This document shows positions 1 through 38,107 of a stretch of DNA of 38,107 bases, piece by piece. Both the position numbers and the translations under genes were made by a program. Within the stretch, counting starts at the first letter, position 1; every line of letters starts with the position of its first letter. Origin of the DNA: a bacterium (GTDB taxonomy: Bacteria; Electryoneota; Tariuqbacteria; Tariuqbacterales; JADHWD01); NCBI GenBank assembly GCA_016783645.1, contig JADHWD010000004.1, positions 1-38,107 on the forward strand, in the 5' to 3' direction. Below the pieces are notes generated by a model. That model was not told the DNA's origin. It saw nothing but the letters and a program-made list of their open reading frames with translations, and ran no database searches.

Positions 1-121
1 GTCGACTCTCTGAAGTAGATATCATATATAATAATAACAATACCTTAGTGTCATGCGGGGACGCATGACACCACCAGGAACTGTGCTGGCAGGCGTCCCC
101 GCCTGCCAGTAATCCGATTTT
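1..121. repeat. Compound hairpin repeat, left copy
   Basis: The segment has two strong palindromes: a 10-bp stem with a 4-base loop at 48-71 (GTGTCATGCG/CGCATGACAC) and a 9-bp stem at 86-109 (CTGGCAGGC/GCCTGCCAG). The same 121 bases recur in direct orientation at 37987-38107, nearly identical after the first ~30 bases. The 79-bp unit with GTGGTGTC/GACACCAC ends is complete at 37982-38060 and 10128-10206; here it is cut at its left end by the window boundary. No coding potential is evident. Confidence 0.9.
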
Positions 122-246
122 CATGCTTGGTGGTGCGCCGCAGGCGCATGAGGGTTTATCTTGAAAATAGCTGTTAGTAGGGTGGGTTCATAACCCACCA
201 GTGGTACGCATTCCCACGCTGGAGCATGGGAACGAGATGGAAGGGC
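119..246. repeat. Direct repeat unit, copy 1 of 2
   Basis: About 128 bases are repeated nearly identically 202 bp downstream at 321-448. The unit is a mosaic of small palindromes: TGCGCC/GGCGCA near 134-148, GGTGGGTT/AACCCACC at 181-199, and a hairpin with arms TTCCCACGCT/AGCATGGGAA at about 211-231. The head of the unit (TTTCATGCTTGG... to GAGGGTTTAT) also occurs alone at 25421-25460 and 28034-28075, and in degenerate form at 571-612. Reading frames crossing it are repeat-derived and look non-genic. Confidence 0.85.
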
Positions 247-310
247 AGACGCAAGGTCTGTCCCTACAAATAAATATCCAATATTGTAGAGGCGGCCCTT
301 GCGGCCGCCC
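243..310. repeat. Paired-hairpin repeat (GGGCAGAC family), diverged copy
   Basis: The layout matches copies at 9888-9957 and 25343-25410: a GGGCAGAC...GTCTG(C/T)CC hairpin, a short A-rich linker, then a second GC hairpin. Here the second hairpin reads GGCGGCC/GGCCGCC rather than the GGGCGAAC/GTTCGCCC form. No gene is visible. Confidence 0.75.
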
Positions 311-320
311 TTGAGACTAT

Positions 321-448
321 TTTCACGCTTGGTGGTGCGCCGAAGGCGCATGAGGGTTTATCTTGAAAATAGCTGTTAGTAGGGTGGGTTCTTAACCCAC
401 CAGTGGTACGCATTCCCACGCTGGAGCATGGGAACGAGATGGAAGGGC
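321..448. repeat. Direct repeat unit, copy 2 of 2
   Basis: This is the second copy of the 119-246 unit, with only scattered substitutions (for example C for T at its fourth base, and CTTAACCC for CATAACCC in the palindrome). A further palindrome of the GGTGGGTT/AACCCACC type follows at 484-503, and a third, degenerate head of the unit lies at 571-612. The rest of 449-637 shows no gene. Confidence 0.85.
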
Positions 449-637
449 GGGTTATAAACCAGCCCCTACGAAGGGCGATGTAGGGGTGGGTTTTTAACCC
501 ACCCAAAAATTCACCGGTTTCGTAGAAACAGGTTGCCTAAAGCCCAGAGCCTAAAGTCCAAAGCCGATATTTTCACGCTTCATTGTGCGCCGCCGATGCA
601 TGACGATTTACTGAATCTCATTAGGGATATCTATGGT

Positions 638-662
638 AAAAGCCGCCCTCAAGGACGGCTTT
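638..662 (-). terminator. Probable Rho-independent terminator of the aminotransferase gene
   Basis: AAAGCCG pairs with CGGCTTT around a short inner stem with one C:A mismatch; on the minus strand the stem ends in TTTTA. It lies 65 bp beyond the stop of the minus-strand aminotransferase gene. The symmetry would let it act in both directions, but no plus-strand gene ends here. Confidence 0.6.
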
Positions 663-726
663 CCGGAATGATAAATTATCGCCTGTATTTTATATAAAAA
701 CGCATTAAATATCTAACTGCTTGATA

Positions 727-1893
727 TTACAATTTTTTCACCGCCTGCTCAATTTTATTCAAAGCTTTATCGATATTCTCCACGGAGTTGGCATAACTGA
801 AGCGTATATAGCCTTCGCCGAACTTGCCGAAGGAAGTGCCGGTCAGAGCCGCTACTCCCGCTTCGTTCATCAGGAAATCCTCCATCTTCTGCGATGGAAT
901 GCCGAATTCCTTGATATTGGGGAATACATAGAACGAACCTTTGGGGCGCAGGCATTTGAAACCTTTAATGTTGTTGAGTCCGTCAACGATGACATCGCGG
1001 CGCTTTTTGAACTCCGCCACCATTCTGAAGACTTCATCCTGGGGACCTTTGATGGCTTCGATACCGGCGCGCTGGACGAAGCTGTTGACGCAGGAATTGG
1101 AGTTGGTCTGTAGCTGCGCCACCCATTTAGCCAGCTCCTTAGGCATCAGTCCGTAGCCCAGCCGCCAGCCGGTCATGGCGTAGGTTTTGGAGAAGCCGTC
1201 GAGCAGGATAGTCAGTTCCTCCATTCCGGGAATTTGCGCGATGGAGTGATGTTCCCCTTCATAGATGATGTTGCAATAGACTTCATCGGACAGCACCCAG
1301 AAGCGTTTTTCCAGGGCGATATCGGCGATAGCTTTGAGGTCATCTCTGGTCAATACGCCGCCGGTGGGGTTCTGTGGTGAGTTGATGATCATGAATCTGG
1401 TCTTGTCCGTCACCAACTTTTTGAATTCATCCACATCCATGCGGAAGTCGTTCTCTTCGCGCAGGGGAATAGGAACGGGTTTAGCGCCCATCCAATTGAT
1501 GACAGAGCCATAGATGGGGAATCCGGGATTGGGGTATATGACTTCATCGCCGGGATTGACAGCCGCTAATAGCGAGAAAAACATGATGGGCTTGGCGCCG
1601 GGCGTGACCACTACATTGTCGGCATCGTAATGTTTCACTCCCCGGCGTTTGTTGATATCATCGGCGATCGCCTGACGGAGGTCGGGATAACCGGGGGAAG
1701 GATTGTAGTGAGTATAACCGGAGCGGACCGCTTCCACCGCGGCTTCGATGATATTCTTTGGAGTATCGAAATCAGGTTCGCCGATTTCCAAGTGTATAAT
1801 TTCCCGTCCCTGCGCTTCCAAAGCCTTGGCTTTAGCCAGCACTAAGAAAGCTGTTTCCGTGCCTAAGCGGGACATCGAATCTGCTAATTTCAT
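727..1893 (-). CDS. PLP-dependent class I aminotransferase (aspartate aminotransferase-like)
   Basis: Cytosolic fold-type I aminotransferase of 388 residues, the usual length. Visible signatures are the substrate/PLP-binding NPTGG motif (N175), SDEVY with the pyridine-N aspartate D203, the Schiff-base lysine K236 in SKTYAMTGWR, and the substrate-carboxylate arginine R364 in RFSYA. Family members transaminate aspartate, alanine or aromatic amino acids with 2-oxoglutarate; the exact substrate cannot be read from sequence, so no symbol is given. The ATG at 1893 is preceded by AAAAGGA at good spacing. The gene starts 3 bases after the remains of a HEPN gene and is probably cotranscribed with the MNT gene upstream. 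A hairpin terminator follows at 638-662. Confidence 0.93.
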   Translation of the reverse strand: MKLADSMSRLGTETAFLVLAKAKALEAQGREIIHLEIGEPDFDTPKNIIEAAVEAVRSGYTHYNPSPGYPDLRQAIADDINKRRGVKHYDADNVVVTPGAKPIMFFSLLAAVNPGDEVIYPNPGFPIYGSVINWMGAKPVPIPLREENDFRMDVDEFKKLVTDKTRFMIINSPQNPTGGVLTRDDLKAIADIALEKRFWVLSDEVYCNIIYEGEHHSIAQIPGMEELTILLDGFSKTYAMTGWRLGYGLMPKELAKWVAQLQTNSNSCVNSFVQRAGIEAIKGPQDEVFRMVAEFKKRRDVIVDGLNNIKGFKCLRPKGSFYVFPNIKEFGIPSQKMEDFLMNEAGVAALTGTSFGKFGEGYIRFSYANSVENIDKALNKIEQAVKKL

Positions 1894-1896
1894 AAA

Positions 1897-2268
1897 TTAT
1901 CCTTTTATTTTATATTCTTTAATGGTCGTTTCAACCCATTTCAAGACTTTTTCAGCTAATTCGACAGCGTATAACCAATCTTCACTGGTTATATCTTCAA
2001 ATTCTCCGGGATAGCGAAAATCTACAGCATATTCAGTCAGCTTCTCCGCTGCTTCCACAAAAGGCGGCGCTATAATGTTTTCAGGAAACCGAGATATAAT
2101 CTCTTTAATTCAGTGAGTCTTGGTAATTTCAATATTTGAAGCTATCAATACAGCTTTCAGCGCTTTCTCCACAGCCTGTTGAGCGTGAAAACATCTGATT
2201 TCATAGAGAACTTGCGGAATGTCAACTTGCGCTAAGCACAAATCGCTTTGGGCATAGCTTAACCACAG
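1897..2268 (-). pseudogene. Decayed HEPN-domain gene (partner of MNT nucleotidyltransferase)
   Basis: Read on the minus strand in one frame, this stretch encodes a HEPN-type helical protein: LWLSYAQSDL near its start, then CFHAQQAVEKALKA and a helical C-terminal part ending ...KEYKIKG before TAA. The frame is broken by TGA at 2112-2110, directly after KTH (where relatives usually read KTHD), and by TAG at 2271-2269 just before the first recognisable residues. No ATG start remains in frame, and its 5' part overlaps the tail of the MNT gene. HEPN/MNT pairs are established RNase toxin-antitoxin modules (HepT/MntA type). Here the HEPN half looks inactive. The TGA could in principle be recoded, but the missing start argues for decay. 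Confidence 0.75.
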
Positions 2269-2611
2269 CTATAACGATTTTAATTTTCCTTTTCTTTCTG
2301 GCATAGACTATTTTTCCCCATTTAAGGGCGTAATAATATATAAATCCCACATCATCCCTATGTTCAATTAAGTCACTCTCTGTAGCAACCACCAAATCGA
2401 AAGGAGTTGCGAACGCTTTGATCTCGGAATAAAGATGACTAACAATATTCCGCCGATGCGTCCCATCCGGCATCACCACCAGCAAATCTATATCGCTGTC
2501 CGCTCCCGCATCCTCTCTAGCATGCGAGCCGAATAGGATAATTTTTAACGGATCGACCAGATCGACTATCTGTTCGACCAGTTTTTGTATTTGCGATTCA
2601 GCTTGGGTCAT
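2222..2611 (-). CDS. MNT-family minimal nucleotidyltransferase domain protein
   Basis: Small cytosolic protein of 129 residues with the nucleotidyltransferase signature GSX10DXD: G28-S29 and D40-x-D42 in GSHAREDAGADSDIDLLV. Family members (MntA-like) antagonise HEPN RNases by nucleotidylating them, or act as minimal NTases. The fold region ends near KIVYARKKRK. The remaining ~20 residues run over the first codons of the adjacent HEPN remnant in another frame, which suggests that an indel removed the original stop. The start ATG at 2611 has no clear Shine-Dalgarno sequence. The gene lies between transketolase and the HEPN remnant on the same strand. Its biological activity without an intact HEPN partner is doubtful. 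Confidence 0.8.
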   Translation of the reverse strand: MTQAESQIQKLVEQIVDLVDPLKIILFGSHAREDAGADSDIDLLVVMPDGTHRRNIVSHLYSEIKAFATPFDLVVATESDLIEHRDDVGFIYYYALKWGKIVYARKKRKIKIVIAVVKLCPKRFVLSAS

Positions 2612-2629
2612 GGCAAGTTCTTATATACG

Positions 2630-2746
2630 ATTCACTGGTGATGATGGTAATAATGGTAATAAACAAAAATTCACAAGCTATTAAAGCAATTAAAGCGATA
2701 ATTACCATCATCACAATTATTACCAGTGAATCTTTCACCAGTGAAT
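2630..2746. repeat. Imperfect inverted repeat between transketolase and MNT genes
   Basis: The left arm ATTCACTGGTGATGATGG is mirrored by arms ending in ACCAGTGAAT near 2731 and 2746, flanking an A/T-rich centre with repeated GGTAATAA/TTATTACC. It could fold into a long stem in the RNA downstream of transketolase, or be a degraded small mobile element. There is no obvious T-run. Confidence 0.65.
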
Positions 2747-2749
2747 TCC

Positions 2750-4753
2750 CTATTTTTTATCAAACAGCGCCTTCGCCGCTTGGGCGATATGTTCGCCGGA
2801 CACCTCGAACTCTTTGATCAATTCCCAAGGCGCGCCGGATTCGCCGAACCGGTCTTTCACACCAATCATGTCAAACAGCGTCCGTTTTTCCAATCCCGCC
2901 CGCATAATAGTGGAAGCGATCCAGTTGCCGAATCCTCCGATTTGATGTTCTTCAGCGGTCACTATGCAGCCGGTTTCAGCGGCGGCGCGGATTACAGCTT
3001 CTTTATCCAGCGGCTTAATAGTGTGAACATTAATTACCCGGGTTTCAATATTGAAATCGTTTTTCAGAATCCAAGCCGCCCGCATCGCTTCCGGCACCAT
3101 AGGCCCGCAGGCTAATATTGATAGATCTTCGTTTTCATTTTTATAATCGGCGCTCAACTTCCATTCAAAAGCGTCCTTGAAATTAGATTTTTCGCCTCTA
3201 AAACGGATGACTGTGGCTTTGCCGTATTCAAAAGGAGTGTCCATATCAGTCACAACCGGTGTCGCTTCCCGGGCGTAGCGGATAAACTTGGGTCCGATAT
3301 GATGAAACAGCAGATATTCGGCGGCGCGGTAAGTTTCATTGACATCGCAGGGGACGGAAATTGTCATATTAGGCAGACCAGTCAATTGGAACAGCTCTTC
3401 TAAAGCTTGATGAGTAGCGCCATCGGGTCCCACTGACACCCCGCCATGCGCTCCGATGACGAATACATTGAATTCGCCGTAACAGACGGTAGTTCTCAAT
3501 TGGTCGAGGTTTCGTCCTGAGGAAAACACTCCGTAAGTCCCTAATACCGGCAGTTTGCCTTCTTTGGCTAATCCCGCCGCAGCGCAGGTGCCGGATTGTT
3601 CGGCGATGCCGACGCTGATGAAACGGGGTTTCCTTTCAGGATGATCGGAGAGGAAATGAGAGATGGTGATAGAGCCTGAGATATCCATCCCGATGCAGAT
3701 CACCCGTTCATCACCGCCTTTATCCTTCAGCATCCTGCCTAATCCCCAGCGTGTGGGATCCATCTCGACTTTCATATTCTCACCTTCATTCCACCAGTAA
3801 TTTCGGGAGAATTTAGGCTGTTTGGCGTCAAGCTTTCCTTCAGCTTCAACCTGATACATCTCCGCCTTTTTCAGCATCTTCTTGTAGTCGATCTTATCTT
3901 CGAGTCCCAGTTCCTTCAGACCTTTCAACATCTCTTCATGATTGGGGACTCTGCCATGCCATCCGGCTATATTCTCCATGAAGGATACGCCTTTGCCCTT
4001 GACAGTGTGTCCTATAATCACAGTGGGCTGGCCTTTGTGAGCTTTCGCCAGTTCCAAGGCATGGACGATCTGCGCCATATCATGCCCGTCGATTTCAATC
4101 ACATTCCAGTTGAAAGCTTCAAATTTAGCGCGCAGGGGATCGATGTTCATCACTTCTTCCACCCAGCCGTCAATCTGCAGGCGGTTTTTATCGACGATGC
4201 AGATGAGGTTATCCAGTTTGAAATGTCCGGCTTCCATCGCCGCTTCCCATATCTGCCCCTCCTGCAATTCGCCGTCGCCGTTGAGGGAGAATACATGGTA
4301 ATCCTTGTTGTCCAGTTTCGCCGCTAAAGCGATTCCCACCCCGATTGACAAACCCTGTCCTAAGGAACCGGTGGATGCTTCCACGCCTTTGAGTTTCAAC
4401 CAATGGGGATGCCCCTGGTAGGGCGCATATAATTTCCGCAGCCGGACTACATCTTCAACATCGAAAAATCCGGCGATTCCCAATCCCAGATAGAGGTTGG
4501 GCGCTTTATGGCCGGTTGACCAGATGATGCGGTCGCGCCCGTCCCATTCGGGATCAGCGGGATCAAGGTTAGCGGAATGCAGATATAAAGCGGCGGTGAA
4601 GTCCATAACGGACATAGTGCCGCCGCCGTGGCCGGAGCCTGCCGCCCGCAGTGAAATCAAATTATAACCCCTCAATAAATTCGCAGATTCCTCCAATTCC
4701 GTTATGGAATAGGATTTTCTGACTTTCATGGTAGTTGAATCTATAAGCGCCAT
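2750..4753 (-). CDS. tkt: Transketolase
   Basis: Full-length transketolase of 667 residues. This cytosolic thiamine-diphosphate enzyme moves two-carbon units between sugar phosphates in the non-oxidative pentose phosphate pathway. The N-terminal half has the invariant histidines in GSGHGGG (H42) and TGHKAP (H82) and the ThDP/metal motif from GDG (159-161) to N190. The C-terminal half has the catalytic glutamate E385 in VGIAEQ. In many anaerobes the two halves are separate genes; here they are one chain. The gene is divergent from butyrate kinase across a 235-bp spacer carrying a perfect 13-bp inverted repeat. Downstream lies the MNT gene, separated by an inverted repeat. Confidence 0.96.
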   Translation of the reverse strand: MALIDSTTMKVRKSYSITELEESANLLRGYNLISLRAAGSGHGGGTMSVMDFTAALYLHSANLDPADPEWDGRDRIIWSTGHKAPNLYLGLGIAGFFDVEDVVRLRKLYAPYQGHPHWLKLKGVEASTGSLGQGLSIGVGIALAAKLDNKDYHVFSLNGDGELQEGQIWEAAMEAGHFKLDNLICIVDKNRLQIDGWVEEVMNIDPLRAKFEAFNWNVIEIDGHDMAQIVHALELAKAHKGQPTVIIGHTVKGKGVSFMENIAGWHGRVPNHEEMLKGLKELGLEDKIDYKKMLKKAEMYQVEAEGKLDAKQPKFSRNYWWNEGENMKVEMDPTRWGLGRMLKDKGGDERVICIGMDISGSITISHFLSDHPERKPRFISVGIAEQSGTCAAAGLAKEGKLPVLGTYGVFSSGRNLDQLRTTVCYGEFNVFVIGAHGGVSVGPDGATHQALEELFQLTGLPNMTISVPCDVNETYRAAEYLLFHHIGPKFIRYAREATPVVTDMDTPFEYGKATVIRFRGEKSNFKDAFEWKLSADYKNENEDLSILACGPMVPEAMRAAWILKNDFNIETRVINVHTIKPLDKEAVIRAAAETGCIVTAEEHQIGGFGNWIASTIMRAGLEKRTLFDMIGVKDRFGESGAPWELIKEFEVSGEHIAQAAKALFDKK

Positions 4754-4786
4754 TTATCTTAACTCCATGTATTTGTGAGTATTATG

Positions 4787-4842
4787 TTTATATAAATTTG
4801 CTGAAATTACCTCAAGGATGCCTATGGGTAAATTTATATAAA
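4787..4842. promoter_or_regulatory. 13-bp inverted repeat in divergent tkt/buk promoter region
   Basis: TTTATATAAATTT at 4787-4799 is perfectly mirrored by AAATTTATATAAA at 4830-4842, with a 30-bp spacer. It lies 34 bp upstream of the transketolase start in the A/T-rich region shared with the divergent butyrate kinase gene. This fits a two-site operator or an extended hairpin in the tkt leader, but no known regulator motif is recognised. Confidence 0.5.
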
Positions 4843-4924
4843 GTATTCATTTTTAAGTACAAAATCAAGTATTATCGCTTGTTTTTGTAATTCTGCGCAG
4901 TATTTAGTAAATTTTAATCCGCTT

Positions 4925-4973
4925 CTTGCAACTTGCATCTTACAACTTACAACTTGTAAACTTGTCAAACTAA
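4925..4973. repeat. Degenerate 7-8 bp tandem repeat (CAACTTG type)
   Basis: About six head-to-tail units related to CAACTTG lie just upstream of the butyrate kinase ribosome-binding site. Similar short arrays precede gatD (15488-15516) and lie downstream of the riboswitch terminator (37275-37300). These are short simple repeats rather than coding sequence. Confidence 0.7.
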
Positions 4974-4988
4974 AACGGAGAATCATAG

Positions 4989-6068
4989 ATGACCAATCTG
5001 AATAAACAGGGTGTGCTGGTGATCAATCCCGGCGCAACATCGACGAAAATAGCGGTGTTCGACCGCGAAGACCCTCTATTTCGGGAAAACTGCCAGCATG
5101 ACACACAGGAACTTGCCAAATTTCCCCAAGTAATCGACCAGTTTGAATACCGCAGAGATATGCTGGAAAGCAAATTAGCGGATATTCTTTCCGATGTGAA
5201 ACTGCTGGGAATCGCCGGACGCGGGGGACCTTTGAAGCCTTTGGAAGGCGGAACCTACTTAGTCAATCAGGCGATGATTGACGATTTGAAAAGCCTCAAA
5301 TATTCCGACCACGCTTCCAATCACGGCGCATTGTTAGCGCATCATTTCGCTGAAAAGTACGGTATCAACGCTTATGTTGTGGATCCGGTGACTGTGGATA
5401 ACTTCACGCCTTTGGCAAGATTATCGGGATTACCGGAGATACAGCGTAAATGCCGTTCCCATGCATTAAATATCAAAGCTGTCGGCCGAGTGGCGGCGGA
5501 AAAACTTGGAAAGAAATTGGAAGACACTTACTTGGTAATACTTCACCTCGGCAGCGGTTTTTCCATCTGCCCTTTGCAAGGGGGCAGGATTATCGATGTC
5601 AACGACGCTTTGTTAGGAATGGGTCCCTATTCGGTTCAGCGCGCCGGCGCTTTACCTATCGGACCTTTGGTGAAATTATGTTATTCCGGGAAATACACCG
5701 AAGAAGCTTTATTGAAAAAACTATCGGTGGAGTCCGGTCTGCAGGCTTATATCGGCACATCCGATATGAAAGAGGCTCTAAAGCGCATTGAAGAGAATGA
5801 TAAAGAGGCGGAATTGGCTGTCGAAGGGATGCTATACCAAACCGCAAAGGAAGCCGGAGCCTGCGCCGCGGTTCTAAAAGGTAAAATAGATGCGGTGGTA
5901 CTGACAGGCGGATTAGCCTTTTCGGACTATGTATCCGGCCGCTTAAAAGAATATTTGGGATTCCTCGCTCAATTCATCGTGATACCGGGAGAGTTCGAAA
6001 TGGAAGCTTTGGCGCGGGGAGTGTACCGTGTGCTGGATAATGTGGAAATTCCCAAGATATATTCATGA
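4989..6068 (+). CDS. buk: Butyrate kinase (acetate/propionate kinase family)
   Basis: Cytosolic kinase of 359 residues, matching the usual ~355-residue butyrate kinases rather than the ~400-residue acetate kinases. It interconverts butyryl-phosphate and butyrate with ADP/ATP. Visible ASKHA-fold motifs are the N-terminal phosphate-binding loop VINPGATSTK, HLGSGFSI and NDALLGMGP in the middle, and VVLTGGLAFS near the C-terminus. The start ATG follows CGGAG at good spacing. No phosphotransbutyrylase (ptb) gene is present nearby, so it may serve branched-chain acyl phosphates or work with a ptb elsewhere. It is divergent from transketolase and upstream of yggS. Confidence 0.92.
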   Translation: MTNLNKQGVLVINPGATSTKIAVFDREDPLFRENCQHDTQELAKFPQVIDQFEYRRDMLESKLADILSDVKLLGIAGRGGPLKPLEGGTYLVNQAMIDDLKSLKYSDHASNHGALLAHHFAEKYGINAYVVDPVTVDNFTPLARLSGLPEIQRKCRSHALNIKAVGRVAAEKLGKKLEDTYLVILHLGSGFSICPLQGGRIIDVNDALLGMGPYSVQRAGALPIGPLVKLCYSGKYTEEALLKKLSVESGLQAYIGTSDMKEALKRIEENDKEAELAVEGMLYQTAKEAGACAAVLKGKIDAVVLTGGLAFSDYVSGRLKEYLGFLAQFIVIPGEFEMEALARGVYRVLDNVEIPKIYS

Positions 6069-6139
6069 GTATATTCAGACGATTTTTTGAACTTTAATAA
6101 TAAAAATGGTATATTATATCTTTTATAATTTCAGCGATA

Positions 6140-6850
6140 ATGTATGATATCGAAGATAATATCAGGCGGGTACGGGAACGGATAGCTGAAGCGGCGGATA
6201 ACTGCGGACGGAAGCCCTCCGAAATCACTTTAATCGCCGTCACCAAGACACACCCGGCTGAGATAATCGCATCGGCGATAGAAGCCGGAATCACTGATAT
6301 CGGCGAAAACCGGATTCAGGAAGCCGAAACGAAATTCAGTCAATTGGGGCTGGAAGAACCGTCTTTAAAAGTCAAACGCCATTTAGCGGGGCATCTTCAG
6401 CGGAACAAAGTCAAGAAAGCCCTGCAGCTCTTCGATATCATCCATTCGGTCGATTCCCTGCGGTTAGCGGAAGCGGTTTCTCAATCGGCGGCGGAATATC
6501 CTGAACCGGTTGAGATTCTAATTGAGGTAAATACCTCCCGCGAAGAATCTAAATTCGGTCTAATACCGGAGGAAACTATAGAAACTATTGAACAAATTTC
6601 ACAGCTGCTTAATATAAAAATATTGGGATTGATGACGGTGGCGGGTTTTTCCGACGATATGAAAATTGTGAGACCGCAATTTGTGGAATTGAGAAAGCTG
6701 TCTGAAAAAATCGACAAAATGCGCTTCCCTAATGTTGAAATGCGGCATCTGTCGATGGGTATGACCAACGATTTTGAAACCGCCATCGAAGAAGGCGCCA
6801 CTATGGTGAGAATCGGCACCGCGATTTTCGGTGAAAGGGTAACTGTTTAG
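6140..6850 (+). CDS. yggS: YggS/PLPBP family pyridoxal-phosphate homeostasis protein
   Basis: PLP-binding alanine-racemase-like barrel protein of 236 residues. The family maintains PLP and amino-acid homeostasis and has no established catalytic turnover. The PLP lysine is K36 in AVTKTH; GENRIQEA, HLAGHLQRNK, LSMGMTNDF and IGTAIFG are family signatures. The last three codons and stop (GTA ACT GTT TAG) are the terminal repeat of a MITE inserted at 6839-6962, so the native C-terminus after IFGER has been replaced. Because the family ends only a few residues after this point, function is probably kept. It is first in a cluster ordered yggS-yggT-divIVA-...-ileS-lspA-rluD. No clear Shine-Dalgarno sequence is visible. 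Confidence 0.94.
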   Translation: MYDIEDNIRRVRERIAEAADNCGRKPSEITLIAVTKTHPAEIIASAIEAGITDIGENRIQEAETKFSQLGLEEPSLKVKRHLAGHLQRNKVKKALQLFDIIHSVDSLRLAEAVSQSAAEYPEPVEILIEVNTSREESKFGLIPEETIETIEQISQLLNIKILGLMTVAGFSDDMKIVRPQFVELRKLSEKIDKMRFPNVEMRHLSMGMTNDFETAIEEGATMVRIGTAIFGERVTV

Positions 6851-6962
6851 TTTTTTGAAGATGGCGGGGTCAGGGACGACCCCGCCTACCTTAGTCTCGT
6901 AGTCCGGGTCGTCCCTGACCCGGACATAAATAATCCTGAAATTCAGAAAGCTAAACTGTTAC
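6839..6962. mobile_element. MITE family 1, complete short copy in the yggS 3' end
   Basis: The 124-bp non-coding element has terminal inverted repeats GTAACTGTTTAG (6839-6850) and CTAAACTGTTAC (6951-6962). Similarity extends about 20 bp inward with three mismatches. It is flanked by a perfect 8-bp target duplication GTGAAAGG at 6831-6838 and 6963-6970. Inside are two 9-bp-stem hairpins around GGTCAGGGACGACC and its reverse complement. Ends in GTAA with 8-bp duplications are typical of IS66-family elements, so an IS66-type transposase may have moved it; that link is inference. Confidence 0.9.
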
Positions 6963-6991
6963 GTGAAAGGAATTATTAAACAGGCGGAAAT

Positions 6992-7282
6992 ATGGACACT
7001 TTTGCGATATTATTACTACGTTTTATCAGTTTCGTCATTACCATTTACATCTGGCTGATAATCATTCGGGCGGTGGTATCCTGGTTCCGTCCGGATCCCT
7101 ATCATCCGTTGATGAGACTGCTTTACCGGCTTACCGAACCAATATTAGAGAAGGTGCGAAGGGTGATACCGGTTTCCGCCGGAGGTTTTGATTTTTCCCC
7201 GATTATCGTACTGATTTTATTATATATATTAAAATCTTTAATATCCAGAACTTTGTCAGATATTTTATGGCGTCTGCATTAA
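6992..7282 (+). CDS. yggT: YggT family integral membrane protein
   Basis: Small inner-membrane protein of 96 residues with two hydrophobic segments (about 5-28 and 68-86). It has the family pattern SWFRPDPYHPLMRLLYRLTE, then P-x-RRVIP and GGFDFSPIIVL. YggT/YlmG proteins are linked to cell division, chromosome distribution or osmotic tolerance; the molecular role is unknown. The ATG follows GGCGGAAAT. Its position between yggS and divIVA matches the conserved ylmE-ylmG-divIVA order of Gram-positive bacteria. The only thing between yggS and this gene is the MITE at 6839-6962. Confidence 0.9.
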   Translation: MDTFAILLLRFISFVITIYIWLIIIRAVVSWFRPDPYHPLMRLLYRLTEPILEKVRRVIPVSAGGFDFSPIIVLILLYILKSLISRTLSDILWRLH

Positions 7283-7325
7283 TATTTAAGCCGCAGACAT
7301 CGGTTTTCATTATAGGGAGTCGAAT

Positions 7326-7784
7326 GTGAACCTGACCGCTCTCGATATCAAGAAACATGAATTTTCCAAATCCTTCCGGGGATTCGACGCGCAGGAAGTG
7401 CAGGCTTATTTGGAGATGCTGGCGGAGGAATTCCTCAATCTTCAGAAGGAAAATGATAACTTCACCAGGAGAATCCTCCAACTGGAAACCCAATTGAGTG
7501 ATTATAAATCATTGGAGGAGAAATGGAAATTCACTATGATGAACGCTCAAAATTCCGCTGATAAGGCGCTGGAAAGCTCCCGCAAGGAAGCTGATATATT
7601 GAAGCGTGAGGCGGAATTGAAGGCGGAGGAGATAATCGCCGAAGCCCGCCGTAAAACGGCGGGGTACCGCGAAGAATTGGATATGCTGCAAGCGGAGAAA
7701 AATAGCTTCATCAAACGCCTGAAGCATCTGTTGAAATCGCAATGGGAATTGATCGATGTATTGGAAAAGGAAGATGAGGAGTAG
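7326..7784 (+). CDS. divIVA: DivIVA-domain coiled-coil protein
   Basis: Protein of 152 residues, starting at GTG (AGGGAG lies 7 bases upstream; the overlapping ATG is followed at once by TGA). The N-terminal DivIVA/GpsB-type membrane-binding motif is clear: LTALDIKKHEFSKSFRGFD followed by EVQAYLEML. Residues about 45-140 are a charged coiled coil. DivIVA proteins bind curved inner membrane and organise pole or septum proteins. In Gram-negative members of this gene cluster the partner is unknown. It lies 43 bp after yggT and before pnp. Confidence 0.9.
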   Translation: MNLTALDIKKHEFSKSFRGFDAQEVQAYLEMLAEEFLNLQKENDNFTRRILQLETQLSDYKSLEEKWKFTMMNAQNSADKALESSRKEADILKREAELKAEEIIAEARRKTAGYREELDMLQAEKNSFIKRLKHLLKSQWELIDVLEKEDEE

Positions 7785-7787
7785 TTG

Positions 7788-7819
7788 GTTAAGTGGTTAA
7801 GCGGTTAAGCGGTTAATTG
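7788..7819. repeat. 8-bp tandem repeat GGTTAAGY x4
   Basis: Four head-to-tail units (GGTTAAGT, GGTTAAGC, GGTTAAGC, GGTTAATT) begin three bases after the divIVA stop. This is simple-sequence DNA in the gap before pnp. Confidence 0.8.
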
Positions 7820-7891
7820 GTGAATAATATAGACTTTTTCCGCTTTATCCGCTGTGAATTTTATCAACACATAACAACACAAGGGGACATA

Positions 7892-8734
7892 TTGGATCAG
7901 GGACAATCTTTACGCAGGAAGGTGGATGAAGCCGCCGCCTTTTTAAATAATAAAATCGGTTATAAGATACCTATCGGCATAATACTCGGCACCGGGCTGG
8001 GAAAATTGGCTGAAGATGTGGAACTGGAACAGGAGATTTTATATCACGATATCCCGCATTTTCCCGTATCGACGGTGGAAAGTCATGAAGGAAAACTTCT
8101 GATAGGCAAAATCGAAGGAAAGCCGGTTGTAGTGATGCAGGGCAGATTCCATTTTTATGAAGGCTACACCATGCAGGAAGTCACCTTTCCTGTCAGGGTG
8201 ATGAAAGAGATCGGCGTCGAATATCTACTGGTGTCTAATGTCGCCGGAGGATTGAATCCATTGTACCGTGAAGGCGATTTGATGATTATGGACGACCATA
8301 TCAACCTGCTGGGAGATAATCCTTTGCGCGGAGTTAATGAGCCGTCCTTCGGTCCCCGCTTCCCTGATATGTCCGAACCCTATAATAAAGGATTGATAGC
8401 GATAGCTGAAAAAGCCGCTTTAGAGAATCATATCCCCTTCAAACGGGGAGTATATGCGGCGATGACCGGACCAACCTTGGAAACCCGGGCGGAATACCGC
8501 TTCCTGCGCAATATCGGCGCCGATGTTATCGGAATGTCCACAATCCCCGAATGTATCGTGGCGAATCAGAGCGGGATGAAAGTTTTCGGCGCCACCATCG
8601 TGTCCGATTTATGTTTCCCCGATAATTTAAAACCGGCGACTTTGGAAGCTATAATCAAAGTCGCTAACGGCGCTCAACCGAATTTGACGGCTTTAATGAA
8701 AGGCGTTATTAGGAATATTGATTTTAGATTTTAG
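7892..8734 (+). CDS. Purine-nucleoside phosphorylase, trimeric type
   Basis: A cytosolic enzyme of 280 residues that splits purine nucleosides with phosphate in purine salvage. The start chosen is TTG at 7892, five bases after AAGGGG. A frame open from 7817 would add 25 residues with no family match. Signatures are the phosphate loop IILGTGLG, VMQGRFHFYEGY, VSNVAGGLN and MTGPTLETRAE, then IGMSTIPE. Where human PNP and B. subtilis PNP carry the purine-contacting asparagine (N243), this protein has aspartate (VSD), which may favour 6-aminopurines. The last residues and stop are encoded by a GATTTTA tandem repeat. Confidence 0.9.
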   Translation: MDQGQSLRRKVDEAAAFLNNKIGYKIPIGIILGTGLGKLAEDVELEQEILYHDIPHFPVSTVESHEGKLLIGKIEGKPVVVMQGRFHFYEGYTMQEVTFPVRVMKEIGVEYLLVSNVAGGLNPLYREGDLMIMDDHINLLGDNPLRGVNEPSFGPRFPDMSEPYNKGLIAIAEKAALENHIPFKRGVYAAMTGPTLETRAEYRFLRNIGADVIGMSTIPECIVANQSGMKVFGATIVSDLCFPDNLKPATLEAIIKVANGAQPNLTALMKGVIRNIDFRF

Positions 8735-8761
8735 ATTTTAGATTTTAGATTTGTGATTTTA
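8720..8761. repeat. 7-bp tandem repeat GATTTTA
   Basis: Four perfect heptamers run from 8720 to 8747, followed by a degenerate and one further perfect unit. The first two units encode the last residues and stop of the purine-nucleoside phosphorylase gene. Confidence 0.85.
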
Positions 8762-8804
8762 GATATACTGACAATAAAGATTATTTCTATAAAGTGTCCC
8801 ATTG

Positions 8805-8864
8805 TGTCATTGCGAAAGGGTGAAGTCCGCTGTTTTTCGGACGAAAGCCTTGTGGCAATCTCCT
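8805..8864. repeat. Partial copy of the TGTCATTGCGAAAGG repeat
   Basis: TGTCATTGCGAAAGG...CTTGTGGCAATCTC matches the left arm of the long hairpin repeat at 15377-15463; the right arm is missing. The type is widely scattered in environmental bacterial genomes. Confidence 0.75.
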
Positions 8865-8905
8865 GTTTTTAATCGAACCAATTTTGAATGTCAATACGAT
8901 TAGAT

Positions 8906-9073
8906 GTAACAGTTTAGCTCTCTGAAGCTTGGGATTATGCATGTCCGGGTCAGGGACGACCCGGACTACGAGACTAAGGTAGGCGTCACCACCATGTAGT
9001 CGGGGTCGTCCCTGACCCCGACATACTCAAGAATCTTGATTTGTTCAAATTCTTCAAAGAACTAAAGTGTTAC
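8906..9073. mobile_element. MITE family 1, complete long copy
   Basis: The 168-bp element has terminal inverted repeats GTAACAGTTTAG (8906-8917) and CTAAAGTGTTAC (9062-9073); about 22 bp match with three mismatches. The flanks carry an 8-bp direct duplication GATTAGAT at 8898-8905 and 9074-9081. The inner hairpins are those of the copy at 6839, in opposite orientation, with about 17 extra bases between them. It lies between pnp and the LolA-like gene. The nearby GATTTTA repeat slightly weakens the duplication evidence. Confidence 0.85.
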
Positions 9074-9132
9074 GATTAGATTTTAGATTTGGGAAAACTG
9101 AAATCATCGTATAACCCAGCTTAGGATATTTT

Positions 9133-9849
9133 ATGAAACCGAAAATATATTTCATCTTTGTTCCGTTCATCATTCTGCTTTCGATCCAGCTCGCATCCGC
9201 TCAGGATTCATTCTACCTTGAAGAGATATCGGTGCATATCTTGGCTTCAAAGGGTGAGATCGATACGGTCAATAACCGGATGTGGGTTTCCGGGGATAAA
9301 TTTCGGCGGGAGATGATTGAAACGGGGGATATCCTGATAGGAAGACTGGATAAAGGTGTGTTCTGGCAGATTGACACCGCCGATAGTTCATACACGGAAA
9401 TCGATGCGGAAACTATGCGCTCATTCGCCCTGATGGGGCTGTATATGATGGGACTGCAATCGGACGATAACGGAAACATTAAAGTACCAAAGGATCTGTA
9501 CACTAAAACCGGGCGGACGAAGAAAATAAACGGATGGGACACTTTTGAAATGTCCATTAATCCCAAGTACGCTAAAGACAGCGGTATAGCGCATGTTTCG
9601 CTATGGATATCCCGGCAGGTTCAGCTTCCCGCCAAGATCTATTCCGATATGATGCGCAAATTGTTCGGCAATCCTACCGGCGAAGTTGAAAAACTTTTCG
9701 ATATATGGAGCGGATTTGAAGGATATCCGGTGATGGTTGAAACCTCAGCTATGGGAATCACCAACATTAATAAACTGGTAAAAATAGAGCGGAAGGATAT
9801 TCCGGCGGATAAGTTTGAATTGCCGGAGGGATTTAAAAAGACAGAATAA
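9133..9849 (+). CDS. Secreted LolA-like / DUF4412-type periplasmic protein
   Basis: Protein of 238 residues with a clear type I signal peptide (hydrophobic core 5-19, ASA before Q24). The mature part looks like the DUF4412/LolA-fold family of half-barrel proteins: RMWVSGDKFRREM, then GVFWQIDTADSSYTEID, and a turn in GRTKKINGWDTFEM. Such proteins are thought to bind lipid or hydrophobic ligands in the periplasm; the ligand here is unknown. It sits between pnp and ileS, where the Gram-positive version of this cluster has no such gene, so it is probably a lineage-specific insertion. A MITE lies upstream and a hairpin repeat downstream. Confidence 0.75.
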   Translation: MKPKIYFIFVPFIILLSIQLASAQDSFYLEEISVHILASKGEIDTVNNRMWVSGDKFRREMIETGDILIGRLDKGVFWQIDTADSSYTEIDAETMRSFALMGLYMMGLQSDDNGNIKVPKDLYTKTGRTKKINGWDTFEMSINPKYAKDSGIAHVSLWISRQVQLPAKIYSDMMRKLFGNPTGEVEKLFDIWSGFEGYPVMVETSAMGITNINKLVKIERKDIPADKFELPEGFKKTE

Positions 9850-9887
9850 TCTATAAGATTTGTGCTGCGAATTGCGAGCCGAATGGA

Positions 9888-9957
9888 GGGCAGACACATA
9901 GGTCTGCCCCTACAAAAGACTATCCAATATTGTAGGGGCGAACCCATGTGTTCGCCC
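9888..9957. repeat. Paired-hairpin repeat (GGGCAGAC/GGGCGAAC family)
   Basis: The first hairpin is GGGCAGAC...GGTCTGCCC and the second GGGCGAAC...GTTCGCCC, joined by a short A/T-rich linker containing CAATATTG. Near-identical layout occurs at 25343-25410 and diverged at 243-310. The rest of 9850-10127 holds only a CCCGGTTTC/GAAACCGGG hairpin (10022-10042) and no gene. Confidence 0.85.
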
Positions 9958-10127
9958 TGAATACATAAAACTGTTCTAGCAGATATTGCACGCCGCAGGC
10001 GGGTGTGACCTACCAGCTTTCCCCGGTTTCGGAGAAACCGGGCTACACAAAGCTAAAAGCCGCTATTTTTTTACTTCGGGGCGCACTAAGAGATGCGGGA
10101 GGCGGGTGAAGAATCGGTTGTTATTTT

Positions 10128-10206
10128 GTGGTGTCATGCGTCCCCGCATGACACTAATACATTGTTATTATTATACATGGTGTCGACTGCGGAGAGTCGA
10201 CACCAC
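10128..10206. mobile_element. 79-bp palindromic element with GTGGTGTC ends
   Basis: The ends are GTGGTGTC (10128-10135) and GACACCAC (10199-10206). Inside are two hairpins, GTGTCATGCG/CGCATGACAC and GGTGTCGACT/AGTCGACACC, separated by an A/T-rich spacer. The reverse-orientation copy is at 37982-38060, and a left-truncated copy starts the window. It lies 37 bp upstream of the ileS start, where it could affect ileS expression. No target duplication was identified. Confidence 0.75.
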
Positions 10207-10243
10207 AAGGATATAAAAATTGTAAAGATACGAGCTTAATAAA

Positions 10244-13200
10244 TTGTTCCAAGATGTTCCAAATAAAGTGAATTTCCCGGAGCTGGAGGAGGAAGTCCTT
10301 CAGCGATGGGAAGATAAAGATATATTTCATCGTTCGATAAAACAGCGTGAAGGAAGCGCGGATTGGGTGTTCTATGACGGCCCTCCCGGCACTAACGGTC
10401 TGCCCCATGTCGGGCATATGATGCAGTCGGCTTTGAAAGATCTTTTCGGGCGGTATAAGACTATGCGCGGATTCAGGGTGTTACGCAAAGCCGGATGGGA
10501 CACGCATGGTTTGCCGGTGGAATTGACCGCCGAGCGGGAATTGAAGCTAAAATCCAAGCGCGATATTGAAGCTTATGGAGTCAACGAATATATAGACTAC
10601 TGCCGCCGAACCGTTTTTCGGTATAAAAAAGAATGGGAAGAGTCTATCCGCCGGGTGGGCAGGTTCATCGATTTGGAAGACGCTTACGCCACTTTGACCA
10701 CCGATTATATTCAATCCGATTGGTGGACTATCAAGTCGATATGGGCGCCGTCCGATGAAATGCGGCGGATATTGGGATTGAATGAAGACGAAAAACTGCT
10801 GTACAAAGACTTCCGCATATCTCCCTACTGTCCCCGCTGCGGGACTTCACTGTCAAATTTTGAAGTGGCTCAAGGCTATAAAGACACGGTCGATTTCGCT
10901 TTATTCCCCAAATTTAAAGATGCGGATGAGGATGATTTATATTATATCGCCTGGACTACAACAGCCTGGACATTATTATCCAATGTTGCATTAGCGGTAG
11001 GACCTAATATCGATTATGTTTTCATCAAAAAGAATGGGGAACGCTGGCTGTTAGCGGAAGCGCGGCTGGAAGCTCTGGCGGAACATCTCGGTGATTATGA
11101 AATAATCGGGCGTATTAAAGGTAATGAACTCGCCGGCAGGAGATATATTCCGCTGTGGGATTTCTTGAACCATCCAGGCACAACCGCTCATCAAGTGATA
11201 GCTGATGAATATGTAACCACCGAGGACGGCACCGGCATTGTCCATTTGGCGGCGTACGGCGAAGATGACTACCGCCTGATCCGCGCTTACAATCTGCCGG
11301 TGATTCAAAATGTCGATGAGCATGGCGAATGTCATGGGGGGATATTCAGCGGACGGTATTTCAGAGACCCTGACCTCGATGTGGACATCATCAAAGATTT
11401 AGCGGCGCAGGGACTGCTGTTTCACAAAGAGAAACACGCCCACTCTTACCCCTTCTGCTTCAGATGTAATGAAGCGCTGATGTATTTCCTTAGGGGTTCA
11501 TGGTTCATCCGCACTTCCAGGATAAAAGACAGGCTATTGGAAGCCAACCTGAAGATTAGCTGGTATCCTGATCATATCAAGAAAGGGCGGTTCGGCAACT
11601 GGCTGGAAAACAATGTTGACTGGAACATCTCCAGAGAACGTTACTGGGGTTCACCTTTACCGGTTTGGACTTGCGAAGCCTGCGGCAGTCACAAAGTGAT
11701 GGGCTCTTTGAAAGAATTAGGCGAAGAGTACTATAATTCGCATGATGAACATCTTCCGGCTGATTTCGACCCGCATAAACCTTATATCGACCAAGTTCCG
11801 TTGAAATGCAATTGTGGCGGGATGATGCAGAGGGAAAACTTCATGCTGGATTCCTGGTTCAATGCGGGGATCATGCCGTGGGGACAGTTCGGTTATCCCT
11901 CGGCTCCGGGATCAATAGAGATATTCGATAATCAATTCCCCGGCGATTTCATCTGCGAAGCCATCGACCAGACGCGGGGATGGTTCTATACTATGCTGGC
12001 GGCGGCGGTGTTAGTAAAAGGTGAATCTTCCTATAAGAATGTCATCTGCACCGAATTGATATTAGATGACAAAGGGCAGAAGATGTCCAAGTCTAAGGGG
12101 AATGTGATACACCCTATGGAGGTGATGAAAAAATTCGGCGCTGATCCCTTCAGATGGGTATTCTTCAATTCCAATCCCTGGACGGTGAAATATTTCAGCG
12201 AAGATGTGATAGTGGAAAGCCTGCGGAAGGTCATTATTCCCTTGTGGAACGCCTACAGCTTCTTTGTGACTTACGCTAATGTGGACGGCTGGAAACCTGC
12301 ACAGGATACCGCGCCTAAAAGTCCAAATCTGCTCGACAGGTGGATTATATCGGAATTTCAGGCGCTGTTGAAAATAGTTACTGACCATTTGGACAGCTAT
12401 GATGTGGCTCCCGCCGGGAACGCTGTCGAAGATTTCATCGATAAATTAACTAACTGGTATATCAGAAGATCGCGCCGCAGATTCTGGAAATCGGAGAATG
12501 ATTCGGATAAACAGCAGGCATATTCGACATTGTATTATATTCTGTTAAGATTTTCCCGGCTTTTAGCGCCTTTTCTGCCTTTCCTCAGTGAACATTTATA
12601 CCGGAATCTGGCATCCGCTCTACCCGATAGTAAAGACAGCGTGCATCTGGAAGATTTTCCGGTCTCTCAGCCGGAACTGCGGGACGAAGCTCTGGAACGA
12701 TTAATGTCTGTGACCCTTGAGGCGGTAACTTTAGGGCGTTCACTACGCAATGATTATAAAATCAAGATAAGACAGCCTTTGCCGGAATTGAAGATCATCG
12801 GCAGTTCTGAAGAGGTGAGTGAAACCGGTGATATCATCGCCGAGGAATTGAATGTGAAGCGTATCACTTTCGCTGATGAAGAAGACGGATTGATCAGACT
12901 GAATCTGAAACCCGATTTCCGCAAGTTAGGTCCCCGCTTCGGCAAGCGGATGAAGGAAGCTCAACAAGCGATTCAATCGCTATCCCATGATGATATAGAA
13001 AGATTTTGCCGCGATAAAAAAATCACAATATTGGGTGAAGAACTTTGCGAAGATGATTTATTAATAGAAGAGAGCGCCGGTGAAGGGTTAGGTTTCAAGC
13101 GGGGAAGTAATGTGAGCGTTATCCTCGATATGAATCTCACGGAAAAGCTGATCGATGAGGGTTACGCCCGGGAATTTGTCAACAAGGTGCAGAACCTTCG

Positions 13201-13417
13201 CAAGGACACCGGTTTGAATGTGACTGACCGGATTGATATATCGTATTTATGCGATGACCGGCTGGCGCTGGCTTTGCAAACACAGATAGATTTTATTAAA
13301 CGGGAAGTGTTAGGAATAAATCTTGAAAGAAAAGATAATTTGCCCGCAACAGAGGTTAAAATAAACGACAGGAAGGCGATAATAATAATAGAAGTAAATA
13401 ACGAGTTTCGGAGCTGA
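10244..13417 (+). CDS. ileS: Isoleucyl-tRNA synthetase, eukaryote-like type 2
   Basis: Class I aminoacyl-tRNA synthetase of 1057 residues charging tRNA-Ile. The HIGH signature is HVGH (55-58) and KMSKS is at 613-617, flanked by an editing domain. GWDTHGLPVE and the C-terminal arrangement match the eukaryote-like IleRS2 class, which in several bacteria confers natural mupirocin resistance; most bacteria carry only IleRS1. The start is TTG at 10244, giving the family-typical opening MFQDVPNKVNFPELEE; no ATG is available in frame and the Shine-Dalgarno sequence is weak. The stop TGA is two bases before dksA. A 79-bp palindromic element lies just upstream. Confidence 0.93.
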   Translation: MFQDVPNKVNFPELEEEVLQRWEDKDIFHRSIKQREGSADWVFYDGPPGTNGLPHVGHMMQSALKDLFGRYKTMRGFRVLRKAGWDTHGLPVELTAERELKLKSKRDIEAYGVNEYIDYCRRTVFRYKKEWEESIRRVGRFIDLEDAYATLTTDYIQSDWWTIKSIWAPSDEMRRILGLNEDEKLLYKDFRISPYCPRCGTSLSNFEVAQGYKDTVDFALFPKFKDADEDDLYYIAWTTTAWTLLSNVALAVGPNIDYVFIKKNGERWLLAEARLEALAEHLGDYEIIGRIKGNELAGRRYIPLWDFLNHPGTTAHQVIADEYVTTEDGTGIVHLAAYGEDDYRLIRAYNLPVIQNVDEHGECHGGIFSGRYFRDPDLDVDIIKDLAAQGLLFHKEKHAHSYPFCFRCNEALMYFLRGSWFIRTSRIKDRLLEANLKISWYPDHIKKGRFGNWLENNVDWNISRERYWGSPLPVWTCEACGSHKVMGSLKELGEEYYNSHDEHLPADFDPHKPYIDQVPLKCNCGGMMQRENFMLDSWFNAGIMPWGQFGYPSAPGSIEIFDNQFPGDFICEAIDQTRGWFYTMLAAAVLVKGESSYKNVICTELILDDKGQKMSKSKGNVIHPMEVMKKFGADPFRWVFFNSNPWTVKYFSEDVIVESLRKVIIPLWNAYSFFVTYANVDGWKPAQDTAPKSPNLLDRWIISEFQALLKIVTDHLDSYDVAPAGNAVEDFIDKLTNWYIRRSRRRFWKSENDSDKQQAYSTLYYILLRFSRLLAPFLPFLSEHLYRNLASALPDSKDSVHLEDFPVSQPELRDEALERLMSVTLEAVTLGRSLRNDYKIKIRQPLPELKIIGSSEEVSETGDIIAEELNVKRITFADEEDGLIRLNLKPDFRKLGPRFGKRMKEAQQAIQSLSHDDIERFCRDKKITILGEELCEDDLLIEESAGEGLGFKRGSNVSVILDMNLTEKLIDEGYAREFVNKVQNLRKDTGLNVTDRIDISYLCDDRLALALQTQIDFIKREVLGINLERKDNLPATEVKINDRKAIIIIEVNNEFRS

Positions 13418-13419
13418 AA

Positions 13420-13815
13420 ATGACTGAAACACAAAGCGGTTTTTCACCGGAGGAACTGCAGTATTTTAAAGATTTGATTATCGAGAAGCGTGAGATGCTG
13501 GTCAAAGAGTTGACCTATCTCAAAGAAGCGTCGCTGGAAACTTCCTTGAACGCATATTCCGGTAATCATTCCACTTACACTTTTCACATGGCTGATCAGG
13601 GAACCGACGCTCAGGAGCGAGAGAAAGCGTTCATGTTTGCTCATCGTGAGAAACGATTCTTAGACCATCTTGACCGGGCGCTGGATCGGATAAAAGACGG
13701 GAGTTACGGTATTTGTATGGAATGCGGCGAATTGATCGCCAAACCGCGGCTGGAAGCGGTTCCTCACGCCCGATTGTGCATCAAGTGCAAGCAGGAAGAA
13801 GAAGGCAAGAGATAG
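13420..13815 (+). CDS. DksA/TraR-family zinc-finger protein
   Basis: Protein of 131 residues with an N-terminal coiled coil (about 8-90) and a C4 zinc finger: C99, C102, C120 and C123 in CMECG...CIKC. Family members insert a coiled coil into the RNA polymerase secondary channel and modulate transcription with ppGpp. The acidic tip region reads MADQGTDAQERE. The ATG follows GGAGCTGAAA and starts two bases after the ileS stop, so the genes are translationally close. The order ileS-traR/dksA-lspA is common in Bacteroidota and Gram-positive bacteria. Confidence 0.9.
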   Translation: MTETQSGFSPEELQYFKDLIIEKREMLVKELTYLKEASLETSLNAYSGNHSTYTFHMADQGTDAQEREKAFMFAHREKRFLDHLDRALDRIKDGSYGICMECGELIAKPRLEAVPHARLCIKCKQEEEGKR

Positions 13816-13839
13816 TTTTCAATTTATTACTTTTTAATC

Positions 13840-14403
13840 GTGTTTGACAAATTGAAGATACTCTGGGTCTCATTCTTCATCATAACGCTTGACCGTTTAA
13901 GCAAGACGCTGATTAAGCATTACTTAGATCTCCATGAGTCGATTTTAGTGATTGGTCCTGATTTTTTCAGGTTAAGCTATATTGAAAATTTCGGGATCGT
14001 CTTCGGCTGGTCTTTCGGTAATATATTTCTGCGAAATGCTTTTACTATCATTGCGGTTATACTCCTATTGTTCTATTTCTATAATCAAAGACAAGCTCCG
14101 ATAATAATCCGCTTTCCGCTGGCGTTGATAATCGGCGGCGCGCTGGGAAATTTATGGGACCGCCTCGTCTACGGCAGTGTGATTGACTTCCTCGATTTCG
14201 ATTTCCCCAATTTCATCCACGAGCGCTTCCCCGTCTTCAATATCGCTGATAGTTCCATTACAACAGGTATGACCATTCTGGTCATTTATATTGTTTTTTT
14301 CGATAAACATCGTAAAACCATTTCCCTGGAGGTAAAAGATGATATCGCCGCCGGGGGAGATATCAATAATAGTTTCTCCGCATCAAAAGAAGGAACGGAT
14401 TGA
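13840..14403 (+). CDS. lspA: Lipoprotein signal peptidase (signal peptidase II)
   Basis: Inner-membrane aspartic protease of 187 residues that removes signal peptides from diacylglyceryl-prolipoproteins. Four hydrophobic segments are visible. The catalytic aspartates are D116 in VIDFLDF and D137 in FNIADSSI. IENFGIVFGWS corresponds to the conserved N-x-G-x-x-F-G motif, and GGALGNLWDR matches the third block. The start is GTG at 13840. A hydrophilic tail of about 30 residues exceeds the usual end, and its coding region contains the ribosome-binding site and start of rluD (65-bp overlap). Its substrate in this window could include the BtuG-like lipoprotein. Confidence 0.93.
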   Translation: MFDKLKILWVSFFIITLDRLSKTLIKHYLDLHESILVIGPDFFRLSYIENFGIVFGWSFGNIFLRNAFTIIAVILLLFYFYNQRQAPIIIRFPLALIIGGALGNLWDRLVYGSVIDFLDFDFPNFIHERFPVFNIADSSITTGMTILVIYIVFFDKHRKTISLEVKDDIAAGGDINNSFSASKEGTD

Positions 14404-15313
14404 CCTCTATCTGAAAAACCATATCACCGACATGTCCCGCTCAAAGGTTAAAAAACTGATTGATGCGGGAATGGTAAAGGTCAATTCCAAGCCGGTTAAA
14501 GCCAGCCATCTGATTTCACCGGATGAACGGATAATAGTACAGTTACTTCCGCGCGAGAAACCCGCATTTGAACCGGAAAAAATCCCGCTTGATATTATTT
14601 ATGAAGATGATTATTTAATTGTGGTGAATAAACCCGCCGGGATGGTAGTTCATCCCGGACATGGCAACTGGTCGGGCACTTTGATGAATGCGCTGTTAGG
14701 ACACAACGAAGAGCTATTAGATGAAGGGGAGGATTTTCGAGCGGGTATTGTTCATAGATTAGATAAAGATACGACAGGGCTGTTAGTCACGGCGAAAGAC
14801 GAGTTGACACTGCGCAGACTTTCCGGTCAATTCAAAGCAAAAACAGTAGAGAGAAAATACAATGCTATAGTGTGGGGAATTCCTAAAAAACCGCAGGGGA
14901 TAATCGAAGGGAATCTGGGACGCTCTAACCGGGACCGGAAGATATTCACCATCCGCCCCGACGGCAAATACGCTATGACCAGCTATACTGTGCTGGAAAG
15001 ACTGGATTTCCTATCTTTGATAGAATTGAAATTATCGACCGGGCGGACTCATCAGATACGAGTTCACTTGTCGCATTTCGGACACCCGGTGTTCGGTGAT
15101 CCGGTCTACCGCGGCAGAGGCGTTAATTTCGCCGGATTGATATCGTATCAGCGTGAAATTTGCGGACGCTGTCTGAAGATAATGACCCGGCAGGCTTTAC
15201 ATGCCAAGACTTTAGGATTCATCCACCCCGCTTCCGGCGAAAAGATGAGCTTCGACAGCGATCTGCCGGAGGATATGAAGGAAACGCTGGGGATATTAAG
15301 GGAAGAGAACTAA
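14339..15313 (+). CDS. rluD: RluD-family 23S rRNA pseudouridine synthase
   Basis: Cytosolic enzyme of 324 residues with an S4 RNA-binding domain (about 18-75) followed by the RsuA/RluA catalytic domain. The catalytic aspartate is D142 in HRLDKDTTGLL; the GRTHQIRVHL motif is also clear. RluD makes pseudouridines in helix 69 of 23S rRNA; RluD rather than RluB/C specificity is inferred from the gene order with lspA. The ATG at 14339 is preceded by GGAGG at good spacing inside lspA, which supports the 65-bp overlap and translational coupling. Confidence 0.92.
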   Translation: MISPPGEISIIVSPHQKKERIDLYLKNHITDMSRSKVKKLIDAGMVKVNSKPVKASHLISPDERIIVQLLPREKPAFEPEKIPLDIIYEDDYLIVVNKPAGMVVHPGHGNWSGTLMNALLGHNEELLDEGEDFRAGIVHRLDKDTTGLLVTAKDELTLRRLSGQFKAKTVERKYNAIVWGIPKKPQGIIEGNLGRSNRDRKIFTIRPDGKYAMTSYTVLERLDFLSLIELKLSTGRTHQIRVHLSHFGHPVFGDPVYRGRGVNFAGLISYQREICGRCLKIMTRQALHAKTLGFIHPASGEKMSFDSDLPEDMKETLGILREEN

Positions 15314-15327
15314 CAAGGATTTAATTA

Positions 15328-15376
15328 AGTTAAAAGTTAAAAGTTAAAAGTTAAAAGTTAAAAGTTAAAAGTTAAA
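15328..15376. repeat. 7-bp tandem repeat AGTTAAA, seven copies
   Basis: Exactly seven perfect AGTTAAA units (49 bp) lie just after rluD and abut the long hairpin repeat that starts at 15377. Confidence 0.92.
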
Positions 15377-15463
15377 TGTCATTGCGAAAGGCTGAAAGCC
15401 TTGTGGCAATCTCACTAATTGATTATTAATAAGAGAGATTGCTTCGCTTCGCTCGCAATGACA
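15377..15463. repeat. Long inverted repeat (TGTCATTGCGA ... TCGCAATGACA)
   Basis: The outer arms TGTCATTGCGA and TCGCAATGACA and the inner arms GGCAATCTC and GAGATTGC form a large imperfect hairpin between rluD and gatD. It may terminate rluD transcription. A left half-copy lies at 8805-8864, and a piece of the right arm encodes the C-terminus of ScpB near 28117. Confidence 0.85.
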
Positions 15464-15520
15464 CTAACCTGAAGGAAATTAAATAATAACTTGCTAACTT
15501 GACAACTTGCAAACTAAAAT

Positions 15521-16915
15521 ATGACAGAAACAAACGAAGATTACAAGGGTTACCGCGAACCCTTGTTAAGTGTATTGAAACATTATGAAGCCAAAGTTTG
15601 GTCGGAGATAGAAGCGGAGACCACGCGCGGCGCTTTCAAGGGGATAATACTTCCCCGCAGTGAAACCGCTGATCCGAACCATCTCGTGATTAAGATGGAT
15701 AACGGATATAATGTCGGCCTTCATTATAACACTATCGAAGATATTCATATTATAGGCAGAAGAGTAGCGGACTATCATATACCGGAAAAAGAATTTCCCT
15801 ATGATCCTATCAAACGCAATGTAACTCTACTTGGCACCGGCGGGACTATCGCTTCAAGGCTGGATTACCGCACGGGAGCGGTGATACCGGCTTTCAGTCC
15901 GGGAGAATTATATGGCGCGGTGCCGGAATTAGCGGGGATATGCAATTTAAAAACTAAAAAATTGTACGGTGTGTTCTCCGAAAATATCGGACCTCAGCAT
16001 TGGGTGGGGACAGCTGAAGCTATCAAAAAAGAGATTGAGAACGGGGTAGACGGCATTGTCATCGGGCACGGCACTGATACCATGCATTATACCTCCGCGG
16101 CGTTATCGTTCATGATTAAAAATCCGCCGGTGCCGATAGTAATGGTGGGTTCACAGCGGTCATCTGACAGACCCTCTTCCGATGCAGCGCTTAATTTAAT
16201 CAATTCAGTATGGACTGCGGCGCATTCCGATATCGCTGAAGTGATGGTCTGCATGTTTGGTCCCACATCCGACCAGTATGATTTATTGCATCGAGGGACC
16301 CGGGTCAGGAAGATGCATTCTTCTTACCGCTCCACCTTCAGGACTATCGGTGATACTCCTATCGGTTATGTTTCCCAGCAGGAGGGATTGAAATTGATCA
16401 AGCACGATTACCGCAAGCGAAGAGCGGAGTGCAAAGTCGAAATAGACACAGTTTTCGATGAGCGGGTGTCTATCGTGTATTATTATCCCAATATGAAACC
16501 GGATATCATCGATTCATTAGTCGATAAGGGTTACAAGGGGATTGTCATCGCCGGCACCGGATTAGGACATGTCAACAAACCGCTGTATCCTTCTCTGAAA
16601 CGCGCCTGCGATTCCGGAGTGCATATATATATGACGGTCGAGACGCTGTGGGGATTCGTGCAGATGTATGTGTACGACACCGGGCGGGATATTATGGATT
16701 TGGGTGTGATCCCCGCCGCCAATATGCTGCCGGAAACCGCTTATGTCAAACTGGGATGGGCTTTAGGGCATACGCATGATAAAGACAAGGTGAGAGATAT
16801 AATGCTGACACCCATTGCCGGTGAGATAACCGAACGGGAGCCGATTGACGGGTATTTGATATTCCAGGGAGGTCTGCCGGAGCTGGAGGATTTTATGAAG
16901 TTACATATGAGATAA
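15521..16915 (+). CDS. gatD: GatD-like, archaeal-type Glu-tRNA(Gln) amidotransferase subunit D
   Basis: Protein of 464 residues with two parts. Residues about 25-80 form the small beta-barrel typical of GatD (LVIKMDNGYNVGL). Residues about 98-430 are an L-asparaginase-type glutaminase. All four catalytic residues are present: T109 in GTGGTIAS, T185-D186 in IGHGTDTMHY, and K264 in RVRKMHSSYR. Plain asparaginases of ~330 residues lack the first domain. Archaeal GatD releases ammonia from glutamine for GatE, which amidates Glu-tRNA(Gln). GatDE is regarded as an archaeal system, so a bacterial copy is notable; no gatE is in the window. It stands alone between repeats, with no obvious Shine-Dalgarno sequence. 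Confidence 0.87.
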   Translation: MTETNEDYKGYREPLLSVLKHYEAKVWSEIEAETTRGAFKGIILPRSETADPNHLVIKMDNGYNVGLHYNTIEDIHIIGRRVADYHIPEKEFPYDPIKRNVTLLGTGGTIASRLDYRTGAVIPAFSPGELYGAVPELAGICNLKTKKLYGVFSENIGPQHWVGTAEAIKKEIENGVDGIVIGHGTDTMHYTSAALSFMIKNPPVPIVMVGSQRSSDRPSSDAALNLINSVWTAAHSDIAEVMVCMFGPTSDQYDLLHRGTRVRKMHSSYRSTFRTIGDTPIGYVSQQEGLKLIKHDYRKRRAECKVEIDTVFDERVSIVYYYPNMKPDIIDSLVDKGYKGIVIAGTGLGHVNKPLYPSLKRACDSGVHIYMTVETLWGFVQMYVYDTGRDIMDLGVIPAANMLPETAYVKLGWALGHTHDKDKVRDIMLTPIAGEITEREPIDGYLIFQGGLPELEDFMKLHMR

Positions 16916-16960
16916 TGTGTAAAAGTGTAAAGTTTGAAAGTATAAAAGAAGTATCCTCCT

Positions 16961-17094
16961 TCACACCTTTGCATTTTTTAATGAGGATGTCGGGGTCAGG
17001 GACGACCCCGACTACATGGTGGTGACGCCTACCTTAGTCTCGTAGTCCTGGTCGTCCCTGACCCGGACATGCATAATAAAGCTATAGTGTTATC
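16961..17094. mobile_element. MITE family 1, degenerate copy
   Basis: The inner hairpins are intact: GTCGGGGTC/GACCCCGAC at 16989-17012 and a second, slightly damaged one ending near 17069, with the family spacer TACCTTAGTCTCGTAG. The right end CTATAGTGTTAT resembles the family terminus, but the left end is degraded and no target duplication is seen. The limits are approximate. It lies between gatD and the converging secreted-protein gene. Confidence 0.7.
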
Positions 17095-17121
17095 AAATTT
17101 CAAATACCAAATATCACATTT

Positions 17122-17219
17122 CTACATTCACTATTCACTATTCTACATTCACTATTCACTATTCTACATTCACTATTCACTATTCTACATTCACTATTCA
17201 CTATTCTACATTCACTATT
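17122..17219. repeat. 21-bp tandem repeat built from three heptamers
   Basis: Four units of CTACATT-CACTATT-CACTATT (21 bp) plus a 14-bp partial unit. The last heptamer contains the stop codon (minus-strand TAG at 17217-17215) of the adjoining secreted-protein gene. Confidence 0.92.
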
Positions 17220-18477
17220 TTATTAACAATAATTTCTTCGTCTGATAGTAATCTCCCGCTTTAAGTTTAGCGAAATATATCCCGCTTGTGAAATCCTTTG
17301 CATTCCATACAAGTTCATGATGACCCAGTGACAATTGACCAGTGACCAATGATTGAACTTCCCGCCCTAAAACATCATAAACAATCAGATCCGTCTCACC
17401 TGAGTATGGCAAATCGAAACTTATAACCGCAGAAGAATTGAAAGGATTGGGATAGGCTTTCATCAAGGAGTATTTAATTGGATTTTCCATCCGGCGGATT
17501 GAGTTTATAGAGCCGTTATACAGGTCGTAAGCTTGGCTCATCTCAATCTGCAGAGCGGTAAAATTAGGTCCTATGGCGAAAGCATAAGCGGCCTTTACTG
17601 AATCGTCCGGGGCTATATCGGAAATGCTGTTAACAATATAAGATGAATAGTCTCCGGTAGTTATATAAGAGGTATCATATTGGAATTCAATATGATAATA
17701 GGGCTGATTCACTATGTTGTCAACCTCCTCATCACTGCCGTTGAAATACCATCCGCTATAATTGCCATACATGATAGTATCGGGTTGGAGAGGGAAGATT
17801 AGCGATAATCCCGCGTAATCATCATTTAGCGAATATTGATAAACCGCGCGGTTCACCGTATCCACCGCAGTATAATCATCTCCGAAAAAATCTCCGACAT
17901 CGAAGTCGCAGAAGAATATGGTCTTACCGCCGGTCATGCTGTCATCGGAGCAATTGATAATCGTGTATTCCAGTATAACAAAAGCGTCATAGAAGGTCGG
18001 ACGGATGTAACTCCGCTGGATGACTGCAATGGAATCGGTTTGACCGGTCACCGTATCCGGCTGGCCGATAGTGTTGTCCCCCATGATCCCCTGCCCCACT
18101 CTGAAACCGGTGGAATCATAGAGGTAAGCCATCGGTTCAATATTGGTAAGTTCGCCGTCGATGGGAAAACCATTCAGGCTAGTTATGCGGGATTGATGAA
18201 CTACCCCGCTGTCTTCATTGAAAGTGACTCCGAAAAATCCAAGATATACGCTATAGACATCCTCCGCATGCGGCAGATAGAGCAAAGTCTGATTGAATAT
18301 CTCCTCATTATCGCCTGATCCGTTTCCGACCTTGACCGAGATATTCAGAGTTCCCGAAGAATCGTAATCTGCGGAACGGCTTAAGGCGGATTTAAGCTTG
18401 CTCACCTTGCCCTCGACGGAAGCGCTAAGCAGGATCACCGGAATAATGATAATAGGTATCATTATCTTTTTCAGCAT
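17215..18477 (-). CDS. Secreted protein with C-terminal type IX-style sorting domain
   Basis: Protein of 420 residues. A signal peptide (hydrophobic core about 5-19) is followed by a beta-rich region of unknown function (about 45-340). The last ~80 residues form a Por/T9SS type A sorting domain: AYPNPFNSSAVISFDL, VYDVLGREV, then SGIYFAKLKAGDYYQTKKLL at the end. Such domains direct export through the outer membrane by the type IX system and are removed or anchored at the surface. The central part resembles no family I recognise. The stop codon lies inside a heptamer tandem repeat. No partner genes are adjacent; it converges with gatD. Confidence 0.85.
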   Translation of the reverse strand: MLKKIMIPIIIIPVILLSASVEGKVSKLKSALSRSADYDSSGTLNISVKVGNGSGDNEEIFNQTLLYLPHAEDVYSVYLGFFGVTFNEDSGVVHQSRITSLNGFPIDGELTNIEPMAYLYDSTGFRVGQGIMGDNTIGQPDTVTGQTDSIAVIQRSYIRPTFYDAFVILEYTIINCSDDSMTGGKTIFFCDFDVGDFFGDDYTAVDTVNRAVYQYSLNDDYAGLSLIFPLQPDTIMYGNYSGWYFNGSDEEVDNIVNQPYYHIEFQYDTSYITTGDYSSYIVNSISDIAPDDSVKAAYAFAIGPNFTALQIEMSQAYDLYNGSINSIRRMENPIKYSLMKAYPNPFNSSAVISFDLPYSGETDLIVYDVLGREVQSLVTGQLSLGHHELVWNAKDFTSGIYFAKLKAGDYYQTKKLLLIK

Positions 18478-18502
18478 GATTGTATAAAATTCCTTTTATG
18501 AT

Positions 18503-18620
18503 GGTGTCCTAATATAATTGTCATGGCAGGCGGGGATTTATCCCCATAAGAGAGTAGGGGCGAAGCATCTTTTACTGATAGTAATATTTTGAAGATGTTA
18601 CAAAAATGCTTCGCCCTTAC
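18503..18620. mobile_element. Partial copy of MITE family 2
   Basis: The left end GGTGTCCTAATATAATTGT is followed by the GGCGGGGATTTATCCCC segment and a GGGGCGAAGCAT.../...ATGCTTCGCCC hairpin, all parallel to the complete copy at 36941-37240. The right end is missing. Together with the MITE at 18638 it fills most of the 287-bp gap between the secreted-protein gene and mtaB. Confidence 0.7.
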
Positions 18621-18637
18621 AAAAACCATGAAAACTC

Positions 18638-18761
18638 GTAACACTTTGGCTTTGTGAATTTTGGGAATATGCATGTCCGGGTCAGGGACGACCCGGACTA
18701 CGAGACTAAGGTAGGCGGGGTCGTCCCTGACCCCGCCATCTTCATAAAGATAAACATTTTC
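18638..18761. mobile_element. MITE family 1, short diverged copy next to the mtaB stop
   Basis: The left end GTAACACTTTGG and the two family hairpins are present in the orientation opposite to the copy at 6839; the right end is degraded (TAAACATTTTC). No matching target duplication is found. It ends four bases from the mtaB stop codon, so it forms the 3' flank of that gene. Confidence 0.75.
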
Positions 18762-18764
18762 AGT

Positions 18765-20018
18765 CTATATAGCAACACCATAGACCATATCACCGGAAAT
18801 ATTTTGTATCCTCACTTTAAAAAATCCGGATTTTCCAAAATTCGGGACTTTGACCTTGATATAATTTTCCGTGAAACCACAGTCCCTGCTTGCGCCTTCA
18901 AAAAAAACCATCATCTCTTTCCCGATGAATCTTCTAATATAAGCCTCCCTTTTCCTGTGAACTATTTTTTTCAACTCCTCTGCCCGATCGGATTTGATCT
19001 CGAAGGGGACATTATCCTCTTCCACTGAAAATTTTGTGCCCGGGCGGGGCGAGAACGGGAAGACATGGATATGGGTTATCGGCAGGCTGTCTATTAGTTC
19101 TTTCGTACGGTTGAAATCCTCCCCGCATTCATGGGAGAAACCTACAATAACATCCGCGCCGATTCTGGCATCGGGCATCCAGGCGCTTATCTTTTTCACC
19201 AATTCGATATAATCGGATGCGGAATATCCTCTTCCCATCATCGATAATATCCTGTCACTGCCTGACTGCAAAGGGAGGTGGAAATGAGGGCATATTTTTT
19301 CATCAGAAGCGCAGATATCCAACAGTTCATCACTGAATCCAGGCGGCTCGATGGATGAAAGCCTGATTCTGACTAAATCCGGCAGTTTCACTAATTCATT
19401 CAGTAAATCCGCCAGATTACAACCGGTCTCATCTTTATATGAACCTATATCGACTCCGGTCAAGACAATCTCCCGCTGAACGCTTAAAAGTCTTTTGATT
19501 CTCTCAATCACAATGCTTGAGTTTAGAGAAACGCTAAGCCCTCTAAGCAAAGGCACAACGCAGTAACCGCACCCATGATCGCATCCGTCCTGGATTTTAA
19601 CAAAGGCGCGGGAATGGAAATTTAAATCTTCAGCGGCGGGGAATCTTTCGAGGGAAGGATCTTCTGATACTTTATTATCACCATTGTTTAAAAGGGATAA
19701 AATTTTGAATTTATCCTTGACTCCGGCCGCTATTTTCACACCGTCTATACCTGCCGCTTCTTTATACTTAAGCTGGGGATAGCATCCAACCGCAATCACT
19801 TTGCCGGGCGAGAGCCTGGCTAATTTTCTGATATACCTTCGGGATTTGGCTTCCGCCCTGGAGGTCACGGCGCAGGTATTGACGATGAATAAATCGGCTT
19901 GTGAATCGGAGCAGATTTCATACCCTTCGGCCGCAAACTGACCGGCTATCGATTCAGTTTCAACCTGATTCAGTTTACAGCCGAAGGTGTGAAACGATAC
20001 TTTAAGCTGTTTTGTCAT
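18765..20018 (-). CDS. mtaB: Radical-SAM tRNA methylthiotransferase MtaB
   Basis: Enzyme of 417 residues from ATG at 20018; a frame open further upstream would only re-read the rpsA tail. MtaB converts t6A37 of tRNAs to ms2t6A37. The UPF0004 domain has the auxiliary-cluster cysteines C14 (TFGCKLN), C49 (NTCAV) and C79 (VGCYPQ). The radical-SAM cluster CDHGCGYC holds C146, C150 and C153, and FHLPLQSGSD follows. The C-terminus is a TRAM-like domain. HTFGCKLNQVE favours MtaB over MiaB or RimO. The gene overlaps the end of rpsA by 17 bp (ATGACAAAACAGCTTAA), so the two are translationally coupled. Confidence 0.92.
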   Translation of the reverse strand: MTKQLKVSFHTFGCKLNQVETESIAGQFAAEGYEICSDSQADLFIVNTCAVTSRAEAKSRRYIRKLARLSPGKVIAVGCYPQLKYKEAAGIDGVKIAAGVKDKFKILSLLNNGDNKVSEDPSLERFPAAEDLNFHSRAFVKIQDGCDHGCGYCVVPLLRGLSVSLNSSIVIERIKRLLSVQREIVLTGVDIGSYKDETGCNLADLLNELVKLPDLVRIRLSSIEPPGFSDELLDICASDEKICPHFHLPLQSGSDRILSMMGRGYSASDYIELVKKISAWMPDARIGADVIVGFSHECGEDFNRTKELIDSLPITHIHVFPFSPRPGTKFSVEEDNVPFEIKSDRAEELKKIVHRKREAYIRRFIGKEMMVFFEGASRDCGFTENYIKVKVPNFGKSGFFKVRIQNISGDMVYGVAI

Positions 20019-22632
20019 CGGAACCGGTCTCTTCTCCACCGGCTGACTGTTCAACTTTATCTTCGCTTTGTTCTGCGGTTTCCGCTGAAGGTTCTTCAAC
20101 TTCTGCGGATTCTTCAGGTTCTTTTTTCTTAGTATCTTTTATTACGGTTTCTTCAACCTTTTCCGCCGGAAGTTGGACATCAGTAGTCTTTTTTTCTGAA
20201 ACGGCTGTATCCGGAGATTCTACCGGAGGCTGAACTGCAGTTGATAGTTCTTCCATGACTGCGGTATCCGGGGGTTCCGCCGGAGGCTGGACTTCAGCAG
20301 ATTGCTCTTCCGATTCCGCCGGAGGCTGGACTTCAGCAGCCTGTTCTTCCGATTCCGCGGGAGGCTGGACTGCAGTTGATAGTTCTTCCAGGACTGCGGT
20401 ATCCGGGGGTTCCGCCGGAGGCTGGACTGCAGCAGATTGCTCTTCCGATTCCGCGGGAGGTTGAACTTCAGAGGTCTGTTCTACTGAGACTGCTGTTTTT
20501 TGGATCTTCTCTGGAGAATCAGCTTCTGCTTTTTCTTCAGCCTTTTCTACTACGGGAGTTTCTTCGTCTGCAGGTTCGGGAATTTTACTCTCCGATGGAG
20601 TGGATTTTTCTTCGCTTGCTTTCTTCTCTTTTTTGGTTTTAGCCGCTTTTTCGGGAGTTTTTTCAGCTTCCTTCACCTTTTCGGATTCGCCGGGTGTTTT
20701 AGCGGCGGTTTTCTCTTTTTTCTTCGGCTTGGGTTTTTCATCGGGAGTATCTGAGCTCACATATTCCGCATATTCAGCCTGTTTGGCTTTCCTGCGGGCT
20801 TCAGTGGCGGATAGGACAATCCGCTTGGCTTCCTTATCGAACTCCACCACCACCAATTCCAATTCATCGCCCGGTTTCAACCGCTTTCTGACAGGACCTT
20901 CCTCATCCCGCCCTAATTGAGAGTTTGGTACAAATCCTTCGACACTCAAAGGCAGTTCCACTATTACACCTTTGTCAATCATGCGGACAATTTTACCGCT
21001 AGTCGATGTGTCTGCGGCGTACTTGACTTCAAAGCCGTCCCAGGGACTGTCCAGAGTCTGCTTCAATCCCAAAGCGATTCTTCTCTCATTACGGTCAAAT
21101 CCCAGGATAATGACTTCAATCTCATCGCCTTTTTTGACAACTTCACCGGGATGGCGGACTTTCTTTGTCCAGGACAAGTCGGATATATGCACTAATCCTT
21201 CAATGCCGTCTTCCAATTCTACAAAAGCTCCGAAGGGCATTAAATCCCGGACAATTCCGGTATGCTTACTGTCGACCAGATATTTCTCTTCAAGCGTTTC
21301 CCAGGGATCGGGTTCAGTTTGTTTTAAACCCAAGGAAATCTTTCGCTCCTGTACATCGAGGCTTAATATAATGGCTTCAACTTCATCGCCAATGGATAAC
21401 ATTGAAGACGGATGCTTGATATGCTGAGTCCAGGACATTTCCGAAATGTGGATCAATCCTTCAACACCACGCTCCAATTCCACAAAAGCGCCGTAATTGG
21501 TGATAGAAACGATCTTGCCGGTGACTTTAGCGCCTATAGGATAGCGCTCTTCGACTCCCTCCCAGGGATGCGGCTGTAACTGTTTATAACCGATAGAAAT
21601 TCTCTTCCGCAATAAATCATAATCGATGATTTTTACTAAGATTTTATCATCCAGGCCGACTACCTCAGAAGGATGATTGATTCTGCCCCAGGATAAATCG
21701 GTGATATGCAGTAATCCGTCAACACCGCCCAAATCAACGAAGACGCCGAAATCAGTGATATTTTTCACCATGCCTTCGACCACCTGTCCGATATACATTT
21801 CATTAAGTTTCTTCTCCCGCACTTCAGATAAGCTCTCTTCAAGAAGCACCTTGTGGGAGAGGACTATGTTTTTCCGAAGTTCATTCACTTTCACAATGCG
21901 GAAATCCATCTCCTCGCCGACAAGGGCATCGAAGTCTCTTATAGGATGTATATCTATCTGGGAGCCGGGTAGGAAGGCATCTATTCCCAGTATATCAACG
22001 ACCATTCCACCTTTGATTCTACGGGTGATAGTTCCGTTGATAATTTCCATTTTCTGGTAGGCGCGCATCACACGGTCCCAAGTATGCATGAAATCGGCTT
22101 TACGCTTGGATAAAACGAGCTGACCTTCTTGATTCTCCACTTTATCTAAGAAGACATCGATTTCCTCACCGATCTTAATTTTATCTATATCATCAAATTC
22201 ATCGATGGGAATAGTGCCTTCAGCTTTAAAACCGATATCGATCGCCACATCTTTATCGGAAATAGCTACTATTCGGCCCTTTACAAGGTTACCTTCCTGA
22301 ATCTCAGTGAGACTGCTTTCATATAATTTCAACATTCTCTCGAATTCTTCAGGCGCATAGCGGGGATCTTCATCCAGGGAATCAACCTTAATGACTCTAT
22401 CCGTTTCATCCTTTTTAGTTACAGCGGGATGGGATTTTGGCGTTTCAGGCTTCTTTTCCGGGGGGAAATCATCTTTGATTTCAGTCAAAGCGGGAGGTTC
22501 ACTAACTTCCTCCGGCTTCTGTTCCACTGCAGATTCAGTTGTTTCTTCCGGCGGTTCGGGTTCAATGTTTTCCTTCTTCGCCGCGGGTTCTTCAGTCCCT
22601 TCTTCTTTATTCATTTCTTTTTCAGTCATCAA
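20002..22632 (-). CDS. rpsA: Ribosomal protein S1 with unusually long acidic tail
   Basis: Protein of 876 residues, against about 560 in E. coli. Six S1 RNA-binding domains lie at roughly 112-177, 195-262, 280-349, 366-436, 453-523 and 539-609. They bring structured or leader mRNA to the 30S subunit. Domains 3-5 carry the canonical G-x-F-V-x-L and LVHIS motifs. Both ends are extended: ~100 charged residues before domain 1, and a ~265-residue Lys/Glu/Pro/Ala-rich tail after domain 6. The tail contains about seven repeats around VQPPAE (722-822). It lies in the usual cmk-plsC-ispH-rpsA neighbourhood, separated from ispH by a TIR gene. The ATG at 22632 is followed by a second at codon 2. Confidence 0.93.
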   Translation of the reverse strand: MMTEKEMNKEEGTEEPAAKKENIEPEPPEETTESAVEQKPEEVSEPPALTEIKDDFPPEKKPETPKSHPAVTKKDETDRVIKVDSLDEDPRYAPEEFERMLKLYESSLTEIQEGNLVKGRIVAISDKDVAIDIGFKAEGTIPIDEFDDIDKIKIGEEIDVFLDKVENQEGQLVLSKRKADFMHTWDRVMRAYQKMEIINGTITRRIKGGMVVDILGIDAFLPGSQIDIHPIRDFDALVGEEMDFRIVKVNELRKNIVLSHKVLLEESLSEVREKKLNEMYIGQVVEGMVKNITDFGVFVDLGGVDGLLHITDLSWGRINHPSEVVGLDDKILVKIIDYDLLRKRISIGYKQLQPHPWEGVEERYPIGAKVTGKIVSITNYGAFVELERGVEGLIHISEMSWTQHIKHPSSMLSIGDEVEAIILSLDVQERKISLGLKQTEPDPWETLEEKYLVDSKHTGIVRDLMPFGAFVELEDGIEGLVHISDLSWTKKVRHPGEVVKKGDEIEVIILGFDRNERRIALGLKQTLDSPWDGFEVKYAADTSTSGKIVRMIDKGVIVELPLSVEGFVPNSQLGRDEEGPVRKRLKPGDELELVVVEFDKEAKRIVLSATEARRKAKQAEYAEYVSSDTPDEKPKPKKKEKTAAKTPGESEKVKEAEKTPEKAAKTKKEKKASEEKSTPSESKIPEPADEETPVVEKAEEKAEADSPEKIQKTAVSVEQTSEVQPPAESEEQSAAVQPPAEPPDTAVLEELSTAVQPPAESEEQAAEVQPPAESEEQSAEVQPPAEPPDTAVMEELSTAVQPPVESPDTAVSEKKTTDVQLPAEKVEETVIKDTKKKEPEESAEVEEPSAETAEQSEDKVEQSAGGEETGSDDKTA
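20167..20470 (-). repeat. In-frame VQPPAE repeats in the rpsA tail
   Basis: About seven imperfect units encode patterns such as EVQPPAESEEQSA and AVQPPAEPPDTAV. Long stretches are nearly identical at DNA level, so the number of units could vary by slippage or recombination. Open frames on the opposite strand here are shadows of the repeat. Confidence 0.85.
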
Positions 22633-22826
22633 AAATCCAATTTTTCAGTTCTATCAGTTGAGGTATGAGGCCAATTAATATCTCATCCCCTTCTGACAAT
22701 TATTTAATGACTGTTAATATAATTGATGTTCTTTATAATGAGCGAATTAAAAATATTCTTTCAAAATACTTTCAAGAATTTGATTCATTGTAACATTTCA
22801 GTTTTTTACAAAATCGTCCCCTTATT

Positions 22827-22852
22827 CGTCATTCCGGCTTGTCCGGAATCGG
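22827..22852. repeat. ATTCCGG palindromic repeat
   Basis: CGTCATTCCGGCTTGTCCGG is the start of a short palindromic repeat (arms ATTCCGG/CCGGAAT) also found at 30562-30587. It lies in the 233-bp gap between the TIR gene and rpsA, which is otherwise A/T-rich and holds no gene. Confidence 0.75.
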
Positions 22853-22865
22853 CAGGTATTATCAC

Positions 22866-23699
22866 TTAATTATCTGTTCGCCTATCTTTTATATCTCTTC
22901 TATCTATTGGATGTCTTTTTTCTTTTTTCTTAACTTCATAATTATTATACAATTTCTCTGCTATCGCTTCAATAACGATGACTGAAGTTAAATAATCTCG
23001 CTCGCCTAACTCTTCCCATACTTCGTAAATTAATTTAGATAAACTACTTTTATTAAGCGTAAGTATATCGCCATTATTATCAAAATAATCATATTTTTTT
23101 ATTTCATCTTGCAAGATTTCTACTATTTTCATCATATTTAAGACAGCCATATCAAATTCTTCAAACTTTCCACGTCCGGTCGCCTCGGAATAAGTCTTCC
23201 AAAAGCCTTTTCGCATTCGTTGAACTATGGGGGATTTTCTTCTTTCTTCCTTTCTTATATCTGTTTCTATTCGCCTTTGTTTGCTCCTTTTGTCTTCTTC
23301 TGGTAAAAACTCCTTCCCGAATATTGCTAATAGTTTTTTAAATCCCAGTAACATGTTTTCGAAAAAGAATATAGAGTGGTATTCTTTCAATCCTTCAAAT
23401 ATTTCATCAACATCAATTGGATCTAATAATACTGGAATTAATTGATCCTCATCTTTTTTTGTCTTATAAGTGGTAATTTCTCTCGTCAGCCAGTTTGATT
23501 TTATTGAATTTTTAGATATTACGATAATTAATGATTCTGATAAGCTTATTCCTTCATTGATCTCCTCAACAAATTTTGAACCTGGAGGAATATCAAATGG
23601 CGCATACCAAGTTTTAACATGATGATAATTTAAAATTTCCACCAAAAGATCAACAAAATATTGATCATGAGATGAATGGGAAATAAATACTTGGGCCAT
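22866..23699 (-). CDS. TIR-domain protein with uncharacterised helical C-terminus
   Basis: Protein of 277 residues. Residues 1-130 are a TIR domain: VFISHSSHD at the start, the BB-loop DIPPGSKFVEEINEGI, and ISKNSIKSNWLTREI with the putative NADase glutamate E74. Bacterial TIR proteins commonly cleave NAD+ in anti-phage defence, or make NAD-derived signals. The rest (about 135-277) is helical, bounded by two basic motifs, RKEERRK near 150-154 and HPIDRRDIKDRR at the end; I recognise no family. It has a strong AAGGAGG site seven bases before ATG and is visibly A/T-rich compared with its neighbours. It splits ispH from rpsA, which suggests acquisition. Function is inferred, not shown. Confidence 0.85.
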   Translation of the reverse strand: MAQVFISHSSHDQYFVDLLVEILNYHHVKTWYAPFDIPPGSKFVEEINEGISLSESLIIVISKNSIKSNWLTREITTYKTKKDEDQLIPVLLDPIDVDEIFEGLKEYHSIFFFENMLLGFKKLLAIFGKEFLPEEDKRSKQRRIETDIRKEERRKSPIVQRMRKGFWKTYSEATGRGKFEEFDMAVLNMMKIVEILQDEIKKYDYFDNNGDILTLNKSSLSKLIYEVWEELGERDYLTSVIVIEAIAEKLYNNYEVKKKEKRHPIDRRDIKDRRTDN

Positions 23700-23845
23700 A
23701 ATTACGCCCTCCTTCTGAATTGATTGTTAGTCAAATAATGTGGTATGATATTTAATTATTATCTATAAGATCGGAAAATAGTTGTATATACAATATGCAA
23801 TAAGAAATGTTAATGTCTGTCAACTATCAATAATTCTTATTGATA

Positions 23846-24691
23846 TTATTCATTATAATTATTCATAATATATTCCGCCACTTCTTCCAACTGCCACATC
23901 GGTGTAGAGGCGCTGCCGGACACACCGATAGTTTTAAATCCGCTTAATTTATCCATCGGCAATTGCTTTGGGCTTTCCGCAAAGAACGAATTTTCATTAG
24001 CGGATTTGCATACGGAGAACAATGCTGCGGTGTTGGAACTGTGTCTGCCGCCGATGAAGATCAACGCTTCAACCTTTGCGGCGAAATCCTTCAATTCCGA
24101 CTCTCGTTTGGATACGAAAGGACAGATAGCGTTGTAAGTAACGAGATTGTCAATCTTCTCATCCAATTTTAGTTTAAGTCCCAGAAATTTCATTGGATCA
24201 GCGGTAGTCTGCGGGATCAGTAAAGCGGGGATATCAAAATTCACTTTCACTAAATCTTCATCGCTTTCAACAATTATCCCCCTGCCGCTGCAATATCCCA
24301 ATAATCCGATGACTTCGGGATGTTTTTTCTTACCGAAGATAATAATCTGCCTGCCGGCTTCCGCCGCTTCCTTGATAATCTCCTGCGATTTTCTCACATT
24401 TTTGCAGGTGGCGTCGACAACTTCAGCGCTGATATTCCGCATTTTAGCGTAGACTTCAGGAGTTTCGCCGTGCGTTCGGATAAATAAGCGGCTGCCGTTG
24501 ATCCGGTCAATCTCCGATGATATCTTCAATCCCAGCTGTTCGAGCCGGTGCATCTCACGCAGGTTATGAATCAACTCACCTCTGACAAAAACGACATCAC
24601 CTTTTCTCAACTCCTCCTCGACCATCTTAATCGCGCGTCGCACACCGCCGCAGAAACCCGCTTCAGGATCTATCACCACCTTCACCATCAT
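23846..24691 (-). CDS. ispH: 4-hydroxy-3-methylbut-2-enyl diphosphate reductase (IspH)
   Basis: Iron-sulfur enzyme of 281 residues, the last step of the MEP isoprenoid pathway (HMBPP to IPP/DMAPP). The cluster cysteines are C14 (GFCGGVRRA), C96 (DATCKNV) and C190 (NAICPF). H42, H74, H124 and the proton-relay E126 (KKHPEVIG) fall at the positions known from E. coli, and the HSSNT motif follows. It is somewhat divergent: the usual FCFGV reads FCGGV, and the segment after C190 is SKRESEL rather than AT..RQ. It lies 26 bp after plsC in the conserved cmk-plsC-ispH order. MMV at the start leaves two possible ATGs. Confidence 0.9.
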   Translation of the reverse strand: MMVKVVIDPEAGFCGGVRRAIKMVEEELRKGDVVFVRGELIHNLREMHRLEQLGLKISSEIDRINGSRLFIRTHGETPEVYAKMRNISAEVVDATCKNVRKSQEIIKEAAEAGRQIIIFGKKKHPEVIGLLGYCSGRGIIVESDEDLVKVNFDIPALLIPQTTADPMKFLGLKLKLDEKIDNLVTYNAICPFVSKRESELKDFAAKVEALIFIGGRHSSNTAALFSVCKSANENSFFAESPKQLPMDKLSGFKTIGVSGSASTPMWQLEEVAEYIMNNYNE

Positions 24692-24717
24692 TCTATCCTA
24701 TGCACATAATAAATATA

Positions 24718-25314
24718 TCAAATCAACTTCTCTACTTCATCTCTGACATGCCGGGCTATCCGCTCAAATTTATCGGAACCTGAATAGATTGAATTCAGAT
24801 TATATACAATTTCGCCGAATTTAATAGTTATACCGCCGGGTTTTAAGATTCTCTTTTTAATTTTATCACTACCGGTTATATAAGCCGGAAGAACAGCGGC
24901 GTCAGTTTTATCGACGATGAAGCCGATACCTCTGCGGAAAGGGAGCATCTCGCCCGTTCTGCTCCGAGTCCCTTCCGGGAACATGATTAACACTCCGCCT
25001 TCTTTAAGAGCTTTTATCGAATGTTTGACCGCCCGGTTATCGAAACCGTCCCGTCTGACCGGAAAAGCGTTCAGCATGCTGATCAATCTGCCGATTACCG
25101 GTATTCCAAAGAGCTCTTTTTTCGCCGCAAAATGAGCTTCTCTATACAGCGCCACCGCCAAAGCCGGGGGATCAAAAGCGGAGATATGATTACATGCGAC
25201 AATCACAGGACCTTCCGCTGGCAGATTCTTTCCGCCGATGACGCGGAATCCCCAGACTATCTTCAATATTATTAGGACTAAAGTATGGATGAAGCGGTAA
25301 AAGGGATGCATCAT
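24718..25314 (-). CDS. plsC: 1-acyl-sn-glycerol-3-phosphate acyltransferase (PlsC)
   Basis: Inner-membrane-associated acyltransferase of 198 residues that makes phosphatidic acid from lysophosphatidic acid. The N-terminal hydrophobic helix is followed by the catalytic HX4D motif (H43-D48, NHISAFDPP), the glycerol-phosphate block FPEGTRSRTG (112-121) and PAYITGSDK. It is preceded by a 143-bp spacer filled with two hairpin repeats and followed closely by ispH. It is probably in one transcription unit with cmk and ispH unless the repeats terminate transcription. Confidence 0.92.
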   Translation of the reverse strand: MMHPFYRFIHTLVLIILKIVWGFRVIGGKNLPAEGPVIVACNHISAFDPPALAVALYREAHFAAKKELFGIPVIGRLISMLNAFPVRRDGFDNRAVKHSIKALKEGGVLIMFPEGTRSRTGEMLPFRRGIGFIVDKTDAAVLPAYITGSDKIKKRILKPGGITIKFGEIVYNLNSIYSGSDKFERIARHVRDEVEKLI

Positions 25315-25342
25315 TTAATCTGAAAATAGAAAATGCCAAAGA

Positions 25343-25410
25343 GGGCAGACACACAGGTCTGCCCCTACAAATAAACATATGGCTGTAGGGGCGAACCCAT
25401 GTGTTCGCCC
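25343..25410. repeat. Paired-hairpin repeat (GGGCAGAC/GGGCGAAC family)
   Basis: This is the same two-hairpin layout as 9888-9957, including the CCTACAAA linker and the GGGGCGAACCCATGTG second hairpin. It sits between cmk and plsC inside an otherwise conserved operon order. Confidence 0.85.
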
Positions 25411-25420
25411 TTAAAAATAT

Positions 25421-25460
25421 TTTCATGCTTTGGGGTGCGCCGCCGGCGCATGAGGGTTTA
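25421..25460. repeat. TTTCATGCTT-TGCGCC/GGCGCA repeat at the cmk stop
   Basis: This is a further copy of the head of the 119-246 unit (TTTCATGCTT, the GTGCGCCGCCGGCGCA palindrome, TGAGGGTTTA). Its last bases contain the stop codon of cmk on the minus strand. Confidence 0.8.
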
Positions 25461-26138
25461 CCTCTTCATATAACTTTCAACAATCGCAGTTATACGGTCA
25501 ACAACTTCATCGATAGTCATATAAGTCGTATCGATTTCGATTGCGTCTTCGGCTTTTTTCAAGGGCGCAATTTGACGGCCGCTGTCCCTTTTATCCCGCG
25601 CGATAATGTCTCTTTCAACCTCAATAAGCTCAACTTCGACACCCTTTTCCCGCAGTTCTTTCCACCTTCTAACCGCCCGCTCATGCGGATCGGCGGACAG
25701 GAAAATTTTAACTTCAGCATCGGGAAAAACCACCGTGCCGATGTCTCTTCCTTCCAGCGCCACCCCTCCATCGACGCCCATCTCCCGCTGTCTGCCGCTC
25801 AATATCCGCCGTACGACTTCTTTTTCGCATACCGGACCGACCATGCGGGTCAAATCGGGAGACCTTATTTCATCCGTGACATCTTCATCATCCAGGAGAA
25901 CCGAAGACGATCCATCCTCGTGCTTCAATTCTATCCGGCTTCTCTTTAATTCGTCACCTACAGCGGATTCATCATCAATATTGATTTTCCTGCGGAGTGT
26001 GATTAATGCGGCGGCGCGGTACATCGCTCCCGTATCAATATATTTGAAACCGAGTTTTTCCGCGGTCAGACGGGTAACGGTGCTTTTTCCCGCGCCGGCG
26101 GGACCGTCTATGGCTATTACGGGCAGTTTCCTTGACAA
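25458..26138 (-). CDS. cmk: Cytidylate kinase
   Basis: Cytosolic nucleoside-monophosphate kinase of 226 residues phosphorylating CMP/dCMP. The Walker A loop GPAGAGKST is at 12-20, followed by YIDTGAMYR, then LEGRDIGTVVFPDA and RRWKELREKG in the lid region, and RDKRDSGRQIAPL. These are all hallmarks of bacterial Cmk. It starts 7 bp after the stop of the upstream Rossmann protein and precedes plsC. Its stop codon is part of a dispersed hairpin repeat. Confidence 0.94.
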   Translation of the reverse strand: MSRKLPVIAIDGPAGAGKSTVTRLTAEKLGFKYIDTGAMYRAAALITLRRKINIDDESAVGDELKRSRIELKHEDGSSSVLLDDEDVTDEIRSPDLTRMVGPVCEKEVVRRILSGRQREMGVDGGVALEGRDIGTVVFPDAEVKIFLSADPHERAVRRWKELREKGVEVELIEVERDIIARDKRDSGRQIAPLKKAEDAIEIDTTYMTIDEVVDRITAIVESYMKR

Positions 26139-26145
26139 TATCCGC

Positions 26146-27840
26146 TCAATCCTTCATCCTCAATCCCTGTTCCTCATGGATGAATATCCAGCTGACTAAC
26201 CTGCCGATATGCAGTTCCGCTTCCATATCCCAATAGGGCAGACCATGATGATATAATGAAGAGGTGTCTTCGGGATCGATAGCTTCCAGGCTCTTCATAA
26301 TTTTATTCATTCTATAAAGCCAGGTCTGCATATTAACCTCCCGCAGATCTACCCAGCCGTTGTAAGCCCAGTCTTCAAGATTTACATCATCGACCTTAAG
26401 GTTGTGTTCACCTTTGAAAACCGGAATCTTCATCGCGGGACCTCGGAGGAGAGTTCTGCCGTCCGGCATCAATATGGGTATGCCAATAGATATGATAGTG
26501 GAACGGAGGTCTGCATCTGTTTTTACAAGCTTTTCGCATTCATCAGACAGTATCGCTGGCGATAAAGCGAGAGTATGTTTCAGTGTCTTTCCGATTTTTT
26601 TCAGCAGGCAGGCTTCATATAACAGCTTTGATAATCTTGGCGGACCCAGATTTTCAAAGGCTACGCTGTCACAATCATGCTCTTCACCCAGTTTCTTCAT
26701 CATCTCTAAAGCGTAACTGCGCATATAGCCGGAGCGGTAAGTGGGGCCCATGATAGCTCCGTCCAGCGCTGCGATAATATCTCTGCCGGTGGCGCCGCCC
26801 TTGATTTCATGCACAACATTGAAGGCGATTTCTTCCGGCGTCACGAACTGCATCTGCCCCACTTCGGTGATAGCGAAGAATTCTCCGTAGGAGAATATCC
26901 CGTTCTCGCCGGTGTCGATATATACCGATTTGAGATTTCGGTTTAACGCTTCCCACCCGGCTTCATCATCGGCTTCTATCGTATCATTCAGAATTGCTCC
27001 GCTCTCCGGGGGGCAGTCGAACAGCGGTATGGGGCTGCCGCGGCGCATAATTTCGCCGTAACCGATCTTCTTCCAAGCTATAGCGGTTGCAGGCTTGATC
27101 TCCTTGACCATAGGCGCATCGGGAGTGCGCGCCATCAGGAATAGCAATAACGAATGAGCTCCCGCTAATGAACTTTTACTGAGTAAAACCCTCGAAGGCC
27201 TTTCCTCGCTGTGAGTATAAGGGATATTCAATCCCATACCGCCTGTTCCGGAAGTGCCGACTTTGATATAGCTGGAGACACCGAATTTACGGGCAGCTTC
27301 ATAGAGTATTTGAATATGCCTGATGAGCTGTGGGATGTAGGTAGTTCCCATGAATTTTTCCATCTCCGCCCGCACGATTTCAAAATCGCAGTTGGATTCC
27401 CAGTTATCCAGCTGTTTTTTCACATTATAATAGCTGGTGTAAATATCCTGATAAGCTAAAGCCGTGGCGGAATTTACGCAGTCTATTATGATATCAGGCT
27501 TATATTTTTCGATAACTTTATACAAATAGGAATTTTTTAGGGTGTCATCATCGAGAACTTCCAGCACATCCTTGAGCAGAACCGCCCGGTATTTGGGATT
27601 ATTCATCAATTCCGGCCTGGGGAGGTCTTTGAATTCCTCCCTGACAAACAGGTTTCCCCATACAGGAATCAATGGGATATCGGTATTAGGGAATTCTGCG
27701 CAGGCCGCCTCCGTCTCTTCCTGATAAAGCGAGGTAATGATCAATTGGGAAGGATTATTCTTCAAAATTTCCCGGCAGACCGCTCGGCCGACTAGTCCGA
27801 ATCCTCCGAAAATCATTACTTTTTTATCTTTAATCTGCAT
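26146..27840 (-). CDS. Uncharacterised NAD(P)-binding Rossmann protein (SDR-like)
   Basis: Protein of 564 residues. An N-terminal nucleotide-binding loop VMIFGGFGLVGRA (8-20), IIIDCVNSATALAYQD (117-132) and VGTSGTGGMGLNIPYTHSEE (194-213) give it the look of an extended short-chain-dehydrogenase/epimerase fold. The ~300-residue C-terminal part has no domain I recognise. No Y-x-x-x-K pair can be placed with confidence. Its position directly upstream of cmk (7 bp) suggests cotranscription but does not reveal a pathway. Alternatives such as a saccharopine-dehydrogenase-like or sugar-nucleotide enzyme cannot be excluded. Confidence 0.7.
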   Translation of the reverse strand: MQIKDKKVMIFGGFGLVGRAVCREILKNNPSQLIITSLYQEETEAACAEFPNTDIPLIPVWGNLFVREEFKDLPRPELMNNPKYRAVLLKDVLEVLDDDTLKNSYLYKVIEKYKPDIIIDCVNSATALAYQDIYTSYYNVKKQLDNWESNCDFEIVRAEMEKFMGTTYIPQLIRHIQILYEAARKFGVSSYIKVGTSGTGGMGLNIPYTHSEERPSRVLLSKSSLAGAHSLLLFLMARTPDAPMVKEIKPATAIAWKKIGYGEIMRRGSPIPLFDCPPESGAILNDTIEADDEAGWEALNRNLKSVYIDTGENGIFSYGEFFAITEVGQMQFVTPEEIAFNVVHEIKGGATGRDIIAALDGAIMGPTYRSGYMRSYALEMMKKLGEEHDCDSVAFENLGPPRLSKLLYEACLLKKIGKTLKHTLALSPAILSDECEKLVKTDADLRSTIISIGIPILMPDGRTLLRGPAMKIPVFKGEHNLKVDDVNLEDWAYNGWVDLREVNMQTWLYRMNKIMKSLEAIDPEDTSSLYHHGLPYWDMEAELHIGRLVSWIFIHEEQGLRMKD

Positions 27841-27934
27841 AAGCTAATTTTGATTATTATCGACTATAAAATTTCTATATATTTACTCTGAAAATAGGGT
27901 TTAAGGGCTGGGGGCTAGGGTCTAGTTTTGTGTT

Positions 27935-27976
27935 CTGGCAGGTCTTGTCCGCCGTACGGCGGATGTGACCTGCCAG
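27935..27976. repeat. Hairpin CTGGCAGGTC/GACCTGCCAG
   Basis: Ten-base arms flank an inner CCGCCGTACGGCGG palindrome. It lies in the 276-bp gap between scpB and the Rossmann-protein gene. The rest of that gap is degenerate GGGTCT/GGGCT simple repeats and the 28034-28075 repeat; no gene is seen. Confidence 0.8.
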
Positions 27977-28033
27977 CACTTGGGTCATGGGTCTTGAGTC
28001 CTGGGTCTAAAGTCCAAAGCCCAGAGCCGGTAT

Positions 28034-28075
28034 TTTCATGCTAAGTTGTGCGCCGCCGGCGCATGAGGGTTTATC
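28034..28075. repeat. TTTCATGCT-TGCGCC/GGCGCA repeat
   Basis: Another copy of the head of the 119-246 unit, here preceded by the CTAAAGTCCAAAGCCCAGAG segment, whose parts also occur before the copy at 571-612. Confidence 0.8.
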
Positions 28076-28116
28076 ATAAAAAGCTGAAAGATAGAAAACG
28101 ATCAAATGGATTCAAT

Positions 28117-28749
28117 TCAATCGGATTGTTTCGATTCGCTCGCAATAACATTAACTTGGCGGGACAGTAAATTCATGTCTGTTTCCGTTATTAGTTCCGG
28201 GCTTTGAGGGAAATCCCTCTCACCTGGCAGGTCTTTCAAGTTGTCCATTCCGAAATAACGCAGGAACTCATTGGTGGTGCTGTATAGTATAGGTCTTCCC
28301 GGCGCTTTCTTCCTTCCTGTCACTTTAATCAATCCTTTATCCAACAAGCTTTGCAGGACGGAATCGCAGTTGACGCCTCGAATTTCTTCAATCTCCAGCC
28401 GTGTGACCGGCTGGCGGTAGGCGGTGATGGCGGCGGTTTCTAACGCCCCGCGGCTTAATCCCGAATGCCTTTTGCCAGCCCACAAATTTTCCACATAGCG
28501 GCTGAAACGGGGAAGGGTGAAAATCTGATACCCTCCTGCGATTTTCTGTATCTCAAAACTGCGTCCGCTCTGATGATAATCGAAATTGAGTTGTTTCACC
28601 GCGTCATCGTATATTTCCGGTGAACCGTAGCCCAAAGCGGAATATATCTGCCGGACAGTGAGCGAGTTGTCCGTTGTGATCAACAGCGCTTCAATCACGC
28701 ATTTAACATGATTGAAATCTATTCCGAGTCTCTCATTGACCGGCGGCAT
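28117..28749 (-). CDS. scpB: Segregation and condensation protein B
   Basis: Winged-helix partner of the SMC-ScpA complex, 210 residues, acting in chromosome condensation and segregation. The typical pattern is present: VIEALLITTDNSLTVRQI at the start, the ALETAAITAYRQPVTRLEIE block, then VLQSLLDKGLIK and GRPILYSTT-FL. The C-terminal residues NVIASESKQSD are encoded by the dispersed GTCATTGCGAGCGAA repeat, so the native end has been replaced or extended. It overlaps scpA by 17 bp. Confidence 0.92.
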   Translation of the reverse strand: MPPVNERLGIDFNHVKCVIEALLITTDNSLTVRQIYSALGYGSPEIYDDAVKQLNFDYHQSGRSFEIQKIAGGYQIFTLPRFSRYVENLWAGKRHSGLSRGALETAAITAYRQPVTRLEIEEIRGVNCDSVLQSLLDKGLIKVTGRKKAPGRPILYSTTNEFLRYFGMDNLKDLPGERDFPQSPELITETDMNLLSRQVNVIASESKQSD

Positions 28750-29452
28750 CGACGGCTGAGGTTAATATGATTGTTCCGAAAAGTCTTCTTTGCCGCAGGA
28801 TTAATATCCGTTGTCTCGCCAATTCCAGCATAGCGATGAAGGCGGCTACTAGTTTGTATCTTTCCATTCCTTCAACCAGTTCGAGGAATGATAATTTCCC
28901 CTTCGCCTCCAAAATCATAATGATAGAATTGATGACTTCTTCTATGGAAATTTTAGGTCTGTCCACAACCTGAGGCTGATTTTCCTCTTTCGCTTCAAGT
29001 AACTGCCGGCAGGCTTTGAACAAATCATAGGGTGAAAATTCGGTTTTAATGATATCTTCCAATCCCATAATGGAAGGGCTGAATCTACGGGGAAACATAT
29101 CCGCCCTGACCGCTTCTATCCGCCGCAATTCTTCGCCGATGATTTTAAATTTATGATATTCCAGCAGTTTTTGCACGAGCGGATGGCGGGGATCATCATC
29201 CTCATCGCTCTTGGGGTTGGGCAGCAACATTTGAGCTTTAATGTGAAGCAGATAAGCCACCATTAAGATGAATTCACCGGCGGTTTCCAGGTTCAACATT
29301 TGCATTGCGTCTAACGCTGAAAGATATTGCCGGGTAATTTCACTTATCGGTATATCGAAGATATCGATTTCCTCGAGGCGGATCAAGTAGAGCAGTAAAT
29401 CGAGAGGTCCTTCAAACTTGGGTAGTTTTACCGATGGACCTTCCAGTATCAT
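28733..29452 (-). CDS. scpA: Segregation and condensation protein A
   Basis: Kleisin subunit of 239 residues that bridges the SMC heads. The N-terminal FEGPLDLLLYLIRLEEIDIF and the following IPISEITRQYL are diagnostic; a central helical region and a C-terminal winged helix follow (FLELVEGMERYKLVAAFIAMLE, broken here for description only after LELVE). The start ATG overlaps the trpS stop (ATGA), and the end overlaps scpB by 17 bp, giving a compact trpS-scpA-scpB operon as in many FCB and Firmicute genomes. Confidence 0.93.
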   Translation of the reverse strand: MILEGPSVKLPKFEGPLDLLLYLIRLEEIDIFDIPISEITRQYLSALDAMQMLNLETAGEFILMVAYLLHIKAQMLLPNPKSDEDDDPRHPLVQKLLEYHKFKIIGEELRRIEAVRADMFPRRFSPSIMGLEDIIKTEFSPYDLFKACRQLLEAKEENQPQVVDRPKISIEEVINSIIMILEAKGKLSFLELVEGMERYKLVAAFIAMLELARQRILILRQRRLFGTIILTSAVDAAGQ

Positions 29453-30432
29453 CCGATACCCATCGCTTGGTGGACTTTTTCCATAGTATTAGCGGCTTCG
29501 ATTCTGGCGCGTTCATTACCGTATCTAATCACATCTTCGACTTCATCTTGGAATTTTTCAAAATGCGCGCGCCTTTCCTGCAATGGTGCTAAAAACTCAC
29601 TGATTTTTTCCGCGCAGTGTTTCTTATCAGCGACACAGCCTAATTTTCCGCTGCGGCAGTCTGTCTCTATTTGCGAAACTTCACCGGGATTGAATTTCTT
29701 CTGCCAGGCGAACACATTGCAGATATCGGGATTACCGGGATCATTCCGGCGGATTTTGGCGGGGTCGGTGATGGCGGACATCACCACTTCCCGCACCCTT
29801 TCAGGCTTGTCACATAACAAAATATGATTGCCCAAAGATTTAGACATTTTATTGCCATCGGGGCCCGGCAGTCTGGGGAATTGCGTCAGTTTCGCCTGGG
29901 GCAGTTTGAATGTTTCACCCCATATCTGATTGAATTTCCGGGCGATTTCACGGGATAATTCAATATGCGGCACCTGGTCTTCCCCCACCGGCACCAAATC
30001 CGCTTGATATAGGATAATATCGGCGGTTTGCAGGACGGGATAGCCCAAGTGTCCGTAAGAAATGCGGTCTTCCAAATTTAAAACCTTCGCCTGCTCCTTG
30101 ACTGCGGGATTCCGCTGCAGACGGGGAACGGTCACTAACATGGACAGAATCAGAAAAAGCTCGGCGTGTTCCTTCACTTGAGACTGAATGAAAATGGGGC
30201 TTTTTTCCGGGTCGATACCGGCGGCGAGCCAGTCTATCACCATCTCCCGCGTCAATTCAGGAATCTTAGCGGTGTTCTGGGTGTCAGTGGTCAGGACATG
30301 CCAATCCGCCACCAGGTGAAAGTTCTGGTATTCATTTTGAAGATTCACCCAGTTTTCCAAAGCGCCTACAAGGTGTCCCAGATGGAGTTTCCCTGTTGGG
30401 CGCATACCGCTCAATATGCGCTTCTTTTCCAT
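29449..30432 (-). CDS. trpS: Tryptophanyl-tRNA synthetase
   Basis: Class I synthetase of 327 residues that charges tRNA-Trp. HLGH is at 17-20 (GMRPTGKLHLGH), KMSKS at 195-199, and VPVGEDQVPHIELSREIARK is the family block binding Trp/ATP. The length is standard. It is the first gene of the trpS-scpA-scpB operon. The leader upstream holds two copies of TATGGGTAAATATT (from 30473 and 30523) of unknown meaning. Confidence 0.95.
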   Translation of the reverse strand: MEKKRILSGMRPTGKLHLGHLVGALENWVNLQNEYQNFHLVADWHVLTTDTQNTAKIPELTREMVIDWLAAGIDPEKSPIFIQSQVKEHAELFLILSMLVTVPRLQRNPAVKEQAKVLNLEDRISYGHLGYPVLQTADIILYQADLVPVGEDQVPHIELSREIARKFNQIWGETFKLPQAKLTQFPRLPGPDGNKMSKSLGNHILLCDKPERVREVVMSAITDPAKIRRNDPGNPDICNVFAWQKKFNPGEVSQIETDCRSGKLGCVADKKHCAEKISEFLAPLQERRAHFEKFQDEVEDVIRYGNERARIEAANTMEKVHQAMGIG

Positions 30433-30561
30433 CTTTAAAAGTTAATAAAATTCTGTTAAAATAGCAAGTGTTTATGGGTAAATATTCATCATGATAAAAG
30501 ATATCGGCGCTTCGCTGTTTTGTATGGGTAAATATTTAAATTCCATAAGAAGTTTCTATCG

Positions 30562-30587
30562 CGTCATTCCGGCTTGTCCGGAATCGG
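30562..30587. repeat. ATTCCGG palindromic repeat
   Basis: Second copy of the 22827 repeat, lying 10 bp beyond the stop codon of the BtuG-like gene and possibly acting at the 3' end of its transcript. Confidence 0.75.
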
Positions 30588-30597
30588 CTCCGGAATA

Positions 30598-31650
30598 TTA
30601 AAATTCTTCCACATCTATTCGAGTGTCAAGCAGTAACACTCTTTCGGGACCCCAGCCATCCGGAAGAGGAAATGTTTCAAGGATTTCACCTTCAGGATTA
30701 ATCTTCACAATATGGTCTGAATAAAGGCAACAGACATATACATTACCTTCGCTATCTACAGTCAATCCGGAAGCGCCGATTTCATCTTGTAGTAAAATAG
30801 GATTTTCCGCATCGTTGATAATCTGTTCTGATATGCAGTTATATTTCAGCACAACGGCTCCCTCGCCGGACCACCCGCCGGCGCCCAGATAAACATTTCC
30901 TTCAGCGTCAACCGCTTCATATCCAGGTGAGCCTCCGACAAACTGGGGACTGCCGATGGGTTCAAAGCTTGTCAAGTTCACCCGCCAGATTTCGCCGAAA
31001 GACGACCAGTAATCTCCGATACAAATCACATTCAATTCACCCTGGCTGTCCACGAAGAGAATACCGGGATTGACTCCCACATCTAAGGAATCTTCCAGCG
31101 TGAAAGTAGCGGCATTAATTTTCGCCACCCTGCCCTGCCCGTATACGAAGCTGACCATATCTAAGTTGGAGACGCCGATATAAATTTTACCTTCATGATA
31201 TGTCATCCCCCAGGGACCCAACCCCACGGGAATCTCATCCAGGACAACACCCTGTTGATAATCGACCAGCGTCATAGTGCCGGACTGGAAGTTCAGGATC
31301 GCCAGAGAATCGCCGCCGATGAATTCCATAAAAGCGGGATTGCGGTAAGGACCTAATTCTATGAATTCGGTCCAGGCTCCTCCTCCCTGAATACGCTGCA
31401 AGGTGTTGTCGCCGGAATTGACTATATATAGATAGTCATCGTGATATTTAATTTCCGCCGGGGTGATGCCGGTGAGGAAAACATCGTTGAACACCTCTCC
31501 GGTTTCCAGGTCGATTACGGAAATAGTTTCCGCCAGGCTGTTGACGACATACAGCGCCTGAACGGGCTGGGGGACATCATCCGATTCATCTTTGATGCAG
31601 GAGATGAACGGCAGGATGATAATTAGCATGACAATAATTCTTTTTAACAT
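30598..31650 (-). CDS. BtuG-like surface lipoprotein, YncE-type beta-propeller
   Basis: Lipoprotein of 350 residues. The signal peptide ends in a lipobox with C18 (PFISC). The mature part is a repeat-rich propeller with YVVNSLAETISVIDL, LYIVNSGDNTLQRI and further blades ending near VYVCCLYSDHIVKI. In Bacteroides, BtuG is a YncE-like lipoprotein that binds cobalamin very tightly and hands it to BtuB. Here the gene lies 13 bp after a BtuB-like receptor and downstream of a cobalamin riboswitch, so a BtuG role is a strong inference, although YncE-like propellers are otherwise generic. AAAGGT precedes the ATG. The stop codon lies next to a dispersed palindrome. Confidence 0.82.
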   Translation of the reverse strand: MLKRIIVMLIIILPFISCIKDESDDVPQPVQALYVVNSLAETISVIDLETGEVFNDVFLTGITPAEIKYHDDYLYIVNSGDNTLQRIQGGGAWTEFIELGPYRNPAFMEFIGGDSLAILNFQSGTMTLVDYQQGVVLDEIPVGLGPWGMTYHEGKIYIGVSNLDMVSFVYGQGRVAKINAATFTLEDSLDVGVNPGILFVDSQGELNVICIGDYWSSFGEIWRVNLTSFEPIGSPQFVGGSPGYEAVDAEGNVYLGAGGWSGEGAVVLKYNCISEQIINDAENPILLQDEIGASGLTVDSEGNVYVCCLYSDHIVKINPEGEILETFPLPDGWGPERVLLLDTRIDVEEF

Positions 31651-31663
31651 TTTTTACCTTTCT

Positions 31664-33811
31664 TTAATTAGGCAGATTCAATATTAACATTAGATTATAA
31701 TTTCTTCCCGGCATGGGGTAATCGGAGATGATAGAATATGATTTATCAGTAATATTTTCTATTCTGAATACTGTCTTAAATTCATAATTGTCAACGGAAA
31801 ATTCATGAGCGGCGGAGGCGTCGAACAATGAAACCGCCGGTTCATACTTGGTGTTCGTTTCCAGAATATATCTTTTCGACATATAGCGGTGATTGATGGT
31901 GAAGCTCAGATTGGACAGTATGGTAAATGTGACGAATTCACTAGTTTGGATCTGCGGCTTGAAAGTCAGATAGTTATTATAATAGGTTTTACCTTTATTG
32001 CGGGGATCGGATAGAGTCGCGCTGGCTGATAATGTCACCGGTTTCCCTTCATATTGCATAAAAAGTTCCAATCCCTTGATGAGGGCTAAATCAGAGTTGA
32101 AGGGTTTCCATTGCCGCCGTCCGGCGGAGGTGTAACTCTGCCGCCAGATTATGATATCTTCTATCCGGCGGACGAAATAGACGGATTTCGCATAAATACC
32201 GCTCCCTTTCCATTCTAATCCGAAGTCGTATGTTTCTCCCCGTTCCGGCTGTAAATCCGGGTTAGGAGCCGAGAAGACATTTTCCGCCCAGAAAAGCTGG
32301 TTGAAAGTGGGCAGATTGAAATCGCGGGAATAATCGGTATAGACTGATATTCCCTTTATTAGGAAAGGCGAGTATCTTAAAGAGGCGGCGCTGGATACTA
32401 TATTCCCGGCGTCGGAGTAAAAATCGCTCCTCACGATAGTCGAAAGATGCAAATTTCGATATTTCAGCTTGCGCTGAGCGTAAAAAGCTATATCATCGCG
32501 GATTTCGGTTTGTTCGTAAGCTGTGCTGGTGACTCTGTCACGGCGGGCGAAAATGCCTAAAGTTTCACTTCCCATCCGGTCAGATCTGATCAAATCGGAT
32601 TTGATCTCCCATACCTGGCTGCGATGCCGGGAGGGATTATAGTTATAGATACCGCCGAAAAATATATAGGATTCGTTATCCGTATCGGTCTCGAAATATC
32701 TGAAAGCAAGATCGGCGGCATTTTTATCAATAATCTTTTTAAAATTCATATTGATACCGTCCAGGCGGCGGATTATACGGTCTTTTAGAAAAGGATTCTC
32801 AATTCCGCCGGGTGAACCGCGTTCGCTGGCTTGATGATGGTAACCGGCGTCGAAAATATTACTTCCGGTTTTATAGCTGTATTTCATGAATAAATTATGA
32901 CTGTCGTAATCATCATTGATTCTCTCCTTTTCGATTTCATCCGATGCGGTATAAATGAAATTACCCTCCGATTCTGAACGGTTCAAGGAGATGAAGAGCG
33001 AATGCTTTCCGTAAGCATCTCCGAAATTCATAGTGTATTGCTTGTACCCGTAACTTCCGGTTCCGCAGCTGAGTGATTTTTCGCTGTTTCCGGAAGTATA
33101 TATTTCGACCGCGCCGCCGAGTGAGGAACTTCCTTTAGATAAATCGGAATTGGGATTTACTATAATTTTCTCGACATTACTTAAGGGCACATTCTTCAAA
33201 TCCACCTCTCCGGTGCGGGGATCATTGAGGCGGAAACCGTCCAGATATACCGATACCTGATTGGAATTGGCGCCGCGGATGATGATTTTACTCTCGGAAG
33301 CGCCGCCGCGGTCGAGGATTTGAATATCACCCGACTGCATCAAAAAATTCGATAAATTTCCGGCGCCGCTTCTGATTATATCGTTTTTAGTGTACAGCTT
33401 GACATTTATCCCCTGCCCTTCGACCGTAACCTGCGGTAATTCAATAAAATATGATTTCAATTCCGCATGAATATTGACAGAACCGCCGTTTGTTATTATC
33501 ACTGCGCGGGACTCCGGGAAATAACCTAAGAAGCTTATTTCAATATCATACCTGCCGGCGGGAATATTATCTAAATTAAATCCGCCGGATTCATCGGAAA
33601 CTGTTCCCCATAAAGTTCCGGTGATTTGAATCTGCGCGCCGGATAAAGGTTCGCCGGTTTGGCTGTCAGATACGCTGCCTTGAATTACACCGGCGGCGTG
33701 GAGGGATGATACGCAGAACATCAGTATAATGATAAACGGCAGGTTTTTTCCGAAAGACATTATCAGCCGTTTAAATATACAGCGGGAGTATGAACTTACT
33801 ATGTTTTGCAT
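31664..33811 (-). CDS. TonB-dependent outer-membrane receptor, BtuB-like
   Basis: Protein of 715 residues. The signal peptide is best read from the internal Met18 (coordinate 33760), giving a core FIIILMFCVSSLHA; the first Met is at 33811. Next come a carboxypeptidase-regulatory-like domain (about 42-120), a plug (about 130-240; IIIRGANSNQVSVYLDGFRLND) and a 22-strand-type barrel ending in LILNLPN. Such receptors import siderophores, sugars or vitamin B12 using TonB. B12 is inferred from the riboswitch upstream and the BtuG-like gene 13 bp downstream. A truncated MITE-2 copy separates it from the preceding ECF/barrel gene, but the strand and order suggest one regulon. Confidence 0.87.
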   Translation of the reverse strand: MQNIVSSYSRCIFKRLIMSFGKNLPFIIILMFCVSSLHAAGVIQGSVSDSQTGEPLSGAQIQITGTLWGTVSDESGGFNLDNIPAGRYDIEISFLGYFPESRAVIITNGGSVNIHAELKSYFIELPQVTVEGQGINVKLYTKNDIIRSGAGNLSNFLMQSGDIQILDRGGASESKIIIRGANSNQVSVYLDGFRLNDPRTGEVDLKNVPLSNVEKIIVNPNSDLSKGSSSLGGAVEIYTSGNSEKSLSCGTGSYGYKQYTMNFGDAYGKHSLFISLNRSESEGNFIYTASDEIEKERINDDYDSHNLFMKYSYKTGSNIFDAGYHHQASERGSPGGIENPFLKDRIIRRLDGINMNFKKIIDKNAADLAFRYFETDTDNESYIFFGGIYNYNPSRHRSQVWEIKSDLIRSDRMGSETLGIFARRDRVTSTAYEQTEIRDDIAFYAQRKLKYRNLHLSTIVRSDFYSDAGNIVSSAASLRYSPFLIKGISVYTDYSRDFNLPTFNQLFWAENVFSAPNPDLQPERGETYDFGLEWKGSGIYAKSVYFVRRIEDIIIWRQSYTSAGRRQWKPFNSDLALIKGLELFMQYEGKPVTLSASATLSDPRNKGKTYYNNYLTFKPQIQTSEFVTFTILSNLSFTINHRYMSKRYILETNTKYEPAVSLFDASAAHEFSVDNYEFKTVFRIENITDKSYSIISDYPMPGRNYNLMLILNLPN

Positions 33812-33835
33812 TATTTTAAAGGTTCTTCATTATAT

Positions 33836-34235
33836 GGTAGTGTCCCTATATAGTTGTTTTATAGCATTTAATTCGATATTATGCTGATTCGAAAATAAAA
33901 AAATGGTAGGTCGAGGGCTTGTCCCCCGACAAATTGTGCGGGGGGATAAACCCCCATAAGCGTTTAATCAAGATAAAAATCACATGATGTAGGGGCGAAG
34001 CATTTTAGGGTAACAATAATAATATCAATTACTTGTAAAAATGCTTCGCCCTAGCAGGATGCATATTCAAATTTAGATAGGGGCGGATGCCGTCCATCCC
34101 TGCAAGTCATCCCACATTTGTAGGGGCGGGGTTCCCCCGCCCTGATTTAAACGGATATTTTTGGGCGCGGAAACCGCGCCCCTACATCATGTGTTTTATA
34201 CCTTATTTAAGCGCTTATGGGGTACTAAGGGGGAT
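33836..34235. mobile_element. Truncated MITE family 2 copy with further repeats
   Basis: The left end GGTAGTGTCCCTATATA and the following ~220 bp match the complete element at 36941-37240 in reverse: the GGTCGAGGGCTTGTCCCCCG segment, CCCCATAAGCG, and the GGGGCGAAGCAT hairpin. At about 34078-34190 a different GC-rich pair of hairpins is inserted (GGGGCGGGGTTCC and GGGCGCGGAAACC). The right terminal repeat is lost. It fills the 498-bp gap between the two receptor genes; no gene is seen. Confidence 0.75.
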
Positions 34236-34309
34236 TAATTCCTTGATCAAATTTCCTGAAAGACAATTTTAAATGTCGTTTATTCTAAATTCTCAATTCT
34301 AAATTTTTC

Positions 34310-36613
34310 TTAGTCCCAAAACACCCAATTCACTCCCCATACCTCCTCCTTGTGAATCATGCTGTATCCGGGAATTATATCGTATTTCCAGGAGAAGATA
34401 TTTTCCAGTCCCCAGAAGATAGAGAAATCTTTAATTTTAAAAGTGAAACGGGCGCCCCAGATATTATCATCCCACAGTTTTTCATAGCCCCCGTTAATCC
34501 TGCCCTCCCGCGCGCCGATATATCTCCCATGAAAGTCGATGACATATTCTAGGTCATCAAAGAAGGCTTTTCCCCGTTTGTCCAGCCAGATTTTACCTTC
34601 GGAATCGGGGATGAACTGTTCATCTTCCGATGAATTTTGATATGTATAGACTGTGCGCAGTCCAAATCCCCGCCATCGGCCCAGCGTCAATTGCAATTCG
34701 ATGCCTTGAGTCTCCCAAACGCCGAAATTATCCCAATAAGCTATGATGGGATCAGTGATTCCGATTTTTATCCGATTCACACATTGTTTATAGAATAGAG
34801 AAGGGCGCAGCTCAACTTTGGGAGACATATTCAATAATCCGTACATCCGGGCGCAATAATGGGAGTCCGCAGTGAAATCCGAAGGATTTGTTAAGACCGC
34901 TTCAGACGGAACAAGCGCATAATCGGAACCGGGGAGAAATACTTCATCCGCTTGGTAGCCGTATGCATATTTAATCATATCCGGCGGCGATTGTTTAGCG
35001 CTGAAACTGACCGCCAGCCAGTCTTTATTATTCAGATTGTATTTCAGAGCCAGACAGCCGGATTGATAAACTTCATCGCGGTATTCAATCCCTGCGGCTC
35101 CTGAAAACATAAGGCGGTTATCGATCGGCTTTTCTATTGCGAGATTAAACCGCGCCCATCCCTGTTCTCTGTGAAACACATCAGCTAATCCGGCTTTATA
35201 CCATTCCAGGTAGAGGGTGGGAATTATCCGGAATCCTTTCCACTTTCTGGTCTGATTGACCGCGAAGGAATAGCCGAATTCGGTATTATTCAGGTGGTAA
35301 AAATATCCTTCATGCAGTTTAAAATAGTGAAGAACCGCTTCCGTTTTAGAAGTTTTTCTTTGATAATTTGCGGTTAAAAAGAGGTCGGTCCGGCGGAGCA
35401 GGCGGCGGTCATTAGTGAAAGTAATTTTAGCGTCGTTGTTAGTTTTCATGAATTCGAAATTCAGCGTGAGATTATTATATGGATTCCAATGAAAAGCTCC
35501 GCGGAAGTTCTCACTCTTGACACCGCTGTTATCGAGTCGTCCGTTGAATTCGCTGACCTGTCCGCCGAATTGGAATCCCGCATTATGCCGCAGTCTTTGC
35601 GCTGTTATGAAATCAACTACGCCTAAAGCGTAATAGCCGTCATGATATTTGATGCGGGTGTAGGGAGTGTCTGGATCTACCGTGAATGGATGAAATTCGA
35701 GGACTCCGTTAGGATTGATGAATCCGGAACTTTGTTCCGATAAATTAATTTCCTTCAAATATCCCGGCGGTAAAGCGTTGAAATCCATCATGCCATGCAG
35801 GCGGGAATTCAAAGAGATTCCGTGAAGGAGCGCTGCGGATTGCCCGGCTTCGTGAAATATATAGGAAGGCTGGCAGAACAGCGCCAAATCGTAGTGATAA
35901 AAACCGGGCATTGCGCAGATTATATCGGCTAAATCCTCATGATTATAATACCGCCACTCTTTTTCTGATATTTGATACACGGGTTCGGAAGCGAAAGTAT
36001 TTTCATCGGGTATTATCATTGTCAATAAAATTAGTCCAGCTATAGCGATGACCGGCGTCATCTTTTTTAAATATGTGTACGCCGGCGGGAGTACCAGGGC
36101 GAAAATAAGGGTGTTAACGCCCAGATGCAGGATTGCGAAGGGGATACCCATCTTCAAGGTAGTGAGCGTCTGCTCCCAGCCGAAACCGGCGGAAACGGGA
36201 AAACTCATGGTAGTCCAAAAATCATAATTCAATGTAATCAAGAAACCTGATATCCCAAAAATGATTATTCTTTTCGCCGCTATGGAATTTTCAATGATTC
36301 CAGCCAAAGCTCCTCCACAGGCTCCCGCTATCGCCATGCTGAATAATTGAGCGATCAACAATGGGGGGAAGGATAATCCCATAGGATTCAGCGCGGTGAA
36401 GAGGAATTCCGCTATCAAACCCACGAGTATTCCTCGAACGATTCCCAGCAATAATCCTGACAGGAATATCGCCGCGGTGATCAATTCGATGTTGGGAACC
36501 GCCACCAGCAAAAATCCCAGTCCGACTGATGCGGCGGCGCATAATCCGGTTAAAATATTTAATTTCAACCGCTTACGGGATATGTCGGACTCTGTTCGAT
36601 AATCATTTTCCAT
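34310..36613 (-). CDS. Fusion: ECF-type S component + signal-like helix + outer-membrane plug/barrel
   Basis: Protein of 767 residues with two halves meant for different membranes. Residues ~17-180 hold about six hydrophobic helices, with FTALNPMGLSFPPLLIAQLF resembling ECF-transporter S components. KK at 183-184 and a hydrophobic stretch to about 202, ending TFA-SEP (205-211), look like a signal peptide. From ~215 a shortened TonB-receptor plug follows (DLADIICAMPGFYHYD, LLHGISLNSRLHG) and then an amphipathic barrel to the C-terminal WVFWD. Six helices leave residue 184 in the cytoplasm, the correct side for a signal peptide. Met185 might be an internal start, but it has no clear Shine-Dalgarno sequence. 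It is the first gene after the cobalamin riboswitch, so B12 is the likely substrate. Confidence 0.8.
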   Translation of the reverse strand: MENDYRTESDISRKRLKLNILTGLCAAASVGLGFLLVAVPNIELITAAIFLSGLLLGIVRGILVGLIAEFLFTALNPMGLSFPPLLIAQLFSMAIAGACGGALAGIIENSIAAKRIIIFGISGFLITLNYDFWTTMSFPVSAGFGWEQTLTTLKMGIPFAILHLGVNTLIFALVLPPAYTYLKKMTPVIAIAGLILLTMIIPDENTFASEPVYQISEKEWRYYNHEDLADIICAMPGFYHYDLALFCQPSYIFHEAGQSAALLHGISLNSRLHGMMDFNALPPGYLKEINLSEQSSGFINPNGVLEFHPFTVDPDTPYTRIKYHDGYYALGVVDFITAQRLRHNAGFQFGGQVSEFNGRLDNSGVKSENFRGAFHWNPYNNLTLNFEFMKTNNDAKITFTNDRRLLRRTDLFLTANYQRKTSKTEAVLHYFKLHEGYFYHLNNTEFGYSFAVNQTRKWKGFRIIPTLYLEWYKAGLADVFHREQGWARFNLAIEKPIDNRLMFSGAAGIEYRDEVYQSGCLALKYNLNNKDWLAVSFSAKQSPPDMIKYAYGYQADEVFLPGSDYALVPSEAVLTNPSDFTADSHYCARMYGLLNMSPKVELRPSLFYKQCVNRIKIGITDPIIAYWDNFGVWETQGIELQLTLGRWRGFGLRTVYTYQNSSEDEQFIPDSEGKIWLDKRGKAFFDDLEYVIDFHGRYIGAREGRINGGYEKLWDDNIWGARFTFKIKDFSIFWGLENIFSWKYDIIPGYSMIHKEEVWGVNWVFWD

Positions 36614-36654
36614 GATAAACGCTCACAAAGGATATGTAATATTTGACTTTAGGT

Positions 36655-36696
36655 TTTGGGCTTTGGGCTTTGGGCTTTGGGCTTTGGGCTTTGGAT
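36655..36696. repeat. 7-bp tandem repeat TTTGGGC
   Basis: Five perfect heptamers and one degenerate unit lie just upstream of the ECF/barrel fusion gene; a related GGTTAA array follows at 36879-36898. They lie in the mRNA leader between the riboswitch and its gene. Confidence 0.9.
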
Positions 36697-36726
36697 TCAG
36701 TAGTCTGTCCTTCAATTTATCATTCT

Positions 36727-36794
36727 GAATCCGCTGTATAGCGGATTCAGGAGAACAGACTTTAGTCTGTTCACAGATGCCGGACTGAAGTCCG
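36727..36794. repeat. Cluster of three short hairpins
   Basis: GAATCCGCT/AGCGGATTC (36727-36748), GAACAGAC/GTCTGTTC (36753-36772) and CGGACT/AGTCCG (36781-36794) lie in series. They are palindromic repeats with no coding content, in the leader of the cobalamin operon. Confidence 0.85.
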
Positions 36795-36940
36795 ACCTCC
36801 TAATTACATAAGGATGACATATTATAGGACAGACTGTTTGGGCTTTGGATTCAGAATTCAGGACTTAAGATTTAGGATAAGGTTAAGGTTAAGGTTAACA
36901 TATTTACATGCTTTTTCTTTTCAGTATTCACTCAATTTTC

Positions 36941-37240
36941 GGTAGTGTCCTTATATAATTGTCCGGGTAGGCGGGGGGTTTATCCCCCATAAGCGCTTGA
37001 ATAAGCGGAATTGGATGTGCTTATCAGGGCGAAGCATTTTTTGCAAGTGTTTGATATTTTGCTTGTTACACTAAAATGCTTCGCCCCTACATTCCGTGAA
37101 AAATGTCTTAATTAAGCGCTTATGGGTTTATCCCCCCGCACAATTTGTCGGGGGACAAGCCCCCGACCTACCATTTTCTGATTTTCTAATTAGCAAAAAA
37201 TCGAATTTACGATGTAAAACAACGTTATAGGGACACTACC
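36941..37240. mobile_element. MITE family 2, complete copy in the cobalamin leader
   Basis: The 300-bp element has terminal inverted repeats GGTAGTGTCC (36941-36950) and GGACACTACC (37231-37240); the TATA beyond also matches. A perfect 8-bp target duplication CAATTTTC lies at 36933-36940 and 37241-37248. Inside, TTAAGCGCTTATGGGTTTAT and GGGGCGAAGCAT.../...ATGCTTCGCCCC palindromes are visible and no gene is present. Partial relatives lie at 33836 and 18503. The mobilising transposase is unknown. Confidence 0.9.
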
Positions 37241-37274
37241 CAATTTTCAAGGTTAGATTCTAACCTGTTGATTT

Positions 37275-37300
37275 ACAACTTGTCAACTTGTCAACTTAAT
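37275..37300. repeat. 8-bp tandem repeat CAACTTGT
   Basis: Three units (CAACTTGT, CAACTTGT, CAACTTAA) follow immediately downstream, in the sense of transcription, of the riboswitch terminator. Confidence 0.75.
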
Positions 37301-37333
37301 ATAATAAAAATGCCCCTCCGATTGGAGGGGCAA
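37301..37333 (-). terminator. Rho-independent terminator of the cobalamin riboswitch
   Basis: On the minus strand a perfect 8-bp stem GCCCCTCC/GGAGGGGC with a 4-base loop (37312-37331) is followed by ATTTTTATTATATT. It lies ~40 bases after the aptamer. An upstream CCTCCGAGGG segment (near 37361) could pair with CGGAGGGG as an antiterminator, which fits a transcription-attenuation switch. Confidence 0.9.
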
Positions 37334-37373
37334 TAAACCCAGATGATTCTTCCTCTCCCTCGGAGGTATGGCG

Positions 37374-37521
37374 GACAGGCAGGTTTTCTGGCTGACGGCA
37401 TCTCTCCGTAACTCCTTCCCAAGCGATATACTCAGTGGTTCTGTTACGGCAAACCGTCTACAGTTGCGGGACAGCGACTCTTCTCGTCTTCCCTTTTAAC
37501 CCTTAAAAACGGGGACCTGTC
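37374..37521 (-). ncRNA. Cobalamin riboswitch aptamer
   Basis: On the minus strand, the closing helix GACAGG/CCTGTC encloses the conserved blocks AAAAGGGAA, GCTGTCCCGCAACTGT, CCACTGAG, TTGGGAAGG, GATGCC and GCCAGAAAACCTGCC. The last of these corresponds to the B12-box. It begins 18 bases after the rplS stop and ends in a perfect terminator, so high cobalamin should stop transcription of the ECF/barrel, BtuB-like and BtuG-like genes. No separate promoter is obvious, so it may lie in rplS or transcription may read through from rplS. Confidence 0.95.
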
Positions 37522-37538
37522 AGAATATTTTGCGGTTG

Positions 37539-37892
37539 TTATTTTGCTCGATGGAGCGCGTCTTTTTCCTTGATTCTGGCGGCTTTACCGCGCAGATTTC
37601 TCAGATAAAACAACTTAGCGCGTCTAACTTTACCCTGGCGCAGCCGTTCGATTTTCACGATATTGGGAGAATGCAGAGGGAAAATTCTTTCCACTCCGAT
37701 ACCGGAGGAAATTTTACGGGCGATGAATGTTTCATTCAATCCCGACCCTCTGCGCGATATTACGACTCCCTGGAAAATCTGGATTCGCTCTTTATCGCCT
37801 TCCTTCACCAAATAATGCACATCGATGGTATCACCCGGCGCAAAATCCGGGATTTCCTTCAACTGTTCAGGTATTATTCTTGATAAATCCAT
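37539..37892 (-). CDS. rplS: Ribosomal protein L19
   Basis: Protein of 117 residues, standard length, at the 30S-50S interface of the ribosome. The family pattern [20 protein letters not shown], then [31 protein letters not shown] and [18 protein letters not shown] is complete. GAGG lies ten bases before the ATG. The usual rpsP-rimM-trmD partners would lie to the right, outside the window. The cobalamin riboswitch starts right behind the stop. Confidence 0.96.
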
Positions 37893-37981
37893 ATATGTTA
37901 AGCCTCATAAGTCAATATTACTTGAAATATTTTTATTTAGAAAATAGGGTATAGGGGTTAGGGTCTATGGTTTAGTTCAAT

Positions 37982-38107
37982 GTGGTGTCGACTCTCCGTA
38001 GTCGACACCATACATAATAATAACAATGTCTTAGTGTCATGCGGGGACGCATGACACCACCAGGAACTGTGCTGGCAGGCGTCCCCGCCTGCCAGTAATC
38101 CGATTTT
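37982..38107. repeat. 79-bp palindromic element plus hairpin, right window end
   Basis: The complete element runs from GTGGTGTC (37982) to GACACCAC (38060), followed by the CTGGCAGGC/GCCTGCCAG hairpin (38072-38095). It is the reverse-orientation relative of 10128-10206 and, from 37987 on, the direct repeat of window positions 1-121. The preceding 37893-37981 is A/T-rich with a GGGT-rich simple stretch and no gene. Confidence 0.88.

Follow-up and report, generated by a model that had tools for sequence, protein, structure and literature searches.

For an uptake route that crosses two membranes, the components of the inner and of the outer membrane are thought to be made as separate proteins. 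A precursor that unites two products and is cut apart is FbcH, the cytochrome b/c1 precursor of Bradyrhizobium, in which an internal signal peptide, where signal peptidase cuts, comes after a polytopic inner-membrane protein; viral polyproteins are likewise cut by signal peptidase. On the side of the outer membrane, BtuB of E. coli and Bacteroides is a plug-plus-barrel receptor that has a gene to itself and an N-terminal signal peptide of its own. For the inner membrane, the closest solved sequence relative of the protein described here is CbrT, the S component of ECF-CbrT of Lactobacillus delbrueckii (PDB 6FNP), a B12-specific transporter (PMC5997447); it requires an ECF module, and differs from the present case in having its own gene, in occurring in a Gram-positive organism without an outer membrane, and in not being fused to a receptor. 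BtuM and other S components co-localised with btuB are inner-membrane B12 importers of the S-component type in Gram-negative bacteria, recognised through their btuB neighbourhood, like the importer proposed here; BtuM differs in being a separate gene, in its cysteine ligand and in functioning without an ECF module (PMC6072759). Lastly, Bacteroides loci pair the BtuB receptor with BtuG, a beta-propeller-type surface lipoprotein, for B12, and no receptor-fused CbrT-like S component is described there (PMC10404256, PMC6143338).

The DNA analysed here (the window) is a stretch of 38,107 nucleotides from an uncultured bacterium, in which one reading frame encodes an S component and a receptor barrel together. 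The first-pass annotation of this DNA, made from the sequence alone, knew of no described B12 transporter of such architecture, and we likewise found no description of an S component fused to a TonB receptor in the open-access literature, subscription papers and preprints being outside the scope of the search; TonB and the outer membrane are both absent from a study of the S-component fold that covers fused domains (PMC11109136). The parts are known, their joining is undescribed in the open-access papers found, and the main interest lies in its recurrence across lineages.

One frame with two membrane-protein folds

The frame occupies the minus strand, from an ATG at 36613 to a stop codon ending at 34310, and its 767 codons are uninterrupted (Table 1). 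The single open frame claimed in the first-pass annotation was thus borne out, and its coordinates were correct, although the minus strand had been left unmentioned.

Table 1. Features of the fused gene and its surroundings, in window coordinates
Feature	Position	Strand	Basis or remark
Fused ORF: S component, signal peptide, plug and barrel	34310..36613	-	767 aa; full-length AlphaFold pLDDT 87.2
ECF S-component domain (aa 10-184), CbrT-like, with six helices; both termini predicted to be cytoplasmic from positive-inside charges	36062..36586	-	profile match 6fnp_A E=2.1e-9; pLDDT 93.5; Foldseek TmRibU prob 1.00
A6 run directly before the M185 ATG	36063..36068	-	sequence; junction survey of relatives
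Signal-peptide-like helix (aa 185-208), preceded by K183 K184; predicted cut TFA/S between aa 208/209	35990..36061	-	sequence and comparison with relatives
Short TonB-receptor-type plug (about aa 212-285)	35759..35980	-	full-length model, Foldseek
BtuB-like outer-membrane beta-barrel (about aa 286-765, about 22 strands)	34319..35758	-	Foldseek BtuB 3rgn/1nqe E~2e-28; profile matches BtuB 1nqe, 8blw
Cobalamin riboswitch RF00174	37360..37535	-	76.3 bits; upstream of fused gene, same strand
Terminator-like hairpin GCCCCTCC-aat-CGGAGGGGC + ATTTTTATT	37304..37331	-	read from sequence; 3' of riboswitch
rplS (ribosomal protein L19), conserved upstream neighbour	37539..37892	-	domain match; synteny
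Stand-alone BtuB-type TonB-dependent receptor (CarboxypepD_reg, plug, barrel)	31664..33811	-	downstream of fused gene
YVTN beta-propeller with lipobox-like LPFISC, BtuG-like in kind	30598..31650	-	downstream of fused gene

Searches with the single sequence of the S half gave two weak matches, PF07155 at E=1.4e-4 (under the Pfam cutoff) and 6fnp_A at E=0.0095; the Pfam ECF_trnsprt cutoff that it misses is passed by a fused relative, L161 (L and G numbers are our labels for loci and genomes). A profile of 27 homologues, when used instead, matched CbrT (6fnp_A) at E=2.1e-9 and no other PDB entry at E<=0.01. AlphaFold modelled residues 1-184 as six helices with a pLDDT of 93.5, and the best PDB matches of this model in Foldseek were ECF S components (probability 1.00, with E-values >=0.03). 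The S component proposed for the first 184 residues is therefore supported by kinship in the profile search and by a six-helix fold that is present both in the model and in its structural matches. An AxxxA motif in helix 1 of S components is a known contact with EcfT. The corresponding columns of this family are A23 (90%) and A27, and the window carries G23xxxA27, in which the first alanine is replaced and a small residue kept. The invariant columns of the 27 S sequences are without cysteine, and identification of the S half as BtuM was dropped because the cobalt-ligand cysteine is missing from them. The invariant polar residues of the S family, namely N41, E43, H163 and N167 (window 36062-36613), are candidate corrinoid contacts, with H163 a possible axial ligand.

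No Pfam match was obtained for residues 209-767. In the full-length AlphaFold model (pLDDT 87.2), however, they form a plug followed by about 22 strands; the top PDB matches of this model in Foldseek were E. coli BtuB (E=2e-28, TM 0.86 on the target), and a profile of the barrel family matched BtuB and Bacteroides BtuB1 chains at about 1e-13. The shortened TonB-receptor plug and beta-barrel that had been read from the sequence were thus modelled as such, with the barrel in place after residue 215 and BtuB as the best fold match. The window's barrel shares with BtuB the plug-plus-barrel fold and the B12 context, and differs in its shorter plug and in lying under Pfam detection. The riboswitch and the neighbouring genes suggest that the barrel binds B12; TonB is encoded in the window's genome.

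A conserved operon with a cobalamin riboswitch

The link to B12 was upheld by the surroundings of the frame, which has a cobalamin riboswitch upstream and both a BtuB-type receptor and a BtuG-like propeller lipoprotein downstream, the latter two recalling the Bacteroides BtuB-BtuG loci. The hairpin that follows the riboswitch is its probable expression platform, as read from the sequence. The order rplS, riboswitch, S component, barrel, BtuB and propeller recurs across the phylum: the S gene lies directly after rplS in 36 of the 75 loci surveyed (nearly all of those from the phylum), and in the relatives a BtuB gene often follows S at about +2.4 kb, with the propeller further on at about +4.5 kb. 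At least 11 split relatives (L033, L037, L039, L036, L042, L047, L050, L052, L058, L062 and L065) have the riboswitch directly 5' of S, and it is also found upstream of the fused genes L191-193; no cobalamin riboswitch was found near the fused genes L225, L226, L113 and L161. Since homologues of the two halves adjoin in nearly every relative, the pairing of S component and barrel exceeds chance.

CbiQ/EcfT was found in 33 of the 39 phylum genomes, and the window's genome (G000) has three copies, of which one lies beside truA and another belongs to a cbiM–EcfT–ATPase set. A search of the phylum genomes for a BtuC-type permease gave nothing convincing: the FecCD matches, at <=47 bits and mostly about 30, were partial and were rejected as BtuC. 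Because these matches are both weak and partial, a BtuC-type permease seems to be missing, and with EcfT present, the pathway that we propose would lead from the receptor to the S component and on to the ECF module. These results assign a likely B12 role to a widespread gene pair, a CbrT-like S component with a Pfam-invisible BtuB-like barrel, in several candidate phyla, including the one in which the permease was sought.

A few further features of these loci were observed. At L230 (2909-7683), a ferredoxin-domain protein adjoins the cbiM-EcfT-ATPase set; by eye only, it has the look of a RACo-type, corrinoid-activating protein, which suggests corrinoid-dependent methyl transfer. The fused gene of the window is flanked by a tandem array of seven CTTTGGG units (36647-36694) and by intergenic repeats shared between 33900-34300 and 36960-37200; the repeats stretch the gap from rplS to S to about 1.3 kb (start to start), versus about 0.55 kb in relatives. 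Amid housekeeping genes of the window, a TIR-domain protein (PF13676, E=1e-20) at 22866-23699 is possibly a defence gene.

Split and fused relatives

All 39 available genomes of the phylum were searched, and 37 of them matched; in every relative examined there, S component and barrel are two genes, most often with an overlap of one nucleotide, the window's genome alone being fused. The 104 distinct S loci surveyed have as their commonest junction a one-nucleotide overlap of the barrel start with the S stop (45 loci); 11 others overlap by 4-14 nucleotides, and in 18 the barrel starts within 30 nucleotides. Short overlaps of this kind support termination-reinitiation and are enriched in gene pairs that encode subunits (PMC10666635). 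Open frames of 813-846 aa in G024, G012 and G020 were rejected as fusions on account of a stop codon at the junction. In L072 (near 1745-1960) and L045 (near 3600-3700), the signal peptide of the barrel has no ATG, GTG or TTG nearby; these two barrels possibly use a rare start (CTG or ATT) that overlaps the S stop, or else frameshifting. Judged from these comparisons of sequence, the window's gene represents, in fused form, a B12-uptake operon that is widespread as two genes.

The junction in the window differs from the commonest one by a single base. Without one A of the A6 run, the sequence would read TTA AAA AGA TGA, with a stop codon that overlaps the M185 ATG by the usual one nucleotide. 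Since one base thus decides between split and fused, it may be either the origin of the fusion or the cause of an artefact; a very recent mutation or, alternatively, an error may underlie the fused frame. The genes would in the latter case truly be split by an ATGA overlap, with a surplus A added in sequencing or assembly, as would fit the split state of every relative in the phylum, the recreation of their commonest junction by loss of one A, and the source of the window, a single draft MAG of 221 contigs. We regard such an error as unlikely, though it deserves to be taken seriously. The window's other Pfam-checked genes show no sign of a frameshift, and the same architecture occurs in seven other genomes. 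In addition, among the split barrels a K or R precedes the hydrophobic core in 70 of 71, whereas a window peptide begun at M185 would have none, as in only one of those 71 relatives. This also implies that the two lysines contributed by the fusion complete the signal peptide. Overall, the fusion in the window's copy is likely to be real, and we are more confident still of the class.

The other fusions came from a survey of genome contigs, in which a single-protein query found nothing and an alignment of S components, used as query, found homologues. An initial view of the fusion as peculiar to the window was abandoned, as seven further genomes carry fusions of S component, signal peptide and receptor; the eight loci are the window, L097 (=L226), L161, L105 (=L225), L113, L191, L192 and L193, of which L113 and L193 end at contig ends. 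The first-pass annotation had counted consistently split homologues with a sequencing error here as evidence against its reading: the homologues in the phylum are indeed split, and an error of one base in the A6 run would mimic the fusion, but the seven fusions elsewhere make the class real without proving the window's copy.

On a tree of S domains, the fused loci fall in about five places (the fewest changes are 5, and the well-supported branches alone force 2), and the fusion seems, from these sequences, to have arisen separately several times; the survey suggests that fusions arise repeatedly out of short gene overlaps. This sporadic distribution, together with the second BtuB-type receptor that adjoins in the window, would also suit a neutral or damaged read-through, in which the stop codon of a redundant locus was lost and the product kept by chance with one half defunct. 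Such a read-through is nonetheless very improbable, as both halves are intact and were modelled with good confidence, and as the fusion has outlasted the far divergence of L226 and L161. These two loci share the linker KIDYFKPRL, although their S domains are 46% and their barrels 33% identical, which indicates that the fusion has persisted. L161 moreover passes the Pfam cutoffs for both ECF_trnsprt and Plug in its single frame. The trio at L191 (3802-6645), L192 (414-3224) and L193 (5158-6465), from related genomes, has S in frame with a different, full-size BtuB (CarboxypepD_reg); between L191 and L192, the 18-codon linker has 2 synonymous and 4 nonsynonymous codon differences, too few to judge selection.

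Proposed sorting to two membranes

One chain that fuses an inner-membrane importer with an outer-membrane receptor probably must be cut in two. The linker consists of K183 K184, then M185-TPVIAIAGLILLTMIIPDENTFA208, followed by S209EP; it contains the most hydrophobic 15-mer of the S-plus-linker stretch, and the KK and hydrophobic stretch ending TFA-SEP are as had been described. In the full-length model, residues 196-207 are disordered or of very low confidence, as is expected of a flexible cleavage region. In the fused sequences compared, a hydrophobic core is preceded by a K or R and followed by a short polar stretch that holds a plausible cleavage site, and a similar signal-peptide-like element opens the stand-alone barrel genes of relatives. 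Clusters of K and R occur at the N-terminus, at R60, near K113/R114 and at K183/K184, and the helices of the model lie between them. This pattern fits a six-helix part with both termini inside; a seventh helix would then run outwards and place the cut site in the periplasm, and the placement of the linker on the correct side of the membrane for signal peptidase thus agrees with both the charges and the model. The predicted signal peptide, with its n, h and c regions, follows an even number of helices, as in an FbcH-like polyprotein. The likeness to FbcH lies in the polytopic inner-membrane part and the internal signal peptide; the difference is that the FbcH products share one inner-membrane complex, whereas the second half here is an outer-membrane barrel by its modelled fold.

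On balance, we favour a fused two-gene B12 operon whose product is a polyprotein that signal peptidase I probably divides into an S component for the inner membrane and a receptor for the outer one. The first six helices of the one translation product would form a CbrT-like ECF S component in the inner membrane. The hydrophobic stretch after them, preceded by K183 K184 in the cytoplasm, would act as an internal signal peptide that carries the remainder to the periplasm. Signal peptidase I would cut after A208 and free a BtuB-like receptor of 559 residues for the outer membrane; unless trimmed away, the signal peptide would stay with the S half as its seventh helix. B12 would then pass the outer-membrane receptor or receptors and next the S component, for which a shared EcfT/EcfA module would supply the drive; with B12 in ample supply, the riboswitch would turn the operon off. 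Signal peptidase I (PF10502) was not found in the window's genome, which is 77.6% complete, and the only order-mate of that genome has a weak partial match; it was found in all 27 high-quality genomes of the phylum.

Two other fates of the fused frame were weighed against cleavage. An uncut chain, with the S component tied to the barrel as a through-channel spanning the envelope, could be imagined for L226, in which the stretch of about 150 residues between signal helix and plug could bridge the periplasm. With only about 15 residues between helix and plug, the window's protein falls far short of this distance, and it has a signal-peptidase-like site, so that an uncut form is hardly credible. 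Alternatively, the frame may be truly fused and the receptor made mainly from an internal start, yielding two products without proteolysis and the fused chain as a minor one. The window does have an in-frame ATG (M185), and in L191-193 the signal peptide comes after an internal ATG that has GGAGG five nucleotides before it; in these three, the receptor could possibly also start alone and give dual products. However, M185 of the window has no Shine-Dalgarno sequence before it and no stop codon beside it, by which the coupling of termination and reinitiation is lost, and L226, L161, L225 and L113 have no Shine-Dalgarno start codon that would retain a K/R-bearing n-region. In the absence of a usable internal start, these four fusions look obligate from their sequences, and we consider internal initiation quite unlikely as the main source of the receptor.

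If the proposed cleavage is true, one chain that has to be cut to populate both membranes poses an unusual sorting problem. The broader reading, to which we give an even chance, is that these are recurrently evolved two-compartment polyproteins, in which a B12 S component and its receptor are made as one chain, sorted by signal peptidase and supplied at a fixed 1:1 ratio, and in which the seventh helix may alter or anchor the S half. Such a helix might hinder toppling of the S component or its contact with EcfT.
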